Below, in pieces: positions 1-64,000 of a stretch of 64,000 nucleotides of DNA. A program made the translations under genes and the position numbers. Positions within the stretch are counted from its first letter, which is position 1; every line of letters begins with the position of its first letter. The notes under the pieces were generated by a model. That model was not told where the DNA came from. It did not search any database and saw nothing but the letters and a program-made list of their open reading frames with translations. Origin of the DNA: Pedobacter arcticus A12 (GTDB taxonomy: Bacteria; Bacteroidota; Bacteroidia; Sphingobacteriales; Sphingobacteriaceae); the NCBI RefSeq assembly GCF_000302595.1, contig NZ_JH947127.1, positions 514,126 through 578,125 of the forward strand. Direction: 5' to 3'.

Positions 1-313
1 AAAATTAGCAGAAGAAGGAATAGACGTTGAAATCATCAACATACATACCATTAAGCCTTTGGATGAAGAAGCAGTTTTAAAATCTGCTAAGAAAACTGGA
101 TGCGTAGTAACTTGCGAAGAGCATAACCGTTATGGTGGCTTGGGAGAAAGCATTGCACAATTATTATCAACAAATACACCAACTCCAATGGAATTTGTAG
201 CAGTTGATGATAGTTTTGGCGAAAGCGGAACTCCAGCAGAATTAATGAAAAAATACGGTTTAGATAGCAGCAACATTGTAGCCGCTGTTAAAAAAGTAAT
301 GAAAAGAAAATAA
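1..313 (+). CDS. Transketolase C-terminal subunit (partial, 5' end outside window)
   Basis: Only the last hundred or so codons are present; the frame is open from base 2 and has no start here. The residues match the C-terminal domain of the split transketolase/1-deoxyxylulose-synthase family: the 'HTIKPLDEEAV' strand, 'VTCEEHNRYGGLGES' (the conserved E-H-x3-GGLG segment that shapes the C-terminal fold), and the ending 'YGLDSSNIVAAVKKV'. Bacteroidota commonly encode transketolase as separate N- and C-terminal subunits, and this would be the C-terminal one of the pentose phosphate pathway enzyme. The N-terminal subunit would lie just upstream. A strong terminator follows the stop codon. Split versus full-length cannot be decided from this fragment. 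Confidence 0.85.
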   Translation, partial: KLAEEGIDVEIINIHTIKPLDEEAVLKSAKKTGCVVTCEEHNRYGGLGESIAQLLSTNTPTPMEFVAVDDSFGESGTPAELMKKYGLDSSNIVAAVKKVMKRK

Positions 314-336
314 TTTTCTTAACATATCGTTGAACG

Positions 337-372
337 TAAGCCGAAGTCTAATACCTTCGGCTTATTAGTTTT
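337..372 (+). terminator. Rho-independent terminator of the transketolase gene
   Basis: A perfect 10-bp stem (337-346 pairs with 355-364, core AAGCCGAAG/CTTCGGCTT) is followed by TTAGTTTTT. It lies between the transketolase stop and the sigma-factor start, so the sigma operon begins with its own promoter or depends on read-through. Confidence 0.8.
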
Positions 373-379
373 TAAATAA

Positions 380-928
380 ATGGAGATAGCCGACTCGATA
401 ATACTTCAGAAATTTGAAGATGAAAAAACTCGTCACGAGGCTTTTTCTCTATTGCTAAAAAAATATCAGCAGAAAGTTTATTGGCATGTACGTAGGATGG
501 TTTTAAATCATGACGATGCCGATGATTTAGTGCAGGATGTTTTTATTAAGGTTTGGAAAAATCTGTCTAACTTTAGACAGGATGCACAGCTTTACACATG
601 GCTCTATCGCATTGCAAGCAACGAATGCATCACTTTTTTAAATAAAAAGAAAGCAAAAAACAATGTGTCGCTTGATGAAATACCCGAACAACTTACTGAT
701 AATCTAAACGAAGAAAATTATTTCTCGGGCGATGCAATTCAGAAAAAACTACAGCAGGCCTTACTAATTCTGCCAGAAAAACAAAAGTTGGTCTTCAATA
801 TGAAATATTATGACGACATGAAGTTTCAAGAAATATCAGACGTTTTAGGTACAAGTGTTGGTGCGTTAAAAGCATCCTACCATTTGGCGGTAAAAAAAAT
901 AGAGCATTACTTATTATCCACAGATTAA
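380..928 (+). CDS. RNA polymerase sigma factor, sigma-70 family (ECF type)
   Basis: A 182-residue alternative sigma factor. Region 2 covers about residues 20-95, with the core-binding helix 'DADDLVQDVFIKVWKN' and the -10 melting segment 'TWLYRIASNE'. Region 4 covers about 120-178, with 'LPEKQKLVFNMKYYDDMKFQEISDVLGTSVGALKASYH', a typical -35 helix-turn-helix (quoted here only as its outline: LPEKQ...EISDVLG...GALKASYH). It starts only 15 bases after the upstream terminator. The next two genes, a membrane protein with a cytoplasmic N-terminus and an exported 'sensor' protein, follow closely and form the usual Bacteroidota three-gene ECF unit, so this sigma is probably held by the membrane protein until an envelope signal arrives. 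The target promoters are unknown. Confidence 0.9.
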   Translation: MEIADSIILQKFEDEKTRHEAFSLLLKKYQQKVYWHVRRMVLNHDDADDLVQDVFIKVWKNLSNFRQDAQLYTWLYRIASNECITFLNKKKAKNNVSLDEIPEQLTDNLNEENYFSGDAIQKKLQQALLILPEKQKLVFNMKYYDDMKFQEISDVLGTSVGALKASYHLAVKKIEHYLLSTD

Positions 929-951
929 ACCTTTTCCTTAAAAATCAATCA

Positions 952-1545
952 ATGTTTATGAAAAGCGAGGATGACAAAATGGAACTAGAAAAAGAAGCCC
1001 CAACATTAGCAACAATAAGTAAACAAAATACCTTTAAAACTCCAGAAGGATATTTCAACGAGCTAACTGAGCAAATTACAAATCAGATAAAAATCAGCGA
1101 GTTAATTAATAATCCATTTGAAGTACCCAATAATTATTTCGACGAACTTAGTAAGCAGATTACATCCTCAGTTCACTTAAACACATTTAAAAATCTTGAA
1201 TCTAAAGGTTTTGGATTTGACGTTCCTAGTAATTATTTTTCTGAAGCTCAAGAACGCATACAAAACAGCGTTGCAAAACCAAAAACCTCAAAAATCATAA
1301 AACTACATTTTATTAGGTATGCAGCTGCAGCTTGTATTTTATTTACAACAACCTTAGGCGTCTACTTCAATGTAAAATACAATACTACTGTATCACACCA
1401 ATTATCTAGAATACCCGCCGACGATATAGAAACTTATTTAAATCAGCATACAGAAAACAGTGATTTACCCATGTTAATTGAAAATATTGACGATGCTTCT
1501 GATTTAAGTATTGATGATTTTCAATTGAAAAAAACACCTAATTAA
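952..1545 (+). CDS. Putative membrane-anchored anti-sigma-like protein with three YF repeats
   Basis: A 197-residue protein with no family I can name firmly. A single membrane helix lies at about residues 119-141 ('RYAAAACILFTTTLGVYF'), leaving about 118 cytoplasmic residues and a short acidic outer tail. The cytoplasmic part holds three copies of a short motif at about residues 28-42, 57-71 and 89-103: 'KTPEGYFNELTEQI', 'EVPNNYFDELSKQI' and 'DVPSNYFSEAQERI', i.e. a (T/V)P-x-x-YF-x-E core. Its position directly after the ECF sigma gene and before the exported sensor protein suggests that it sequesters the sigma, but no ZAS zinc motif is present. A second ATG two codons in (MKSEDD) is an equally good start. 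Confidence 0.6.
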   Translation: MFMKSEDDKMELEKEAPTLATISKQNTFKTPEGYFNELTEQITNQIKISELINNPFEVPNNYFDELSKQITSSVHLNTFKNLESKGFGFDVPSNYFSEAQERIQNSVAKPKTSKIIKLHFIRYAAAACILFTTTLGVYFNVKYNTTVSHQLSRIPADDIETYLNQHTENSDLPMLIENIDDASDLSIDDFQLKKTPN

Positions 1546-1547
1546 AC

Positions 1548-1970
1548 ATGAAACTATTTATAACATTTGTAGTTGCCATAACCTTTTCTTTAGGGATAAA
1601 CCAAGTTTCTTTTGCGCAACAACCCAATAAAAAAACACAGCAGATTGAAGCCATTAAATTTGGTTACATATCGGGCAAGCTAGAACTTAATGATGAGGAG
1701 TCTAAAGAATTTTGGCCTTTATATAAAGACTATCAAGCCGAATGGAATCAACTCATCAAACAAAAAAAGCAAAGCAGAATAGCCAACGCAAACGACCCCA
1801 ATAAGGCTGTGGATGATGATTTTAGTTTTGACAGTAGACTGTTAGAACTAAAGAAAAAATACCGAATGGAGTTTGGCAAAGTTCTCCCTCCAGAGAAAAT
1901 AAAAAAATTATATCAAGCAGAACGAAGTTTCAGAGAAGAGTTGATCAAACAATTAAAAAATCGTCCGTAA
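1548..1970 (+). CDS. Exported 'sensor of ECF sigma' family protein
   Basis: A 140-residue secreted or periplasmic protein. Residues 1-23 are a signal peptide (Lys, hydrophobic core, VSFA-Q cleavage). The mature part contains 'LELNDEESKEFWPLYKDY' (about 45-62), the L-x-x-E-x-x-x-FWPLY signature of the Bacteroidota group annotated as sensor of ECF-type sigma factor, which is distantly Spy/CpxP-like; the rest is charged helix with 'LPPEKIKKLYQAE' near the end. It begins two bases after the stop of the preceding membrane protein, so the two are translationally coupled. A role in sensing envelope stress for the sigma/anti-sigma pair is inferred from context and family label only. Confidence 0.65.
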   Translation: MKLFITFVVAITFSLGINQVSFAQQPNKKTQQIEAIKFGYISGKLELNDEESKEFWPLYKDYQAEWNQLIKQKKQSRIANANDPNKAVDDDFSFDSRLLELKKKYRMEFGKVLPPEKIKKLYQAERSFREELIKQLKNRP

Positions 1971-2021
1971 AACAACTAAATCTTCAAAAAAACCAATCAA
2001 AAACACATTTATGAATTAATG

Positions 2022-2029
2022 TATCTTTG
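2022..2029 (+). promoter_or_regulatory. Bacteroidota -7 box TATCTTTG before the aminotransferase
   Basis: TATCTTTG fits the Bacteroidota sigma-ABfr -7 consensus TAnnTTTG. It ends five bases before the ATG, so transcription would start at or next to the start codon, giving a leaderless or nearly leaderless message. No clear TTG at -33 is seen, so this is a half-supported promoter. Confidence 0.4.
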
Positions 2030-2034
2030 CAGAT

Positions 2035-3219
2035 ATGTTAAGTCAGAAACAACTTTTTTTATTAAATACTGCCCAAACCTCTAGCTTTCCCAGACTATTA
2101 GAAGTTGAAAAAGCAACAGGTTCTTATCTATTTGATCCATCCGGAAAAAAATATCTCGATTTAGTTTCGGGGTTTGCGGTGAGCAACATTGGGCATCGAC
2201 ATCCAAATGTAATTAGCGCCATACAGCAACAAATCGAAAAATATTTACACGTAACCGTTTATGGCGAATTTGTTCAATCGCCACAAGTAAAGTTTGCCCA
2301 TCGGCTAAGCCAAGTTTTACCACCAAGCCTTTCATCCGTCTATTTCACCAATTCGGGTACAGAGGCTACAGAAGGCGCTTTAAAACTTGCCAAAAAGCAC
2401 ACCAATCGTACAGAAATCGTATCTTTCAACGGCGCTTACCATGGCAGTACGCATGGCGCATTAAGCTTAATGGGTAACGAGTATTACAAACAGGCTTATC
2501 GGCCACTGTTGCCAGATATTAAATTTATCCAACTTAACTCCCTGCCAGATTTAGCAAACATTACAACCAAAACTGCTACGGTAATTTTAGAAGCCGTACA
2601 AGGCGAGGCAGGTATTCGGGTTCCGGATTTGGATTATATCAAAGCCTTACGCAAAAAATGCGACGAGACAGGAACTTTGTTGATTTTTGATGAGATACAG
2701 ACTGGCTTTGGCAGAACTGGAAAACTTTTCGCTTTTGAAAATTATGATATTATTCCCGATATTCTTTTAATTGCCAAAGGAATGGGCGGTGGGATGCCTA
2801 TTGGCGCTTTTATCGCATCCAAAGAAATAATGGATGTGCTTAAAGAAAACCCAATTTTAGGGCATATTACTACATTCGGCGGTCACCCAGTAAGTTGTGC
2901 TGCTGGCTTGGCTTCGCTAAATACTATTTTAGATGAGGATTTGGTAAGTGGTGTAAAACAACGTGAAAACTTATTCAAAAACCTACTAATTCACCCAAAA
3001 ATTAAAGAAATAAGGGGTTTAGGCTTGATGATTGCGGTACAACTGGCTAATTTTAACGAAGTAGAAGAGGTAAGCAAAAGGTGTTTGGATAAAGGAATAA
3101 TTATCGACTGGTTTTTACACTGTGATTCGGCATTACGCATTGCGCCACCATTAAATATCACAGAGGAAGAGATCAAATTTGCGTGTAAAACCATTGTGGA
3201 AACAATAAACGAACTTTAA
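2035..3219 (+). CDS. Class III PLP-dependent aminotransferase
   Basis: A 394-residue fold-type I aminotransferase of the acetylornithine/ornithine/4-aminobutyrate group. Visible landmarks are 'NSGTEA' (about 106-111, phosphate binding), 'GAYHGSTHG' (about 133-141), 'LLIFDEIQTGFGRTG' (215-229, with the PLP-pyridine Asp219) and 'LLIAKGMGGGMPIGAF' (244-259, Schiff-base Lys248). Its length matches the argD/rocD group. The gene stands alone between the sigma operon and a mechanosensitive channel, so context does not fix the amino donor; it is best left as an aspartate-aminotransferase-family (class III) enzyme. The start follows a TATCTTTG promoter box directly. Confidence 0.85.
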   Translation: MLSQKQLFLLNTAQTSSFPRLLEVEKATGSYLFDPSGKKYLDLVSGFAVSNIGHRHPNVISAIQQQIEKYLHVTVYGEFVQSPQVKFAHRLSQVLPPSLSSVYFTNSGTEATEGALKLAKKHTNRTEIVSFNGAYHGSTHGALSLMGNEYYKQAYRPLLPDIKFIQLNSLPDLANITTKTATVILEAVQGEAGIRVPDLDYIKALRKKCDETGTLLIFDEIQTGFGRTGKLFAFENYDIIPDILLIAKGMGGGMPIGAFIASKEIMDVLKENPILGHITTFGGHPVSCAAGLASLNTILDEDLVSGVKQRENLFKNLLIHPKIKEIRGLGLMIAVQLANFNEVEEVSKRCLDKGIIIDWFLHCDSALRIAPPLNITEEEIKFACKTIVETINEL

Positions 3220-3256
3220 CAACCCTAAATTACTTAACTACAGATCAACAATAAAT

Positions 3257-4081
3257 ATGGAATATATAGAACAAGCAAAATTATTTTTACTTACAAAAGG
3301 CGCCGACTTAGGAATTGCATTAATAAAAGCAGTTATCATTGGTTTTATAGGTTATCAGATCATCAAGTTTTTAACAAAGACCTTTGCCAACGTAATGGAA
3401 CGCGAAAATGTGGATCCATCTTTACGTGTTTTCTTAAAAAGTCTGGTCAGAAATGCGCTCCTGATATTACTTATCCTTACTATATTATCTGCACTGGGTA
3501 TTGCAATGACATCTTTTGTGGCAATATTAGGAGCTGCCGGTTTGGCTATTGGCTTGGCTTTACAGGGCAGTTTAGCAAATTTTGCCGGCGGTATTCTAAT
3601 TCTGATATTGAAACCTTTCAAAGTTGGTGACGTGATAGAAGCACAAGGCGTAATAGCTTCGGTTTCTGAAATACAGATTTTTTATACCGTTTTAAAAAGC
3701 TACGACAATAAAACCATCATTATCCCAAACGGAAAACTTTATAACGACATCATCACCAATTATAGCACTGAGCCTGCCAGAAAAATGCAGTGGATCTTTA
3801 GTATCGGTTATAACGACGATATTGACCAAGCCAAAGAAATCATCAAAGAAACTATTTTTTCGGATGAACGGATTATGGATAGGGAAACTCCCTACATCTA
3901 CGTAGATAGTTTGGGTGATAGCGCAGTGAACATAAGAGTAAGAGCTTTGGTAAACAATGATGAATTTTGGGACGTTTACTTAAGCAAGCAGGAACACGTA
4001 AGAAAAGCTTTCAATAAAGCCGGAATATCAGTGCCATTCCCTAAAAGAGACGTACAGGTTTTTAAATCAGAAAATAGTTAG
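3257..4081 (+). CDS. Small-conductance mechanosensitive channel (MscS family)
   Basis: A 274-residue inner-membrane channel that opens under membrane tension to release solutes on hypo-osmotic shock. Three hydrophobic helices lie at about 15-38, 62-88 and 92-125. The third is the pore helix, with the Gly/Ala pattern 'GAAGLAIGLALQGSLANFAGG' (shown as family hallmark GLAIG-LALQGSLANFAGG). A cytoplasmic beta domain follows ('FKVGDVIEAQGV', 'IPNGKLYNDIITNYS', 'KMQWIFSIGYNDDIDQA'). The length is that of E. coli MscS (about 286). It stands alone, 37 bases after the aminotransferase, with a 140-base gap after it that holds no gene. Confidence 0.9.
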   Translation: MEYIEQAKLFLLTKGADLGIALIKAVIIGFIGYQIIKFLTKTFANVMERENVDPSLRVFLKSLVRNALLILLILTILSALGIAMTSFVAILGAAGLAIGLALQGSLANFAGGILILILKPFKVGDVIEAQGVIASVSEIQIFYTVLKSYDNKTIIIPNGKLYNDIITNYSTEPARKMQWIFSIGYNDDIDQAKEIIKETIFSDERIMDRETPYIYVDSLGDSAVNIRVRALVNNDEFWDVYLSKQEHVRKAFNKAGISVPFPKRDVQVFKSENS

Positions 4082-4222
4082 CGACAAATTAAACAAACTT
4101 TTTCTATTGGTTTATAGTGACTTACACTACAATTTAGGCGGTTTCCAATAGGATAGTGTTTACCTGAAATTTAGATTAATGTGTATTAAATTCACTATTT
4201 TGTTGAGCTATAAATCAGTTTT

Positions 4223-5626
4223 ATGAAAACAAAAAAATCACTCACCTTATTAGGTGCCATAACCATTATTTCCTTTTTATCATTAGGCTTACAAGAAAAA
4301 GACCGCAACACTTTAGCGTCTCCCGAAGCTAATTACCAATCGTATTGTTCTGGCTGCCACGGCGCAAAAATGAACGCTTTTGCAGATAGAAAATGGAAAA
4401 ATGGAAAAAACCCTGAAGATTTATTCAAATCCATAAAGTTCGGCTATAAGGAGGGCGGAATGCCTGCGTTTGCAGAAACCTTTAAAGACGATGAAATTAA
4501 AGCATTGGCAGATTACATTATTAAGGGAATCGAAAATGTAAGTAAATACTCATTTACAGACAAACCAAAATCAACTATTTTCGAAACAGAAAACGGAAAA
4601 ATAAAACTGCAGAAAGTATTCAATGAATCAAAGAATCCTTGGGGAATAGTCTTTTTACCGAACAGCCAAATGTTGGTTACGGATAGATCTGGCGTACTTT
4701 ATTTAGTCGGGGCCGATGGTAAAAACACCAAAGTAAACGGAGTACCAAAAGTAGTTTTTGCAGGCCAAGGTGGCTTAATGGATGTATTGGTACATCCCGA
4801 CTTTGCAAAGAATAAAATCGTTTACTTGAGTTACTCAAAACCGAACCCAGATGATGCAACGCAACAGACTACAGCTATTTTTAAAGCCGAACTTAAATAC
4901 AAAGAACTTATAAACGGGAAAGACATATTTATAGCAAAACCATACAGTAAAACCAAGCACCATTACGGTTCTCGGATGATATTTGGAAAAGATAAAATGC
5001 TCTATTTTTCTGTGGGAGAAAGAGGGAATGAAAAAGAAAACCCGCAGGATATCAGAAATGGTTTAGGTAAAATCCACAGAATTACGGAAAACGGAGATAT
5101 TCCGAAAGACAACCCATTTTATAATACGCCCGAAGCTGACAAAACCATTTATAGTTATGGGCAAAGAAATCCACAAGGCTTGGCTTTAAACCCTTTCACC
5201 AACGAAATTTGGGAACACGAACACGGTCCAAGAGGTGGAGACGAAATCAACATCATAAAAAAAGGGGCAAACTACGGCTGGCCTATGGTATCATACGGGA
5301 TAAATTACAACGGTAAGGTGATTACGCCACTTACTCAAAAAGAAGGAATTGAGGGTCCTCTGCATTATTGGAATCCATCTATTGCTCCCAGCGGAATGGC
5401 ATTTGTTACCAGCAAAATCTACAAAGGCTGGGAGGGTAATTTAATGGTGGGTTCTTTAAGGTTTCAATATTTAAACCGATGCGTAATTAAAGATGGAAAA
5501 GTGGTTAAAGAAGAGCTTTTATTTAAAAACATTGGTCGTGTTAGAGATGTAAGACAGGCGCCAAACGGTTATCTGTACATGGCCGTTGAGGGCGAAGGAA
5601 TTTTCAAGCTCGTCCCTCAGCAATAA
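4223..5626 (+). CDS. PQQ-dependent sugar dehydrogenase with N-terminal cytochrome c domain
   Basis: A 467-residue exported quinoprotein. Residues 1-23 form a signal peptide or membrane anchor. A small cytochrome c domain follows, with heme motif CSGCH at 42-46 and the likely Met ligand in 'GGMPAF' (Met80). From about residue 125 on comes a six-bladed propeller of the glucose/sorbosone dehydrogenase (soluble aldose dehydrogenase) family: 'NPWGIVFLP', 'GGLMDVLVHPDF', 'SVGERGNEKENPQD', 'YSYGQRNPQGLALNP', 'WEHEHGPRGGDEINII' and 'GANYGWP'. It would oxidise an aldose in the periplasm and hand electrons to its own heme. The substrate is not readable. The fusion order (cytochrome first) is a known variant in Bacteroidota. 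Confidence 0.85.
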   Translation: MKTKKSLTLLGAITIISFLSLGLQEKDRNTLASPEANYQSYCSGCHGAKMNAFADRKWKNGKNPEDLFKSIKFGYKEGGMPAFAETFKDDEIKALADYIIKGIENVSKYSFTDKPKSTIFETENGKIKLQKVFNESKNPWGIVFLPNSQMLVTDRSGVLYLVGADGKNTKVNGVPKVVFAGQGGLMDVLVHPDFAKNKIVYLSYSKPNPDDATQQTTAIFKAELKYKELINGKDIFIAKPYSKTKHHYGSRMIFGKDKMLYFSVGERGNEKENPQDIRNGLGKIHRITENGDIPKDNPFYNTPEADKTIYSYGQRNPQGLALNPFTNEIWEHEHGPRGGDEINIIKKGANYGWPMVSYGINYNGKVITPLTQKEGIEGPLHYWNPSIAPSGMAFVTSKIYKGWEGNLMVGSLRFQYLNRCVIKDGKVVKEELLFKNIGRVRDVRQAPNGYLYMAVEGEGIFKLVPQQ

Positions 5627-5672
5627 ACGTGTAATAAAAATCTACCTAAACAGTCAAACACAAAAAAGCGAA

Positions 5673-6572
5673 ATGCTAAGTATCAGAAATATTGTAAAAG
5701 AATATGCTAAACACCGGGCATTAGACGATGTAAGTTTAGAAATTGAACGCGGTACTATATTCGGGTTATTGGGGCCAAACGGCGCTGGAAAAACATCACT
5801 AATCAGAATTATTAACCAGATTACTGCGCCAGATAGTGGAGAAATTTATTTGAATGGAGAAAAACTAAACCAAAGCCACATCAGTAAAATAGGTTACCTG
5901 CCAGAGGAAAGAGGGCTGTACAAAAAAATGGAAATTGGGGAGCAAATGCTTTACTTAGCCAGGTTAAAAGGTCTAAGCAGAGCTGATGCTACCCAAAGAA
6001 TCAAATACTGGTTTGAGAAAATGGAAATGCAAACCTGGTGGAAAAAAAAGGTTGAGGACCTTTCAAAAGGGATGCAACAAAAGGTTCAATTTGTAGCTAC
6101 GGTTTTGCATGAACCCGAATTGATTATTTTAGATGAACCTTTCTCGGGCTTTGACCCGGTTAATGCGGAAATCATCAAAAACGAGATTTTAGAACTCAAT
6201 AAAAAAGGTTCAACCATCATTTTCTCTACCCACCGCATGGAGTCGGTAGAAGAACTTTGTAAGCACATTGCGCTTATCCATAAATCGCACAAAATTTTAG
6301 ACGGGAGTGTAAAATCTATCAAAAACGCTTACCGAAACAATACTTTTGAAATCGGTTTAAACAAAGCTATTGAACAAGCTGACCTGCAAACTGCAGATTT
6401 GCTGAACACAAATATTAGTGACGAGGAAGCTATCGTACAAACTGTAAAATTAAGAGACGGTTTTAGTGCTAATAATCTGCTTCAAGAACTAATTCCTCTG
6501 GTTAACTTAACTTATTTTAAAGAAGTTATACCAACCATCAACGAGATATTCATTAAAACAGTGAAAGCCTAA
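5673..6572 (+). CDS. ABC transporter ATP-binding protein (Nat/ABC-2 export type)
   Basis: A 299-residue ATPase. Walker A is GPNGAGKT (34-41), the Q-loop region is 'YLPEERGLYKKM', the signature is LSKGMQQK (130-137), Walker B is LIILDEP (150-156), with D-loop 'SGFDPVN' and switch His 'STHRM'. The PEERGLY segment is typical of the NatA group of sodium/drug ABC-2 exporters. The frame is open upstream to 5586, inside the preceding gene, but the ATG at 5673 (MLSIRNIVKEYAKH) gives the normal N-terminus. The permease starts four bases after the stop, so the two subunits are co-translated. The transported substrate is unproven. Confidence 0.88.
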   Translation: MLSIRNIVKEYAKHRALDDVSLEIERGTIFGLLGPNGAGKTSLIRIINQITAPDSGEIYLNGEKLNQSHISKIGYLPEERGLYKKMEIGEQMLYLARLKGLSRADATQRIKYWFEKMEMQTWWKKKVEDLSKGMQQKVQFVATVLHEPELIILDEPFSGFDPVNAEIIKNEILELNKKGSTIIFSTHRMESVEELCKHIALIHKSHKILDGSVKSIKNAYRNNTFEIGLNKAIEQADLQTADLLNTNISDEEAIVQTVKLRDGFSANNLLQELIPLVNLTYFKEVIPTINEIFIKTVKA

Positions 6573-6576
6573 GCCT

Positions 6577-7887
6577 ATGAATAAAGTATTTTTAATTATC
6601 CAAAGAGAATACCTAAGCAGGGTAAGAAAGAAATCGTTTTTGATACTCACCTTTTTAGTTCCATCGCTATTCATAGGGATGTACGCTGCTATATTCTTTA
6701 TCTATAAAAACAGCGACGATACCGCAAAAAAATTCAATGTAATTGACAAAAGTGGAATTTTCGAGAATCAGTTTAAAGACCAGTCTAACGTAACGTTCAA
6801 TTACATTGATGCAGAATACGAAACGGCAAAAAAAGAAGCCCGTACTGAAAAAGACGTTTTTCTGCTTTACATTGGCAACAATTTTAAGGAAACTGGCGAC
6901 GTAGAAATTATTGCGGAAAAGAAACCTGGAATTGCGCTGGTTAGCGAAATAGAAAATCAGATGGAAAGTATTTTGCAGACCAAAAAACTATTAGCCGCAG
7001 GGATTGATACAGCTGTTTTAAACGGCGCAAAAGCGAAAGTGAATATCAACGCCAAACAATTAACAGACGAGGGTGAGAAAGACGCAAGCATTGGAGCAAC
7101 TTATGTGGTTGGTTTTTTAGGCGCATTTTTAATTTATCTAGCGTTGTTTATTTACGGAGCCCAAGTAATGCGTGGTATTATCGAGGAAAAAACCAGCAGA
7201 ATTGTAGAGGTGATTGTTTCATCAGTAAAGCCCTTCCAACTCATGTTGGGGAAAATCTTAGGTGTTGGCGCTGTAGGTTTAACGCAGTTTCTACTTTGGA
7301 TTATCTTGAGTACAGGTTTATCCACTTTAGGTGCTAATGCTTTTATGAATCAGAGCGATACCAAAACAGAACAGACTGACACTAAAAACAAGATACCAAC
7401 AGAAATATCCGCTCAAAATGGAGGTGCTGCACAACAGTTTTTCAAAGCGGCAGACACCATCAATTTTCCGTTTATTATCAGCACATTTCTGTTTTACTTT
7501 ATAGGTGGCTATTTGCTATATAGTGCGCTTTTTGCCGCGGTTGGCTCTGCTGTAGATAACGAAACAGAGACTCAACAGTTTATGTTGCCAATCACCTTAC
7601 CGCTCATATTTACTTTTATTTTAGGGATGAATGTGATTGTAAACAATCCAGACAGCAATTTATCTTTCTGGCTTTCCATTATCCCGTTCACCTCCCCCAT
7701 TGCCATGATGATTAGAATTCCGTTTGGAGTACCTGCTTGGCAATTGGCGCTTTCTATTGTGCTGTTAATTGCTGGCTTTATTTTCACAACCTGGGTTGCG
7801 TCTCGCATTTACCGAGTTGGTATTTTAATGCATGGTAAAAAAATCACTTACAAAGAACTGGCAAAGTGGTTTACATATAGAGAATAA
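6577..7887 (+). CDS. ABC-2 type transporter permease (NatB-like)
   Basis: A 436-residue permease partner of the preceding ATPase. An N-terminal amphipathic start 'QREYLSRVRKKSFL' leads into the first membrane helix (about 20-43). A large outer domain of about 130 residues follows, then five hydrophobic segments between about 175 and 425. The conserved 'MRGIIEEKTSRIVEVIVSS' (about 198-216) is the coupling segment of the ABC-2/NatB family. An Asp/Lys/Gln-rich loop (about 262-290) interrupts the membrane part. Sodium or xenobiotic efflux is the family expectation; substrate assignment is inference. Confidence 0.85.
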   Translation: MNKVFLIIQREYLSRVRKKSFLILTFLVPSLFIGMYAAIFFIYKNSDDTAKKFNVIDKSGIFENQFKDQSNVTFNYIDAEYETAKKEARTEKDVFLLYIGNNFKETGDVEIIAEKKPGIALVSEIENQMESILQTKKLLAAGIDTAVLNGAKAKVNINAKQLTDEGEKDASIGATYVVGFLGAFLIYLALFIYGAQVMRGIIEEKTSRIVEVIVSSVKPFQLMLGKILGVGAVGLTQFLLWIILSTGLSTLGANAFMNQSDTKTEQTDTKNKIPTEISAQNGGAAQQFFKAADTINFPFIISTFLFYFIGGYLLYSALFAAVGSAVDNETETQQFMLPITLPLIFTFILGMNVIVNNPDSNLSFWLSIIPFTSPIAMMIRIPFGVPAWQLALSIVLLIAGFIFTTWVASRIYRVGILMHGKKITYKELAKWFTYRE

Positions 7888-8047
7888 TTTTGAGGGACAG
7901 AATAGCTAAATTAATTTTGAAGAATTGAATGAGAGAAGGATTGAATAATTGCGAGGTCGAGGAACTAAATTAAAAAATCCAAACTGATAAAAGACGACCA
8001 ACGATGGAATTTATAGCTAGTAAAAGACGAACCAACTAACAACCTAA
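7888..8047. other. Intergenic region with low-complexity AT-rich repeats
   Basis: No gene is seen. Bases 7921-7950 contain a GAATGAGAGAAGG-ATTGAATAATTG string that recurs, partly inverted, on the far side of the next gene (9007-9110). Two similar AAAAGACGA(A)CCAAC strings occur near 7987 and 8022. Confidence 0.4.
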
Positions 8048-8995
8048 ATGCTAACCAACCAACAAATACTTAACAAAAAAGCGGTAATAGACATTGGCAC
8101 CAACACGTTCCATCTTTTAATTGCTACGGTTGATAAAAATAATAACATTAACGTAGTTTATAGAAATACCATTCCTGTAAAGCTTGGCGAAGGCGGTGTA
8201 AACAACGGATATATAACTAACGAAGCATACAAACGCGGAATTGATGCCCTAATTTTATTTAGAGAAGCACTAAAGGAACACAGAATTGAAAGTGTAAAAG
8301 CCACTGCAACGGCTGCGGTGAGAGGTGCAACTAACGGACAAGCTTTTATTGATGAAGCTTTGTTGAAAGCCAATATTAAAATCGAAATTATCGATGGTTT
8401 AAAAGAAGCCGAGTACATCTATACTGGTGCAAAAGGCGCTGGGCTTTTAAGCAACCAAACCGACCTGATTATGGACATTGGTGGTGGAAGCGTTGAATTT
8501 ATACTTTGCAATCAAGCTGAAATATTCTGGAAGAAAAGCTATTTACTGGGCGCCGCCAGATTATTAGCAGATTACGATGATTATACGGATGCAATTAAAC
8601 CAGGCACCATTGCAACAATGGAGACAGCTTTTAAAAATACGCTGGCAGACTTACAATCAGCAATTGAACAGCTAAAACCCATAAAACTTATAGGTACTGC
8701 AGGTTCTTTCGATTCCTACGCCAATATAATTGCGGTACGTAAAAACGAGACTTTTGATGCCAGTAATTTCAAACGTTTCGATCATAATTTCCACGACTTT
8801 AAAAATTTGTTAAAAGAAATTATCACCAGCAATCATCAACAGCGTGAAGCAATGCAAGGCTTAATCCCGTTAAGGGTGGATATGATTTTAATGGCTTCGA
8901 TACTTACCGACTTTGTTTTAAATCAATCAAAAATCACAGAAATAATTACCTGTACTTATTCTTTAAAAGAAGGCTTATTGCTTAGTCTTGATTAA
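8048..8995 (+). CDS. Ppx/GppA family exopolyphosphatase or pppGpp phosphatase
   Basis: A 315-residue protein of the actin-fold Ppx/GppA family, which splits phosphate from polyphosphate ends or from pppGpp. The first phosphate loop is 'AVIDIGTNTFHLLIA' (13-27) and the second is 'LIMDIGGGSVEFIL' (about 139-152). 'ATAAVRGATN' and 'LIGTAGSFDSYANI' are the other conserved loops. At this length it has only the two-domain core and lacks the C-terminal HD-like domain of E. coli Ppx (513 residues), as is common for the Bacteroidota members. It stands alone between repeat-rich gaps. Polyphosphate versus pppGpp preference is not readable. Confidence 0.85.
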   Translation: MLTNQQILNKKAVIDIGTNTFHLLIATVDKNNNINVVYRNTIPVKLGEGGVNNGYITNEAYKRGIDALILFREALKEHRIESVKATATAAVRGATNGQAFIDEALLKANIKIEIIDGLKEAEYIYTGAKGAGLLSNQTDLIMDIGGGSVEFILCNQAEIFWKKSYLLGAARLLADYDDYTDAIKPGTIATMETAFKNTLADLQSAIEQLKPIKLIGTAGSFDSYANIIAVRKNETFDASNFKRFDHNFHDFKNLLKEIITSNHQQREAMQGLIPLRVDMILMASILTDFVLNQSKITEIITCTYSLKEGLLLSLD

Positions 8996-9006
8996 TGGAG
9001 GAGTAT

Positions 9007-9110
9007 TTTTGAAGGAGTGGGTTTTAAATGATTGAATAATTGCAAACGTAAACATCTACATTCCGCAAAAAATTCATTCATTCAAAATTCTCTCATTCTC
9101 TCCTTCAAAA
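9007..9110. repeat. Imperfect palindromic intergenic repeat
   Basis: The left arm (9007-9044, beginning TTTTGAAGGAG and ending GAATAATTGC) pairs imperfectly with the right arm (9065-9110, beginning GCAAAAAATTCATTC and ending CTCCTTCAAAA). The right arm runs into the maf 3' end, whose stop codon lies inside it. A related string is present at 7921-7950, so the preceding gene is flanked by copies. Function unknown; it could fold in RNA as a terminator-like hairpin between two convergent genes. Confidence 0.5.
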
Positions 9111-9719
9111 CTCAAGCATCTCTTTATACAATCTTTCCGTTGGCAAACCCATCACATTTGTGTAAGAACCGTTGATTGCTTTTACGCCAATCATCCCTAT
9201 CCAATCTTGAATACCATAAGCACCAGCTTTATCAAAAGGTTCAAAATTATTGATGTAATACCAAATTTGCTCGTCGCTTAAATTGCTAAAAGTGACATCC
9301 GTTGCTTCGGAAAAAGTAAAGATCTTTTCTATAGATTTTAGCGTTACGCCAGTTACTACGGTGTGCGTTTGGTTGTTCAGGCTTTTAAGCATTGCAAATG
9401 CATCATCCGCATCTTTTGGCTTCCCTAATAACTCGCTTCCAAGAATCACTACCGTATCTGAAGTGATCAATAAACCCGCTGTGGGCAGCTCAAAAGCAGC
9501 TGCTTTTACTTTTGAAATATAGCCTGCTACTTCCGCTAAAGGCAACAAATCCGGATAACTTTCATCAACGTCTTTCAACAATAACTCGTATTCAAATCCC
9601 ATTAGGGTTAAAAGTTCTTGCCTACGTGGCGACTTAGATGCTAAATATATTTTTCTATACACTGTTCTGTTTTTCTGACAGGCAAAAATGCAATAATTAT
9701 CCTTTAATGAAAAAATCAA
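9105..9719 (-). CDS. maf: Maf family nucleoside triphosphate pyrophosphatase
   Basis: A house-cleaning NTP pyrophosphatase. The hallmark 'YLASKSPRRQELLTLMGFEYE' is split here as ASKSPRRQELL (27-37) for the substrate loop, followed by 'DVDESYP', 'LITSDTVVILGSELLGKPKD' (landmark SDTVV...GKPKD, the catalytic Asp) and 'DKAGAYGIQDW'. At 204 residues from the ATG it carries about 20 extra N-terminal residues of unusual composition (CIFACQKNRT). An in-frame GTG at 9662 would give 'VYRKIYLASKSPRR' and about 185 residues, nearer to the usual family length, and is a strong alternative start. Convergent with the upstream phosphatase gene. Confidence 0.87.
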   Translation of the reverse strand: MIFSLKDNYCIFACQKNRTVYRKIYLASKSPRRQELLTLMGFEYELLLKDVDESYPDLLPLAEVAGYISKVKAAAFELPTAGLLITSDTVVILGSELLGKPKDADDAFAMLKSLNNQTHTVVTGVTLKSIEKIFTFSEATDVTFSNLSDEQIWYYINNFEPFDKAGAYGIQDWIGMIGVKAINGSYTNVMGLPTERLYKEMLEF

Positions 9720-9826
9720 ATTGAGTTTGAAAAAATGTTTTTATCAAATTTATAAATAGTCCTATTAGCTACATCTTGTTTTCTGGTACTAATTCTGTAT
9801 AACCCCCAAACAGAAAAACAAAAACA

Positions 9827-10375
9827 ATGTCTACTATCTTAGAAAATCAACATTTAGAAACCTTTTCGTCTGCCAGGTTTACGCAAGTGAAGAGGATTAA
9901 CAACAAAGGCGAGGTAAGTAACTTCTACAACGATTGTAAAAATCGGCTGTTCAATATCCAGCAATGGAATTACATGAGTTTATTCAACTTTGCATACCAA
10001 ATAAGCACTCATAACAGTTTAGGTGTAGCTGTAGAAAAAGAGCTTGAAAAAGGCGACTATTTAAAAGTCGCAGCCCACGGTGGTGCCAATAAACCTGTGT
10101 GGTTTGCTGTAGACGAAGTTCAGCATATCAAAGAGGAAGACCTTTCTGAAGAGGCTATGTGCATCAAACTTAGACAAGTAGACAGTCCGGAATTAAATGA
10201 ATTTTCGCCAGTCGGCACCTTAAAAAACCAATGCGAGTTACATTTAAAAAGGCTTATTAATACCATTAGTATGGATATTAAAATTGCTAACCAAATCACA
10301 ATTGATCAATCCAGAAGCTTCCTTAATTACCTTAAATGGGAAGTTTTCGCAAAGCAAATTCTACTCTTATTATAA
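9827..10375 (+). CDS. Conserved-looking hypothetical protein
   Basis: A 182-residue soluble protein that I do not recognise. It has no signal peptide and no membrane helix. It has mixed alpha/beta character: an N-terminal stretch with Arg/Lys ('ARFTQVKRINNKGE'), a central 'GDYLKVAAHGGANKPVWFAVDEVQHI' region (landmark KVAAHGGANKPVWF) that could be a small beta domain, and a helical C-terminus. It lies 21 bases before the PA2169-type four-helix-bundle gene and shares its strand, so the two may be co-expressed. No function is proposed. Confidence 0.6.
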   Translation: MSTILENQHLETFSSARFTQVKRINNKGEVSNFYNDCKNRLFNIQQWNYMSLFNFAYQISTHNSLGVAVEKELEKGDYLKVAAHGGANKPVWFAVDEVQHIKEEDLSEEAMCIKLRQVDSPELNEFSPVGTLKNQCELHLKRLINTISMDIKIANQITIDQSRSFLNYLKWEVFAKQILLLL

Positions 10376-10396
10376 ATTAATTAAAATCAATTTATC

Positions 10397-10852
10397 ATGA
10401 AAAATCAAAATGAAATCGTGTCGGATTTAAAAGGACTAATCAACATTTTAAATGATGGAAAAGTTGGCTACAAAGAAGCCGTTGGGAACGTAAAATCCGA
10501 AAATCTAAAATCTACTTTTTTGGAGCTGAGCAATCAACGTTATGCTTATGAAGAAGAACTGAAAGCACATATCTTGCAACATGGAGGCTCATCAGATAAT
10601 GATGAAGGTGGCGTATTAGGTGCTTTGCACAGAGCTTGGTTAGATATCAAAGATGCTTTTACAGCAGATAACGATGCTGCAATTTTAGAGGCAATAACTA
10701 CTGGAGAAAAAGCTGCTTTGGCTAAATACGATGAGGTATTGGAAGACTATCGTGACCACGCTGACCATTATGCGATGCTATCTAAGCAAAGAGAAGGTAT
10801 TGCAAGTGCTCTGGCTAAAATCGAAAGCCTTAAAATTCAACACCAATCTTAA
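10397..10852 (+). CDS. PA2169 family four-helix-bundle protein (DUF2383)
   Basis: A 151-residue, all-helical, ferritin-like protein without a signal peptide. The segments 'EIVSDLKGLINILNDGKVGYKEA' (landmark LINILNDGKVGYKEA), 'HGGSSDNDEGGVLGALHRAWLDIKDA' (landmark GALHRAWLDIK) and 'EAITTGEKAALAKYDEVLED' are those of the DUF2383 / PA2169 family, which are often stress-associated. Acidic residues in helices 2-4 resemble metal-bridging positions of ferritin-like proteins, but metal binding is not shown. A strong two-way terminator follows, shared with the convergent kdsC operon. Confidence 0.85.
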   Translation: MKNQNEIVSDLKGLINILNDGKVGYKEAVGNVKSENLKSTFLELSNQRYAYEEELKAHILQHGGSSDNDEGGVLGALHRAWLDIKDAFTADNDAAILEAITTGEKAALAKYDEVLEDYRDHADHYAMLSKQREGIASALAKIESLKIQHQS

Positions 10853-10862
10853 TCAAACAAAA

Positions 10863-10901
10863 AAAAACCCCGAAGCTTATAAACTAGACTTCGGGGTTTT
10901 T
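10863..10901. terminator. Bidirectional rho-independent terminator
   Basis: AAAAACCCCGAAG (10863-10875) pairs with CTTCGGGGTTTTT (10889-10901) in a 13-bp perfect stem with A-tract and T-tract ends on both strands. It lies 10 bases after the DUF2383 stop and directly abuts the kdsC stop, ending both convergent transcripts. Confidence 0.9.
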
Positions 10902-11429
10902 TTATTTTAGAGCGCCATCATCGGCGTTGGGTTTATCTACAAACCATTTACCTTGTACTTTAAGTACCTTTTCGATGATATCTCTTATCACACCCTCTCC
11001 CCCATTAAACGGAGAAATATAATTACTGATATCTTTAATTTCCTGTACAGCATCTCCGGGGGCCACCGCAATAGCTACTTTTTCCATAATTTCCTGATCT
11101 GGCAAATCATCACCCACATAAAGAACTTCTTCTGGCTTTATATTGTTTTTGGCAAGAAAATCTAAAAAGAAAGGCATTTTGTACGATGCGTTTAAGTAAA
11201 TATCCTTAATGCCCAACCCCTGCAGCCTTAGTTTCACAGCATCTGTTTTGGCACCGGTAATTACTGCCATGTGGTAACCTTTTTTAACGGCTAATTGCAT
11301 TGCATAGCCATCTTTTATATTGTATTCCCGCAATTGCTCGCCATTTTCGGCTACTAAAATTTTTCCGTTGGTCAGTACTCCGTCAACGTCGAAAACAAAC
11401 GTGGTAATATCTTTTAATCTATTAAGCAT
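10902..11429 (-). CDS. kdsC: KdsC-like HAD phosphatase (3-deoxy-D-manno-octulosonate 8-phosphate phosphatase)
   Basis: A 175-residue C0-type HAD hydrolase. Motif I is 'FVFDVDGVLTNG' (11-22, nucleophile Asp14 and acid Asp16), motif II is 'AVITGAKTDAV' (about 55-65), and motif IV is 'YVGDDLPDQEIM' (104-115). The length and the DVDGVLTDG-like motif match KdsC, which frees Kdo from Kdo-8-phosphate for lipopolysaccharide core synthesis; N-acylneuraminate-9-phosphatase-like members look alike. It is the last gene of a six-gene minus-strand operon beginning with ybbR, 15 bases after the marR stop. Confidence 0.83.
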   Translation of the reverse strand: MLNRLKDITTFVFDVDGVLTNGKILVAENGEQLREYNIKDGYAMQLAVKKGYHMAVITGAKTDAVKLRLQGLGIKDIYLNASYKMPFFLDFLAKNNIKPEEVLYVGDDLPDQEIMEKVAIAVAPGDAVQEIKDISNYISPFNGGEGVIRDIIEKVLKVQGKWFVDKPNADDGALK

Positions 11430-11444
11430 GTAAAAATTTTATCA

Positions 11445-11894
11445 TTAACCTCTAAAGGCATCAAGTAAATCGCTCAATTGTAGCGCTTGCTCATTGGTAA
11501 CATGACCTGAAAGTGTGATAGCCATGGACTCTTCTAACTTTACACCCTCCAAAAGTGCTAAGCCTTTATCGCTGATAACGATATCAACTGCTCTACGATC
11601 GGCCTCGCACACGGTACGCTTAACCAAATCCTTACTTACTAAGCGATCTACGATTCTAGAAGCATCCGACATTTTATCCAACATCCGTTCTTTGATAGTG
11701 TTGATTGTCGCCGGTTTAGGATGCTGACCTCTTAAAATGCGTAAAATGTTAAATTGCTGTGGGGTAATTTTAGATTTTGCAAGCTCCGCTTTAATCATGG
11801 CGTTAAGCCAATTGTAAGTATAGATGATGTTTATGTACGCCTTTTGATATTCGTCTTTAAACTTTGCATTCTGTATTTCTTTTTCAATTTCCAT
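11445..11894 (-). CDS. MarR family transcriptional regulator
   Basis: A 149-residue winged-helix regulator. The recognition region is 'ITPQQFNILRILRGQHPKPATINTIKERMLDKMSDASRIVDRLVSKDLVKRTVCEADRRAVDIVISDKG' (landmarks TPQQFNILRILRG, MSDASRIVDRL and the wing DRRAVDIVISDKG). The Asp-Arg-Arg wing is diagnostic for MarR/SlyA. It lies between the DUF5522 gene (12-base gap) and kdsC (15-base gap) in a housekeeping operon. No divergent target is adjacent, so the regulated genes and ligand are unknown. Confidence 0.88.
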   Translation of the reverse strand: MEIEKEIQNAKFKDEYQKAYINIIYTYNWLNAMIKAELAKSKITPQQFNILRILRGQHPKPATINTIKERMLDKMSDASRIVDRLVSKDLVKRTVCEADRRAVDIVISDKGLALLEGVKLEESMAITLSGHVTNEQALQLSDLLDAFRG

Positions 11895-11906
11895 TTTGCA
11901 CTAAAA

Positions 11907-12065
11907 TTAATTGTTTGGCCGATCCGCTTTTTTTTCTCTTTTAAATTTCCAAGGACAATGCTTACAAACATTTTTACAGCAATACCCCCTTTGTAAGTGA
12001 TAATGCTCAGTAAAAACGAAGTTCCCGTCTTCGTTAATGTAGTAATCAACTTTCTCTGTTAACAT
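11907..12065 (-). CDS. DUF5522 family small Cys-rich protein
   Basis: A 52-residue protein read from the ATG at 12065. It contains 'YYINEDGNFVFTEHYHL' followed by 'RGYCCKNVCKHCPWKFK'. The sequence F-T-E-x-Y-H-L-x-R-G-Y-C-C-x-N-x-C-x-H-C-P is that of the DUF5522 family of Bacteroidota and Proteobacteria. Its four conserved cysteines (CC-x3-C-x2-C, about residues 29-37) could bind zinc or a cluster, which is inference. The start codon abuts the stop of the MBL exonuclease gene directly (TAA-ATG), and marR begins 12 bases after its stop, so it is an embedded operon member. A longer out-of-frame reading over the same bases is spurious. Confidence 0.85.
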   Translation of the reverse strand: MLTEKVDYYINEDGNFVFTEHYHLQRGYCCKNVCKHCPWKFKREKKADRPNN

Positions 12066-13001
12066 TTAAAGAATCTTCACCACTAACGAATCGCTAAAAT
12101 AACTTTTTAATTGCTTACCATCACCATGAATTGTCCAAACTTGTTGAGGGTCAACTTCTTTGATGGTCTGTAAAATATCATCCCAATCAACATGATCTGA
12201 TATATAAAGACTTTCATCATTGCCATATTGCAGATTTTTCCAACCCGAAGCAAACATTTTGACTACTCCCAAAGCCCTACCGTAACTATTGAAGGTAAGT
12301 GGTGGCACCATATAAACCTGATTTGTTTGATTTTGTTTAAATGCTTTCCTATCGTAATGTTGGAACTCGCCTAAGTCAATACCTTGCTTTTGATAAAGTT
12401 GATGAATAGGGAAAATCGAATAGTGTAAATGAATTACTTTTTGCGGACAAACTTGGTTGATAAGCTTGGTTAAGCGTTGCGCTTTCCCTAATCCGTAAAC
12501 GCCTAAAAGTATATTTGTTGAAATAGCATTAAGCTTTTTGATTTCCTTTTCCGGATCTGGATGTTTGGTATCGGGGCTGGCAAATGTTGTTTCTGTAATT
12601 AAAACATCCGCCTTGCAAAACTCAATTGGCTCACAACTTTCGTCTTTTTGCAATTTAAAATCTCCGGTAAAAAGATAAGTACTCCCTAAATATTCCATTT
12701 TCACCATTGCCGAACCTAAAATATGCCCAGCCGGCAAAAAGCTAAGAATTACAGGCCCTATTTTAAAGGTTTGATGATAATCAAACACCTCGAAATAATT
12801 TCCCGCCTTTTTTTTAAACCTAAGTTTCATTACTTCCGCTGTAAAGGCAGTACAAAATACATTTTGATTGTTGGGTTTGGCATGATCTCCATGCGCATGA
12901 GATATTACGGCGTTGCTTACCGGCAATTGGGGATCGAGGTAAAAATCGCCGTATTTGCAATAAAGTCCGTTTGTGGTTTTTACCAAAAAATCGTCTTTCA
13001 T
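12066..13001 (-). CDS. MBL-fold exonuclease, DNA-ligase-associated type
   Basis: A 311-residue metallo-beta-lactamase fold protein of the RNase J/SNM1-related group called DNA ligase-associated exonuclease. The zinc motif is SHAHGDHAK (34-42), with 'PAGHILGSAMV' (His third ligand), 'LFTGDFKLQ', 'ADVLITETTFASP', 'VHLHYSIFP' and 'YISDHVDWDDIL', and a final 'WTIHGDG'. In many bacteria such genes sit with an ATP-dependent DNA ligase and a large DEAD/H helicase; neither is adjacent here. It overlaps the coaE stop by one base (TAATG) and so is coupled to the operon. A role in DNA end processing is a family inference. Confidence 0.8.
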   Translation of the reverse strand: MKDDFLVKTTNGLYCKYGDFYLDPQLPVSNAVISHAHGDHAKPNNQNVFCTAFTAEVMKLRFKKKAGNYFEVFDYHQTFKIGPVILSFLPAGHILGSAMVKMEYLGSTYLFTGDFKLQKDESCEPIEFCKADVLITETTFASPDTKHPDPEKEIKKLNAISTNILLGVYGLGKAQRLTKLINQVCPQKVIHLHYSIFPIHQLYQKQGIDLGEFQHYDRKAFKQNQTNQVYMVPPLTFNSYGRALGVVKMFASGWKNLQYGNDESLYISDHVDWDDILQTIKEVDPQQVWTIHGDGKQLKSYFSDSLVVKIL

Positions 13002-13603
13002 TATTTTTTTTGTTTAGACGCTATTTCAATAAATTGATGATGCAATGCTAAAACCTGGTTAATTAAAAATTCAGTTTCGTTGTTATCGATAATAAAATCT
13101 GCTTTTGTTTTCTTTTCTTCCTCTGGCATTTGGTTTTGGATGCGTTCTTTGACTTTTTCTGCAGTTACGTTATCGCGTTTCATTACGCGGGCAATGCGTA
13201 ATTTTTCTGGCGCACTTACCAAAATATTAAAATCATTACTAAGGTATGATCCACTTTCAAAAAGCAGTGCTGCTTCTTTTAACACATAAGGAGTAGTTTG
13301 TTCAAGCACCCATAACTCCATGGCTTTAAATACTGCCGGATGCACAAAAGAATTTAAAAGTGCTAATTTTTCGGGATTCGAAAAAACCAGCTCTGCAATA
13401 TGCTTTCTATTTAAACTACCATCCTCAAAATAAGAAACTGCCCCAAAAGCTGATTTAATTTCGGCAATCAGCACTTTATCTGTTACCATTAAAGTTTTGG
13501 CGCTATCATCCGCATTAAAAACAGGAATATTCAGCAATTCAAAAATCTCGCAAACGGTAGTTTTTCCGCTACCTATTCCTCCGGTAATCCCTACTTTTAA
13601 CAT
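13001..13603 (-). CDS. coaE: Dephospho-CoA kinase
   Basis: A 200-residue P-loop kinase for the last step of coenzyme A synthesis, phosphorylating the ribose 3'-OH of dephospho-CoA. Walker A is GITGGIGSGKTTVC (5-18). 'VFNADDSAK' gives the substrate Asp, and 'SYEFEDGSLN'-like 'YFEDGSLNRKHIAELVF', 'LLFESG' and 'VMKRDNVTAEKVKERIQNQM' are family hallmarks (shown as LLFESG and RDNVTAEKVKERI). The open frame extends further upstream into ybbR, but the ATG at 13603 gives MLKVGITGG, the normal N-terminus, and overlaps the ybbR stop by one base (TAATG). Confidence 0.92.
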   Translation of the reverse strand: MLKVGITGGIGSGKTTVCEIFELLNIPVFNADDSAKTLMVTDKVLIAEIKSAFGAVSYFEDGSLNRKHIAELVFSNPEKLALLNSFVHPAVFKAMELWVLEQTTPYVLKEAALLFESGSYLSNDFNILVSAPEKLRIARVMKRDNVTAEKVKERIQNQMPEEEKKTKADFIIDNNETEFLINQVLALHHQFIEIASKQKK

Positions 13604-14550
13604 TATTTTTTCACCATGAAGTGTACTTGAGAAGGCTCTATCCATCTGATCCTCGAGAAAGGTTTCTTTTTTACAATCCTGATGGGAAGCATAGTAGCGC
13701 CGAAATTTTTCCAAGTGTTTAAATCCACAACCGCATCAAAATCGTCTTCATTTGTATCTTCATAATCAGATAAAGAAATCATAAAGGTAACTTTAACCCG
13801 ATCTGGAAACAATTTCACATTATAGTATTGGTTATTGTTGATAACCTTGATGGGTACAAAAAGCTGTTTTTCTGTAAACTCTTCTACTGGTATTTTTACT
13901 TCGGTAAGCGGAGGATAAATGGTGATATTTGGTGCAGATGTAGCCTTCAGCGTAATTTTATCAATAATGGTATTACTAATATCTTTTCTAGAAAAGGTAT
14001 CCGTTGTCCAATATTCTATTTTCTGTAATTGCTCTAATGGTCCGGTTACTGTAACCGAGTCGGGCTTTAAAACAATATCTTCAGACTGCCCAAACTGTTT
14101 GATAAAGCTAAGCTTGCTATTTAACCTAACGGGCACTTTTTTTACTTGCCGTGTGGTAAAATCAAAGTATAAAGTATCGGGCTGTACGCTCACGATCCTT
14201 TGTTCTGATGAATAATAAGCGTTGATAGAACGCATCTGATCTGTAAAAGTCACGTAGTTTCTTTTACTCAGGTTGCTTAAATCTACACGTACATCCCGCG
14301 GATAAATTCTTAGCCTGGTAAATAATAGTTGCCAGCCTGTGCCTTGTACAGTTAGCAAAACTGTATCTGACTGGAGTGGATTAAAAGCTTTGTTAACTGG
14401 TAAGTTTTTAAAATTTACGATGGTTTTAACCTCGTACTCGTATTTATTGGATAAAGAAAAAAACAGCCACGTTGCTATCGCCAAAATCAAACAAGTAAAA
14501 AAAATACTTATTTTTCGTCTTTCAACTGCTGTTAGTTTGATTAAACCCAT
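13603..14550 (-). CDS. YbbR/CdaR-like membrane-anchored protein
   Basis: A 315-residue protein with one N-terminal membrane helix (about 15-33, 'IFFTCLILAIATWLFFSL') and an extracytoplasmic part of several YbbR-like beta repeats ('VRVDLSNLSK', 'DSVTVTGPLEQLQKI', 'VFVPIKVINN'-type strands, seen as LFVPIKVINNNQYYNVKLFP split over two lines). In Bacillota, CdaR regulates the diadenylate cyclase CdaA; no cyclase gene is adjacent here, and in Bacteroidota this gene is typically linked to coaE as seen here. It is the first gene of the six-gene operon; a yajC terminator lies 50 bases upstream. Confidence 0.72.
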   Translation of the reverse strand: MGLIKLTAVERRKISIFFTCLILAIATWLFFSLSNKYEYEVKTIVNFKNLPVNKAFNPLQSDTVLLTVQGTGWQLLFTRLRIYPRDVRVDLSNLSKRNYVTFTDQMRSINAYYSSEQRIVSVQPDTLYFDFTTRQVKKVPVRLNSKLSFIKQFGQSEDIVLKPDSVTVTGPLEQLQKIEYWTTDTFSRKDISNTIIDKITLKATSAPNITIYPPLTEVKIPVEEFTEKQLFVPIKVINNNQYYNVKLFPDRVKVTFMISLSDYEDTNEDDFDAVVDLNTWKNFGATMLPIRIVKKKPFSRIRWIEPSQVHFMVKK

Positions 14551-14592
14551 TTTATATTTTCAGCTCAGTAGATTTCTGAGGATTAAAGTAAA

Positions 14593-14630
14593 AATAAAAA
14601 AAAATGCCGTTTTTGTTGAAAAACGGCATT
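14593..14630 (-). terminator. Rho-independent terminator of the nusB-DUF1573-yajC unit
   Basis: AATGCCGTTTTT (14603-14614) pairs perfectly with AAAAACGGCATT (14619-14630) around a four-base loop. On the minus strand the stem is followed by a run of T residues. It separates yajC from ybbR. Confidence 0.88.
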
Positions 14631-14649
14631 CTTATATTTAAAAAACAGC

Positions 14650-14949
14650 TTATCCGTTTAACGTTTTTGACGAATCCAAAGATACTGCCGCTTTATCAAA
14701 TCTGATTTTACCACCGCCTTCTGTTTCTACCAAAATAGTAGTTTCATTCATATCGGCAATTCTACCATGTATACCTGCGGTAGTTATTATTTTATCTCCT
14801 TTTTTAAGTTCGGCGATAAACTTTTTGTGGTCCTTAGCTTTTTTCATTTGTGGTCTAATCATGAAAAAATAAAAAACAACCACAATTAAAATCATGGGTA
14901 AAAAATTCATGACTTCACTTGGCAACTGTAACAAAACAAAATTTAACAT
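14650..14949 (-). CDS. yajC: Preprotein translocase subunit YajC
   Basis: A 99-residue Sec-associated inner-membrane protein. One membrane helix 'FLPMILIVVVFYFFMIRPQMKKAK' (about 17-34, with the diagnostic F-x-x-IRPQ-x-K-x-K boundary) is followed by a small cytoplasmic beta domain 'LKKGDKIITTAGIHGRIADM' (landmark GDKIITTAGIHG). This matches YajC of SecDF-YajC. It starts 15 bases after the DUF1573 lipoprotein and ends at a strong terminator. Confidence 0.93.
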   Translation of the reverse strand: MLNFVLLQLPSEVMNFLPMILIVVVFYFFMIRPQMKKAKDHKKFIAELKKGDKIITTAGIHGRIADMNETTILVETEGGGKIRFDKAAVSLDSSKTLNG

Positions 14950-14964
14950 ATTTATCTAATTTAT

Positions 14965-15390
14965 TTACTTAATAACTTCTCCTATTAAATGCACTTCGGT
15001 ATTCTGTGGAATGGTGTTGGCTACCAAAGTAACCACTTTATCTTGCAAACCTTCTTTACCTGCGCTGTTAAAGGTTACCTTAATTTCGCTTGAGGCACCT
15101 GCTGCAATAGGCTCTTTTGAAAATTCTGGAACGGTGCAACCACAAGTAGCAGAGGCTTCTTTGATAATTAATGGCGACTTACCTGTGTTTACAAACTTAA
15201 AGCTGTAAGAAACGCTTTCTCCTTGTTTAATTTTCCCGAATTCGTAGCTCTCCTTTTCAAAGCTGATAATTGGAGCCATTGTTGAATCAACTGCAACAGC
15301 ACTGGTATCTGTAGCCGACTCATTTTTAACATCTGTATTACAAGCACTAACCGAGATCAGCGCTATTAATCCTAAAAAAACATTTCTCAT
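14965..15390 (-). CDS. DUF1573 domain lipoprotein
   Basis: A 141-residue outer-envelope lipoprotein. The start at 15390 gives 'MRNVFLGLIALISVSAC', a lipoprotein signal with lipidated Cys17; an upstream in-frame ATG (15426) would add 12 residues that spoil the signal. The mature part is one Ig-like DUF1573 domain: 'FGKIKQGESVSYSFKFVNTGKSPLIIKEASATCGCTVPEF' (landmarks YSFKFVNTG and ASATCGCTVPEF) ending in 'VHLIGEV'. DUF1573 proteins are abundant in Bacteroidota and of unknown exact role. It is placed between nusB and yajC, a conserved neighbourhood. Confidence 0.85.
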   Translation of the reverse strand: MRNVFLGLIALISVSACNTDVKNESATDTSAVAVDSTMAPIISFEKESYEFGKIKQGESVSYSFKFVNTGKSPLIIKEASATCGCTVPEFSKEPIAAGASSEIKVTFNSAGKEGLQDKVVTLVANTIPQNTEVHLIGEVIK

Positions 15391-15476
15391 TTTATTTTCT
15401 ATTTCATTAATAAAGTTAAAAAACACACACGCCGTAACGATTTTGTAGATTAGGTTGAGGTTTCTGCTTTAAGCAC

Positions 15477-16418
15477 TTATAATAAACCTCTACCGTATTT
15501 TCTAATTTTTCCTTCTTCTTTTAAATCATCCAAAATTTTATCTAAAATCCCGTTTATAAACGAGTTACTTTTTGGAGTACTAAACTCTTTGGCCAGTTCT
15601 AGATATTCGTTAATAGTTACTTTAACCGGTATGCTAGTAAAATAAATCAATTCTGCTAATGCCATCTTCATTAAAATAACATCCATCATGGCAATCCGGT
15701 CTGTTTCCCAATTTTGGGTTTTTGCACCAATTAACTCTTGAAAGGTAGCATTATGTGCAATCGTTTTTTGGTAAAGATCTAAAATAAATTCTCGGTCTTC
15801 GTCCCAATTTGCGCTGATCTGAGCTAGCTTTTGATCTCCAGGTTCGCCAGAGAAATTCTTCAGCGTTTTTGCAATCATGGCCTGCAAAACATCTTGATCT
15901 ACCTGCCAGTTCAAATGCTTTTCTTCTAAAGCCTGTTGTGCCAATGTTGATTTAAGAATCACCTTTTTAAAGATGAATTTAATCAAATCTTTATCGCTGT
16001 GTAAATCATCATCTGTTTTAGCCAAATATTCTTTGTACTCTTCGCTATTCTTTAACGTAGAAAATAAAGACCTCGCCAATTCAGGATCAAAACTCCAAGA
16101 TACCTTGTACTTTTTAACGGCATCGATATAAGCGTTGTTATTGATTAAAAGCTGGATAAATCTGTTATCCAAAACTTTTAAACTAGCATTTAAATCATCT
16201 TCAGATGGCAAGTATTTATTGGCTCTATCTATCGCATCAACCTCCGCATATTGCACAACATCAACTATCAAAGCCAACAAACTGATATACATTTCAAAAA
16301 CCTTATCGACACTTGCCAATAGGTTTTTTTCCTGTTGCTTAATGTCTTTTACTTCTGATTGTTGGAATGCGTACATCACTTGCATTACTTTAACCCTTAG
16401 GTGCCTTCTATTTAACAT
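15477..16418 (-). CDS. nusB: Transcription antitermination factor NusB
   Basis: A 313-residue protein. The N-terminus 'MLNRRHLRVKVMQVMYAFQQSE' (landmark RRHLRVKVMQVMYAF) and the C-terminal half 'LMDVILMKMALAELIYF...VKVTINEYLELAKEFSTPKSNSFINGILD' (landmarks INEYLELAKEFSTP and FINGILD) are the NusB helical fold that binds boxA RNA with NusE/S10 during rRNA transcription. E. coli NusB has about 139 residues; the long middle insert of roughly 150 residues is typical of the Bacteroidota form. It is first in the nusB-DUF1573-yajC unit. Confidence 0.9.
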   Translation of the reverse strand: MLNRRHLRVKVMQVMYAFQQSEVKDIKQQEKNLLASVDKVFEMYISLLALIVDVVQYAEVDAIDRANKYLPSEDDLNASLKVLDNRFIQLLINNNAYIDAVKKYKVSWSFDPELARSLFSTLKNSEEYKEYLAKTDDDLHSDKDLIKFIFKKVILKSTLAQQALEEKHLNWQVDQDVLQAMIAKTLKNFSGEPGDQKLAQISANWDEDREFILDLYQKTIAHNATFQELIGAKTQNWETDRIAMMDVILMKMALAELIYFTSIPVKVTINEYLELAKEFSTPKSNSFINGILDKILDDLKEEGKIRKYGRGLL

Positions 16419-16467
16419 TTTTAAAGAACGATTTGGCTTGGTAAAGCCGGTTTTATATTTATTTGTT

Positions 16468-16549
16468 TTAAAGTCCGAGGTTTTTAATCCGCTGTCCGCA
16501 GGCTAATCTACTCTTGTATTTTATTTTTAAGTCAGAGGTTTTAGTCCGT
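16468..16549. repeat. Degenerate direct repeat with partial 7-base period
   Basis: Two related strings, 16468-16491 (AAGTCCGAGGTTTTTAATCCG core) and 16528-16549 (AAGTCAGAGGTTTTAGTCCG), lie in the gap between nusB and the dehydrogenase. TCCG recurs at spacings of 14 and 7 bases (16474, 16488, 16495). This resembles the heptad arrays elsewhere in the window but is less regular. Confidence 0.4.
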
Positions 16550-16611
16550 TCTATTTCCAATCTGTTTATCCACCCAGAGTTCGGACCGCCCACTACCAAC
16601 TTTCACCCCTC

Positions 16612-17700
16612 CTAAAAACTCGATTTTATCTTCTTGATATCTGCAATTCTTTTTTCGGCAATTTTATTAGCTGCAATATTTGTTGGGATATTGTCTGCTT
16701 TAGATTTTTTAAGTACGCTACGTGTAGCTTCGTAAATATTTTCTGCCAATTGCATGGTTCTCTTTTTGCTGTAACCAGCCATTTCCGAATAGCAGTTGAT
16801 TAAACCACCAGCATTAATTAAGTAGTCAGGAGCAAATAAAATCCCTTTTTCTAAAAGTAACTGTCCGTCCGCTTTTTCATCTGCCAGTTGGTTATTTGCA
16901 GAACCTGCAATAATGCCACACTTCATTTTGGCAATGGTTTCGGAATTTACCGTTGCACCTAATGCGCATGGGGCGTAAATATCAAATTCTATATCAAAAA
17001 GGTTGTTGTTGTTTACCACTTCGGCGCCGTACAGTTTAGCAACCTTACGCAAACCTTCTTCGTTGATATCACTAACGTAAACTTTGGCGTTTTCTTGGCG
17101 TAGTAAGCTCACCAAATGCTCGCCTACATTTCCTGTTCCTTGTACTGCAACAGTTCTTCCGGCTAAACTATCTGTGCCAAACAGTTCTTTTACTGCAGCC
17201 TTTATTCCAAAAAACACCCCTTTTGCCGTAACTGGAGAAGGATCTCCGCTACCGCCTATAGATTCTGGCACACCGGTAACGTATTTGGTTTCCATACGGA
17301 TGTACTCCATATCTTTTGTGCCGGTACCTACCTCTTCAGCAGTAATAAACGAACCATTTAAGTTTTCAATAAAACGACCATATCTACGCATTAAAGCCTC
17401 AGATTTATCTGTGCGGCTATCGCCGATAATTACACCTTTACCTCCCCCTAGGTTTAAACCTGTGATGGCAGCTTTGTAAGTCATCGCTTGTGATAAACGC
17501 AAAACATCGTACAAAGCTTCTGCTTCTGTGGTGTATGACCACATACGTGTTCCTCCAATTGCCGGACCTAATGTTGTATCGTGGATTGCAATAATTGCCC
17601 TAAGACCAGTATCATCATCTTTACAAAAAACCACTTTCTGATGACCAAAAGCACCTAGTTGATTAAATATTGAATTCTCTTCTAACTGAATTGATGACAT
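16612..17700 (-). CDS. Glu/Leu/Phe/Val dehydrogenase (leucine dehydrogenase type)
   Basis: A 362-residue NAD-dependent amino acid dehydrogenase. Catalytic and substrate residues lie in 'AMTYKAAITGLNLGGGKGVIIGD' (landmarks MTYKAA with Lys76 and GGGKGVI with Lys88). The Rossmann loop is 'VAVQGTGNVGEHL' (about 175-187), then 'ADYLINAGGLINCY'-type 'PDYLINAGGLINC'. The length is that of leucine dehydrogenase (about 364) rather than hexameric glutamate dehydrogenase (about 450), suggesting branched-chain amino acid deamination. An upstream in-frame ATG (17787) exists but lies before a promoter-like box; the ATG at 17700 gives the family N-terminus MSSIQLEENSIFNQL. Confidence 0.87.
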   Translation of the reverse strand: MSSIQLEENSIFNQLGAFGHQKVVFCKDDDTGLRAIIAIHDTTLGPAIGGTRMWSYTTEAEALYDVLRLSQAMTYKAAITGLNLGGGKGVIIGDSRTDKSEALMRRYGRFIENLNGSFITAEEVGTGTKDMEYIRMETKYVTGVPESIGGSGDPSPVTAKGVFFGIKAAVKELFGTDSLAGRTVAVQGTGNVGEHLVSLLRQENAKVYVSDINEEGLRKVAKLYGAEVVNNNNLFDIEFDIYAPCALGATVNSETIAKMKCGIIAGSANNQLADEKADGQLLLEKGILFAPDYLINAGGLINCYSEMAGYSKKRTMQLAENIYEATRSVLKKSKADNIPTNIAANKIAEKRIADIKKIKSSF

Positions 17701-17723
17701 ATGGGTATGGTTACATTTCTGGG

Positions 17724-17731
17724 CAAAAGTA
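17724..17731 (-). promoter_or_regulatory. Bacteroidota -7 box TACTTTTG before the dehydrogenase
   Basis: On the minus strand TACTTTTG fits TAnnTTTG and lies 23 bases before the chosen start at 17700, which supports that start over the ATG at 17787. A -33 TTG at proper distance is not seen. Confidence 0.4.
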
Positions 17732-17867
17732 GCTGTTTTTTTTGAATTAAGATGATTGTGCTTTGTAAAAGATTCAAGGTTTTGCAACAGGAAGCTGTAC
17801 AGATTAAATAGTTGCTTATAAACAAAATGACTAATCTATTATGTGCGTTAACGACTGAAACGGCATC

Positions 17868-17912
17868 CTTTTTGGTTTATCCTGAGCGCAGACGAAGGAT
17901 CAAACCAAAAAG
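17868..17912. repeat. REP-like inverted repeat (CTTTTTGGTTT...CCTGAGCGCAGACGAAGG)
   Basis: The arm CTTTTTGGTTTATCCT (17868-17883) pairs with AGGATCAAACCAAAAAG (17896-17912) around GAGCGCAGACGA. The core CCTGAGCGCAGACGAAGG resembles dispersed short palindromes of the CCTGAGC-x-CGAAGG type seen in many bacterial genomes. It lies in the divergent gap between the dehydrogenase and the ABC exporter. A short open frame across it is not considered coding. Confidence 0.65.
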
Positions 17913-18049
17913 ATATAGTGTAAGGCGTGTTAAAACGCCCAAAACCAATTCCAAGCAAAAAATCACAGCTAACCAACCTTGCCAAACAAAAAGACAATTA
18001 CATGGTTAAACTTGTTTTGGGAAAATGAAATAGAAAAAAAACAAAATCA

Positions 18050-18057
18050 TACCTTTG
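18050..18057 (+). promoter_or_regulatory. Bacteroidota -7 box TACCTTTG before the ABC exporter
   Basis: TACCTTTG fits TAnnTTTG and ends ten bases before the ATG at 18068, giving a very short leader. No correctly spaced -33 TTG was found. Confidence 0.4.
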
Positions 18058-18067
18058 CGTTTGATAA

Positions 18068-19855
18068 ATGAAAGAACTAGCGTATTTAAATAAATTTTTC
18101 TACAAGTATAAATGGCAGCTCTTACCTGGGGTGTTTTTTGTAATCATATCTAACTTTTTCGCTGTTTTACCTGCGCAGATTATTAGGATTGCTTTTGACT
18201 TGGTCAAAGAAAATATTGCGCTTTACCGCCTTTTTAACGGGTTCGACAAGCAAGGTTTAATCTATGATATTTTTGCAAGCAGTCTTTTGTTTTTTGGAGG
18301 TTTGGTGATCTTGCTGGCAATTATAAGGGGTCTGTTTCTGTTTTTTATGCGACAGACTATTATTTTAACGTCGCGACATATAGAGTTTGATTTAAAGAAC
18401 GAGATTTATCAGCATTACCAGGAACTTTCTTTAGCGTTCTATAGAAGAAATAACACTGGCGATTTAATGAACCGCGTTACAGAAGACGTGAGCAGAGTGC
18501 GGATGTATATTGGTCCAGCCGTGATGTATACCATAAATACCGCGGTACTTTTTGCGCTGACGATTACTGCAATGGTAAACGTGAATTTAAAACTCGCCAT
18601 CTACAGCTTGGTTCCTTTACCATTATTAGCAATTACCATCTACTATGTAAACAGCATTATCCACCAAAAAAGTGAACAAATCCAAAAAAGGCTGAGTACG
18701 CTTTCTTCTTTTGTACAGGAAACCTTTTCTGGCATTAGGGTGGTAAAATCATATGTAAAAGAAGACTTTATTAGGACGGGCTTTGAAGCTCAAAGTGAAG
18801 AGTACAAACAAGAATCTCTTTCTTTGGTAAAAGTGCAGGCCTATTTTTATCCAATTATGCTATTGATGGTTGGATTAAGCACCATTATCACAGTTTATAT
18901 TGGTGGCTTACAGGTTATGGCGGGTAAAATAAGTTCGGGAAATATTGCCGAATTTATTGTTTACGTTACGCAACTTACTTTTCCGGTTACTTCTTTAGGT
19001 TGGGTTACTTCACTGGTGCAAAGGGCGGCCGCTTCTCAGAAACGCATCAACGAGTTTTTAAAAACCAAACCAGAGATCATCAACCCAAATCCAAACCCTT
19101 TTTATGTAGGAGGAAATATAAAGTTTGAAAATGTAAGCTTCACTTATCCCGATACCGGCATACAAGCATTAAAAAACATATCATTTGAGCTTAAAAGAGG
19201 TGAACTATTGGCTATCATTGGCAGAACAGGTTCTGGAAAATCTACCATCGCAAATTTAATGATGCGGATGTATGATGTTGACCATGGTGCAATTACAATT
19301 GATAACCAAGATATTAAACACGTTAATTTAGAAGCTTACCGGAGGAAGACAGGCTTTGTACCGCAAGAGGTTTTTCTTTTTTCGGATACAATTGCTAGAA
19401 ATATTGCTTTTGGTTTAGACGAGCTGGATATGGAACGTGTAGAACGGGCTGCAAAAAACGCCGCGGTTTATAAAAACATCATGGCTTTTGACAAAAAGTT
19501 TGAAACATACATTGGCGAACGTGGCATAACCCTGTCTGGCGGACAGAAACAGCGGATTTCTATCGCTAGAGCGATTATTAAAGAACCAGAAATCTTAATT
19601 TTCGATGATTGCTTATCCGCAGTTGACACCAAAACCGAAGAAGAAATATTAAGCAATTTAGGTAAGGTGATGAAAAGCAAAACAAGTGTTTTAATTGCGC
19701 ACCGCGTATCGACTATTAAAAATGCCAATAAAATTTTAGTGCTTAACGAAGGAGAAATTGCAGAACAGGGAAATCATTCGGAACTCATGCATAAAAAAGG
19801 CCTTTACTTTGAGCTTTACGAGAAACAATTGTTAGAAGAACAACAATTATCTTAA
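18068..19855 (+). CDS. ABC exporter, fused membrane and ATPase domains (MsbA-like)
   Basis: A 595-residue half-transporter. Six membrane helices span about residues 15-310, followed by an ATPase: Walker A GRTGSGKST, signature LSGGQKQR, switch 'LIAHRVST'. Walker B reads 'ILIFDDCLSAVD': the residue after the Walker B Asp is Asp in place of the catalytic Glu. That DD-x-LSAVDTKTE form is known from one subunit of heterodimeric exporters of the YheI/BmrC type, in which one ATP site is weakened. No partner gene is adjacent, so it either works as a homodimer or pairs with a distant gene. Lipid or drug export is the family expectation. Confidence 0.85.
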   Translation: MKELAYLNKFFYKYKWQLLPGVFFVIISNFFAVLPAQIIRIAFDLVKENIALYRLFNGFDKQGLIYDIFASSLLFFGGLVILLAIIRGLFLFFMRQTIILTSRHIEFDLKNEIYQHYQELSLAFYRRNNTGDLMNRVTEDVSRVRMYIGPAVMYTINTAVLFALTITAMVNVNLKLAIYSLVPLPLLAITIYYVNSIIHQKSEQIQKRLSTLSSFVQETFSGIRVVKSYVKEDFIRTGFEAQSEEYKQESLSLVKVQAYFYPIMLLMVGLSTIITVYIGGLQVMAGKISSGNIAEFIVYVTQLTFPVTSLGWVTSLVQRAAASQKRINEFLKTKPEIINPNPNPFYVGGNIKFENVSFTYPDTGIQALKNISFELKRGELLAIIGRTGSGKSTIANLMMRMYDVDHGAITIDNQDIKHVNLEAYRRKTGFVPQEVFLFSDTIARNIAFGLDELDMERVERAAKNAAVYKNIMAFDKKFETYIGERGITLSGGQKQRISIARAIIKEPEILIFDDCLSAVDTKTEEEILSNLGKVMKSKTSVLIAHRVSTIKNANKILVLNEGEIAEQGNHSELMHKKGLYFELYEKQLLEEQQLS

Positions 19856-19932
19856 TTGTTGACGCTATTATTTGGAAGTTTAATATTTTCTTTCTTTATT
19901 TAACCCATCAAATTTTAAACAACAACACATCA

Positions 19933-20253
19933 ATGGGAGATTACGATAATAAAGAACGAGAAGAAGTTTATTCTAAAAAGGTTAGGGCGGGTAAAAGAAC
20001 TTACTTTTTTGATGTAAAAGCTACAAGATCTAATGATTACTACATTACTATTACCGAAAGTAAAAAGCGATTAGAAGATGGGGTATTTGTTAAACACAAG
20101 ATCTTCTTATACAAAGAGGACTTTGAAAAATTTGCTGAAGGCTTAACAGAAACTGTTGAATATGTAAAAGCCAACCAAGATGTTGTTGAAAAAAGATACG
20201 AGTTTAATCCAGACCACGTAGTAGAAAAAACAGACGACGATTTTTCTTTCTAA
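19933..20253 (+). CDS. DUF3276 family protein (PUR-alpha-like)
   Basis: A 106-residue protein with the DUF3276 signature 'YSKKVRAGKRTYFFDVKATRSNDYYITITESKK' (landmarks VRAGKRTYFFDVK and YYITITESKK) and 'HKIFLYKEDFEKFAEGL'. The bacterial family has the PUR-alpha nucleic-acid-binding fold known from Borrelia and Bacteroides structures, so binding of DNA or RNA is likely; its cellular role is not settled. It stands alone with a terminator after it. Confidence 0.88.
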   Translation: MGDYDNKEREEVYSKKVRAGKRTYFFDVKATRSNDYYITITESKKRLEDGVFVKHKIFLYKEDFEKFAEGLTETVEYVKANQDVVEKRYEFNPDHVVEKTDDDFSF

Positions 20254-20277
20254 GAGGATAAAAATCAAAATCATATT

Positions 20278-20314
20278 TAAAAGGCTAAACTTTAAAAAAG
20301 TTTAGCCTTTTTTT
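20278..20314 (+). terminator. Rho-independent terminator after DUF3276
   Basis: AAAAGGCTAAACTTT pairs with AAAGTTTAGCCTTTT around a short A-rich loop and is followed by a T-tract. A strong intrinsic terminator in both orientations. Confidence 0.85.
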
Positions 20315-20376
20315 GTTCAATAATTTATTGATTATCAAAAAATTAAAATAATAGCGATTATTAAATTTTAAATATT

Positions 20377-20384
20377 TACATTTG
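20377..20384 (+). promoter_or_regulatory. Bacteroidota -7 box TACATTTG before the cold-shock gene
   Basis: TACATTTG fits TAnnTTTG, 25 bases before the ATG. The leader would be about 20 bases, much shorter than the long thermosensing leader of E. coli cspA. Confidence 0.4.
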
Positions 20385-20409
20385 TCTAAATAATAATTAG
20401 AATATCACA

Positions 20410-20601
20410 ATGAATAATGGAACAGTAAAGTTCTTTAATTCAACCAAAGGATTTGGTTTTATTAAAGAAGACGGAACAAACAAAGAATATTTTGTACACG
20501 TTTCGGGTCTGGTTGACGAAATCAGAGAAAATGACGAAGTTACTTTCGACCTACAGGACGGAAAAAAAGGATTAAATGCAGTGAATGTTAAACTTGCTTA
20601 A
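20410..20601 (+). CDS. Cold-shock domain protein
   Basis: A 63-residue single cold-shock domain. RNP1 is 'KGFGFIKED' (about 13-21) and RNP2 is 'YFVHVSGL' (about 27-34), preceded by 'MNNGTVKFFNSTKGFGF'. It binds single-stranded nucleic acid and acts as an RNA chaperone. The length is slightly below the usual 65-70. Its own promoter-like box and terminator make it a monocistronic gene. Confidence 0.92.
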   Translation: MNNGTVKFFNSTKGFGFIKEDGTNKEYFVHVSGLVDEIRENDEVTFDLQDGKKGLNAVNVKLA

Positions 20602-20636
20602 GCAGGTCTCTTAATATAATCACATTTAAAGTCATC

Positions 20637-20668
20637 AAGCCATCGCCACAAAGCGATGGCTTTTTTGA
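20637..20668 (+). terminator. Rho-independent terminator of the cold-shock gene
   Basis: AAGCCATCGC (20637-20646) pairs with GCGATGGCTT (20653-20662) and a T-tract follows. Confidence 0.88.
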
Positions 20669-21000
20669 TTTAAGAGTTTTTTAACCTCCCGATGCTATTC
20701 TCAGCATAAATTCTTTCGCATGTACTCCAAACCGTCTCGTTCTACTTCAGATGTCAAAGTGTTATTTCCATGCTATACCTAAAGAATCCTTCGGGGAATT
20801 TGGAAAAATCAGCAAAGCTCATCAATGAACTTCCGAACCCTTATTTTAACCGTTTCCCCCAGCTACCTTTTATAACAGCTTATGAGAAGGATACCATTTT
20901 ATCGCTTTTGGGTTCCAATTTATTGCGCCGATTATCAGCGATAAAAATTAAGTCAAAAAATATAATTTATTTTTATATTTAAAAAAAATAATCACTGCTT
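20669..21000. other. Intergenic region without recognisable gene
   Basis: About 330 bases. A short open frame (20770-20982) has no start context, no family and an A/T-rich end, and I do not consider it coding. The last 60 bases are very AT-rich and could hold the promoter of the following lipoprotein pseudogene. Confidence 0.4.
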
Positions 21001-21775
21001 ATGAAACCTATCAACTACCTTTTAAAACATATCTTTATTATTTTGCTATTAGCTACAAGCCTAATCTCCTGTGAAAAAAGTGAAAATAAAGCAGGCGAAA
21101 ATAAAAATAACTCTGCTTTTGGGAATATAGCCTATTTTGCAATGCCTCTACTTCTGGGGTAAATCTTCAGCCAGCGTAAAAAATTCGGTAAAGCTTATGG
21201 CTGACTCTGTCGTAAATAGAGTTGCAGTAAACTGGTCTTCGGCCTCTGTTTGGGTAGAAAAAATCTCCTTTGTTGGTAAAAATGGACAATTATTGGATAC
21301 TACCATTATGGTTAAAAAGAAGCTGAATATTTTTAGTTCTGAAGCTTTAATGGGCGTAATTAAACTCCCCGCAGGTGTTTATAAAGACATTAATGTTAAA
21401 ATGTTTTGCAGAAAAAATTCTGCGGAGGAGCTTGGCTTAGACTTTATAGGAAAATTTAGCAATACCAAAGGAGGGAAAGATAGTTTGATGGTGCGTAGTT
21501 CCATTGCATTTGAAGTAGATGTTAAGGTGAATGATATTGTAATTAACCCATCAGACAATTATAAAGCAACTTTCAATTTCGACCTAAGTAAAGTATTAAC
21601 AGGCATCTCTAATTCGGAGATAGAAACCAGGTCAAAAACATATCAAGATGGACTATACGTGATATGGAAAGGTGGATCGGCCGATATACCCTTTTACAAC
21701 CAGATTATACAAAACTGGCAAAATGTAGCAAGCATTGTAATTACCAAGGAAGGCGCAAATCCTGTTTGGAAGTGA
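21001..21775 (+). pseudogene. Frameshifted lipoprotein gene (DUF4382-like body)
   Basis: The ATG at 21001 opens a lipoprotein signal 'HIFIILLLATSLISC' (lipidated Cys24) but this frame stops at 21160-21162. A second frame then reads NASTSGVNLQPA before stopping at 21177, and a third frame, continuous to 21775, carries the body: 'VAVNWSSASVWVEKISFVGKNG' (landmarks NWSSASVWVEKISF) and 'VIKLPAGVYKDINVKM'. Joining the three frames gives one sensible secreted protein of about 255 residues, so two one-base losses have occurred between about 21130 and 21178. The body resembles calcium/carbohydrate-free DUF4382-type lipoproteins only loosely. Sequencing error cannot be excluded. Confidence 0.6.
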
Positions 21776-22092
21776 TTTTTTAGTTATAAAATTCGCTTTT
21801 TTTGATACCAACACACACAAATGGTGGGTCAAAAAACTTTCGGATCGCTCTTATTGTCGACAATTTGAGAAAAAAGGAAAGTGAACCGTACTTTCAGCGA
21901 CAAAACATAATCTTTTATTCACTTAAAACTAGGAGACTCCACGTCCCTGTGGTTAACCCTTACGTTTGGCAAACCTTCTCTCCACTGTGATTAAATTTAA
22001 CCCAAAAAAGCTAAATACCGTAAAAACATCGCTCTTCTCGAAAAAAACCTCAAATTTGTTTATCTTAATTCCAAACTAAAAGACGAATCAGA
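21776..22092. other. Intergenic region without recognisable gene
   Basis: About 317 bases between the lipoprotein pseudogene and the AsmA gene. A 62-codon open frame here has no family resemblance and no plausible start. A CAAATTTG string at about 22052 is close to, but not, a TAnnTTTG promoter box. Confidence 0.4.
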
Positions 22093-24726
22093 ATGTATAA
22101 AAAGATAATTATTGGTATTGTAGCCTTTTTAGTGGTGATTGTTATTGCATTAGCAAGCATCCCTTACCTTTTTAAAGATAAAATTGTTGCCGGCGTAAAA
22201 ACTGCCATCAATAAAAATGTGAATGCCAACGTCAACTTTAAGGCTATTGATTTAAGTATCCTTAGCACTTTCCCTAATTTGGGTATACAACTCAATGATT
22301 TGGTTGTGATTGGCGTCGATAGCTTTGCTAACGATACGCTAGCGAATATAAAAACGGTGGAATTGAACCTTAATTTGCTGAGTGTAATTAAAGGCGAAAC
22401 CTATCAAATTAACTCAGTCAACCTTTTTGAGCCAAACATCTACGCTAAAGTTTTAAAAAGCGGAAAGGCAAATTGGGATATCACGAAAGTGGATTCTACC
22501 CAAACTACTCCTGCCGATACCGCTCAAACAAAATTTAAAGCAAGCTTACAAAAATACAGCATCGAAAAAGGGAATATCATTTATGATGATGCTTCTTTAG
22601 GTTTTTATATGAACATTAAAGACGTAAACCACAGCGGGAAAGGCGATTTTACGGAAGATTTATTTCAATTGAAAACTCAATCGGACTTGCAACACTTAAC
22701 GATAAAATATGGCGGGATCCCTTATTTAAATGATGTAAAATTAAATGCCGAACTGCCAATAGACATCGACATGAAAAATATGAAGTTCAGTTTCGGTGAC
22801 AACAAAATCAAGCTGAACGATTTGCTTTTGGCGGTTACCGGGAGTTTAGCGATGCCAAATGATACAGATATGCTGATTGATTTTAAGTTTGATGCACAGC
22901 AATCAGATCTTAAGAACTTTCTTTCTTTAATTCCTGCCATTTATGCAAGTAATTTTAAGGATATGGATGCAAGTGGAAAATTTGCTTTCAACGGGTTTGC
23001 CAAAGGAACTTATAACGAAACCTCTCTACCAGCTTTTGATGTGAACCTAAGCATTAAGGATGGAAAAATGAAATATGTGGGATTACCTGCTGCCGTGAAC
23101 GATATTCAGATAAATGCAAAAATAACAAATCCTGACGGCGTGATTGACCATACCGAAGTGAATATTCCTGCTTTCCATTTAGTTTTTGATAAGGCACCGA
23201 TTGACGGAAGGTTATTTGTAAAAAATCCGACGAGCGATCCTTATATCGATATGGCTTTAAAAGGTAAGCTAGATTTAAAACAACTGACCACTATTTTTCC
23301 GATGAAAGATGTGACTTTAAGCGGGATTTTAGATGCTGACGTAAAGGCAAAAGGAAATAAATCTGCCATTGACAAACAGCAATACCAAAACTTTAAAGCT
23401 TCTGGACAAATGCTGGCAAGCAACGTTATTTATACCGGGGATGCGGTTGCGAAACCAGTGAGCATCAGCTCAGCTAAAATGACTTTTAATCCGCAGAACA
23501 TCACGTTAAGTAATTTAAGCGCCAAAGTTGGGAAGAGTGATTTTGCAGCAAATGGCAGCATTACCAATTATTTGGGCTATATTTTCAACAAAAACCAGGC
23601 TTTAGGTGGAACGTTTAACTTAAACTCCAACTTAATGGACATCAACGAATTGATGGGGCCAGAAAATACCACTACTGCTAAAACAGACACCTCAAAACTG
23701 AGTTTAATCAAAGTGCCAGCCAACATTAACTTTTTAGCGAGCGTAAACGCGAAGCAGGTTTTATACGATAATTACGACATTAGCAATGCAAAAGGTGCTT
23801 TATTGGTAAAAGACGAGAGCGTTTATTTTAAAGATATGGCTTTGCAGATGCTCGGCGGTACGGTAAAAATGAACGGTATGTACACCACAAAAGATCCTAA
23901 AAAACCATTTGTTGATATTGATTTCGGGATTGAGAAAATGAGTATCCAAAAGGCATTCGCAACTTTAAATACCATTAAACTTTTAGCACCAATAGCAAAA
24001 TATACAAACGGTGTATTTAGTACCAAGCTTAAATTCAATTCCTTGCTACAACAGGATATGATGCCAATCTACTCTAGCATTAATGCTTCTGGTTTGGCAA
24101 ATATTATTGAAGCGGTGCTAGAAGGTTTTGAACCCTTAAACAAATTGGCTTCGGGCTTAAGCAACGGGAATCTAAAAAAACTCGAAATACACGACTTGCT
24201 TACTAAATTCAATATTACGGACGGACGATTGAACGTTGCACCGTTCAACATTAAGAAGGGAGATATTTTGATGAACATTGCTGGCTCTAACGGTTTAGAC
24301 CAAAGCTTGGATTATGTATTGGGAATTAATCTTCCGCGGGCGATGTTGGGTAAAGCGAACGAAACAGCCAATAGTTTATTGGCAAGTTTGAACAAAAAAG
24401 TTGGAAGTAATGTAGCGGTAAACGAGATGGTGAAAGTTAATGCGCTGTTAGGCGGAACCATTACAAAACCAACGCTTAAACTAGATTTAGCTGGCGACTT
24501 AAAAAACGAAGCCACAAGTGTGGTGAATCAGCTTATTGCAGATAAAAAAGCAGAATTTGAGACAAAAGCAAAAGAAGAGGTGACGAAGTTTACAGACCAA
24601 GCAAAAGAGAAATTGCAAGAAAAAACCGACACTTTGAAAAAGCAAACCGAGCAGAGGATACAAAATGAGGTGAAGAATAAATTGAATAACTTTTTCAAGA
24701 AGAAAACTACTGACAGTATTAAGTAG
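22093..24726 (+). CDS. AsmA family protein
   Basis: An 877-residue protein with one N-terminal membrane helix (about 4-26, 'IIIGIVAFLVVIVIALASIPYLF'), then a long extracytoplasmic beta-rich part of the AsmA/VPS13-like repeating-groove type: 'INSVNLFEPNIYAKVLKSGKANWDI' near 110-135 (landmarks NLFEPNIYAKVL, ANWDI) and the AsmA C-terminal 'IEAVLEGFEPLNKLASGL ... LTKFNITDGRLNVAPFNIKKGDI' near 675-730. The last about 70 residues are a Lys/Glu-rich coiled coil. AsmA-like proteins are thought to carry lipids between membranes or to affect outer-membrane assembly. Monocistronic. Confidence 0.85.
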   Translation: MYKKIIIGIVAFLVVIVIALASIPYLFKDKIVAGVKTAINKNVNANVNFKAIDLSILSTFPNLGIQLNDLVVIGVDSFANDTLANIKTVELNLNLLSVIKGETYQINSVNLFEPNIYAKVLKSGKANWDITKVDSTQTTPADTAQTKFKASLQKYSIEKGNIIYDDASLGFYMNIKDVNHSGKGDFTEDLFQLKTQSDLQHLTIKYGGIPYLNDVKLNAELPIDIDMKNMKFSFGDNKIKLNDLLLAVTGSLAMPNDTDMLIDFKFDAQQSDLKNFLSLIPAIYASNFKDMDASGKFAFNGFAKGTYNETSLPAFDVNLSIKDGKMKYVGLPAAVNDIQINAKITNPDGVIDHTEVNIPAFHLVFDKAPIDGRLFVKNPTSDPYIDMALKGKLDLKQLTTIFPMKDVTLSGILDADVKAKGNKSAIDKQQYQNFKASGQMLASNVIYTGDAVAKPVSISSAKMTFNPQNITLSNLSAKVGKSDFAANGSITNYLGYIFNKNQALGGTFNLNSNLMDINELMGPENTTTAKTDTSKLSLIKVPANINFLASVNAKQVLYDNYDISNAKGALLVKDESVYFKDMALQMLGGTVKMNGMYTTKDPKKPFVDIDFGIEKMSIQKAFATLNTIKLLAPIAKYTNGVFSTKLKFNSLLQQDMMPIYSSINASGLANIIEAVLEGFEPLNKLASGLSNGNLKKLEIHDLLTKFNITDGRLNVAPFNIKKGDILMNIAGSNGLDQSLDYVLGINLPRAMLGKANETANSLLASLNKKVGSNVAVNEMVKVNALLGGTITKPTLKLDLAGDLKNEATSVVNQLIADKKAEFETKAKEEVTKFTDQAKEKLQEKTDTLKKQTEQRIQNEVKNKLNNFFKKKTTDSIK

Positions 24727-24748
24727 CAGGGTTCTACTATCTCAGGGC

Positions 24749-24856
24749 TGTCTGCGGCCCCTGCTTGGACTAGTTCATATATACTAAGAGCGGTATGGCG
24801 ACAACACCAACCGCAAGGAAAATGCGAGGTCGTCTGCGACAGACCCTGCTTGGACG
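24749..24856 (+). repeat. Direct repeat GTCTGCG...CCCTGCTTGGAC
   Basis: Two copies of a GTCTGCG-(x)-CCCTGCTTGGAC(T/G)AG string, at about 24749-24773 and 24829-24856, lie between the convergent AsmA and thioredoxin genes. The base composition is distinctly more GC-rich than the surroundings. No gene is seen. Confidence 0.5.
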
Positions 24857-24872
24857 AGAGAAGAAAGCTGGG

Positions 24873-24908
24873 AAAGACCTAATTTAGAAATCGATTAGGT
24901 CTTTTTTT
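24873..24908. terminator. Bidirectional terminator between asmA-like gene and thioredoxin
   Basis: AAAGACCTAAT (24873-24883) pairs with ATTAGGTCTTT (24894-24904), with a T-tract on the plus strand and A-tracts that serve the minus-strand thioredoxin transcript. Confidence 0.82.
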
Positions 24909-25203
24909 AGAGTTGCGGATTAATAACTTTCATTAATTCTGCTTTCATCACCACGCCAGACTGTCGCCAAAGTTGTTTGCCTTGTTTAAAAAGGATAAGG
25001 GTTGGAACGCCCTGTACCTGATAAGCTTGTGCAGCTTGTTGGTTTTTATCAACGTCTATTTTCACAATACTGATTTTATCGCCCAACTCTTTTTTGAGTT
25101 CCTCTAATATTGGCGACATGGTTTTACATGGACCGCACCAAGTAGCAAAAAAATCGACTAACACTGGTTTATCTTGATTGATTATTTCTTTGAAATTTCC
25201 CAT
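24907..25203 (-). CDS. trxA: Thioredoxin
   Basis: A 98-residue classical thioredoxin without a signal peptide. The active site WCGPCK lies at about 22-27 (Cys23, Cys26) after '[10 protein letters not shown]', and the cis-proline loop is '[14 protein letters not shown]'. It reduces protein disulfides in the cytoplasm. Monocistronic, with a terminator directly after the stop codon. Confidence 0.95.
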
Positions 25204-25283
25204 GATTCATTTTATATTCTTTGATTTTTGGTTCAATTTTGATACCAAGATTAATTGTTTTATCGAGATGACATTTTACTTTG

Positions 25284-25386
25284 TTCGTCATTTCGAACGA
25301 GGTACGAGGAGAAATCTGTTGGTTTATTCGGTATACCAAATTAATGCAAAGAACTTACAGATCTCTCCTATCGTCGAGATGACGAG
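25284..25386. repeat. Imperfect inverted repeat (CGTCATTTCGA ... TCGAGATGACG)
   Basis: The outer arms CGTCATTTCGA (about 25286) and TCGAGATGACG (about 25374) and the inner arms GGAGAAATCTGT (about 25308) and ACAGATCTCTCC (about 25357) are inverted around a 37-base centre. The GTCATTTCGA...AGAAATCT core is a widespread dispersed palindrome in Bacteroidota. A third half-copy, TCGAGATGACA, lies at 25264-25274. Probably a REP/MITE-like non-coding element. Confidence 0.65.
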
Positions 25387-25419
25387 CCACGAGTGAGGTC
25401 ATAATGATAGCACAATAAA

Positions 25420-25593
25420 TCAGGAATTCTTTTTGAAACTATTGATTATCCATCTAACAAAATCCATATTCAAAGCTAGATATAATACGAGCACAATTAA
25501 AACACCGCGAATTTTACCGAAGCGTAAACCTATCAAAACCAAGAATATCAAGGTGATGACGTGACGGTAGATGAAATACTTAGTTGGTTTCAA
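25420..25593 (-). CDS. Possible small membrane protein (frame-disrupted start)
   Basis: From a TTG at 25593 the minus strand reads about 57 residues: 'KPTKYFIYRHVITLIFLVLIG', then 'GVLIVLVLYLALNMDFVRWIINSFKK' (landmarks KYFIYRHVITLIFLV and GVLIVLVLYLAL). Two hydrophobic segments and a basic tail look like a real membrane peptide. An ATG at 25609 starts MIKKPF in another frame and would run into this sequence as MIKKPFKPTKYF if one G were removed, so the gene may carry a one-base insertion. No family is recognised. Coding status is uncertain. Confidence 0.35.
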   Translation of the reverse strand: MKPTKYFIYRHVITLIFLVLIGLRFGKIRGVLIVLVLYLALNMDFVRWIINSFKKNS

Positions 25594-25700
25594 ACGGTTT
25601 CTTAATCATGAATTGTAATAACGAAGCGATAGCTGATTAGGATTTGTTAATCATAATTTTTTTTTTGCCAAAATTTTGCGGCAGGGATTGTAATGGTTTA

Positions 25701-25721
25701 GTACCGGCTTTTCGCCGGTAC
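25701..25721. repeat. Short hairpin GTACCGGC-TTTTC-GCCGGTAC
   Basis: A perfect 8-bp stem with a five-base loop, 56 bases downstream of the aguA stop on the minus strand. No T-tract follows on either strand, so it is not a classic terminator. It is followed by GTAGCGATAGCGAAGCC, a REP-like string. Confidence 0.5.
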
Positions 25722-25776
25722 CGTAGCGATAGCGAAGCCATGCAAAGCCCGTTCGTCCGCCCAAATTAATTACGTA

Positions 25777-26838
25777 CTAAACCTGTGGCTCTTGCTGACT
25801 TAAACAATGGAAACTACCCAAACCCCAGATAATATCTGTAGAGTCTATACCAACGGTTTCTCTCTCTGGAAAGCATTTCGCTATAATTTCTAACGCAGTT
25901 TCATCCTTATCGCATCGGTAAGTCGGCACAATTACGTGAGCATTGCTAATGTAAAAATTTGCGTAAGAAGCTGGCAATCGAGTATCCTCAAAAATCACCG
26001 CATCGGGCATTGGTAATTCAATGATGTTAAGCGCCTCACCATTTGGCAAACGCATAGCTCTCAGTTCTTCTAAATTGGTTTGTAGTAACTCGTAGTTTTC
26101 ATCTTCCAGATTATCTTCAACTACGGTTAAAACGGTGTTATGGTTTACAAAACGTATAGTATCATCAATATGTCCGTCGGTATCATCTCCTACAATGCCA
26201 TCACTTACCCAAAGCACTTGTTTTTGTCCGTAATAATCTTTTAAATATTGTTCAACCTGTTGCTGGTTCAGTTGCGGATTTCTGTTGGTGTTCAACAAAC
26301 AACTCTTAGAAGTTAAAACAGTTCCTTCGCCATTAAATTCTACAGAACCACCTTCCATAATAATTCCTGGATGGTAAACCGGAATATTAAAATGTGCACC
26401 AATTTTGGTCGGGATTACATCATCTAAATCAAAGGGAGGATATTTTCCGCCCCAAGCGTTAAAATCCCAATCAACAATTACTTTCTTTTGCTCAGCATCT
26501 GGGTTCACTAAAAACGCAGGTCCATGATCTCGGCACCAGGCATCGTTACTTGGGTTAAAGTAAAACTCAACCTGCTTCAAATCAGCTCCAGCTTGTGCAA
26601 TATATTTTAAAGCAAAAGCTTTCATTTTCTCATCAATCACGTTGATACGAACCTTTTCAGATAATGCCAGATATTTAATAAACTCTGCATATTTAGGATA
26701 AATAGCATCAATTTTCCCTGGCCAACTTTCTTCTTTATGTGGCCAAGTTAGCCAAGTAGCTTCATGCTTTGCCCACTCGGGTGGGAAGGTGTAGCCGTAA
26801 GGAGTAAGATTGTCATTGGTCGATGGTCGATGGTCCAT
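25777..26838 (-). CDS. aguA: Agmatine deiminase
   Basis: A 353-residue guanidino-group hydrolase that turns agmatine into N-carbamoylputrescine. Hallmarks are 'EWAKHEATWLTWPHKEESWPG' (landmark HEATWLTWPH), 'NDAWCRDHGPAF' (about 97-108), 'IIMEGGSVEFNGEGT', 'GDDTDGHIDDTIRF' and the catalytic cysteine in 'GSFHCLSQQEP' (Cys345). The only ATG in frame, at 26838, lies inside a heptad repeat array, so the first nine residues (MDHRPSTND) are repeat-encoded and the conserved protein begins at about residue 12. Normally it is paired with aguB; here a four-helix-bundle gene separates them. Confidence 0.93.
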   Translation of the reverse strand: MDHRPSTNDNLTPYGYTFPPEWAKHEATWLTWPHKEESWPGKIDAIYPKYAEFIKYLALSEKVRINVIDEKMKAFALKYIAQAGADLKQVEFYFNPSNDAWCRDHGPAFLVNPDAEQKKVIVDWDFNAWGGKYPPFDLDDVIPTKIGAHFNIPVYHPGIIMEGGSVEFNGEGTVLTSKSCLLNTNRNPQLNQQQVEQYLKDYYGQKQVLWVSDGIVGDDTDGHIDDTIRFVNHNTVLTVVEDNLEDENYELLQTNLEELRAMRLPNGEALNIIELPMPDAVIFEDTRLPASYANFYISNAHVIVPTYRCDKDETALEIIAKCFPERETVGIDSTDIIWGLGSFHCLSQQEPQV

Positions 26839-26844
26839 AGTTAT
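26810..26844. repeat. Heptad repeat array, left arm of the four-helix-bundle cassette
   Basis: Five tandem 7-mers: TTGTCAT, TGGTCGA, TGGTCGA, TGGTCCA and TAGTTAT. The complement has the form TNGACNA, the same heptad as the arm at 27237-27271, so the two arms are inverted. The array covers the last bases of the four-helix-bundle gene and the first codons of aguA. Confidence 0.8.
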
Positions 26845-27194
26845 AGCGTGTTTCTTAATGCGGTTATCTTTTTTGATAAGATTTCGATATCCGTGTATAA
26901 TTCTTTAAATTGTTCTTCGCTGATATAATTTCTTCTTTTTGCTAAAAATACACATGACACAACTTCGATTCCTGAACGTAGTGCATAGCCTAAGAAATTT
27001 TTAAATACCGCATTTGTTTGTCCTGTACAACCCTCCGCAATATTTAAAACGATTGAGTCGGCCGCTCTCCTTATTTGAGGAGTCAATATAAATCTTTCGT
27101 CTTTCGGGAAATGATCTTTAGTCATCAATAATATTTTATCATTGACATCCATGGCGTCATGCCAAACCTTTAAGCTTTCAAATTTAAATGCCAT
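26841..27194 (-). CDS. Four-helix-bundle protein (23S rRNA intervening-sequence type)
   Basis: A 117-residue all-helical protein: 'FESLKVWHDAMDVNDKILLMT' (landmark LKVWHDAMD), 'PQIRRAADSIVLNIAEGCTGQT' (landmark RRAADSIVLNIAEG), 'FLGYALRSGIEVVSCVFLAKRRNYI' (landmark ALRSGIEV). This is the family first found inside intervening sequences of 23S rRNA and related to diversity-generating-element accessory proteins; most copies are free-standing in Bacteroidota genomes. Molecular function is unknown. It sits between aguA and aguB, which otherwise belong to one pathway, and is bracketed by inverted heptad arrays, which suggests insertion as a cassette. Confidence 0.88.
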   Translation of the reverse strand: MAFKFESLKVWHDAMDVNDKILLMTKDHFPKDERFILTPQIRRAADSIVLNIAEGCTGQTNAVFKNFLGYALRSGIEVVSCVFLAKRRNYISEEQFKELYTDIEILSKKITALRNTL

Positions 27195-27236
27195 AGCTAT
27201 TATTTAACAGTAAAAAGTTGAATTTCTATATTCTTC

Positions 27237-27271
27237 CAGACTATGGACTATCGACAATGGACCATGGACTA
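27237..27271. repeat. Heptad repeat array, right arm of the four-helix-bundle cassette
   Basis: Five tandem 7-mers, CAGACTA, TGGACTA, TCGACAA, TGGACCA and TGGACTA, in strict seven-base phase, ending five bases before the aguB stop codon. They are inverted relative to the arm at 26810-26844. Confidence 0.82.
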
Positions 27272-27275
27272 AAAA

Positions 27276-28148
27276 CTACTCCTCATCAATAAATCGCTTC
27301 ACAATTTGACCATAAGAATCAATACGGCGGTCTCTTAAAAACGGCCAATGTATGCGATAGCTATCAGATTTTCCTAAATCCACTTCCTGCACATGAACTT
27401 CCTCGTTATCAACAGAACCTTTGTACAACAGTCTTCCGAATGGGTTGGAAATGAAAGAACCGCCCCAAAACTTAACGCCGGCTTCTTCGCCAACTCGGTT
27501 TACTCCGACTACATGTACGCCATTTGCAATGGCATGAGAGCTTTGGATAGTTTGCCAAGCGTTGTGTTGCTCGTCGTTAGTTGCTTGATCTTGTGTGGTT
27601 GCCCAACCAATTGCTGTTGGATAAAATAAAATCTCGGCACCCTTTAAAGCAGTTAAACGGGCAGCTTCTGGATACCACTGATCCCAACATATTAAAACAC
27701 CGATGGTTGCAAATTTGGTTTTAAAAACCTTATAGCCTAAATCACCCGGAGTGAAATAAAATTTTTCGTAAAAACCAGGATCATCCGGAATATGCATTTT
27801 ACGGTACTTACCTAAATAAGAACCATCAGCATCTAAAACCGCAGTGGTGTTATGGTAAATTCCTTCGGTACGTTTTTCAAAAAGAGAAGCAATAATAACT
27901 ACACCCAACTCGCCAGCGAGTTTCTGCAACGCATCTGTAGATGGACCAGGAATAGTTTCTGCCAAAGCAAAATTGTCGTAATCTTCAACATCACAAAAAT
28001 ATAATGAGGTAAAAAGCTCCTGTAAACAGATAATCTGCGCACCTTTCTCGGCAGCTTCTCTTATCCTGATGGATGCTTTCTCTAAATTATCTTCTTTGTT
28101 TGGCGAGCAAGACATCTGCACCAAGCCTAGCTTTACGTTTTTCTTCAT
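27276..28148 (-). CDS. aguB: N-carbamoylputrescine amidase (nitrilase superfamily)
   Basis: A 290-residue carbon-nitrogen hydrolase that releases putrescine, CO2 and ammonia from N-carbamoylputrescine, the step after AguA. The Glu-Lys-Cys triad is visible in 'CLQELFTSLYF' (Glu44), 'GKYRKMHIPDDPGFYEKFYF' (landmark YRKMHIPDD, Lys117) and 'GVLICWDQWYPEAAR' (Cys154). 'WGGSFISNPFG' and 'HWPFLRDRRIDSYG' are further family marks. The length equals the known AguB enzymes. Transcribed towards aguA on the same strand. Confidence 0.93.
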   Translation of the reverse strand: MKKNVKLGLVQMSCSPNKEDNLEKASIRIREAAEKGAQIICLQELFTSLYFCDVEDYDNFALAETIPGPSTDALQKLAGELGVVIIASLFEKRTEGIYHNTTAVLDADGSYLGKYRKMHIPDDPGFYEKFYFTPGDLGYKVFKTKFATIGVLICWDQWYPEAARLTALKGAEILFYPTAIGWATTQDQATNDEQHNAWQTIQSSHAIANGVHVVGVNRVGEEAGVKFWGGSFISNPFGRLLYKGSVDNEEVHVQEVDLGKSDSYRIHWPFLRDRRIDSYGQIVKRFIDEE

Positions 28149-28410
28149 GGTATCGTCCTAATAATTTCTGCAAAAATAAGAAATTGAAATTGATAAACAC
28201 CTTTGAGTTTAATCAAGTTTATGTAACGAAAACATTTACCTATTTATCAATGATAATTAAACGATTTATAACAAAATAACACAGTTATTAATTTATTAAA
28301 GCGCATTTTAACATTGTATATATTATCACTTTATTGAGAATATCTTGCTAAAAAAAATGAGTTCTATTGTTCGTGTTACTCAAACTATTTTCACCATTCA
28401 GAAATAAATG
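28149..28410. other. Divergent intergenic region between aguB and hppA
   Basis: AT-rich, without a gene. It separates two divergent genes and must hold the aguB promoter; I could not single one out. The hppA promoter lies at its right end. Confidence 0.4.
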
Positions 28411-28441
28411 TTTGGAAATATGATTTACCCTGCTAAATTTG
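28411..28441 (+). promoter_or_regulatory. Promoter of hppA, TTTG-N19-TAAATTTG
   Basis: TTTG (28411-28414) and TAAATTTG (28434-28441) are separated by 19 bases, the arrangement of the Bacteroidota housekeeping promoter (-33 TTTG, -7 TAnnTTTG). The leader would be about 45 bases. This is the best-formed promoter seen in the window. Confidence 0.6.
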
Positions 28442-28493
28442 GAATATTGAGGCAGAACCAATTAACCAATTTTAACCCTCATTTTCTTTATAT

Positions 28494-30845
28494 ATGGAAT
28501 TACTAGAAACAAATTTAATTTATTTAATACCCGTATTAGGCCTTATAGGTATACTGGTTATGGTGTTCAAATCCATTTGGGTGAGCAAGCAAGATGCAGG
28601 AGACGCAAAAATGCAGGAGCTTGCCGGCTACATTGCTGATGGCGCAATGGCATTTTTAAAAGCAGAATGGAAAGTGCTGAGCATTTTCGTATTGTTTGCC
28701 TCCGCATTATTAGCTTACTCGGGTACAATACACGAAGTGAACGGTAAAGAAATCCACTCAAGCTGGATTATTTCCATTGCATTTATAATTGGTGCTGTAT
28801 TATCTGCTTTTGCAGGATACATTGGTATGCGAGCTGCTACAAAAGCAAATGTACGTACCACTCAAGCTGCCAGAACAAGCTTAAAACAAGCGCTTAAAGT
28901 CTCTTTTACTGGTGGAACCGTAATGGGCTTAGGTGTGGCAGGCTTAGCTATTCTAGGTTTAGGCGGTTTATTCATCGCATTTCTTTCTTACTTTTCTGAT
29001 TTAGGTGCAGATACCGTTAAAACTTCTATTGAAGTACTGACTGGTTTTTCTTTAGGAGCAGAATCTATTGCTTTATTTGCCCGTGTTGGTGGTGGTATTT
29101 ATACAAAAGCTGCCGACGTAGGTGCAGATTTAGTTGGAAAAGTGGAAGCAGGAATCCCAGAGGACGATGTTAGAAACCCAGCAACAATTGCAGATAATGT
29201 TGGAGACAACGTGGGTGACGTTGCAGGAATGGGAGCCGATTTATTCGGATCATACGTAGCCACTATTTTAGCTACCATGGTATTGGGACAAGAAATTGTT
29301 GCTGTAGATAATTTTGGAGGAATGTCTCCTATTTTGTTGCCAATGGTGATTTGTGGGTTAGGAATTTTGTTTTCGATTGTGGGAACTTGGTTTGTAACCA
29401 TTAAGGATGAAAAATCTAACGTTCAAAATGCGTTGAACTTAGGAAACTGGTCTTCTATCGCGATTACCGCGGTTGCATCATTTTTTATTGTAAAATGGAT
29501 GTTGCCAGAAGTAATGGTTTTGCGTGGGTATGAGTTTACCAGCATGAATGTATTTTATGCCATTATTGTAGGTTTGGTTGTAGGTACAATTATGAGTCTG
29601 ATTACCGAGTACTACACGGCAATGGGCAAAAAACCTGTTGACTCTATTGTACAGCAATCTTCAACAGGTCACGCTACCAATATTATTTCTGGCTTAGCAG
29701 TGGGCATGAAATCTACGGTTGTCCCTATTTTAACTTTGGCCGCTGGAATCATGATTTCCTACCATTTTGCAGGTTTGTATGGCGTTGCTATCGCAGCCGC
29801 GGGAATGATGGCTACTACTGCCATGCAGTTAGCAATTGATGCTTTTGGACCAATTGCGGATAACGCAGGTGGAATTGCAGAGATGGCACAATTACCCCCC
29901 GAAGTTCGTGAACGTACTGATAATTTAGATGCAGTTGGGAATACCACGGCTGCTACGGGGAAAGGTTTTGCTATTGCATCTGCAGCATTAACTTCTTTGG
30001 CTTTATTTGCCGCCTTTGTGGGTGTTGCAGGCATTTCTGCAATCGACATTTATAAAGCGCCAGTTTTAGCAGCTTTATTTGTTGGCGGGATGATCCCTTT
30101 CATATTCTCTGCATTATGTATTCAGGCAGTTGGAAAAGCCGCCATGGATATGGTGAACGAAGTAAGACGCCAGTTTAGAGAAATCCCTGGGATTATGGAA
30201 TACAAAGCCAAACCAGAGTACGAAAAATGTGTGGCTATCTCTACCAAAGCTTCTATTAGAGAGATGATATTGCCTGGTGCTATTGCTTTGCTTACGCCGA
30301 TTTTAGTTGGTTTTGGTTTTAAAAATGTTTTTGTTGACGCAAGTTCTGCAGAGATGTTAGGTGGATTGTTAGCAGGTGTTACCGTTTCTGGTGTATTGAT
30401 GGGGATTTTTCAATCAAACGCTGGTGGTGCTTGGGATAATGCTAAAAAATCTTTCGAAAAAGGGGTATTGATTAACGGTGCCATGCACTACAAATCTTCT
30501 GAACCACATAAAGCTTCTGTAACGGGCGATACCGTTGGAGATCCGTTTAAAGACACTTCTGGTCCTTCGATGAACATTTTAATTAAATTGATGTCTATCG
30601 TTTCTTTGGTAATTGCGCCTTATATCGCAGTACAAAGCTCTACTTTAGCTAACGCACATCAGCATGCCACTACAGAAATGGCTCATGTAAATTGCACCGG
30701 CGAAAAAGTTTGTACCGAGGCAGAAATGCTACAAATGGAAAAAGAAGGTAAAACCTGCCATATGGAGGAAACCACAGATAAAACCGTTGCAAGCACTGTT
30801 AAAAGCTGTTGCGAAAAACCAGGGTTGAAAGATCGTTTCAAATAA
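28494..30845 (+). CDS. hppA: Membrane-bound pyrophosphatase, K+-dependent type, with Cys-rich tail
   Basis: A 783-residue ion-pumping pyrophosphatase with about 16 membrane helices that couples PPi hydrolysis to H+ or Na+ export. The substrate site is seen in '[22 protein letters not shown]' (landmark [11 protein letters not shown]), '[20 protein letters not shown]' and '[15 protein letters not shown]'. '[10 protein letters not shown]' (482-491) has Ala486 where K+-independent enzymes have Lys, so K+ dependence is expected. After the last helix come about 60 residues not usual for the family, with seven Cys/His-rich positions ([29 protein letters not shown]). H+ versus Na+ cannot be told safely. 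Confidence 0.93.
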
Positions 30846-30880
30846 AAAGCAGAAGGCTTAAAGCGAAAAGCTTAAAACTG
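30846..30880. repeat. Heptad repeat array after hppA (AAAGCNN type)
   Basis: AAAGCAG, AAGGCTT, AAAGCGA, AAAGCTT and AAAACTG follow each other in seven-base phase directly after the hppA stop codon. A purine-rich arm; a pyrimidine-rich heptad array lies 110 bases further on, beyond a terminator. The same heptad type recurs inverted at 53028-53062. Confidence 0.65.
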
Positions 30881-30909
30881 ATTTTCAAATCGAATACTTT
30901 TAAAATACT

Positions 30910-30942
30910 AATCCCCTTCCTAAACGGTTGGGGATTTTTTTT
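30910..30942 (+). terminator. Rho-independent terminator of hppA
   Basis: AATCCCC (30910-30916) pairs with GGGGATT (30930-30936) and eight T residues follow. Confidence 0.8.
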
Positions 30943-30990
30943 GCTCGGTTTATTAACCACAAAGCAGACCAAGTATTTACCATCCAACAC

Positions 30991-31050
30991 TTTTTACTTT
31001 TTACTTTTTACTTTTTACTTTTTACTTTTTACTTTTTACTTTTTACTTTT
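30991..31050. repeat. Perfect heptamer array TTTTTAC x8
   Basis: Eight identical TTTTTAC units plus TTTT, without interruption. It lies between the hppA terminator and the mnmA promoter box. A short open frame that runs through it encodes only a Phe/Tyr/Leu repeat and is rejected as a gene. Confidence 0.95.
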
Positions 31051-31109
31051 CTAAATCAAATCTTACTTCCAGTTGACCACGCCTAATTCCGCATCCAAAA
31101 ATTAAAAAT

Positions 31110-31117
31110 TATCTTTG
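31110..31117 (+). promoter_or_regulatory. Bacteroidota -7 box TATCTTTG before mnmA
   Basis: TATCTTTG matches TAnnTTTG and lies 20 bases before the mnmA ATG. A properly spaced -33 TTG is not evident. Confidence 0.45.
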
Positions 31118-31137
31118 CAGAAATTTAGGGCACAAAA

Positions 31138-32226
31138 ATGAGTAAACACGGGAGAATTTTAGTGGCAATGAGCGGTGGTGTGGACAGTTCTGTTGCGGCG
31201 GTGATGTTGCATGAGCAAGGTTACGAAGTTATCGGCTTAACTATGAAAACTTGGGATTACGCTTCGTCTGGTGCAAATTCTAAGGAAACCGGTTGCTGTA
31301 GTTTAGACTCTATCAACGATGCCCGTTCTTTAGCAGTAGGTTACGGAATGCCTCATTATATCTTGGATATTAGAGATGAGTTTGGCGATTTCGTGATTGA
31401 TAATTTTGTAGATGAATATCTTGCCGGTCGTACGCCAAACCCTTGTGTTTTATGTAATACACACATTAAATGGGAAGCTTTATTAAAGCGAGCCGATAAA
31501 TTAGATTGCGAGTTTATTGCAACCGGGCATTATGCCAATATCCGACAACAAGACAGTGGTAGGTACGTGATTTCGAAAGGAAAAGACGAAAACAAAGATC
31601 AGTCTTATGTGCTTTGGGGCGTATCTCAAGAAAACTTAGCTCGTACCCGTTTTCCGTTAGGTTCTTTTGCAAAGTCGGAAATCAGACAGATGGCTTTAGA
31701 TATGGGCCAACAAGAATTAGCAAACAAAAGCGAGAGCTACGAAATCTGTTTTGTTCCAGAAAATGACTATAGAGCATTTTTAAAGCACCGCGTTCCTAAT
31801 TTAGAAGCTGAAGTTGACGGTGGCGATTTCGTTTTAACCGATGGAACCAAAGTAGGTAAGCATAAAGGTTATCCTTTTTACACAATTGGCCAGCGCAGAG
31901 GCTTGGGTGTAGCTTTTGGTCACCCGATGTTTGTTACCCAAATTATGCCCGAAAGCAATACCGTGGTTTTAGGGACCGAGGGTGAATTGCAAAGAACCGA
32001 GGCTATGGTTAAAAACGTGAATCTGATTAAATACGCTTCAATTCCTGAACCTTTAGAAGCCATCACCAAAATAAGATACAAAGACGCTGGGGCTACAAGT
32101 CATATCCAACAGATTGGAAATAACATGAAAGTTGACTTCCACCATGCTGTTTCTGGGATTGCTCCTGGGCAGTCTGCCGTATTTTACGAAGGGAATGATT
32201 TATTGGGTGGCGGATTTTTAATGTAA
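31138..32226 (+). CDS. mnmA: tRNA-specific 2-thiouridylase MnmA
   Basis: A 362-residue enzyme that thiolates U34 of tRNA-Lys, Glu and Gln. The PP-loop is AMSGGVDSSVAA (9-20). The catalytic cysteine lies in 'TPNPCVLCNTHIKW' (Cys103) and the persulfide cysteine in 'SYEICFVPE' (Cys204). 'ATGHYANI', 'KDQSYVLWGV' and 'HKGYPFYTIGQRRGLG' (landmark YTIGQRRGLG) are family marks. An additional 'TGCCSLDSINDAR' matches the Bacteroidota/cyanobacterial-type sequence. Full length. Confidence 0.96.
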   Translation: MSKHGRILVAMSGGVDSSVAAVMLHEQGYEVIGLTMKTWDYASSGANSKETGCCSLDSINDARSLAVGYGMPHYILDIRDEFGDFVIDNFVDEYLAGRTPNPCVLCNTHIKWEALLKRADKLDCEFIATGHYANIRQQDSGRYVISKGKDENKDQSYVLWGVSQENLARTRFPLGSFAKSEIRQMALDMGQQELANKSESYEICFVPENDYRAFLKHRVPNLEAEVDGGDFVLTDGTKVGKHKGYPFYTIGQRRGLGVAFGHPMFVTQIMPESNTVVLGTEGELQRTEAMVKNVNLIKYASIPEPLEAITKIRYKDAGATSHIQQIGNNMKVDFHHAVSGIAPGQSAVFYEGNDLLGGGFLM

Positions 32227-32264
32227 TTCTTCTTTTTTGAACTCCATAATGCTAAATTAGCTTG

Positions 32265-32945
32265 ATGTTAAAGCGAGTTTTATTTTTGATTGCTTTTAGT
32301 AGTTTAATTTGGACTTCGTGTACCAAAGAAAATAACGCTCCAGCTATTGACCTACAACCAGAATTTTATCCACTCAACGTAGGTGCTGTTTATATTTACG
32401 ATGTTGACTCAACAGCTTATAGCAACTTTACCGGCGGAAAAGTGCAGTATCAATTTCAGTTGAAAGATAGCGTTGCCGATACTTTTACCGATTTAACCGG
32501 TCAGGTTAATTACCGCATTGAGCGCTACAAAAGAAATACAGTAAACGACGCGTGGAAAATACAACAGGTTTACAGCAGAAATAAATCTATCCGAGCGGCG
32601 GAAGAATTCATCAATAACCAACGTTTTATCCGTTTGGTTTTTCCTCCCTTGCGTGGTTCTGAGTGGAATGGGAACTCAAAAAACACCTTAGATAAGCAGG
32701 AATATACTATTGAGGACGACATTTCACCTTTAACCGTAAACACACTCAACTTTGACAGTACCGTAACCGTTAAAGAAATTGACGAGTTTAACCTCATCAA
32801 AGAAGACTTGGTAAAATCGACATATGCCAAAAACGTTGGCTTAGTACAAAAAACCGTTACAGATATTGAGAAGAATATCAGCACCGGCGTAATTACAAAT
32901 GGCAGAATTTATAGCTATAAGCTTAGTGCTTATAAGCAACCTTAA
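32265..32945 (+). CDS. Hypothetical lipoprotein
   Basis: A 226-residue exported lipoprotein of no family I can name. 'MLKRVLFLIAFSSLIWTSC' is a lipoprotein signal with Cys19 as the acylated residue. The mature protein is beta-rich with 'YPLNVGAVYIYDVDSTAY' near residue 40, a W/Y-G-x-x-Y type opening common in Bacteroidota outer-membrane-associated lipoproteins. A TTG codon sits just before the ATG; the ATG is used here. It follows mnmA by 38 bases and may be read from the same message. Confidence 0.7.
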   Translation: MLKRVLFLIAFSSLIWTSCTKENNAPAIDLQPEFYPLNVGAVYIYDVDSTAYSNFTGGKVQYQFQLKDSVADTFTDLTGQVNYRIERYKRNTVNDAWKIQQVYSRNKSIRAAEEFINNQRFIRLVFPPLRGSEWNGNSKNTLDKQEYTIEDDISPLTVNTLNFDSTVTVKEIDEFNLIKEDLVKSTYAKNVGLVQKTVTDIEKNISTGVITNGRIYSYKLSAYKQP

Positions 32946-32961
32946 CACTCCGCTAGCTCAT

Positions 32962-33693
32962 TTAAAAAGCGTGGCAAAGCAATAACACACCAATGGCTAA
33001 CAAGCCAATGTGAACATATCTCAAAAAAGCTCCTTCCTTAATGTGGCTGTGCAAATAATTCCCGAAATAAATTGCCAGTAAAACTATGGGCAAACTCATT
33101 AAAAAGTAACGGAAAACCTCCACATCTAAAATTCCGTAAAACCAGTAACCAAAAAGACCAACGATTCCGAGTGGAAGAAAATAAGCTTGTAAAGTTGCCC
33201 TAAAATATGCAGGAGTCCAACTGCGCATATCACCGTAAATCACAATTGGTGGCCCATTTAATCCATAAGCTCCACCAAAAATACCAGAGAAAAACCCACA
33301 GATAAAAAGCCAAAACATGTTATCTGATTTCAACTTAAAGACACTGGTGGAAACTAAAGAATAAACCGAATAGCCAATTATCAGACCTCCCAACCCCACT
33401 TTCACGATGCTTTCGTCCATATAAATCAAGGTAAACAGACCAATAGGCACACCTAATATTGCGAAAACAACGAGCCATTTGGCACTTTTAAACTGCACTT
33501 TTTTTCTATCTCGCGAAAGCAAAACCATCGCAATAAAAACGGATAACAAAACACACAGGGGAACCGCAGTTTCAATGGGCATGAAAAATAAAAGCAAAGG
33601 AACAGCTACCAAAGATTCGCCAAAACCAAAAGTAGAACGTACAAGTGTAGCAATGAAAACAATAAGGAGAATGTAGATGGTAGTTGGATGCAT
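32962..33693 (-). CDS. TauE/SafE family sulfite exporter-like permease
   Basis: A 243-residue membrane protein with eight hydrophobic segments. The N-terminal 'FGFGESLVAVPLLLFFMPIETAVPLCVLLS' (landmark GFGESLVAVPLLLFF) and the mid-protein 'GFFSGIFGGAYGLNGPPIVIYG' (landmark GIFGGAYGLNGPPIV) are the two inverted TauE repeats. Such permeases move organosulfur or sulfite anions. No sulfur genes are adjacent, so the substrate is open. Convergent with the preceding lipoprotein. Confidence 0.88.
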   Translation of the reverse strand: MHPTTIYILLIVFIATLVRSTFGFGESLVAVPLLLFFMPIETAVPLCVLLSVFIAMVLLSRDRKKVQFKSAKWLVVFAILGVPIGLFTLIYMDESIVKVGLGGLIIGYSVYSLVSTSVFKLKSDNMFWLFICGFFSGIFGGAYGLNGPPIVIYGDMRSWTPAYFRATLQAYFLPLGIVGLFGYWFYGILDVEVFRYFLMSLPIVLLAIYFGNYLHSHIKEGAFLRYVHIGLLAIGVLLLCHAF

Positions 33694-34019
33694 TGTTAAA
33701 ATTAATGTTCTTTATTAGTTGACTTATTTTGTATAAAACACGGTTTATTAAAGAGGAATAACTACAAATGTAAATTATAATTTACTAAGCGTTAGAAAGC
33801 CAGCATTGCCTTACAAATAACAATAGCACAACGAGAATATATGGCCCACACAAATCAGGTGACAATCAAGTCATTAGTAGTCACAAACGTTTTTTGAGGT
33901 AAATCTACTTCTCATTATTCTCGTTGATTCAAATACCACATCCACCACTGAAGCCGTTTTATTTCTTTCTATTTAACATAAATCATTATCTTTATTGCCG
34001 TGTTTGGTTGTCTAACTCT
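33694..34019. other. Intergenic region upstream of the exopolysaccharide locus
   Basis: About 325 bases, AT-rich and without a gene. A 10-bp inverted repeat CAACGAGAAT (33829-33838) / ATTCTCGTTG (33917-33926) spans 98 bases and could be an operator. TATCTTTA at about 33990 is one base off the TAnnTTTG box and 30 bases before the first gene. Confidence 0.4.
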
Positions 34020-34799
34020 ATGAAAAAAATTAACATTTTCTTCTTCTTGGTATTTTTAATCCTATCTAGCTCTTGTAGCTCTTATAAGGATATTCCATAT
34101 TACCAAGACCTTAATCACGACAGTCCTAGTCAAGAACAGATTACCAACTACTCGCCACTTACGATACAGCCTGCAGATATTTTAGGAATTAATGTAAATA
34201 GTAGAAACCCGGAATCATCTTCGGTGTTTAACTATAACTTAAATAAGGTCAACGGCAATAATTTCGATAATTCGCCAGATAATCCTGTTACTGGTTATTT
34301 GGTAGATAAAAACGGAGAAATAGAGTTACCGTTAATTGGCGTTTTAAAAGTTGCTGGACTTACTACAGCCCAATTAAAAGAGAAAATGCGCCCTCTCCTG
34401 CTTACTTATTATAAAGATGCAACGGTGAGCGTCAGAATAATCAACTTTAAAGTCACTGTTTATGGCGATGTACAAAAGCCTGACGTATATACCCTTCGGA
34501 ACGAAAAAACAACGATTACCCAAGCGCTTGCCTTAGCAGGTGATCTTAACATCACTGCCAAGCGAAAAAACGTAATCCTTGTCAGAGAAGTTGAAGGCGT
34601 AAGAAATTACATACCTATTGATTTGACATCCAAAAAAACATTTCAATCTCCGTATTATTACCTGAGAAATAACGATGAGATTTACGTACAACCAAGCCGA
34701 ACCAAATATGCTCCTGGCGATATTGGCTTCCGTACGCTAACGCTTGTACTATCTGGCTTATCCATAATTGCCATCACCTTATCCACTGTTATCCGATAA
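34020..34799 (+). CDS. Polysaccharide export outer-membrane lipoprotein (Wza family)
   Basis: A 259-residue lipoprotein. The start at 34020 gives 'MKKINIFFFLVFLILSSSC' with Cys19 acylated; the open frame extends upstream but without signal character. A Poly_export domain follows ('LTIQPADILGINVNSRNP', then 'GYLVDKNGEIELPLIGVLKVAGLT', landmark DKNGEIELPLIG) and one SLBB domain ('VTVYGDVQKPDVYTL'). The C-terminal hydrophobic helix (about 235-256) would be the outer-membrane segment. It forms the export channel for the polymer made by this locus. The kinase-like partner begins nine bases after its stop. Confidence 0.9.
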   Translation: MKKINIFFFLVFLILSSSCSSYKDIPYYQDLNHDSPSQEQITNYSPLTIQPADILGINVNSRNPESSSVFNYNLNKVNGNNFDNSPDNPVTGYLVDKNGEIELPLIGVLKVAGLTTAQLKEKMRPLLLTYYKDATVSVRIINFKVTVYGDVQKPDVYTLRNEKTTITQALALAGDLNITAKRKNVILVREVEGVRNYIPIDLTSKKTFQSPYYYLRNNDEIYVQPSRTKYAPGDIGFRTLTLVLSGLSIIAITLSTVIR

Positions 34800-34808
34800 T
34801 CTGGTTTT

Positions 34809-37184
34809 ATGGCTAAACAACGACCGCAGATTACTACACTTATTATTCCGGAAGAAAGTAAAAAGTCTTTCAATATTAGGGGTATTGTAGCTAAATATCT
34901 TTATCACTGGCCACTTTTTGCGATAACATTATTTGTTTTGTTAGCAGTAGCAATTTTCTACCTGCAATTTGCGAAGCCTTCTTATGAAATTACAGCGACT
35001 TTAATCATTAAAGAAAATAAAAAATCACCCGATCAACAATCAGCACTTAGCCAAATTGACCTTGTAAGCGCCTCAAAGCAGATTGAAAATGAGATGGAGA
35101 TTATTAAGTCTAATCGCTTAATTAGTCAAGTAATCAAAGAGTTAAATCTGGGAATAGCCTACCATAAAAAAGAAGGTTTAATACTAACGGACCTGTACAG
35201 AATATCTCCGGTTAAATTGATTCAGTTCAATCCGATATTACCTGCACAGGGTAAAAAGCTGAATACCGAAAAAAAGAAGGTAGTTTATATTGTTATAAAA
35301 GACGATAAAAGTTTTTACCTAAAAACTAAAGACAACAAATTAAAAGAATGTTCTTTTAACACCTATTTAAGTAATACTTGGGGCACTTGGAGGTTAGAAC
35401 CAACACTTTTATTATCAGAATACAAAGGCAAAACCATACAGATAACATTTTTAGACAACGAAAAACTGGCCTTAGAATATCAGAAAGCAATTGACGTTTC
35501 TTTAACCAACAAACTATCTACTTCTATTTCCTTAACCTTAGATGACGAGATTGCCCAGCGAGGTAAAGATATTTTGAATACACTTATTTCCAGCTATAAA
35601 TGGTACGGTGTACAAGAAAATGAGCTTAACGCGAAAGCAACACTTGCCTTTTTAGATAACCGCTTAGACTCCTTAACTGCCGAACTGAATCTTGTAGAAC
35701 GGGATATTGAAGGTTTTAAAAGTAGTCGTGGACTTACCGATATCAGCACAGAATCTCGGATAAGCTTGGAAAACTTACAGGAGAATGATAAGCGTTTGAA
35801 CGAGGTAAATGTACAACTGAGTATTATCAATGGAATTGAAAACTATGTAAATTCTCCGCAATCAAGACAGGCTCCTGCGCCATTACAAATCAACGATCCG
35901 GCGTTAAACTACTTGGTTGAAAATTTGTCAAGATTGCAGTTACAACGAGATAAGTTATTGGCAATCTCTCCAGAAACCAACCCTGATTTTGACCCTCTTG
36001 ACAGACAGATTGCCACTACGCGAGCTTCCATCAAAGAAAGTGTAAATAATATCAAGTCGTCGTTACTAAATGCTCGAGCTAAGCTAGAGTCCTTTAACAC
36101 CGTTTTAGAGTCTTCTATTAAAAAAATTCCAACACAGGAACGCCTACTGGTAAGTATTAAAAGACAACAAGCTGTAAAAGAAGGACTTTACACTTACCTG
36201 CTACAGAAAAGAGAAGAAATTTCGGCGAACTATGCTACGCTTGTTTCTACGGTAAGAGTAGTAGATCAGGCATATGCTAGTAAAACAAAGGCATCTAAAA
36301 AAATGCTTGCTTTAGTGTTAGCCTTATTTTTAGGACTTGCCTTACCTACTGGGCTTATTTATTTAAGGAATAATCTTAACGATAGTATTATCGAGGCAAA
36401 CGAAATAACAACTGAACTTGACATTCCAGTGATTGGAGAGGTTGCGCTTCAAAAATCTAAAGATTTAGTTTCGTTTAAAACATTTGATACAAATATCATT
36501 ACCGAACAACTGAGAACGTTGCGCACCAACCTCTATTATCTTTATGGCGATAAGGCAAAGGGCAGGGTTACTTTGATCACTTCAAGTGTGGCCGAGGAGG
36601 GCAAAACATTCATTAGTAGTAATTTAGGGATAACGCTAGCGCAAATTGCGAGAAAGACAGTGATCCTAGAAATGAATTTGAGGCAACCAAAACTTGCGGA
36701 TATTTTTAATTTACAAAATAACGATCCGGGTATTACCGATTTTTTAAACGATGAAGCAAGCTTAGCAGAAATTGTTCAACAAACTAAGGTCAATCCAAAC
36801 CTTTATATTATTGGTAGTGGCACTAGTGTAACTAACCCATCTGAATTATTGGAAAAAGAGCTGTTGAAAAATCTGATTGTTTCTTTACAGGATACTTTTG
36901 ATGATATCATTATTAATAGCGCTCCGGTTCATTTGTTTCCAGATGCGATGATTCTTTCCCGCTTAGCGGACGTTACCTTATATGTTATAAAACAAGGCTA
37001 CACCAGCAAGGTTGAATTGGAGTTTTTAAAAGAAATAGATAGTAAAAAGCACCTTCCGAACATCCAAATTGTATTTAATGGTGTGCAAAGAGACAAATAC
37101 GGATATGGTTATAATTACGGCAACAGCTATTACAATAAAACAGAGAAGAGAACCATTTTTACTGACTTCTGGAAAAGATTCTGA
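34809..37184 (+). CDS. Polysaccharide co-polymerase with degenerate tyrosine-kinase domain (Wzc family)
   Basis: A 791-residue inner-membrane protein. Wzz-type helices lie at about 32-53 and about 497-515, with a large periplasmic coiled-coil part between them, then a C-terminal BY-kinase-like domain. Walker A is AEEGKTF (595-601, Lys599). Walker A' reads 'VILEMNLRQP' (618-627) and Walker B 'DIIINSAPV' (699-707): the metal-binding Asp residues of Wzc are Glu621, Asn623 and Asn703 here. The Tyr-rich tail 'YGYGYNYGNSYY' is kept. It controls chain length and export with the Wza protein; whether it phosphorylates itself is doubtful. Confidence 0.88.
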   Translation: MAKQRPQITTLIIPEESKKSFNIRGIVAKYLYHWPLFAITLFVLLAVAIFYLQFAKPSYEITATLIIKENKKSPDQQSALSQIDLVSASKQIENEMEIIKSNRLISQVIKELNLGIAYHKKEGLILTDLYRISPVKLIQFNPILPAQGKKLNTEKKKVVYIVIKDDKSFYLKTKDNKLKECSFNTYLSNTWGTWRLEPTLLLSEYKGKTIQITFLDNEKLALEYQKAIDVSLTNKLSTSISLTLDDEIAQRGKDILNTLISSYKWYGVQENELNAKATLAFLDNRLDSLTAELNLVERDIEGFKSSRGLTDISTESRISLENLQENDKRLNEVNVQLSIINGIENYVNSPQSRQAPAPLQINDPALNYLVENLSRLQLQRDKLLAISPETNPDFDPLDRQIATTRASIKESVNNIKSSLLNARAKLESFNTVLESSIKKIPTQERLLVSIKRQQAVKEGLYTYLLQKREEISANYATLVSTVRVVDQAYASKTKASKKMLALVLALFLGLALPTGLIYLRNNLNDSIIEANEITTELDIPVIGEVALQKSKDLVSFKTFDTNIITEQLRTLRTNLYYLYGDKAKGRVTLITSSVAEEGKTFISSNLGITLAQIARKTVILEMNLRQPKLADIFNLQNNDPGITDFLNDEASLAEIVQQTKVNPNLYIIGSGTSVTNPSELLEKELLKNLIVSLQDTFDDIIINSAPVHLFPDAMILSRLADVTLYVIKQGYTSKVELEFLKEIDSKKHLPNIQIVFNGVQRDKYGYGYNYGNSYYNKTEKRTIFTDFWKRF

Positions 37185-37459
37185 GTAGTGTAACGGTTAA
37201 TTTTTTCGATTATGATATGCTCGACTAAATTTCACCAAGGGATATTATAGGTTAATTTCCTAGCGGTAGATACCCATCAACATTTTAAATCTTATTGTTT
37301 TTTCAATGCTATTGCCAGGAACCCATTACATCTAAATTTTATTTGATTCATGAACATCGCGAAAAGGTAATAAGTAATGATACTGAAAAACCAAAACGTC
37401 TATTATAGAACTTTGTTTTCAAGACAACCGTAAAAGCTAATTAATATAAAAGAAGAACC
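37185..37459. other. Intergenic region inside the exopolysaccharide locus
   Basis: About 275 bases between the co-polymerase and the flippase. I see no gene, no hairpin with a T-tract and no TAnnTTTG box. Confidence 0.35.
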
Positions 37460-38797
37460 TTGAGTACAAAGAAGAAAGCATTAACTAACATGGGGGCACT
37501 AGTTATTGTGCAACTATTGAATTATGTATTACCTATTGTAACTATCCCTATAATAGTTAGGATTATAGGTCCTTCTAACTTTGGTTCAATAAATTACATC
37601 AGCTCTATTGTAGCCTATTTTGTTTTGTTTATAGGTTACAGTTTTGAATTATCTGCTTCAAGGTCTATCGCCATGAACCAAGGTGATCAGGCAAAATTGA
37701 ATCGTATTTTCAGCAAGGTTTTGTTCACTAAGATACTGTTGTTTATTATCTCAACTGTCATCTTCGCGGGTTTGATATTTTATTCGCAAAATCTGAGAAA
37801 CGACCTTCTTTTATCTATCTACACCTATTTAATATGTGTTGCGTCCATTTTTGATTGCAACTATTTATATACCGCAAAACAAGATTTAAAACAGGTTGCA
37901 TTATTCAACCTAATTGCAAAAGTGGTTTTAAACGTATCATTTCTTTACTTTATCAGACAACAGGGTGACTACATTTTACAACCACTTTTAATCAGCATTT
38001 CTCAGATCGTTGTTGCTGTTGGTTCTTTCTATTGGGCCATTAGGCTTTACACGCTAAAAATCATTTATCCGGGCTTAAAAGCAATTTATCGTATGCTTTG
38101 GGAAGACAAAACACTATTCTTCCATTCATTTGCACACACTGTTTATACCACCATCAACATTATATTTCTAGGTTATTTTAGCACTTTAGCCGAGGTGGGT
38201 TTTTACACCGCCGGGTGGAAACTTATTATTTTGATTCAGGCACTTTTAATTTCGCCGCTGGGCGTAGTTCTTTTTCCGATTATAGGGCAAGCATTTGGCA
38301 CCAGCAAAACAGACGGTATTGCTATTATCCAAAAAATGGTTCCGATTATTATCTTTTCTACCCTAGCGATCGCTTTTGGTATCTTAATGTTTGGAGGTTT
38401 AACGGTCAGAATATTTTATGGAGACAAGTTCTTAGAGAGTATTCTAATTTTTAAAATTTTAGCTTTCATGCCTATGATGTTAGCACTAAACATGCTTTTT
38501 GGCATCCAAACCATGGTGAATTTAAAAATGGATAAAAAATTCTTTCTCATTACTTTATCAGCAGCTTTAATTAATGTAGTTTTAAATTTAGGACTGATAA
38601 AGTATTTAGGATCTCCGGGCGCTGCAATTTCGTGGTTTTTAACAGAAACCTATTGTGCAGTAGCCATGTACATTATTTTAGTTAAAAGCAATATTCATTT
38701 ATTTAGATCAGAATATTTCACGTATGATATACTTAGGATCAACGTATTAACAGTAAAAGATAAGATTAAAGATAAACTCACAAAAAAACAAAAATAG
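37460..38797 (+). CDS. Oligosaccharide flippase (Wzx family)
   Basis: A 445-residue membrane protein of the MOP superfamily with about 12-14 hydrophobic segments. The N-terminal 'ALTNMGALVIVQLLNYVLPIVTIPIIVRIIGPSNFG' is the polysaccharide-flippase signature (landmarks LPIVTIPIIVRIIGP and NFGSINY). It would turn undecaprenyl-linked repeat units to the periplasmic face. The start is the TTG at 37460 (MSTKKKALTNMG) because purines AAAGAAGAA precede it and homologues have the short basic tail; an ATG ten codons later is possible. Confidence 0.88.
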   Translation: MSTKKKALTNMGALVIVQLLNYVLPIVTIPIIVRIIGPSNFGSINYISSIVAYFVLFIGYSFELSASRSIAMNQGDQAKLNRIFSKVLFTKILLFIISTVIFAGLIFYSQNLRNDLLLSIYTYLICVASIFDCNYLYTAKQDLKQVALFNLIAKVVLNVSFLYFIRQQGDYILQPLLISISQIVVAVGSFYWAIRLYTLKIIYPGLKAIYRMLWEDKTLFFHSFAHTVYTTINIIFLGYFSTLAEVGFYTAGWKLIILIQALLISPLGVVLFPIIGQAFGTSKTDGIAIIQKMVPIIIFSTLAIAFGILMFGGLTVRIFYGDKFLESILIFKILAFMPMMLALNMLFGIQTMVNLKMDKKFFLITLSAALINVVLNLGLIKYLGSPGAAISWFLTETYCAVAMYIILVKSNIHLFRSEYFTYDILRINVLTVKDKIKDKLTKKQK

Positions 38798-38817
38798 CAA
38801 AAAGCATAAATAATTAA

Positions 38818-40038
38818 ATGAAACGTACTACGCTCTTTGGTATCTCATTCATCATTTTTGTACTTGGAGACAATGTATTAGAGATGGTTGGTTGGCGCCA
38901 CCGCGATTTCACTTCGTTATTTATCTATAGGGTTTATCCTCTTTTTTACATCGTTTTAGGTCTAATCGCTTATTATTTCATGATCGGTAAAATCACTGTA
39001 GCCGACCTCCTATTCAGGATGAAAAACGAGCTTGCTTATTTATCTATTTGTTTCGGAATTGTGATATATGGGCAAATCACAAAGAATTCAAATCCGATGT
39101 CGTGGTTTTTAGATTCGTTGGTAATTCCCTGTATTATTTTGATTTTTTTAAGGATTACCGACAAAAAAATATTATTCGATTTCAGAAAATGGATTTATAT
39201 CTTTTTCTTTCTGAACGCTGGAATAGCAGTAATTGAGAAGGTTTTTAGTAGGTTATTATTTCTAAAAGACTCGCCTTGGTTTTTTGATTATTTTAGGTCA
39301 ACTGCATTATTTGGTCATCCGCTAAATAACGCATTGATCATGTCTGTTTTAACCATTATACTTTTCCTGGCAACAAAAGAAACCTATTTAAAAATGGGCG
39401 TATTACTTGCCGGTATGCTTTCTATATTCTGTTTTGGGGCCAGAGGAGCATTATTAGGCGTTTTTGGTGCTATTTTGTTAAACATCATTTTAAATGGGCT
39501 GGGCTTTACCAAAGAACCAAGTAGAAATATAAAAAGTGGTTTAATGTACCTTGCCTCTTTTGCGTTAATATTAATCGTTGTGATTAGCTTTACCAACTTG
39601 GGCGACCGTATTGCCGGACTTGCCCACGTTGATGAAAGTGCCGAGGCTAGAGTGGGTTCATTTGATATCCTACAACAAGTGGATTTAAAAGATTTAATGT
39701 GGACGGGCGTTAGTTTAGATAAGATTGACATGCTTCAATATTTATCTGGTGTAGAAATTATTGAAAATTTTTATATCGAATGGTTGTTAAATTTCGGATT
39801 GGTGGTTACCGTAGTTCTTATCATTAGCCTGATTATGTTTTTATACAATATGATGCACAATATTGGCGCAGATATAAAATTTCCTATTCTTTTTACACTT
39901 ATTGCCGTTTCTTCGTCAAACAATTCTTTGGCTACTAGCACATACGTAATTACCATACTGGTTATGGCTTATTATATATTTTTGGATTTTAGGGTTTTGG
40001 TACTTCACAAAGTACCCACAGATGATTTAGTTATATGA
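38818..40038 (+). CDS. Polysaccharide polymerase / O-antigen-ligase-like membrane protein
   Basis: A 406-residue protein with about 11 hydrophobic helices and a longer outer loop at about 250-310. 'FGHPLNNALIMSV' and 'FCFGARGALLGVFGAILLN' (landmark GARGALLGV) resemble the Wzy/WaaL/VpsF group, in which Arg and His in outer loops act on lipid-linked sugars. The most likely role is polymerisation of the repeat units flipped by the preceding gene product. The next gene overlaps its stop by four bases (ATGA). Confidence 0.75.
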   Translation: MKRTTLFGISFIIFVLGDNVLEMVGWRHRDFTSLFIYRVYPLFYIVLGLIAYYFMIGKITVADLLFRMKNELAYLSICFGIVIYGQITKNSNPMSWFLDSLVIPCIILIFLRITDKKILFDFRKWIYIFFFLNAGIAVIEKVFSRLLFLKDSPWFFDYFRSTALFGHPLNNALIMSVLTIILFLATKETYLKMGVLLAGMLSIFCFGARGALLGVFGAILLNIILNGLGFTKEPSRNIKSGLMYLASFALILIVVISFTNLGDRIAGLAHVDESAEARVGSFDILQQVDLKDLMWTGVSLDKIDMLQYLSGVEIIENFYIEWLLNFGLVVTVVLIISLIMFLYNMMHNIGADIKFPILFTLIAVSSSNNSLATSTYVITILVMAYYIFLDFRVLVLHKVPTDDLVI

Positions 40039-41090
40039 AAGTTTGCCACATCAGTTTTTCTTTTTTAATAGGCGGTATCGAAAACATGTTGGTTGATATT
40101 TTGGAGGAACAATCCCAACATATTGAGACCACACTCATCGTAATCAACAAAAACTACGATGAAAAGATTTTAAACAGGATTTCAAACCGTGTTAAAATAA
40201 TATTGATAGATCGCCCAGAAGGAAGTAAAAATCCGTATTACCTAGCAAAACTTTGGCTTACCCTCTTTCGCATTAACCCTGCAGTAATCCATTGTCATAC
40301 ACCCAATATTATCGATATTCTCTCGCCATTTAAATCAAAATGTATTTATACGTCGCACACTACTGGTGTACCCGTTGAAAACCTCCATAAATACAAAAGG
40401 CTATTTTCTATTTCCATAGCAGTTCAGGACGATTTGATGGTTAGAGGCGGGTTAACATCTGAGATGATCTATAACGGAATAGATTTCAGCCTCTTTAAAA
40501 CAAAGAAAAATTACACAACACAGCCTGATGAACAATTTAAGCTCGTTCAAGTCAGCCGGTTATTACATGAGCAAAAAGGACAGGATATTTCGCTAGAAGC
40601 GATATCAGTGCTGGTGAATAATCTCGGAGTAAAAAACGTTCATTTGGACATCATCGGCGATGGCCCTTCTGAAGAATACCTTAAAAACCTCTGTGAAAAC
40701 TTAAAACTACAGCCTTATGTTTCCTTTTTAGGGCCTAAAGACCGTTCATGGATTTATGAGCATTTGGTTAATTATCACGCATTGGTACAGCCTTCGAGAT
40801 TTGAAGGTTTTGGTATCACAGTAATTGAAGCGGTTGCCACGGGGATACCAGTAATTTCCTCAAATATCGAAGGCCCCTTAGAAGTGCTAGAAAACGTTAA
40901 TTCAGCATATATTTTTGATATAAATAGTGTAAATGAATTTGCTTCACAGATTAAACAGGTAATTACTGATTACCAGCATCATGAAATGGAAGACAGATGT
41001 TTACAGGGTTTAAAAGTTACCAGAGATAAGTTTAAGGTAACAGATACCGCAAACAACTACCTAAAAGCCTATAAGCAACTTATTCAATGA
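40035..41090 (+). CDS. Glycosyltransferase family 4
   Basis: A 351-residue GT-B enzyme. The N-terminal domain begins with 'VCHISFSFLIGGIENMLVDI' (landmark GGIENML), and the C-terminal donor domain has 'FKLVQVSRLLHEQKGQDI', 'LDIIGDGPSEEYL', 'VQPSRFEGFGITVIEA' with the E-x7-E acid pair (SRFEGFGITVIEA) and 'GIPVISSNIEGP'. It transfers a sugar from a nucleotide donor to the growing repeat unit in the cytoplasm. It overlaps the neighbours on both sides by four bases. Confidence 0.9.
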   Translation: MKVCHISFSFLIGGIENMLVDILEEQSQHIETTLIVINKNYDEKILNRISNRVKIILIDRPEGSKNPYYLAKLWLTLFRINPAVIHCHTPNIIDILSPFKSKCIYTSHTTGVPVENLHKYKRLFSISIAVQDDLMVRGGLTSEMIYNGIDFSLFKTKKNYTTQPDEQFKLVQVSRLLHEQKGQDISLEAISVLVNNLGVKNVHLDIIGDGPSEEYLKNLCENLKLQPYVSFLGPKDRSWIYEHLVNYHALVQPSRFEGFGITVIEAVATGIPVISSNIEGPLEVLENVNSAYIFDINSVNEFASQIKQVITDYQHHEMEDRCLQGLKVTRDKFKVTDTANNYLKAYKQLIQ

Positions 41091-41980
41091 AAAGCAAAGT
41101 AAGAAATTCACTAGCATGGCTCCTTAGTTTAAGTTTTATTTTATTTGGCCTTGTACGAAGATCAAAAAAGAAAGCACTGAATGGGGAATATATTTTGTCC
41201 ATCTACTTCCATAACCCTAGCAAAAAGCTTTTTGAATTTTGCGTCAAATGGTTGTTAAATAACAATTTCCATTTTTTAACGCAAGATGATGTGCTAGCGA
41301 TTTCGAATAATCAGAAAGCATTCCCAAAAGGCGGAGTTGTAATAACGGTGGACGATGGATGGGAAACCAATGAAGAAAATATAGTTGCTATCGCAAACAA
41401 ATATAAAATCCCCGTAACTATTTTCATTTCTACAGAACCCATCGAAAACGGCAATTATTGGTGGCCTTCTGTCGATTTCGCGGAGCAGAACAAAATCGCG
41501 GAATTCACAGTTCGAGGTCTTAAAAAAGTACCCAATAAGGAACGTGAACTGGCTTTAGCGCAAATCAAAAAAACGGTTTCCTTACCTAGGGAAGCTATGA
41601 CTGTGCAACAGATCAAATCAATCGCCAAATCGGAACACGTAATTATCGGCGGGCATACAGTTACGCATCCAATACTCACAAATTGCGATGATGAACAATC
41701 TTTTAAGGAACTGGAAGATTCAAAAGTTATGATAGAAGACTGGATTGGGCAAGATATAAACAGCTTTGCTTACCCTAACGGAGATTACAGTTCAAGAGAG
41801 ATAACCTATTTAAAACAATTAGATTATAAAATTGCGTACACAACAAAGCCATTGCCATTAACCAAAACTGCGCTCTCACATATCTATGAGGTTCCTAGGT
41901 TTGGTGTGTTTGAAAACGTATCTAACTTGGAGGCAATTTGTAGAATGGTTGGGGTCTGGCAAAGGTTTTTTAAATCTTAA
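41087..41980 (+). CDS. Polysaccharide deacetylase (NodB/CE4 family)
   Basis: A 297-residue metal-dependent carbohydrate de-N-acetylase. An N-terminal hydrophobic segment (about 8-24) anchors it to the membrane. Motif 1 is 'VVITVDDGWETNE' (TxDDG with catalytic Asp), motif 2 'IGGHTVTHPIL' (H-x3-H metal pair) and motif 3 'FAYPNGDY' (usually R-x-P-Y/F). It would remove acetyl groups from GlcNAc-like residues of the exported polymer, raising its positive charge. It begins within the glycosyltransferase stop (ATGA overlap). Confidence 0.88.
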   Translation: MKSKVRNSLAWLLSLSFILFGLVRRSKKKALNGEYILSIYFHNPSKKLFEFCVKWLLNNNFHFLTQDDVLAISNNQKAFPKGGVVITVDDGWETNEENIVAIANKYKIPVTIFISTEPIENGNYWWPSVDFAEQNKIAEFTVRGLKKVPNKERELALAQIKKTVSLPREAMTVQQIKSIAKSEHVIIGGHTVTHPILTNCDDEQSFKELEDSKVMIEDWIGQDINSFAYPNGDYSSREITYLKQLDYKIAYTTKPLPLTKTALSHIYEVPRFGVFENVSNLEAICRMVGVWQRFFKS

Positions 41981-41999
41981 GAAGCGTAAGAATTACATT

Positions 42000-43766
42000 T
42001 TATTTGATAATTGTTCTGCAAGCTGTTAAATCTACGGATGCAGGATAAAAAACATTACCCGATACCGAAAGGCCTGTCAAATTAAGTACATCTACTTTTT
42101 TTGCAGTTGATTTAACCTCAAGCCCAACATCGCCGAATTTTGCGTTCCCAATAATTTTAGTCCCTGAGAGATCTAAAACATCAAGTGTTAAATTAGAAGG
42201 ATCAACGCTGATGACTGCATTGTATCCTGATACTGTACCAACATTAGAAATCGTGTTCTCCGTAATTTTTAAAGTATTTAAAGTAGTGCCCGGAGTATTC
42301 GCATACAAAGAGATTGCTTTGTTTGAGAAGTTTTTCATTTGATTTCCAATAACTGATGATGATGTACAAGAAGCCAGTTGCATAGTTACAGCTCCAAAAG
42401 AATTTTCCAGTTGGTTGTTCTGAATTATAAAATTGGTAGCCTCGTACATTTTAACGGCAAACCCATCAATTGATCCGGTAGCACTTCTTCTAACTAAGTT
42501 TTTGGTAACCGTAATTTTATCTGAAAATTCAACAGCTAAACCGTCGTACTGATTTTTTGGAGCCACTAAATTTTCGCAGTTATTTTCAGTGATGATAGCG
42601 TTGTTTACCTTACTTAAAAAGATAAATCGGTTGGTGTTTTTAATCGTATTTCCAGAAATCAAAATATTATCGGCATTAATTGCTGTGTTTGACCAAACGC
42701 AGATTCCGTCTTCCTGCCCATTTTTTAAACCTCCAGTTATTGTATTGCCAATAACTTCCACATTATGCGCATTCCAAAGTTGGATGAGTGAGCTACCGTC
42801 GTTTCTTCCGTTATAAATCTGGTCGATGGTATTGTTTATGATTTTGGCATTGGTAACAAAATCATAAAGAGGTTCCATGCCAGGATTCTCTCCCGCTATT
42901 AAATTCTGAAACTTGATACCGTCTTTACCGCAGTTTTTCACAGTGTTACCACTCCAAGTCACATAATTGCTTCCCTCAGTTTTAGTTCCTGTATCCGAAA
43001 TATTTTCTATATGATTGTTTGTAAAAGTTAAATGGTCTCCGCCAATTCCCAGTATTCCAATACCCCCCTTTTTATTATCAAAACCTTGATTACCAATACC
43101 CGTCACCGTTGAACCGCTAACACTTGCATTGGAACAATTTTCGAAAACTACTCCATGGAACATTCCGTTAACAGAGCTACAATTCAGAAGCTGAATATCA
43201 CGCGAATTTGATATGTTGAATGATATTGAAGGAGCATTGATGATATCGCAATTGATCAACTGAATATTCGAAGAGTTTAAAATCTCTACCCCCATGATGT
43301 AGTTGGTCCAATTTTTTCCAGCATTGGTCAGATTAGCCCTGTTACCATCAACTGTAATACCTTCAATAACGATATTAGAAAGATTTTTCAGAATAAACCC
43401 TGCACTTAAATCCCTTTTCCCAGAAGGAAATGACGAAACCATCTGTAAAACAGCCCCGTCACTTTTTATGTTTAAAGTGCCATTGGTTTTTGTAATAGGT
43501 TTAGAAATATAATAAAGCCCTTTCGGAATTAAGATCTCTTTCTCCTCGGTTACTTCATTTTGTAAAATTGCAGTAATATCAGTCCCCGCTTGATATGGTG
43601 TGGGACCAGTTATAACGAAGGGCTGACTCGTTGTTCCGATAGTCATGCTTTTTGCGGCAATCGGCAACTCTTCTTTGGCACAACCAAAAAACATTGTAGA
43701 AACAGACAACAAAAGCATCGAGAACATCATTATTCGCTTTTTTTCCGTAAAACTACAATTTAACAT
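42000..43766 (-). CDS. Right-handed parallel beta-helix lipoprotein
   Basis: A 588-residue exported protein. The signal 'MMFSMLLLSVSTMFFGC' gives a lipidated Cys29. After a short linker comes a pectate-lyase-like beta-helix with repeating N-x-I/V-x-x-N-x turns ('IIEGITVDGNR', 'NIQLINCDIINAPS', 'SNYVTWSGNTVKNCGKDGIKFQN', landmarks WSGNTVKN and NVEVIGNTITGG). Such folds bind or cleave acidic polysaccharides. It lies on the opposite strand inside the exopolysaccharide locus, which suggests that its target is the locus product, but no catalytic residues can be assigned with confidence. Confidence 0.82.
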   Translation of the reverse strand: MLNCSFTEKKRIMMFSMLLLSVSTMFFGCAKEELPIAAKSMTIGTTSQPFVITGPTPYQAGTDITAILQNEVTEEKEILIPKGLYYISKPITKTNGTLNIKSDGAVLQMVSSFPSGKRDLSAGFILKNLSNIVIEGITVDGNRANLTNAGKNWTNYIMGVEILNSSNIQLINCDIINAPSISFNISNSRDIQLLNCSSVNGMFHGVVFENCSNASVSGSTVTGIGNQGFDNKKGGIGILGIGGDHLTFTNNHIENISDTGTKTEGSNYVTWSGNTVKNCGKDGIKFQNLIAGENPGMEPLYDFVTNAKIINNTIDQIYNGRNDGSSLIQLWNAHNVEVIGNTITGGLKNGQEDGICVWSNTAINADNILISGNTIKNTNRFIFLSKVNNAIITENNCENLVAPKNQYDGLAVEFSDKITVTKNLVRRSATGSIDGFAVKMYEATNFIIQNNQLENSFGAVTMQLASCTSSSVIGNQMKNFSNKAISLYANTPGTTLNTLKITENTISNVGTVSGYNAVISVDPSNLTLDVLDLSGTKIIGNAKFGDVGLEVKSTAKKVDVLNLTGLSVSGNVFYPASVDLTACRTIIK

Positions 43767-44258
43767 GGTACAAGTATTAAATTCTTACAACCTAAAATGA
43801 TTTCCGATCAAAAGAATTTGGTTCAACAAATATTTTGCGTGATTCGCTGATTGTTTTTACGTAGAAAATTGGGGTAAGGTTACCATAAATTTCCACACTA
43901 AATATTTAACAGTAATGCCAAAAGATTCATCGCTCCATTAAACCTTTAGACGTAATTGGCTTTAAAGGAGCTTGGCTAAGCCAAATTTGCGTTTTGATAC
44001 AGAGCCCCCGTTTACTTTAATAAATATTAATAAAAAGAAACATTAGTAACGCCGTAGCGTAAAACCTTATTTATAAAACGAGACACCGCTTCAAACGATT
44101 AACGAGCAACCCGAGATTTCATATTGAGAAAAAATATTATCTTCGGACGAGCTTGCAAAACGAAGCGAAGCCACGGAAAATATAAATCTAACAATTAAGA
44201 AATTGAAGGCTTAAATGCTAACAGGAGTCGTAATATGATTGTTATTTAAATAAAGTTA
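43767..44258. other. Intergenic region between the two halves of the exopolysaccharide locus
   Basis: About 490 bases between divergent genes, without a recognisable gene. It holds a 14-base perfect palindrome TTGGCTTAGCCAA-type string (CTTGGCTAAGCCAA at about 43971-43984) and a GCGAAGCCACGG string near 44165. It should contain the promoters of the beta-helix gene and of the downstream glycosyltransferase run. Confidence 0.4.
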
Positions 44259-45227
44259 ATGATTGCAAAAAAACTAACAGTTTTATATATCACCAATATG
44301 TTTCCTTATCCAAAATCTATCAATTTTGGGATTTTTGTAAAGGAGCAAATAGATTGTTTAGTAGAAAACTTTGGAATAACAGCTAAAACCTATTTCATCA
44401 ACGCACAAGAAGAAGGAAACTTAGTTTATTTAAAATCTATTTTTAAGGTTTTCCGAATTTTAAAAAAAGACAAAGAAATTGACATCATCCATATTCATTA
44501 TGGCTTATCAGCATTGTTTCTATTGTTTTTCAGACCGAAAAAAAAAATATTCGTTACATTTCATGGCTCAGATATTTTAAAAAAACAGGGCCGTTACATA
44601 CAGGTTATCATCTCAAAATATATCGCAAAAAAAGCCGATAAAGTATTTATTCTGAATGCGGAGATGGAAGAAATTATGAAGGAACTGAATGTGCCTTACG
44701 AAGTTTTACCCTGTGGCGTAGATGCAGATTTTTTCACCGTTGATGACACCCTTAAAGAAAAAGAAAACAGCTCACGTTTAATTCTATTTACCGGCGACCC
44801 AGAACGGACAGTGAAGAACTACCCCCTTTTTAAGGAAGTTACAGAGCTTGTAAAAACAAAAAGTGCTTTTAATATCAGTTTGGCAAGTATTCACAACATG
44901 ACAAGGACACAAGTTCGGGACGTTTTAAACCAAGCAGATTGTTTGCTTATGACTTCGATAAGCGAAGGTTCGCCACAAGTAATTAAAGAAGCATTAGCTT
45001 GTAACTTACCCATAGTTTCGGTACCAGTTGGTGATGTGGATATGGTAATAAAAGATATACCAAACTGTTTTATGTCCAACAGTTACGATGCAAATGAACT
45101 CGCTCTTTTAACCATCAAAGCAATAGAAAACAACAACGCCCCAATCAGAGCAGCGTTTTTGAAAAAAGGGAATTATGAGAACAAATCGGTTTGTAAAAGA
45201 ATATTTGAGAATTATTTAACAACATAA
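44259..45227 (+). CDS. Glycosyltransferase (family 4-like)
   Basis: A 322-residue GT-B protein. The N-terminal 'TVLYITNMFPYPKSINFGIFVKEQI' (landmark ITNMFPYPKSINFGIFV) is typical of GT4 enzymes in polysaccharide loci. The donor domain has 'LPCGVDADFF', 'LFTGDPERTVKNY', 'CLLMTSISEGSPQVIKEALACNLPIVS' (landmark SEGSPQVIKEALA, the E-x7-E-like acid region) and 'VPVGDV'. Sugar and linkage are unknown. It begins the second half of the locus on the plus strand. Confidence 0.87.
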   Translation: MIAKKLTVLYITNMFPYPKSINFGIFVKEQIDCLVENFGITAKTYFINAQEEGNLVYLKSIFKVFRILKKDKEIDIIHIHYGLSALFLLFFRPKKKIFVTFHGSDILKKQGRYIQVIISKYIAKKADKVFILNAEMEEIMKELNVPYEVLPCGVDADFFTVDDTLKEKENSSRLILFTGDPERTVKNYPLFKEVTELVKTKSAFNISLASIHNMTRTQVRDVLNQADCLLMTSISEGSPQVIKEALACNLPIVSVPVGDVDMVIKDIPNCFMSNSYDANELALLTIKAIENNNAPIRAAFLKKGNYENKSVCKRIFENYLTT

Positions 45228-45360
45228 AATTTATTGATTTGAATACGCAAAGTTTCGCTCGCTTGCAGAAGAGGCTACCAGAAAATGGTTGCCAAAGCAA
45301 GCTGAGTCATCAATTACCGCTTCAAATATGTAAGTTTACCAATCCAATTTTAATGAAAAT

Positions 45361-47217
45361 ATGTGTGGAATAGCAGGCTCAATCAACGTACCTCTTAATT
45401 TAGAAGTACTTAATTATATCAAACATCGTGGTCCAGATTCGCAGGGCTTGATTGAAAAACAAGTTGGAGATAACAAAGTATATTTAGGACATACAAGGCT
45501 ATCCATTCTTGACCTTACCGAGGCAGGTAGCCAACCCATGTTAACTGATTGCGGAAACTACGCCATTGTGTTTAATGGCGAGATCTACAACCACCTGGAA
45601 CTCAGGAAAAAGCTAACTAACATCTCTTTTAGAGGCCATTCCGACACAGAAACCATATTATATTATATTCGAGAGTTCGGGATAAAAAGCGTGAACGATT
45701 TTAATGGGATCTTTGCATTTGCTTTCCTCGACATAAAAAAAGAGAAATTGTTTTTGGTAAGAGATCACTTTGGTGTGAAACCTGTTTACTACAATATCAC
45801 TGGAAATCGTTTAGTTTTTTCATCGGAATTAAAGGTTTTATTAAAATCTGGCGTTGAAAAACAAATCGATTTATCATCGTTAGATTCAATTTTGACATTG
45901 AGGTACAACCCCTCTCCAACTACTATATTTAAGAATATTTTTAAATTAAGCGCCGCATCTTATATTGAATATGATCTTAAATCTCATCAGCATAAAATTG
46001 AAAACTACAAAAAAGAAACATACGCAGTAAACAGCACTATTACACTTAACGAAGCTGTAGAAGAGTATTCGAAATTGTTTGAAAACGCTGTTAAAAGACA
46101 ACTTTTGGCTGATGTACCAGTCGGTTTGTTTTTGAGTGGCGGTTTGGATTCAGCTTTTATAGGCAAGGTGATGAGCCAAAACCTCAATTACCCAATTAAA
46201 ACATTTACCGTAGGTTTTACCGGAAAAGGAAATTTTAATGAGCTAGAAGATGCACAAACTACGGCAACGCTGTTAGGTTCGGATCACACTTCCGACTTTT
46301 TAAGTCAGGACCAATACCTTGATTATTTCAGACAATCGTTTTACCATACCGAAGAGCCCATTGCCGAGCCAACCATTCCTGCACTTTACCATCTTTCAAA
46401 AATGGCCTCAAAATCCGTAAAGGTAGTTTTAAGCGGACAGGGAGCCGACGAACCAATGGCTGGTTACAAGCGTTATTATGGCGAGGCTTTGATGTCTAAA
46501 TATGCAGGTATTTTAAACCTGATGCCCTATAAAATTCTTAAACAGTTTTTTAAAGCAAACGAGACATTTCAACGTGGAGTTTACTCTGCACAGTTTAAAA
46601 ACGAGGAAGATCGCTTTATGGCGATTTACACTTTGTTTTCGGATGATTTGAAATCGAAAATTTATAAAAACGACCTACTTTCTACTATAGCAATCAAAAA
46701 AGATAAGTTTTTCAGTAAGTTTTACGAAGAAGTACGTGGAAAATCAGACTCGCTAAACAGACTATTGTACATTGATACACGTACCATGTTACCAGATAAT
46801 CTACTGTTGTTCAACGATAAAACAACAATGGCGCACTCCATTGAAAATAGGGTACCCTTTTTAGATAAAGATTTGGTCGCTTTTGTTGAAACCTTACCTT
46901 CCAACTTTAAGCTGAACGGAAAAATTCACAAATACGTAGAACGAAAAGCAGCAGAAAGCTTTTTGCCAAGCGAGGTGATGAACAGAAAGAAACGAGCTTT
47001 TGAAACTCCGGTTGGCGAATGGTTCAAAACTAGTTTATATGATGAATTGATTTCTTTAGTGAGTCAGAGCAACAGTCTTTCGGATCAATACTTTAACAAA
47101 CCTGCATTACTGGAAATGATCAATATGCACAAGCAGGGTAAAAGAGATTATAGAAAGCAGATCTATACCATTTATTCGCTAGAGCTGTGGTATCAGAATT
47201 TTTATTTAAAATTTTAG
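45361..47217 (+). CDS. asnB: Asparagine synthase (glutamine-hydrolysing), exopolysaccharide-locus type
   Basis: A 618-residue class II amidotransferase. After Met1 the nucleophile Cys2 is exposed in 'MCGIAGS'. The glutaminase domain shows 'HRGPDSQG', 'LGHTRLSILDL' and 'VFNGEIYNHLELR'. The synthetase domain has the PP-loop 'FLSGGLDSAFIGKV' (SGGxDS) and 'SGQGADEPMAGY'. In surface-polysaccharide loci such enzymes often amidate a uronic acid of the repeat unit in place of making free asparagine, and its place between two glycosyltransferase genes favours this here. Confidence 0.88.
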   Translation: MCGIAGSINVPLNLEVLNYIKHRGPDSQGLIEKQVGDNKVYLGHTRLSILDLTEAGSQPMLTDCGNYAIVFNGEIYNHLELRKKLTNISFRGHSDTETILYYIREFGIKSVNDFNGIFAFAFLDIKKEKLFLVRDHFGVKPVYYNITGNRLVFSSELKVLLKSGVEKQIDLSSLDSILTLRYNPSPTTIFKNIFKLSAASYIEYDLKSHQHKIENYKKETYAVNSTITLNEAVEEYSKLFENAVKRQLLADVPVGLFLSGGLDSAFIGKVMSQNLNYPIKTFTVGFTGKGNFNELEDAQTTATLLGSDHTSDFLSQDQYLDYFRQSFYHTEEPIAEPTIPALYHLSKMASKSVKVVLSGQGADEPMAGYKRYYGEALMSKYAGILNLMPYKILKQFFKANETFQRGVYSAQFKNEEDRFMAIYTLFSDDLKSKIYKNDLLSTIAIKKDKFFSKFYEEVRGKSDSLNRLLYIDTRTMLPDNLLLFNDKTTMAHSIENRVPFLDKDLVAFVETLPSNFKLNGKIHKYVERKAAESFLPSEVMNRKKRAFETPVGEWFKTSLYDELISLVSQSNSLSDQYFNKPALLEMINMHKQGKRDYRKQIYTIYSLELWYQNFYLKF

Positions 47218-47241
47218 GAGGAAAAATCATTCAATCAAAGG

Positions 47242-47727
47242 ATGGAAAAAGATAAACGGAAAAAGATTATTCTAATTTGTTCGGACGGTGGCCATTTAGC
47301 TCAAACCTTGCACTTGAAAAAAATGTTTTTAAAGTACAATTACTTATTGGTTACAGAAAAAACACCCGCAACAGCATCTTTAGAAGAAACCTACAACACA
47401 TTTTTTCTTGCCGCCAGATCTAAGGGACAAGGACGCGGAATCTCTTTTTATTTGGTAGCGCTTTACAATGCATTTTTGTCACTAAAAATACTGTTAACGC
47501 ATTACCCAAAAGTCATTATTTCTACTGGAAGTCATACAGCTATTCCAATGTGCTTTTTAGGAAAACTACTGGGTATCAAAGTAGTTTTTATTTTATCTTA
47601 TGCAAGGGTGAAATCTCGGGCTAAATCAGCTGATTTAATGTATAAAATTGCCGATAAATTTATCATACAGTGGCCTGATGAAGCACTCAATTATAAAAAA
47701 GGCATTTATTTGGGAGGGATATATTAA
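47242..47727 (+). CDS. PssD/Cps14F-like polysaccharide biosynthesis protein (Alg14 type)
   Basis: A 161-residue protein equal to the N-terminal half of a GT28-type transferase: 'KIILICSDGGHLAQTLHLKKMF' (landmark CSDGGHLAQTL), a hydrophobic middle, and 'PKVIISTGSHTAIPMCFLGKLLGIKVVFI' (landmark STGSHTAIPMC). By analogy with Alg14 it anchors the catalytic partner to the membrane and presents the lipid-linked acceptor. The partner follows with a one-base stop-start overlap (TAATG). Confidence 0.85.
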   Translation: MEKDKRKKIILICSDGGHLAQTLHLKKMFLKYNYLLVTEKTPATASLEETYNTFFLAARSKGQGRGISFYLVALYNAFLSLKILLTHYPKVIISTGSHTAIPMCFLGKLLGIKVVFILSYARVKSRAKSADLMYKIADKFIIQWPDEALNYKKGIYLGGIY

Positions 47728-48206
47728 TGATTCTTGTTTTATTAGGAACCTTTGTTACAGAGTTTAAAAGACCGCTGTTAGAAATTGACAGGCTTTGCAG
47801 AGAAGGTATAATTACCGAAGAAGTAATAGTACAAAGTGGACATACGGTTATTGATACAAAGCATTTGATCATGAAACCGTTTATTTCCCCAAAAGAGCTT
47901 GACGAACTGCATCAGAATGCTAGAATTATTATCACCCATGCGGGCACTGGTTCTTTGATTAAAGCTGTGGGTTTCCATAAAAAGATTATTGGCGTAGCCC
48001 GTTTAATAAAACATGGCGAACACGTTGACGACCATCAGCTCGAGATTTTAGATAAGTTTGTAGAGTTAGGTTATGTTATGCCTTGGCATGAGCAAGATAA
48101 ACTTGAAAGTGTTTTAAATAAGATTGACGATTTTAAACCAGTTCCATTTGTTTCTAACAAGCCTGTGATCATGAACTATTTGAGTGATTATATCGATAGC
48201 TTGTAA
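47727..48206 (+). CDS. PssE/Cps14G-like glycosyltransferase (Alg13 type)
   Basis: A 159-residue protein equal to the C-terminal, nucleotide-sugar-binding half of a GT28 enzyme: 'VLLGTFVTEFKRPLLEI', 'FISPKELDELHQNARIIITHAGTGSL' (landmark ITHAGTGSL, the donor loop) and 'HGEHVDDHQLEI'. It forms a two-part enzyme with the preceding PssD-like protein. The first strand reads LLGTF where most members have TLGTQ. It precedes the sugar-priming transferase gene. Confidence 0.86.
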   Translation: MILVLLGTFVTEFKRPLLEIDRLCREGIITEEVIVQSGHTVIDTKHLIMKPFISPKELDELHQNARIIITHAGTGSLIKAVGFHKKIIGVARLIKHGEHVDDHQLEILDKFVELGYVMPWHEQDKLESVLNKIDDFKPVPFVSNKPVIMNYLSDYIDSL

Positions 48207-48367
48207 ATTAGGAATAGTTAACTACGTGGTTGAGTTTTTGCCAGAAAATGTTTAGAGTTTAATAAAACGGAGCTTTGAATTCATTTTTTAATACAACCTA
48301 AAATAAACAATAAAATTGAATTAACTTCGAGCTTCGGCAAAATTAGTTGATCATACCGAAACGTGAT

Positions 48368-49753
48368 ATGAATAGTAGATTTGATAATCTTTTTAGAATA
48401 TTTTTTGCATTTACCGACTTAGGTTTTTTGTGTGTGTTGCATTTAGTATTGCTTTTAAACTTTAGTTTTCAAACCAATTCAGCAAACATAAGCCATGTAG
48501 AGTTTTTTATCATGAACAACATTTTCTGGTTGTTTAGCTCATACTTAACAGAAGTTTACATCAATGATAAGATGCTAAATTTCAAAAAATTTGCAAAAAG
48601 AACCAGTAGAGCATTCATTTTATATGTGGTTTTATTAGCTGTTTACCTGTATTTTTCTCGCTTTCATTTTAACAGAAACTATCTAATTATTAGTTTTGCC
48701 TCCTTTGCAGGATTCTTGGTAATCAGCCGATTGGTGTTTCTACAGCTTTCCAAACGTATTGCTCGCAAACAGTTAGCCTTTAATAAAATTATCGTTTTGG
48801 GGAATAATATTTTTGCTAAAAGCTTGGTTATTAAGCTTAGGGAAGCTAACAAAACTTTAACCGTTTTAGGTTGTTTTTCCGAAAAAACCACACCAGAAAA
48901 CGATGACCAGTTCCCGTATTTAGGAACCCTCGATGATTGCATGAAATATGCCTTAAACAATCAAGTTACAGAAATTTACTGTACCCTTTCGCCAGAAGTT
49001 TATCCAGAAATCTATGAAATTGCGCAATCTGCAGAAAATCTTTGTATGCGATTTAGGTTTGTGCCAGACCTTCATTATTTTGTAGACCGTGATGTACATT
49101 TTGATTACTTAAACGGCATACCGGTATTATCCCTACGTTCAGAGCCTTTAGAAGATTTTGGCGTAAAAGTAAAAAAACGACTGTTCGACATTGTTTTTAG
49201 TCTTTTGGTAACCATATTCTTATTAAGCTGGTTAGTTCCCATCATTGCAATTCTCATCAAGTTAGATTCAAAAGGTCCTGTTTTCTTTTTGCAAGAACGA
49301 TCCGGACTAAACAATAAACCTTTTAAATGTATAAAATTTAGAAGCTTAAAAATTAATGACGAAGCAAACAGCAAACAGGTTACACGCGGTGATAAAAGAA
49401 TTACCAAGCTTGGCAAATTTTTAAGAAAATCCAGCATTGATGAACTTCCGCAGTTTTTTAATGTTATAAAGGGCGATATGTCTGTTGTAGGTCCACGTCC
49501 TCACATGTTAAAGCATACTGATGAATATTCGGCCATCATCATGAAATATATGATCCGCCATTATCAAAAACCCGGCGTTACTGGTTACGCACAAGTCAAT
49601 GGCTTTAGAGGCGAGATTAAACATGAAGAACAACTGATCAAAAGAATCGAATACGATGTTTGGTACATCGAAAACTGGAGTCTTTGGTTAGATATCGATA
49701 TTATATTTAAAACCGTTTTAGTAACCATAAAAGGCGACGATAATGCTTTTTAA
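48368..49753 (+). CDS. Undecaprenyl-phosphate sugar-1-phosphate transferase (WbaP/WcaJ type)
   Basis: A 461-residue polyprenyl-phosphate hexose-1-phosphate transferase that starts repeat-unit synthesis. Four N-terminal helices (about 10-125), a CoA-binding-like middle ('IIVLGNNIFAKSLVIKL'), a fifth hydrophobic helix (about 276-300) and the catalytic C-terminus: 'RLFDIVFSLLVTIFLL', 'GPVFFLQERSGLNNKPFKCIKFRS' (landmark GPVFFLQERSG), 'SIDELPQFFNVIKGDMSVVGPRPHML' (landmark DELPQFFNVIKG) and 'KPGVTGYAQVNG'. A TTG seven codons upstream is a possible alternative start. Probably transfers glucose or galactose phosphate. Confidence 0.9.
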   Translation: MNSRFDNLFRIFFAFTDLGFLCVLHLVLLLNFSFQTNSANISHVEFFIMNNIFWLFSSYLTEVYINDKMLNFKKFAKRTSRAFILYVVLLAVYLYFSRFHFNRNYLIISFASFAGFLVISRLVFLQLSKRIARKQLAFNKIIVLGNNIFAKSLVIKLREANKTLTVLGCFSEKTTPENDDQFPYLGTLDDCMKYALNNQVTEIYCTLSPEVYPEIYEIAQSAENLCMRFRFVPDLHYFVDRDVHFDYLNGIPVLSLRSEPLEDFGVKVKKRLFDIVFSLLVTIFLLSWLVPIIAILIKLDSKGPVFFLQERSGLNNKPFKCIKFRSLKINDEANSKQVTRGDKRITKLGKFLRKSSIDELPQFFNVIKGDMSVVGPRPHMLKHTDEYSAIIMKYMIRHYQKPGVTGYAQVNGFRGEIKHEEQLIKRIEYDVWYIENWSLWLDIDIIFKTVLVTIKGDDNAF

Positions 49754-49817
49754 TTTGTAATTCTTAATCCATACTTTCTACTTATTACTTTCTACTTATT
49801 ACTTATAACCTATTACC
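49751..49817. repeat. Heptad repeat array filling the gap before manA (TACTTAT type)
   Basis: Nine successive 7-mers in strict phase: TAATTTG, TAATTCT, TAATCCA, TACTTTC, TACTTAT, TACTTTC, TACTTAT, TACTTAT and AACCTAT, then TACC. The first overlaps the stop codon of the sugar transferase and the last ends three bases before the manA start, so the entire intergenic region is array. Confidence 0.88.
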
Positions 49818-49820
49818 AAA

Positions 49821-50795
49821 ATGCTATATCCACTAAAATTCAAAACTATATTTAAAGACAAAATATGGGGCGGAGAAAAAATTAAAACCTATTTAGGAAA
49901 AGATTTTGCTCCCCTACCCAACTGTGGCGAAACCTGGGAAATATCTGGTGTAAAATCTGATGTTTCTATCATCGCAAACGGCCCATTAACCGGTACTTCA
50001 CTTGCACAACTTTTAGCTGATCAAAAAGGCGAACTCATCGGTAAAAAAAATTATGAAAGATTTGGGAATGAGTTTCCGTTATTGATCAAGTTTATTGATG
50101 CTAATGAAGATCTTTCTATTCAGGTCCACCCAAATGATGAACTAGCTGAAAAGCGCCATGGCTCTAAAGGAAAAACAGAGATGTGGTATGTTTTACAAGC
50201 AGATGAAGGTGCTACTTTAATTTCGGGATTTAACCAAAAACTTGATAAAGAAACTTATCTAAAAAAATTCAATGCTGGCGAATTAAGCGATATTTTAAAT
50301 AAAGAAGAAGTTAAAGCTGGCGATGTATTCTTTTTACCTGCTGGTCGTGTTCATACCATTGGTAAAGGCTTATTGATTGCAGAAATTCAGCAAACCTCGG
50401 ACATTACTTACAGAATTTACGATTTTGACCGTGTAGATGACCAGGGGAACAAAAGAGAGTTACATGTTGAAGAAGCATTAGACGCTATTGATTATACTTT
50501 TTACGACGAGTATAAAACAAAATACAACGACACCATCAACGAGCCGGTGGCATTAGTTGACTGTAAATATTTTACAACCAATATTTTAACCTACACAGAA
50601 GATACATTAAGGGACTACAGCGCCAATGACAGTTTTGTAATTCATGTTTGTGTGGAAGGTTCTTATATTTTAAAGTATGGAATTGAAGAATTACCTGTAC
50701 AAATGGGCGATTGTGTTTTAATTCCGGCAACCACAGAAAAAGTTGTACTAAGTACAAACAAAAGCTTTAAAATATTAGAAAGTTATATTGGTTAA
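49821..50795 (+). CDS. manA: Mannose-6-phosphate isomerase, class I
   Basis: A 324-residue zinc enzyme that interconverts fructose-6-phosphate and mannose-6-phosphate and feeds GDP-mannose synthesis. Zinc ligands are seen in 'LSIQVHPNDELAEKRHGSKGKTEMWYVL' (landmarks IQVHPND and GKTEMWYVL) and 'AGRVHTIGKG'. 'ETWEISGV' and 'IYDFDRVD' are conserved. Length matches the short Bacillus-type enzymes. Placed at the end of the exopolysaccharide locus, so it likely supplies mannose or fucose precursors. Confidence 0.92.
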   Translation: MLYPLKFKTIFKDKIWGGEKIKTYLGKDFAPLPNCGETWEISGVKSDVSIIANGPLTGTSLAQLLADQKGELIGKKNYERFGNEFPLLIKFIDANEDLSIQVHPNDELAEKRHGSKGKTEMWYVLQADEGATLISGFNQKLDKETYLKKFNAGELSDILNKEEVKAGDVFFLPAGRVHTIGKGLLIAEIQQTSDITYRIYDFDRVDDQGNKRELHVEEALDAIDYTFYDEYKTKYNDTINEPVALVDCKYFTTNILTYTEDTLRDYSANDSFVIHVCVEGSYILKYGIEELPVQMGDCVLIPATTEKVVLSTNKSFKILESYIG

Positions 50796-50851
50796 CAACC
50801 CCTAAAAATTAAAAAGGCATGCTTTTGGATTACTTATTGTAATATCAGAAA

Positions 50852-51811
50852 ATGCTTAACTATGTTGACCTAATTTTATTCCTTATTATAATCCTGAGTA
50901 TATATCATGGTTACCGCCGTGGTTTTATTTTAGGTTTTTTAGAACTCTTTGCACTAGCTGTCAGTATCCTGACAGCTTTTTACTTTTACCAAACAACCGC
51001 TTCCTACTTATCGCAATATCTGCAATTAGAAGAACGTTGGGCTTTACCATTCTCCTTTCTAGTAACATTGGTATTATCACGTTTTATAATCGGTATTATC
51101 GTTTACTTTCTAATCAGAAAACTACCGCCACGCTTACATAAAAACAAATTGAATAAATACGCTGGTTTAATTCCTGGCTTTGTACGAGGTTTTTTTTATG
51201 CTTCCTTAATTGCCATGCTGTTTCTGTTCGTCAACCTTTGGGGTGGTTTAACAAAAACAACTAGGGAAAGCTATATTGCTAACAGTCTCACGCAAAACAT
51301 TGAAATTATAGATGCCAAAATTGCATCTGATATAACCGAAAAGGTGAAACAAAGCATCAGCAAATTAACCATCGAACCCGAATCAGACGAAACAGTTTAC
51401 TTACATTTTAACGTTGAAAACCCAACTATAAACGAGAAAATGGAAAACCATTTGTTGGTATTGGTAAATCAGGAAAGAAGGAAAGCCAATTTACCGCCTT
51501 TTGCTCGTGATACTGCCTTAAGAACTGTCGCTAGAGCGCATTCATTAGATATGTTTAAAAAAGGTTATTTCTCCCATATCAGTTTAGACAATACCACTCC
51601 GTTTGATAGAATTCAGGCACACGGCATAAACTATTTTACCGCGGGAGAGAACCTAGCTTTGGCACAAACAGTAGAAATTGCACACATGGGCTTAATGAAC
51701 TCACCAGGGCATAAGGCAAACATCTTAAATCCAAAATTTGGCCGTATAGGCATTGGCATTATGGATGGTGGTATATATGGAATTATGGTGACCCAAAATT
51801 TCAGAAACTAA
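50852..51811 (+). CDS. CvpA membrane domain fused to a CAP (SCP/PR1) domain
   Basis: A 319-residue two-domain protein. Residues 1-130 have four hydrophobic helices with the CvpA pattern 'GYRRGFILGFLELFALAVS' and 'AGLIPGFVRGFFYASLIAML' (landmarks RRGFILGFLE and GFVRGFFYA). After a linker, residues about 195-318 form a CAP domain: 'LVNQERRKANLPPFARD', 'ARAHSLDMFKKGYFSHIS', 'AGENLALAQ', 'HMGLMNSPGHKANILNPKFGRIGIGI' (landmark NSPGHKANIL). CvpA is linked to colicin V production and envelope stress; CAP domains are secreted. The fusion suggests a membrane-tethered envelope factor. Function unproven. Confidence 0.85.
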   Translation: MLNYVDLILFLIIILSIYHGYRRGFILGFLELFALAVSILTAFYFYQTTASYLSQYLQLEERWALPFSFLVTLVLSRFIIGIIVYFLIRKLPPRLHKNKLNKYAGLIPGFVRGFFYASLIAMLFLFVNLWGGLTKTTRESYIANSLTQNIEIIDAKIASDITEKVKQSISKLTIEPESDETVYLHFNVENPTINEKMENHLLVLVNQERRKANLPPFARDTALRTVARAHSLDMFKKGYFSHISLDNTTPFDRIQAHGINYFTAGENLALAQTVEIAHMGLMNSPGHKANILNPKFGRIGIGIMDGGIYGIMVTQNFRN

Positions 51812-51846
51812 CCCAAAACTTTCTTTTTATTACTACATTTAAAAGA

Positions 51847-52887
51847 ATGAAGACAATCTTATCTATTGACGGTGGTGGCATAAAAGGAATTATCCCTGGG
51901 ATGGTTTTGGTAGAGCTTGAAGAACGATTAAGGCAACGAACAGGAGACAACGACGCACACATTGCCAGTTATTTCGATTTTTTTGCAGGCACCAGTACCG
52001 GTGGCATCCTAACTTGTTTATTACTTTGTCCTTCAAAAGATGACCCCACAAAACCACGCTTTTCTGCAAGGGAGGCACTGGATCTCTATATTACAAACGG
52101 AACAAAAATATTCGAAAGTAAAGGCTTCAAAAAAGTTTTTGCAGATATAGGCTGGGTAACCGAAAGATACGATGCTGAATTTTTAGAAAAAATATTATTG
52201 GAATATTTTGAGGATGTAAAGCTGAGCGAGTTGATAAAACCTTGTATCATTACGGCTTACAATATTGAGTTAAGAAAAGCCCACATCTTTAGGCAAAAAA
52301 CCGCAAAAAGCAGAGGTGTACACCGGGATTTTTACGTACGTGATGTTTGCCGAGCTACTTCTGCCGCTCCTACTTACTTTAGTGTTGCCGAGATAAAATC
52401 ACTGGCAGGTGTAAGATATCCATTGCTCGACGGAGGAATATTCGCCACAAACCCTTCTTTAAGTGCCTTTGTTGAAATCAAACGAGAACCCGAACAAGAG
52501 TTTTTTCCAAATGACATCCATATCCTTTCTTTAGGTACTGGCGTTTCTAAGCAATCTTACGATAGTAATGAACTGCGGGACACCAAGGCACTTTTTGTGG
52601 TTCCAGCTTTGTTAGACATGATGATGGGCGCCGCTACAGAAACCAGTCACTTTTACATGAAGCAGATTTTTAGCTTTTTAGGAATTCCAGACAATTACAT
52701 CCGTTTGGAACCGCAAAATCTGCAAAGTGTAGAAGAGCGTTTAGATGCTGCCGATGCAAGAAATATCCAAAAACTAATGGCCCTTGCAGATAGAATGATT
52801 AGTCAGCGTAACCAAGTTTTAGATGTGATAGTCGATAATCTGATTAAGCTTAAACGTAATAAAGAATTGGAAGAAGGTGGGAAGTAA
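51847..52887 (+). CDS. Patatin-like phospholipase
   Basis: A 346-residue cytosolic acyl hydrolase with no signal peptide. The oxyanion loop is 'DGGGIKGIIPG' (8-18), the nucleophile elbow is GTSTGG (48-53, Ser50) and the catalytic Asp lies in 'LLDGGIFATNPS' (Asp195). Ser-Asp dyad complete. C-terminal 120 residues are the CapV/patatin-related extension 'LSLGTGVSKQSY'. It follows the CvpA-CAP gene by 35 bases. No CBASS cyclase is next to it, so it is treated as a housekeeping patatin and not a defence effector. Confidence 0.9.
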   Translation: MKTILSIDGGGIKGIIPGMVLVELEERLRQRTGDNDAHIASYFDFFAGTSTGGILTCLLLCPSKDDPTKPRFSAREALDLYITNGTKIFESKGFKKVFADIGWVTERYDAEFLEKILLEYFEDVKLSELIKPCIITAYNIELRKAHIFRQKTAKSRGVHRDFYVRDVCRATSAAPTYFSVAEIKSLAGVRYPLLDGGIFATNPSLSAFVEIKREPEQEFFPNDIHILSLGTGVSKQSYDSNELRDTKALFVVPALLDMMMGAATETSHFYMKQIFSFLGIPDNYIRLEPQNLQSVEERLDAADARNIQKLMALADRMISQRNQVLDVIVDNLIKLKRNKELEEGGK

Positions 52888-52993
52888 TCAATGAAATCCA
52901 ATTAAATAACGAAAAGCGTCACAAGGAAAGTCTTGCACATAAAATTTGATATACTATCTGTGCAATTTTTTCTAGTTTTTCATTAAAAACAAA

Positions 52994-53025
52994 AAAACCT
53001 CAACCATTTTCATGATTGAGGTTTT
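52994..53025. terminator. Bidirectional terminator between patatin gene and atpG
   Basis: AAAACCTCAA (52994-53003) pairs with TTGAGGTTTT (53016-53025). On the minus strand seven T residues follow the stem, terminating the ATP synthase operon. Confidence 0.85.
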
Positions 53026-53027
53026 CT

Positions 53028-53062
53028 AGCTTTCAGCATAATGCCTTCCGCTTTTGAGTTTA
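53028..53062. repeat. Heptad-like repeat at the end of the atp operon
   Basis: AGCTTTC, AGCATAA, TGCCTTC, CGCTTTT, GAGTTTA in seven-base phase. The complement (AAAAGCG, GAAGGCA, TTATGCT, GAAAGCT) is the same kind of heptad as the array at 30846-30880 after hppA. Confidence 0.55.
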
Positions 53063-53068
53063 AAAAAC

Positions 53069-53953
53069 TTATCCGTTAGATAATGCAGCAGCACCACTCA
53101 CAATCTCAGAAAGCTCTGTAGTAATTGCAGCTTGACGGGCTTGGTTATAAGCTAATTTTAATTTTTTTAATAGATCCCCAGCGTTATCGGTTGCTTTGTC
53201 CATCGCTGTCATTCTTGCGCCATGCTCTGAAGCATGAGAATCTAAAACCGCTTTATATAATTGCAATTTGATGTTTTTAGGGATCAACTGTTCAACAATT
53301 TCTTTTTGAGAAGGTTCCAAAATATAATCTACTTGATTAGCAGATGTGTTTTCGGTTTGTGCAACTTTAGGTACAGGCAATAACTGCTCAGTAGTTAAAA
53401 TCTGCATTGCTGCATTTTTAAACTGATTGTAAATCACCTCAACTTTATCGTATTTACCATCTACAAAACCTTGCATAATGGCTTCAGTAATTGTAGAGAT
53501 ATTCTCAAAATTTAAAGCGCCGTATACTTCATTATTGTTTCCGATAACGTTGTACTTACGTTTCTCATAATAATCATGTGCCTTTTTACCAATCGCAATA
53601 ATGTTCAAATTTCCAGACTGGTGGAAAGTGTTATACTTATCGGCAATAAGGTTGTTGGCAGTTTTAATTACGTTGGTATTAAAAGCGCCGGCCAAACCAC
53701 GGTTTGATGTCACTACAACAACCAAAACGTTTTTAACTTCACGCTCTTGAGTATAAACAGAAACTCCATCTTCTAAACTAGCAGAAAGATTAGCCAAAAT
53801 TTCCTTAAGCTTATTAGCATAGGGACGCAATTGTATAATGGCGTTAGTTGCTCTTTTTAACTTAGCAGCCGAAACCATTTTCATTGCTTTGGTAATTTGC
53901 TGTGTAGAGCTTACCGATGCTATTCTGATTCTTACTTCTTTTAAATTTGCCAT
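53069..53953 (-). CDS. atpG: F1F0 ATP synthase gamma subunit
   Basis: A 294-residue central stalk subunit. The start at 53953 gives the classic 'MANLKEVRIRIASVSSTQQITKAMKMVSAAKL' (landmarks ITKAMKMVSAAKL); nine extra upstream codons fall inside a repeat array. The C-terminus 'SEHGARMTAMDKATDNAGDLLKKL' (landmark ARMTAMDKATDNA) and 'NQARQAAITTELSEIVSGAAA' is fully conserved. Last gene of the operon; beta (atpD) and epsilon (atpC) are not here, as is usual in Bacteroidota where they lie elsewhere. Confidence 0.95.
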   Translation of the reverse strand: MANLKEVRIRIASVSSTQQITKAMKMVSAAKLKRATNAIIQLRPYANKLKEILANLSASLEDGVSVYTQEREVKNVLVVVVTSNRGLAGAFNTNVIKTANNLIADKYNTFHQSGNLNIIAIGKKAHDYYEKRKYNVIGNNNEVYGALNFENISTITEAIMQGFVDGKYDKVEVIYNQFKNAAMQILTTEQLLPVPKVAQTENTSANQVDYILEPSQKEIVEQLIPKNIKLQLYKAVLDSHASEHGARMTAMDKATDNAGDLLKKLKLAYNQARQAAITTELSEIVSGAAALSNG

Positions 53954-53956
53954 TTT

Positions 53957-54028
53957 ATAGTATCGAGTATTTAGTATCAAGTATCAAGATGAATGCAGTC
54001 TTGATACTTGATACTTTTGTCTTGCTAC
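53957..54028. repeat. Palindromic heptad array between atpA and atpG (AGTATCA type)
   Basis: Left arm ATAGTAT, CGAGTAT, TTAGTAT, CAAGTAT, CAAGATG (53957-53991) and right arm TTGATAC, TTGATAC, TTTTGTC, TTGCTAC (54001-54028) face each other around nine bases. AGTATCAAGTATCAAGA pairs with TCTTGATACTTGATACT, so the message can form a long hairpin just before the atpG start. Confidence 0.88.
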
Positions 54029-54032
54029 CTAA

Positions 54033-55607
54033 TTAATATTTCGCTGATAATTCTGCTGCTACTTTTTCTAACACACTTGTTAAGCTGTCGTCAAATTTAC
54101 CTGCTTTTAAGGCAGCTAAAACTTCTGGGTGACGTTGCTCTAATTGTGTAGTGTATTCTAATTCGAATTCTCTGATTTTATTGACAGGTACACTTCTCAT
54201 TAGGTTTTTAACACCTGCATAAATGATTGCTACTTGTTTTTCAACAGAAACTGGAGAAAACTGACCTTGCTTTAAAATTTCAACGTTTCTAGCACCTTTA
54301 TCTAAAACCAATTTGGTTGAAGCATCTAAATCAGATCCGAATTTAGAGAAAGCCTCCAATTCACGGTATTGTGCCTGATCTAGTTTTAAAGTACCAGCAA
54401 CTTTCTTCATTGATTTAATTTGAGCGTTACCACCTACACGAGATACGGAGATACCTACGTTAATAGCCGGACGAACACCTGCGTTAAACAAGTTAGATTC
54501 TAAGAAAATCTGACCATCAGTAATCGAGATTACGTTGGTTGGGATGTATGCAGAAACGTCACCAGCCTGAGTTTCAATAATTGGCAATGCAGTTAAAGAA
54601 CCACCACCTTTTACAATACCTCTAATAGATTCTGGCAAATCGTTCATTAGTTGAGCGATAGAATCATTCTGGTTGATTTTTGCAGCTCTTTCTAATAAAC
54701 GGCTGTGTAGGTAAAAAACATCACCTGGGTAAGCCTCACGTCCTGGAGGACGCTTTAATAATAAAGAAACCTCGCGGTAAGCAACTGCTTGTTTTGATAA
54801 ATCATCATAAACGATTAAAGCTGGTCTTCCTGTATCACGGAAAAACTCGCCAATTGCAGCACCTGCGAAAGGAGCGTAAAATTGCATTGGAGCTGGATCT
54901 GCAGCAGAAGCGGCAACAACAACTGTGTAAGCCATTGCTCCATTTTCATCTAACGCCTTAACAACGTTAGCTACAGTACTTGCTTTTTGCCCAATGGCAA
55001 CATATATACAGAATACAGGTTTTCCTGCATCGTAAAATTCTTTTTGGTTGATGATAGTATCAATACAAACTGCTGATTTACCAGTCTGGCGGTCACCAAT
55101 AACCAACTCACGTTGTCCACGTCCAATTGGAATCATTGCATCAATAGCTTTGATACCAGTTTGTAATGGTTCTGTAACTGGCTGACGGTAGATTACACCT
55201 GGTGCTTTACGCTCCAAAGGCATTTCGTAAGTTTGACCAACGATTGGACCTTTACCATCAATTGGAGTACCCAAAGTATTTACCACACGGCCTAACATAC
55301 CTTCACCTACGTTAATAGATGCAATACGTTTTGTACGCTTAATGGTATCTCCTTCTTTAATCTCGTCAGACTGACCTAACAAAACCACCCCAACGTTATC
55401 TTCTTCTAAGTTCAAAACGATACCTTGTAAGCCTGACTCAAACTCAACCAGCTCACCAGCTTGTACCTTTGTTAAACCATAAACACGAGCAATACCATCA
55501 CCAACTTGTAGTACGGTACCAACTTCCTCTAATTCAGTTTCTGACTTAAAGCCTGATAATTGCTGACGTAAAATCGCCGAAACTTCATCTGGTCTTACTT
55601 CTACCAT
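54033..55607 (-). CDS. atpA: F1F0 ATP synthase alpha subunit
   Basis: A 524-residue non-catalytic nucleotide-binding subunit. The N-terminal beta barrel is '[19 protein letters not shown]', P-loop '[15 protein letters not shown]' (about 169-183), '[43 protein letters not shown]' (landmarks [12 protein letters not shown]-like [12 protein letters not shown] and SRLLERAA) and '[10 protein letters not shown]'. Standard length is about 510-525. Between atpH and atpG in the usual order; a palindromic heptad array follows its stop. Confidence 0.97.
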
Positions 55608-55682
55608 CTTTTTTTATTTAAGATTTTTTATTTTTTTTATTGTTTCTGTAAAGGTTGTTTTACTGGTTAAAACCAGCTAAAA

Positions 55683-56231
55683 CTAGGCAATCACTTTTTG
55701 GGCAAAATCCTTTTTTAATTTGCTTAAACTACTAGCTATACTTGCATCGTATTGTTTATCGCCAACAGTTAATATAAAACCGCCAATTAAACTAGCATCT
55801 ATAGCGGTATCAAGCTTAACATCTCCACCGGTTACTGCTTTAACTTTATTAATAATTTCCGTTTTTGATGCTTCTGTTAACTCAACAGCAGAAATTACTT
55901 TAGCTGTAACGATGTTTTTATACTCGTTGTATTCTGCTAAAAATTCTTTTGCTACGCCGTAAATTATCCCCGCCCTTCCCTTATCAACAACTATCTTTAA
56001 AAACGCAGCAGTCATTTTATTTATTTTTTCACCAAAAATAGCTATCAAAATCGCATTCTTTTTGCTTAAAGGAATGATCGGATTTTTAACAACTGCTTGC
56101 AGTTCGGTATTTGCTTTTAGGGTATTTACGAAAAGACTCATATCACCCTTAATTTCTTCTAGAACTTTATTTTCTAAAGCTAAATCAATTAAAGACTTTG
56201 CGTATCTGGATGCTACTTTTATTTCTGACAT
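55683..56231 (-). CDS. atpH: F1F0 ATP synthase delta subunit
   Basis: A 182-residue peripheral stalk subunit (OSCP). 'VASRYAKSLIDLALENKVLEEI' (landmark RYAKSLIDLA) at the N-terminus and 'LIGGFILTVGDKQYDASIASSLSKLKK' (landmark GGFILTVGDKQYDASI) at the C-terminus are diagnostic. Normal length and operon position, between atpF and atpA. A palindromic heptad array separates it from atpF. Confidence 0.95.
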   Translation of the reverse strand: MSEIKVASRYAKSLIDLALENKVLEEIKGDMSLFVNTLKANTELQAVVKNPIIPLSKKNAILIAIFGEKINKMTAAFLKIVVDKGRAGIIYGVAKEFLAEYNEYKNIVTAKVISAVELTEASKTEIINKVKAVTGGDVKLDTAIDASLIGGFILTVGDKQYDASIASSLSKLKKDFAQKVIA

Positions 56232-56241
56232 ATTTGTAGAG

Positions 56242-56315
56242 TTGAAAGTTAAAGGTTTAAAGTTTAAAGGCTAAGCCTACTTTTAACTTTTAACTTTATA
56301 CTTTTAACTTCTTAG
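56242..56315. repeat. Palindromic heptad array between atpF and atpH (TTTAAAG type)
   Basis: Left arm TTGAAAG, TTAAAGG, TTTAAAG, TTTAAAG, GCTAAGC (56242-56276) and right arm TTTTAAC, TTTTAAC, TTTATAC, TTTTAAC, TTCTTAG (56281-56315) in opposite orientation around four bases. The right arm overlaps the atpF stop codon. Confidence 0.85.
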
Positions 56316-56806
56316 TTCAATTTCACATCTTTCAACAAGTCGCTTACTAGAGCATCTTGTTTTTGTTTATCATCAAACTGCTTACGCAAAACCTTTTCCG
56401 CAATCTCTAAAGATAGAGAGGCAACTTGGTTTTTAACTTCGTCTAAAGCAGCAATTTTTTGGTTGTTAATCTCGATTTTAGCTTTCTCGATCAACTTAGC
56501 ACCTTCTGTTTGTGCAGCGTTTTTAGCTTCGGCAACAATCTGGTCTTTTAACTCCTTTGCTTCTTTTAGAATCTGGTCACGCTCAACTCTTGCTTCTTTT
56601 AACAATGCTTCGTTTTCGGTTGATAAACGAGACATTTCTGCTCGGGCAAGTTCGGCTTTGTTTAAAGCATCTTCAATTGAACGTTCACGGTCATGAATTG
56701 CAGCCAAAACAGGTTTCCAAGCTAATTTCTTCAATAGCATCAGGAGGATCAAAAATGATACTAATGTCCAGAATACTAAGCCAATACTAGGAGTTACTAA
56801 TTCCAT
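56312..56806 (-). CDS. atpF: F1F0 ATP synthase b subunit
   Basis: A 164-residue peripheral stalk subunit. One N-terminal membrane helix (about 8-26, 'IGLVFWTLVSFLILLMLLKKLAW') with 'KPVLAAIHDRERSIEDALNKAE' after it (landmark LAAIHDRERSI), then a continuous charged coiled coil to the C-terminus 'LDEVKNQVASLSLEIAEKVL'. Length and sequence match the b subunit family. The atpE-atpF gap carries a long hairpin. Confidence 0.95.
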   Translation of the reverse strand: MELVTPSIGLVFWTLVSFLILLMLLKKLAWKPVLAAIHDRERSIEDALNKAELARAEMSRLSTENEALLKEARVERDQILKEAKELKDQIVAEAKNAAQTEGAKLIEKAKIEINNQKIAALDEVKNQVASLSLEIAEKVLRKQFDDKQKQDALVSDLLKDVKLN

Positions 56807-56837
56807 AAAATTTTATGTGCTATTGTTAAATAATCAT

Positions 56838-56879
56838 TTTAAAAACCGAGAATTTAGCCAATCGCTAAATTCTCGGTTT
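56838..56879 (-). promoter_or_regulatory. 16-bp perfect hairpin between atpE and atpF
   Basis: AAACCGAGAATTTAGC (56843-56858) pairs without mismatch with GCTAAATTCTCGGTTT (56864-56879) around the loop CAATC. On the minus strand it lies eight bases after the atpE stop and is followed by TTTTT then AAAATG. It could act as a partial terminator or as a 3' RNA guard that keeps atpE mRNA in excess of the downstream genes. Confidence 0.75.
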
Positions 56880-56887
56880 GTTAATTC

Positions 56888-57118
<231 letters not shown>

Positions 57119-57156
57119 TTATTATATGATTGTTAAACAAAATGTTTCTCTTTTCG

Positions 57157-57224
57157 AGAGCAAAGTCAAGACTACAAATTGGTCTTTAATCTTTACTCTT
57201 TTTTCTTGACTCTTAACTCTATTT
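57157..57224. repeat. Palindromic heptad array between atpB and atpE (TCTTNNN type)
   Basis: Left arm AGAGCAA, AGTCAAG, ACTACAA (57157-57177) and right arm TCTTTAA, TCTTTAC, TCTTTTT, TCTTGAC, TCTTAAC, TCTATTT (57183-57224) in exact seven-base phase. GTCAAGA of the left arm pairs with TCTTGAC of the right. The right arm ends in the atpB stop codon. Confidence 0.85.
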
Positions 57225-58330
57225 TAATGGTGATGTTCTTCTACAGCAGTTCCAATGAACAAGGCTGTAAGCATCGTAAAAATAAAGGCTTGTAAAAAGG
57301 CTACCAGTAATTCTAAAACATACATAAACAATACGAATGCAACAGAAACAGGAGCCATAGCCAATGTTTTAAAAATAAAGATCAGTGATATTAAACTCAA
57401 CACGATAATGTGCCCAGCAGTAATGTTTGCAAACAAACGAATCATTAATGCGAATGGCTTAGAGAAAACCCCTATAATTTCCACGATCCACATTATTGGT
57501 AATAACCAAAACGGAACATCTGGTTTAAAGATATGAGCCCAGTAGTATTTATTACCGTTCAAATTAACTACTACCAAAACAACAGCAGAGAGCACCATTG
57601 TTACCGCAATATTACCTGTTACGTTTGCACTTCCAGGAAAAATTGGCACCAAGCCTAATAAGTTATTGATCCAGATAAAAAAGAAAATGGTCAACAACAG
57701 TGGCATAAATTTCTCAAACTTATAACCAATGTTCGGACGAGCAATATCGTCACGTACAAATATGATGATGGGCTCTACCCAAGACTGCAAACCTTTAGGC
57801 GCTTTACCTACCCTCTTTTTGTAAGCACCTGCAACGCTTACGAAAATCAATAAAATGACAATGATAGATATAAACAGCGCAGCTACGTTTTTAGTAATGG
57901 AAAAATCGTAAACTCCTGAAGAAAGCTCTTCGCTCACCTGCCCATCTGCACCAAGAATCTTAATATGCTTCTCGGCCAATAGGTAAGTGTTTTTTCCTGA
58001 GTTGTAAGGAGCTGGATTATGGTGTTCGTCAAATAATCTTGATGAAGAAAAAACATCCAAACCGTTTGGTGTAAACAAAATCACTGGCAAAGGAATAGAA
58101 GTGTGCCCCCATAAGTGCCATCCATGAGAGTCACCAATATGCTCCAAGATAGTTACCGTTGGATCGAATTTCTCGTCGTGTGATACATGACCTTCCTCAA
58201 TCTCGATTATTGTTTTTTCGGCCTCAATTTCTTGCATTGCAAAAGAATTAAACGTTAAAAACAGGAGAAAAAGAGCGATGGATGCCCTGCTAGCGAGATT
58301 TTTAAAATTTAAAATGTGGCTTAAATACAT
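57224..58330 (-). CDS. atpB: F1F0 ATP synthase a subunit with exported N-terminal extension
   Basis: A 368-residue subunit. Unlike E. coli AtpB (271) it starts with a signal peptide ('RASIALFLLFLTFNSFA') and about 120 residues outside the membrane, with His-rich pieces (SHGWHLWGH) at about 70-80, then the conserved part: 'PIIIFVRDDIARPNIGYKFEKFMPLLLTIFFFIWINNLLGL' (landmark FVRDDIARPNIG), 'FALMIRLFANITAGHIIVLSL' (essential Arg in MIRLFANITAGH) and a C-terminal helix pair ending EEHHH. Long N-terminal extensions are usual in Bacteroidota. Confidence 0.95.
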   Translation of the reverse strand: MYLSHILNFKNLASRASIALFLLFLTFNSFAMQEIEAEKTIIEIEEGHVSHDEKFDPTVTILEHIGDSHGWHLWGHTSIPLPVILFTPNGLDVFSSSRLFDEHHNPAPYNSGKNTYLLAEKHIKILGADGQVSEELSSGVYDFSITKNVAALFISIIVILLIFVSVAGAYKKRVGKAPKGLQSWVEPIIIFVRDDIARPNIGYKFEKFMPLLLTIFFFIWINNLLGLVPIFPGSANVTGNIAVTMVLSAVVLVVVNLNGNKYYWAHIFKPDVPFWLLPIMWIVEIIGVFSKPFALMIRLFANITAGHIIVLSLISLIFIFKTLAMAPVSVAFVLFMYVLELLVAFLQAFIFTMLTALFIGTAVEEHHH

Positions 58331-58344
58331 TTATTACGTGTTTT

Positions 58345-58734
58345 TTACTTCTTAATTTGGTGGCGCAAGTTACACAACAAACAATAAATTTCAAAGACTG
58401 TAAACAATAAATATATAGAAAAAAAGTTGATGAGGAATAAAACGGCGTCCACTCGCACTTTAACCACATAAAACAGTATAAAACTAAGGGTTAAAAGTAG
58501 TCGTAAAACGATTGCAGCTAGTAGAATAGAGCTTTGATGATCACCTCCTATTTTTAAACCGACTACAGACAGCCCGTAAACCAACAAAGTAATTCCGGCC
58601 ATAAACCCATAAACCAACCAAAAGTGTGGAATTAAAAATGTTCCGTTAAGCAAAAAGCGATCAACAGACCAGAAAATTAGCGCTACGCTTAAAATCAATA
58701 AAACGTACAGCAATGAAAATTTACGAAAGTCCAA
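58345..58734 (-). CDS. AtpI-like membrane protein of the ATP synthase operon
   Basis: A 129-residue protein with four hydrophobic helices (about 7-24, 36-58, 70-92, 96-118) and a short basic tail. I recognise no firm family, but position between atpZ and atpB, size and topology are those of the AtpI/ATP synthase I chain, which helps assemble the c ring. It lies 14 bases before atpB and six bases after atpZ. Confidence 0.6.
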   Translation of the reverse strand: MDFRKFSLLYVLLILSVALIFWSVDRFLLNGTFLIPHFWLVYGFMAGITLLVYGLSVVGLKIGGDHQSSILLAAIVLRLLLTLSFILFYVVKVRVDAVLFLINFFSIYLLFTVFEIYCLLCNLRHQIKK

Positions 58735-58740
58735 AGAATT

Positions 58741-58965
58741 TTATTTAAGTCCTCTAAAAATGAAGTATAATGAGATAGCAACACCAACCAAGCTAAGTAT
58801 AGCTGTATATATTGGTATGCTGCTATTTTGGTATTCATCTAACTTATAGCCAGCAAAAGTAAAAGCACCAATAATGCCTACCATTTGAAAACCCAAGCTC
58901 GAATATTTTACGTAAGCATTAAGCGGTTGCTTCTCTTCGTTCTGGTCGGTTTTCTTCGGTTCCAT
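58741..58965 (-). CDS. atpZ: AtpZ/AtpI family protein
   Basis: A 74-residue protein with a charged N-terminus (about 1-20) and two membrane helices 'GFQMVGIIGAFTFAGYKLDEY' (landmark GIIGAFTFAGYKLDEY) and 'IPIYTAILSLVGVAISLYFIFR'. The G-x-x-G-x-x-LD pattern is that of AtpZ/AtpI (DUF/'F0F1-ATPase subunit 1'), thought to form a Ca2+/Mg2+ channel with AtpI or to assist ring assembly. Its first 15 codons overlap the bactofilin 3' end by 47 bases in another frame. Confidence 0.82.
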   Translation of the reverse strand: MEPKKTDQNEEKQPLNAYVKYSSLGFQMVGIIGAFTFAGYKLDEYQNSSIPIYTAILSLVGVAISLYFIFRGLK

Positions 58966-59359
58966 CGTTAGCAGGTTTTAATATAGATTTTGTTTGTGTA
59001 AGACCAGTTTGGCACTGCCCAATTAAATTTGCACCGTTCTCTACAACCAGTTTATTCGAAAAAACGTCGCCTTTTAAATAGGCTGTCGCTTTTAAGAACA
59101 ACAAATCTGTAGTGGTTACATCTCCAGAAACCTTCCCAGATACTTCAGCGCTTTCTGAAAAAATATCACCTAAAACCTCTCCGCTTACACTAATTACCAC
59201 TTTAGCTTTTGATTTTACATCTCCCACTATCTTTCCATCTATCCTAACGTCACTTTTGGTAATTAAATCACCACTAATTTCGGTACCCACACCTATAATA
59301 TTTATAGATCCCGCTTTTTGTTCGCCGTTAAGCTTATCTAATTTTTTATTACCAAACAT
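58919..59359 (-). CDS. Bactofilin (polymer-forming cytoskeletal protein)
   Basis: A 146-residue bactofilin. The core 'INIIGVGTEISGDLITKSDVRIDGKIVGDVKSKAKVVISVSGEVLGDI' (landmarks GTEISGDL, DVRIDGKIVGDV) is a right-handed beta-helix of short G-D-x-x repeats. It has a short N-terminal and a charged C-terminal tail (ENRPERREATA). Bactofilins polymerise without nucleotide and hold cell-wall enzymes; the M23 endopeptidase gene is directly upstream in the same operon. The tail overlaps atpZ by 47 bases. Confidence 0.9.
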   Translation of the reverse strand: MFGNKKLDKLNGEQKAGSINIIGVGTEISGDLITKSDVRIDGKIVGDVKSKAKVVISVSGEVLGDIFSESAEVSGKVSGDVTTTDLLFLKATAYLKGDVFSNKLVVENGANLIGQCQTGLTQTKSILKPANDGTEENRPERREATA

Positions 59360-59370
59360 CTGTTTTTATT

Positions 59371-60240
59371 TTAAAATGTCATATAATTCTTTGGATTAAC
59401 AGCAGTTCCGTTAAACCATAATTCGAAATGCAAATGTGGTCCTGTTGTAAATTCACCACTGTTACCAACTACAGCAATCACCTCTCCCGCCCTTACGAAA
59501 CTACCAACTTTTTTTAATAACACAGAGCAATGCTTATAAATTGAAACCAAATTGTTCCGGTGCTGAACTGCTATAACATAACCGGTTTCTGATGTAAAAT
59601 TGGCAAAAAACACAGTCCCATCCAAAGTTGCCTTCACGTTTTCGTTTTTTTTGCTGGTAATATCAGTTCCGTAATGCTGAATCTTTGGATCAAACTCTTC
59701 AGTAATTCTACCTCGTAAAGGGTTGAAAAAAGTGTAAGAAGCAATACTTGACTTCTCCGTTTTATCATCTGCATTTAAATCAAATTTACCCTCAGACTCA
59801 ATCAACTTCCTTAACTCTCTTTCTTCCTTAGATATTTTCTGGTTCAGTTTTATGCTGTCTGTGGCCTTGCTTATATCCTTATCGCGTTTTGTTTCGCCAG
59901 CATCGGGAGTTTTTCCTTCAATAATATCTTTTAGGTTTTTTAAATAAACTCTATTTGCATTAGCCAACTGCTCTAATGAATCTACTTTACCGTAAGTATC
60001 GATAATGTCCTTTTTAGAACTCGCATCTGTAACACCAGAAACATATTCTCTAAGTGGCGTAAACTTAACCGTAACAATTGTTAACATAATCAACAGGATT
60101 GCAAACGTTGCGCTACCGATAATTAAGTACCAAAGAGATGCGTTAAACGAAGCTTTTTCTTCGAATGTATCATCGTTAAGGATAACTAATTTATACCTTT
60201 CTTTAAGTTTGTCTATGAGTTTTTTTCTTTTACCCGCCAA
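59371..60240 (-). CDS. M23 family metallopeptidase
   Basis: A 289-residue peptidoglycan hydrolase. A cytoplasmic start of about 30 residues leads to one membrane helix (about 32-54, 'LWYLIIGSATFAILLIMLTIV'), a coiled coil (about 85-150), and the LytM domain with the zinc ligands 'QHYGTDI' (H-x3-D) and 'GPHLHFELWFNG' (HxH). The start is a TTG at 60240 (MAGKRKKLIDKLKERYKL). It is first in the M23-bactofilin-atpZ-atp run, and a divergent gene lies 100 bases away. M23 with bactofilin is a common partnership for cell shape. Confidence 0.88.
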   Translation of the reverse strand: MAGKRKKLIDKLKERYKLVILNDDTFEEKASFNASLWYLIIGSATFAILLIMLTIVTVKFTPLREYVSGVTDASSKKDIIDTYGKVDSLEQLANANRVYLKNLKDIIEGKTPDAGETKRDKDISKATDSIKLNQKISKEERELRKLIESEGKFDLNADDKTEKSSIASYTFFNPLRGRITEEFDPKIQHYGTDITSKKNENVKATLDGTVFFANFTSETGYVIAVQHRNNLVSIYKHCSVLLKKVGSFVRAGEVIAVVGNSGEFTTGPHLHFELWFNGTAVNPKNYMTF

Positions 60241-60299
60241 TGTCTATATATTCTTTGCTTAATTAATATCTTTATTCCTTCAAAGTTGGCAATATAAAA

Positions 60300-60307
60300 T
60301 AAATTTG
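60300..60307 (+). promoter_or_regulatory. Bacteroidota -7 box TAAATTTG before the SprE/PorW gene
   Basis: TAAATTTG fits TAnnTTTG. If used, transcription starts downstream of the TTG at 60305, so translation must begin at the later TTG (60341), which also gives a better signal peptide. No well-spaced -33 TTG is seen. Confidence 0.4.
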
Positions 60308-60340
60308 TCCGTATTAAATCCGAACATCAAAATTAACGCA

Positions 60341-63214
60341 TTGAAAATATCCCATAAATACCTTTACCTATTAACCTTATCAGCAGTATGTATTTTTGCA
60401 TGGAGCTGTAAAGCAAAAAAAGACAAGCCAAAAGTTAAATTTATGAAGAATTTAACGGCACACTACAACATTTATTTTAATGCAAAAGAAGCTTTAGAAG
60501 AAAGCAAAAACACCATAAGAAATGCACAAGAGGAAGATTTTAGTCAACTCCTAGAGATTTTTCCATTACCAAACCCAGATGTTTCTGCAAACGAGACAGA
60601 AAAACTGGATGAAGTAATTAAGCGGGCAAACCTGATAGCTATTGAAAAATACGAAAGCAATTGGTTAGATGATTCTTACCTATTGTTAGCTGATGCAGAA
60701 TACCTTAAAGGCGATTATTATAATGCTATTGAGTATTACAGCTACGTTGGGCAAACCTTTACCAAAGAAAAAAAGAACAAATTAAAAGCATATTTAGGCC
60801 AAGTTAAAAGCGACTTTGCCTTAGACCTGATACCAGAAGCAGACTCTGTATTAGATATGGCCATCGCTTTAAAATATAAATACCAAAGAGACCAAGTTGC
60901 AGTAACACAAGCTAAGTTAGCCATTATAAAAAACGATGTAAAAGGTGCAATTAACCATCTAAAAAATGCAGTTGGCGATACAAAAAACACCTACGATAAA
61001 ACAAGATGGAGATACATTTTGGCGCAGTTGCAGGAAATCGATGGCGATACAGAAAGCGCAACAGCTAATTATGATAAGATTGCAAAAAGCAATACCTCTT
61101 TTGAGATGGCCTTTAATGCCAACTTATCAAAAATCAGAATTAGCGAAAGTGCCGACGGTAAAGATTTTGATAAAATAGCCACGTTAAAAAAGCTGTTGAA
61201 AGAAGACAAAAACCGACAGCTGAAAGATCAGATCTATTATCAGATTGGTAAAGCTTACGAAGAAAAAAAGGAATACTCCATAGCGACGGATTTCTATGTT
61301 ACCGCAGCACATACTGTTCCTGGCACTGCAAAACAAAAAGGGTTAACTTATCTAAAATTAGCAGAGCTTAATTTTGAGACACTCAAAAATTATACAAAAT
61401 CACAGCTTTATTACGACAGTACTTTACAGTTTCTTCCAAAAAACTATCCTAATTATACAAGCATCGCTACAAAGGCAAACAATTTAAAATATCTGGCAGA
61501 GCGTTTAACTATCATCGATAACCAAAAAAACAGTTTGTATTTAGCAACGTTAAGCGAAGATCAAATTACCGCAAGAGTGGATTCTATATTTGCAGAAAAC
61601 GAAAAATCACACATCAAAACTACACAAAGCAACACAGCGGAGCAGTTGGTAAGTATAAACGATTATTCGTCGGCAAATAAAAAAGCTGGTACTTTTTATT
61701 TCTATAACGATGCTGCAATGGGTCAAGGTTTTAGTGAGTTTAAACGCAGGTGGGGAAACAGAACCTTAACTGATAATTGGCGGGTAAGCGCAGAAAACAT
61801 GTTAGCGTCTGCAGATAATGGCCAAAATCCGAACGAGGACAATAGCGATGGTTCTTCATCTGTGGGTGAAAATAGAGATTCAATAAGAGCAAAAATGGTT
61901 AGAACTATTCCTTATACTTTACAAGCAAAGCAAAGTGCTAACGAAAAAATATCGACAGCACTTTACGAAATTGCACTGTTCTATAAAGATATTTTGAAAG
62001 ACGAGGCAGAAGCAACAGAAGCTTTTCAAGCTGTTATCCAAAACTTTCCCGAGGATAAAAATTTAGCAAATATTTACTACCAGTTATACCGATTGTCAGC
62101 AGAGACCAATCCGGCTCAATCAGCGATTTTTAAACAAAAGATATTAACGCAATACCCAAACAGTGTTTACGCCAAAGCAATAGCCGAACCTAATTTTGGT
62201 AAGGAAAGAGAGTTTGGGTTAAATGCACTGAAAGACGAGTATGCTGGTGTTTACCAACTTTACACCGCGAAAAAATACCGCGAAGTTTTAACAAAGTTAA
62301 ATACCTTAAAACCTAGGTATTCAACCTTTAAAGAAATTGAGCCAACCTTTGCTTACTTAGAGGCATTAACAATTGGGCACACTCAAAAAACACCTGTTTT
62401 TTTAGCTAGTCTAAATCAGATTGTAAAAAGCTATCCGGACAATAACGAGGTAGTTCCAATTGCTAAGCATCAGATTGATTTTATCACCAGAAACAGAACT
62501 GTTTTTGACCAGCGACCTACCGCCCTGCTTTCGCATGATGATAATGAATACAATAATCAACAACCTCAACTTGTTTTTGCACCCGCTATAAAAGAGGAGC
62601 CCGTTGAAGCAAAAATTATTAAACCAGAAATTATTAAGGAATCGCTTAAAAAGCCCGAGCCTAAACCTATAGTAGTACCCAAGCCAGAGCTTGCTAAGGT
62701 TGAAAAAGAAGTAATAGTAGAAAAACCCGCGATAAAAACGGAAGAATTACCAGCGCCATCACCTGAAATCAGTAAAACTGTAGAAGTTTTAAAACCAGCT
62801 ATTGTAGAAAAAACACCTGAGCCAGCGCCTATTGCACCAAAAACTCTTGCATTTAGTACAAACGAAAGACAGCGGCATTTAATCATTATAGACATATCAG
62901 ACCCTAAACAAAATATTGCGCAACCATTTTCTAAGCTATCTCGCTATTTTTATTCTAAATTTGACCCTTCTGAAGTTAAATTGGTGATTCGCATAGTTGG
63001 TGGAACGGAAAAATTTGTAATCATAAGCGGCAATTTCTATACTAAAGAACAAGTAGATATCGTGTCTGATGAACTGGCTAAAAATTTGCCCGAAATTATG
63101 GAAGGACAAACCACGCAGTACAGACAGTTTGTAGTGTCGGAAGAAAACTTAATGCTTTTGACCGATAAAAAATCTATAGATCAATATTTAAAAGCTATTA
63201 CTCCTAACAAATAA
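60341..63214 (+). CDS. Type IX secretion / gliding lipoprotein, SprE/PorW family
   Basis: A 957-residue tetratricopeptide lipoprotein. The start chosen is TTG at 60341: 'MKISHKYLYLLTLSAVCIFAWSC' with acylated Cys23. 'KNLTAHYNIYFNAKEALEE' just after it is the hallmark of SprE/PorW, which links the T9SS rotary motor to the outer-membrane complex. TPR-type helices cover about 80-680. A Pro/Lys/Glu-rich linker lies near 750-850, then a small C-terminal domain of about 120 residues ('RHLIIIDISDP', 'KLVIRIVGG'). Longer than F. johnsoniae SprE. The penicillin-binding gene overlaps its stop. Confidence 0.85.
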   Translation: MKISHKYLYLLTLSAVCIFAWSCKAKKDKPKVKFMKNLTAHYNIYFNAKEALEESKNTIRNAQEEDFSQLLEIFPLPNPDVSANETEKLDEVIKRANLIAIEKYESNWLDDSYLLLADAEYLKGDYYNAIEYYSYVGQTFTKEKKNKLKAYLGQVKSDFALDLIPEADSVLDMAIALKYKYQRDQVAVTQAKLAIIKNDVKGAINHLKNAVGDTKNTYDKTRWRYILAQLQEIDGDTESATANYDKIAKSNTSFEMAFNANLSKIRISESADGKDFDKIATLKKLLKEDKNRQLKDQIYYQIGKAYEEKKEYSIATDFYVTAAHTVPGTAKQKGLTYLKLAELNFETLKNYTKSQLYYDSTLQFLPKNYPNYTSIATKANNLKYLAERLTIIDNQKNSLYLATLSEDQITARVDSIFAENEKSHIKTTQSNTAEQLVSINDYSSANKKAGTFYFYNDAAMGQGFSEFKRRWGNRTLTDNWRVSAENMLASADNGQNPNEDNSDGSSSVGENRDSIRAKMVRTIPYTLQAKQSANEKISTALYEIALFYKDILKDEAEATEAFQAVIQNFPEDKNLANIYYQLYRLSAETNPAQSAIFKQKILTQYPNSVYAKAIAEPNFGKEREFGLNALKDEYAGVYQLYTAKKYREVLTKLNTLKPRYSTFKEIEPTFAYLEALTIGHTQKTPVFLASLNQIVKSYPDNNEVVPIAKHQIDFITRNRTVFDQRPTALLSHDDNEYNNQQPQLVFAPAIKEEPVEAKIIKPEIIKESLKKPEPKPIVVPKPELAKVEKEVIVEKPAIKTEELPAPSPEISKTVEVLKPAIVEKTPEPAPIAPKTLAFSTNERQRHLIIIDISDPKQNIAQPFSKLSRYFYSKFDPSEVKLVIRIVGGTEKFVIISGNFYTKEQVDIVSDELAKNLPEIMEGQTTQYRQFVVSEENLMLLTDKKSIDQYLKAITPNK

Positions 63215-64000
63215 TGCAAGACAAAACAATTTTAACCAAGGCTGATATTGCCAAGTACAACAAAATATTCTGGAAAACCATTCTCGGGGTTCTTGCTTTT
63301 ATTGCGCTGGTATTTGTTGCAACCGCCTTTGGGCTGTTTGGCGAATTACCTTCTTTTAGAGACTTAGAAAATCCAAAAAGTAATCAGGCTTCTGTAATTT
63401 ACACTTCAGACAAAGCCGAGCTAGGAAATTATTTTGTTCAAAATCGTTCAAATATCACTTATAAGGATATATCACCCAATGTAATCAATGCTTTAATTTC
63501 TACCGAAGACGAGCGTTTTAAAGATCATTCTGGAATTGATTTTAAAAGAACATTCACTATCTTTCTGTATAATTTCATTGGTAAAAAACAAGGTGGAAGT
63601 ACCATAACGCAACAATTGGCACTCAACCTTTTTTCTGATGAAGGTCGGGCTAGATCATTTTTCAAAAGAATTCCCCAAAAATTACGAGAATTGGTTGTCG
63701 CTATTAAACTTGAGCGTAACTACACCAAAGAAGAGATAATTACCATGTATTTAAACACGGTAGATTTTGGAAACAACTCTTATGGTATCAAAGCTGCCGC
63801 TCGTACTTATTTTAACACTACACCAGCAAAATTAAGTGCCCCACAAGCCGCAACCTTAATTGGTATTTTAAAAGGCGTTACACTTTACTCCCCAACTAGA
63901 AATCCAGATCGGTCTTTAGGCAGAAGAAACCTAATTCTAAGTAAAATGTACGATGCAGATTATATCTCGGTAGATGTTTACCAATCTGCTAAAGAGAAAG
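63214..64000 (+). CDS. Class A penicillin-binding protein (partial, 3' end outside window)
   Basis: Only the first 262 residues are present. A cytoplasmic tail, one membrane helix (about 18-40, 'FWKTILGVLAFIALVFVATAF') and the glycosyltransferase-51 domain: 'ISTEDERFKDHSGIDFKRT' (landmark STEDERFKDHSGID, catalytic Glu), 'KKQGGSTITQQLALNLF' (GGSTITQQL) and 'RNYTKEEIITMYLNTVDFGNNSYGI' (landmark EEIITMYLNTVDFG). It polymerises lipid II glycan strands; the transpeptidase part lies beyond the window. Its ATG overlaps the SprE/PorW stop by one base (TAATG). Confidence 0.93.
   Translation, partial: MQDKTILTKADIAKYNKIFWKTILGVLAFIALVFVATAFGLFGELPSFRDLENPKSNQASVIYTSDKAELGNYFVQNRSNITYKDISPNVINALISTEDERFKDHSGIDFKRTFTIFLYNFIGKKQGGSTITQQLALNLFSDEGRARSFFKRIPQKLRELVVAIKLERNYTKEEIITMYLNTVDFGNNSYGIKAAARTYFNTTPAKLSAPQAATLIGILKGVTLYSPTRNPDRSLGRRNLILSKMYDADYISVDVYQSAKEK

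Follow-up and report, generated by a model that had tools for sequence, protein, structure and literature searches.

S23 four-helix-bundle genes between inverted heptad arrays: a probable transposase-less mobile element in Pedobacter arcticus and other bacteria

REPINs are dispersed, gene-less inverted-repeat hairpins that accompany a resident RAYT gene flanked by the same repeats, and RAYTs, which are Y1 (HUH) transposases, are thought to maintain them. Avd, a pentameric four-helix bundle related to the S23 family, acts on nucleic acid together with a partner in diversity-generating retroelements. We know of no catalytic site in S23 proteins. Heptanucleotide repeats of the STRR class in cyanobacteria were reportedly first described in 1990. 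Both these STRR sequences and the G-rich heptamers of Xanthomonas and Nostoc are described as intergenic, degenerate 7-nt units (PMC4692102, PMC2670836, PMC2408588). The Xanthomonas heptamers most often occur as four units, and their convergent inverted pairs number 70 in one genome and 75 in another; the Nostoc heptamers form few inverted pairs, and heptamer repeats are generally not found with mobile elements (PMC4692102). The accessible part of that article makes no mention of S23 or "four helix," and its main text, to the same extent, does not name Xcc0516, the solved Xanthomonas S23 protein. TAACTGA heptamers are reported from intergenic DNA of Beggiatoaceae, Cyanobacteria, and Bacteroidetes, where they are scattered as if transferred (PMC4679880); S23 and "four helix" are absent from the accessible main text of that article. 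The intervening sequence of Coxiella is located in helix 45 of the 23S rRNA, and its complementary ends enclose an S23 ORF (PMC4990558).

We analyzed a 64-kb stretch of the Pedobacter arcticus A12 genome (the window), in which two inward-facing heptad arms bracket an S23 gene between aguB and aguA (Table 1). The original prediction, that a gene with its arrays splits the agmatine pathway genes, therefore describes the locus correctly. It had also assigned the 117-residue product to the four-helix-bundle family of 23S rRNA intervening sequences, and this was confirmed by matches to PF05635 (E 1.8e-31; 108.9 bits against a cut-off of 33.8) and TIGR02436 (99.5 bits against a cut-off of 24). The AlphaFold model is a predicted helical bundle (pLDDT 93) that shares the four-helix-bundle fold of the solved S23 members; its best PDB matches in Foldseek were 2gsc (TM 0.84-0.87) and 2rld (TM 0.81-0.85), both by query length, and each of these entries has five chains. 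The best model was TIGR03381 for aguB and a pair of agmatine deiminase models for aguA, all scoring below the NCBIfam cut-offs.

Table 1. Positions of the S23 locus and of further heptad arrays in the window
Feature	Coordinates	Strand	Evidence
S23 / 23S_rRNA_IVP four-helix-bundle gene, 117 aa	26841..27194	-	PF05635, TIGR02436, AlphaFold model
5' arm (sense strand): TAGTCCA TGGTCCA TTGTCGA TAGTCCA TAGTCTG, just past aguB stop codon	27237..27271	-	
3' arm (sense strand): heptads complementary to 5' arm; holds aguA start codon	26810..26841	-	
aguB, N-carbamoylputrescine amidase type, upstream neighbor of S23	27276..28148	-	TIGR03381 E 3.2e-93, under curated cut-off
aguA, agmatine deiminase type, downstream neighbor of S23	25777..26838	-	PF04371; TIGR03380 under cut-off
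Inverted heptad hairpin, AAAGTTT type, atpF-atpH spacer, no S23	56234..56319	.	RNA fold z -2.9
Inverted heptad hairpin of AGTATCA type, spacer separating the genes for ATP synthase subunits gamma and alpha	53952..54018	.	RNA fold z -7.2
Heptad array of CTTTAAT/CTTGACT type, spacer separating the genes for ATP synthase subunits c and a	57179..57221	.	
Heptad array TACTTTC/TACTTAT, intergenic spacer, one orientation	49770..49821	.	
Near-perfect ACTTTTT array, 8.9 copies, one orientation, inverted partner not apparent in the part examined	30978..31060	.	

Aligned as an inverted pair, the arms (26812-26841 and 27240-27269; 30 nt) are 83% complementary. Scanning the window for TNGTCNA x3 with up to 1 mismatch and for TNGACNA x4 with up to 2 mismatches gave five overlapping hits each, exclusively at the two arms, whereas 100 shuffles gave means of 0.01 and 0.00, respectively. 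The left arm comprises three exact heptads (26817-26837), a fourth carrying a mismatch (26810-26816), and an incomplete unit, and the right arm comprises four exact heptads (27244-27271) and one with a mismatch (27237-27243). Thus, the inward, bracketing arrays stand as originally described, but the count of five heptads in each was slightly generous, as it takes in mismatched and partial units. The 3' arm extends across the aguA start codon and so also codes for the N-terminal residues of AguA. In the predicted minimum-energy RNA fold of the element (z -3.35) the arms are paired. The window copy thus has an S23-family ORF enclosed by terminal arms that are complementary to each other, the layout also described for the intervening sequence of Coxiella, of approximately 0.43 kb (PMC4990558). 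It does not lie inside a 23S rRNA gene, and L004, which represents the same locus, had no rRNA match.

In a sample of 18 genomes of the genus, aguB was found beside a clear aguA in 14, and an S23 gene separated the two in 11 of these, which indicates that the element at the agu site is old. At this site the S23 gene is broken by two stop codons in G007 and by one in G004, G017 has an inverted heptad pair with the gene absent, and G002 and G006 have neither S23 gene nor arrays. No aguA was seen in the fetched stretch of G010, G012, or G013, and only a distant one in that of G011. The agu-site heptads vary by species (TAGTCCA, AGTCCGA, or TGGTTCA), and the arms of one locus remain largely complementary. 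The genus search as a whole gave 91 PF05635 matches, 12 of them with internal stop codons; two rows for the latter halves of disrupted G002 genes were dropped, leaving 89 loci in 28 site clusters, and most sites look vertically inherited. When arms were exchanged among loci of the same site, the 80 genus loci showed a pairing of 1270 with their own arms, against a mean of 1077 with swapped arms (sd 32, maximum 1196). For swaps inside two agu families alone, the observed pairing was reached in 0.3% and 0.8% of permutations. These data show that the two arms of a locus coevolve.

The flanks of the 89 genus loci, and of 89 order loci (29 + 60) that were the best ranked among the PF05635 matches listed, were compared with those of 336 further ORFs, all taken from 464 kb of the genome that contains the window; this genome alone served as the control. 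With order loci taken among the matches listed, the strongest flanking period was 7 in 145 of the 178 S23 loci; 7 was the best lag between 4 and 12 at 66/89 genus and 79/89 order loci, lag 8 came second (8 and 9 loci), and in both sets the mean over lags 3 to 21 was highest at lag 7, followed by 14 and 21. Both flanks reached 17/28 or more at lag 7 in 35/89 genus and, among the matches listed, 48/89 order loci but in only 3/336 controls, and the corresponding figures for inverted-arm scores were 65/89, 78/89, and 15/336 at a score of at least 13 and 51/89, 65/89, and 2/336 at a score of at least 15. In 83 loci with both arms at or above 17/28, the array was G-rich upstream and C-rich downstream in 66, reversed in 1, and mixed in 16. 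The median array length in arms with a score passing 11 was 4.4 to 5 units, and 4 units was the commonest length. According to simple ORF calling, S23 was co-directional with both neighbors at 78/86 genus loci and at 81/89 order loci among the matches listed. Long GTTAG/TTTGTTAG-like arrays, in which period 8 exceeds period 7, surround one S23 subfamily (L055 and L041), which suggests that the repeat period is a trait of the S23 subfamily.

In layout the arrays correspond to the STRR repeats, consisting of degenerate 7-nt units repeated in tandem between genes; what distinguishes them from STRR and Xanthomonas heptamers is that they bracket S23 genes. TAACTGA heptamers are likewise intergenic and come partly from the same phyla, but they are described as direct repeats, mostly directly upstream of start codons, unlike the inverted S23 arms (PMC4679880). 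One conceivable origin of such arrays is replication slippage combined with template switching at inverted repeats, S23 being merely resident in a few of the resulting hairpins. The arms are matched within a locus, as quasi-palindrome correction, which matches the arms of inverted repeats to each other, would leave them. However, the frequency of inverted arms at S23 loci relative to the controls (score of at least 13, above) argues against this origin, which also fails to explain the resemblance of heptads where close S23 proteins occupy unrelated sites, the many matches of a single heptad family in one genome, and the 5-bp direct repeats presented below. We consider it very improbable.

Heptad arrays also occur apart from S23 genes. 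In the 464 kb of the window's genome we detected 14 lag-7 arrays, 10 of them mostly intergenic and one of them the window S23 arm; lags 4-6, 8, 10-13, and 15 gave 0-2 arrays, lag 14 gave 6, and lag 9 gave 20, of which 2 were intergenic. Some of the arrays form inverted pairs in spacers. The atp operon of the window contains three arrays of three different heptad families, two as inverted pairs and the third single. At the atpF-atpH junction of the 18 genus genomes, we observed a 2-nt gap in 4, period 7 in 12, and period 8 in 2; the arrays are inverted in 13 of 14, G009 having period 7 without inverted arms, and by eye they belong to five heptad families that differ between species. Spacer hairpins such as these may be functional mRNA elements acting in stability, processing, or translational coupling, with S23 an autoregulated RNA-binding protein and mobility incidental and old. 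The recurrence of atpF-atpH arrays in 14/18 genomes despite differing heptad families would fit such a role, as would the stable folds predicted for RNA of the heptad hairpins, and comparable roles have been proposed for the cyanobacterial 7-bp repeats (PMC2670836) and for TAACTGA repeats (PMC4679880). However, four genomes manage without the atpF-atpH hairpin, heptad family and presence shift between species, and the 12 stop-containing rows among the 91 of the genus search are what dispensable or selfish genes would show. A regulator at the RNA level would, moreover, leave unexplained the plasmid insertions and the presence of one element at three unrelated sites, and we regard this explanation as unlikely.

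We also examined 24 hand-picked S23 hits on plasmids, mainly cyanobacterial, with hosts that include Nostoc, Calothrix, Anabaena, Riemerella, Bernardetia, and Azospirillum. The best lag was 7 in 18 of these loci, 8 in 4, 6 in 1, and 9 in 1. The prediction had looked to the flanks of family members in Sphingobacteriaceae for period-7 repeats and inverted arms, and most of the members examined have them, in the genus, in the order (among the matches listed), and on plasmids. The inverted exceeded the direct arm score at 18 plasmid loci, the two tied at L268 and L315, and the direct score was higher at L274, L308, L317, and L318; no arrays were found in the flanks of L268. At L274 and L318 the long heptad or octad arrays that flank S23 are direct rather than inverted, and a Gemmatirosa S23 locus has period 8 in direct orientation. 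By eye, heptad-like arms were present at several of the 7 S23 matches in the Lentisphaerales genome G079 and at 0/3 in the Deltaproteobacteria MAG G078. The arrangement of S23 between heptads recurs in several bacterial phyla. As separate observations, armed S23 genes lie among CRISPR-Cas genes on cyanobacterial plasmids at L266, L274, and L311 (between cas6 and cas4 twice and between cas10 and cmr3 once), and on a Nostoc edaphicum plasmid (L316) an S23 element lies antisense between two ribonucleotide reductase genes, unlike the usual co-directional placement.

Plasmids further provided filled and empty sites. One element (416-419 bp aligned, 78-82% identity) was found at three plasmid sites with unalignable surroundings, and the homology stops at the arms. 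Comparison of L313 with the empty L321 (flanks 97-99% identical) revealed a 428-bp insertion flanked on each side by GTAAT, and comparison of L324 with the empty L323 (91-92% identical) revealed a 417-bp insertion flanked on each side by TTCTA; both are exact 5-bp direct repeats, and each overlaps a stop codon. Relative to the same empty L323, L271 carries 506 bp at the next operon junction without a clean 5-bp repeat, so that different elements have hit two junctions of one three-gene operon. All three insertions are at stop/start junctions, and S23 is the sole annotated gene in the insertions of 414-506 bp, which carry no recombinase of their own. Filled and empty sites with a target-site duplication were thus observed in two of three plasmid pairs, while the empty-site relatives of the window copy are too diverged for this comparison. 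In principle, deletion between short repeats could mimic each filled/empty pair. Around 20 plasmid elements taken without an empty site, shared 5-mers were no more frequent (7/20) than in mismatched pairs (32%). L325, with a left arm and a truncated S23 gene, looks like a decayed copy, and arm-only matches are present on other plasmids. Most family members examined have the flanking arrays, and empty sites exist, both at the agu site (G002 and G006) and in the plasmid pairs (two with and one without the 5-bp repeat). Therefore, the original prediction of a small mobile cassette without its own transposase is well supported, above all by the filled and empty plasmid sites.

Such a cassette might still belong to an ordinary transposon, its arms being the ends of a nonautonomous (MITE-like) element, the transposase lying elsewhere, and S23 being a passenger. 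Direct repeats of 5 bp, typical of several transposon families, flank the elements, arm-only matches exist, and transposase or integrase genes adjoin the plasmid S23 genes at L275, L310, L317, and L319. However, the same cargo family occurs in several phyla, and among close pairs the heptads vary with the S23 sequence, and no heptad-armed element encoding a transposase came to notice; we find a passenger role quite unlikely.

One element was found within an rRNA gene. L309 (Azospirillum lipoferum plasmid AZO_p2, 680-1160) is an S23 element with GAGGACG-type heptad arms inside a plasmid 23S rRNA gene, inserted at a hairpin near position 1218 of the LSU rRNA model; one rRNA intervening sequence therefore has heptad arms. 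By our reading of the alignment, the site would be near helix 45, the same helix as that of the Coxiella element. The gene table for this plasmid, which omits RNA genes, lists nothing at the rRNA/S23 stretch. An LSU rRNA scan of 20 S23 loci placed L309 alone inside rRNA; the location of the other 19 outside it sets these loci apart from 23S intervening sequences, as do the tandem-heptad arms, the arm-only copies, and the 5-bp direct repeat in two cases.

A relation between protein and heptads was examined in 17,567 pairs of loci whose neighboring genes are unrelated by tblastx, drawn from 199 of 215 loci. The 6-mer cosine of the arms had a mean of 0.283 at an S23 similarity q of at least 0.8 (n = 19), followed by 0.169, 0.114, and 0.093 in the next classes and by about 0.07 in those of lower similarity. 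Over all pairs with q of at least 0.5 the mean arm similarity was 0.106, compared to a permutation maximum of 0.090. The overall Spearman correlation of arm with S23 similarity across all pairs (0.033) was within the permutation range, so that the link rests on close S23 pairs, and in some of these (L163/L164 and L261/L149) the arms differ or are lacking. In L150 and L164 the fetched stretch lacks agu genes, and the heptads are of the same TAGTCCA type as in the agu copies; L163, L166, and L169 differ. The test gave no support within the genus alone, because S23 subfamilies there sit at conserved sites, and wider sampling gave the signal; at vertically inherited genus sites, cotransmission of gene and arm could produce much of the match.

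Heptad-pattern matches outside S23 loci were counted in the 18 genus genomes with five patterns chosen after the arms had been seen, AGTAGAA having been added after the result of an earlier pattern. These counts, which are hand-entered pattern matches of which several may share one array, had a median of 6.5 for patterns resembling an arm of the same genome and of 0 otherwise; the means were 9.3 in 30 genome-pattern cells with a cognate arm and 1.6 in 60 without. A genome permutation on 14 genomes, which ignores phylogeny, gave a p of 0.00025. The clearest case was AGTCCGA, with 6-14 matches in 7/8 genomes that have the corresponding S23 and 0-4 in the other 10. Matches without a matching arm in the same genome were seen for TAGTCCA in G008 (8), GTATTGA in G001 (8) and G004 (12), AGTAGAA in G001 (8), and AGTATCA in G005 (10). 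Conversely, G015 (AGTCCGA) and G009 (TAGTCCA) have the arm but zero matches elsewhere, and four more arm cells have just one. From these sequence comparisons we infer that the S23 protein probably recognizes, in DNA or in RNA, the heptads that flank its own gene. The original suggestion that the helical protein itself moves the cassette by acting on the heptads may hold, given this covariation among close S23 pairs. Dispersed array-only hairpins together with a resident gene flanked by the same repeats recall REPINs and RAYTs, but the flanked gene here is S23 and not a Y1 transposase, and the units are tandem heptads.

The kinship of S23 with Avd raises a further alternative, in which movement of the element would pass through RNA and S23 would cooperate with a reverse transcriptase in trans, on the model of Avd in diversity-generating retroelements. 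Its mostly sense-direction placement between genes is consistent with this. However, RVT_1 is missing in 11/18 genus genomes, in contrast to Avd systems, and a resident reverse transcriptase therefore seems not to be required; G005, G008, and G009 lack RVT_1 yet have S23 elements and dispersed heptad matches. Among the matches listed, no chain named Avd appeared in the sequence matches or in 50 Foldseek matches. The absence of RVT_1 from these genomes speaks against a reverse transcriptase as an obligatory S23 partner, and we hold the alternative as a whole to be extremely unlikely.

The explanation that we favor, and consider probable, is that gene and arms form one small transposase-less mobile element (approximately 0.42-0.5 kb) whose S23 protein would recognize its heptads. 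Such an element would consist of inward, G-rich heptads, the S23 ORF, and the same heptads inverted, with no transposase carried, and would be placed preferentially between co-directional genes and once in 23S rRNA as a classical intervening sequence. By reading its own heptads as DNA or RNA, S23 may maintain array-only hairpins from which the gene was lost or in which it was never present, much as RAYTs would do for REPINs. Once transcribed, the arms are predicted to form a long stem at which the host might cut the element from rRNA or separate cistrons. By analogy with published rRNA intervening sequences, in which RNase III cuts the stem, RNA removal through this stem would account for tolerance inside operons. 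The DNA of the element may be cut with the help of a host enzyme.

A wider proposal, which we put forward tentatively and with considerable doubt, is that S23 is the core of a transposase-less element that crosses phyla: each subunit of a pentameric, TRAP-like ring would bind one heptad of a single strand, with a lineage-specific heptad code, and STRRs, the Xanthomonas and Bacteroidota heptamers, and 23S intervening sequences would be autonomous, decayed, or gene-less members mobilized with a ubiquitous host enzyme. The idea of a ring on heptads is speculation from the correspondence between five subunits, as in both five-chained solved entries, and about five 7-nt heptads.

No report joining S23 with heptad repeats was found in the open-access literature, in agreement with the earlier suggestion that the link is new. 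As far as the accessible parts of these articles go, heptamer repeats (PMC4692102, PMC4679880, PMC2670836) and S23 with rRNA intervening sequences (PMC4990558) are each already in print, and what is new is their joining. This brings three puzzles, namely, the role of S23, for which two solved entries (2gsc and 2rld) stand without a named function, the origin of heptanucleotide repeats in cyanobacteria, xanthomonads, and Bacteroidota, and the spread of 23S intervening sequences, into one testable system. The link makes a prediction about heptad-rich genomes and offers a mobile element without a transposase.
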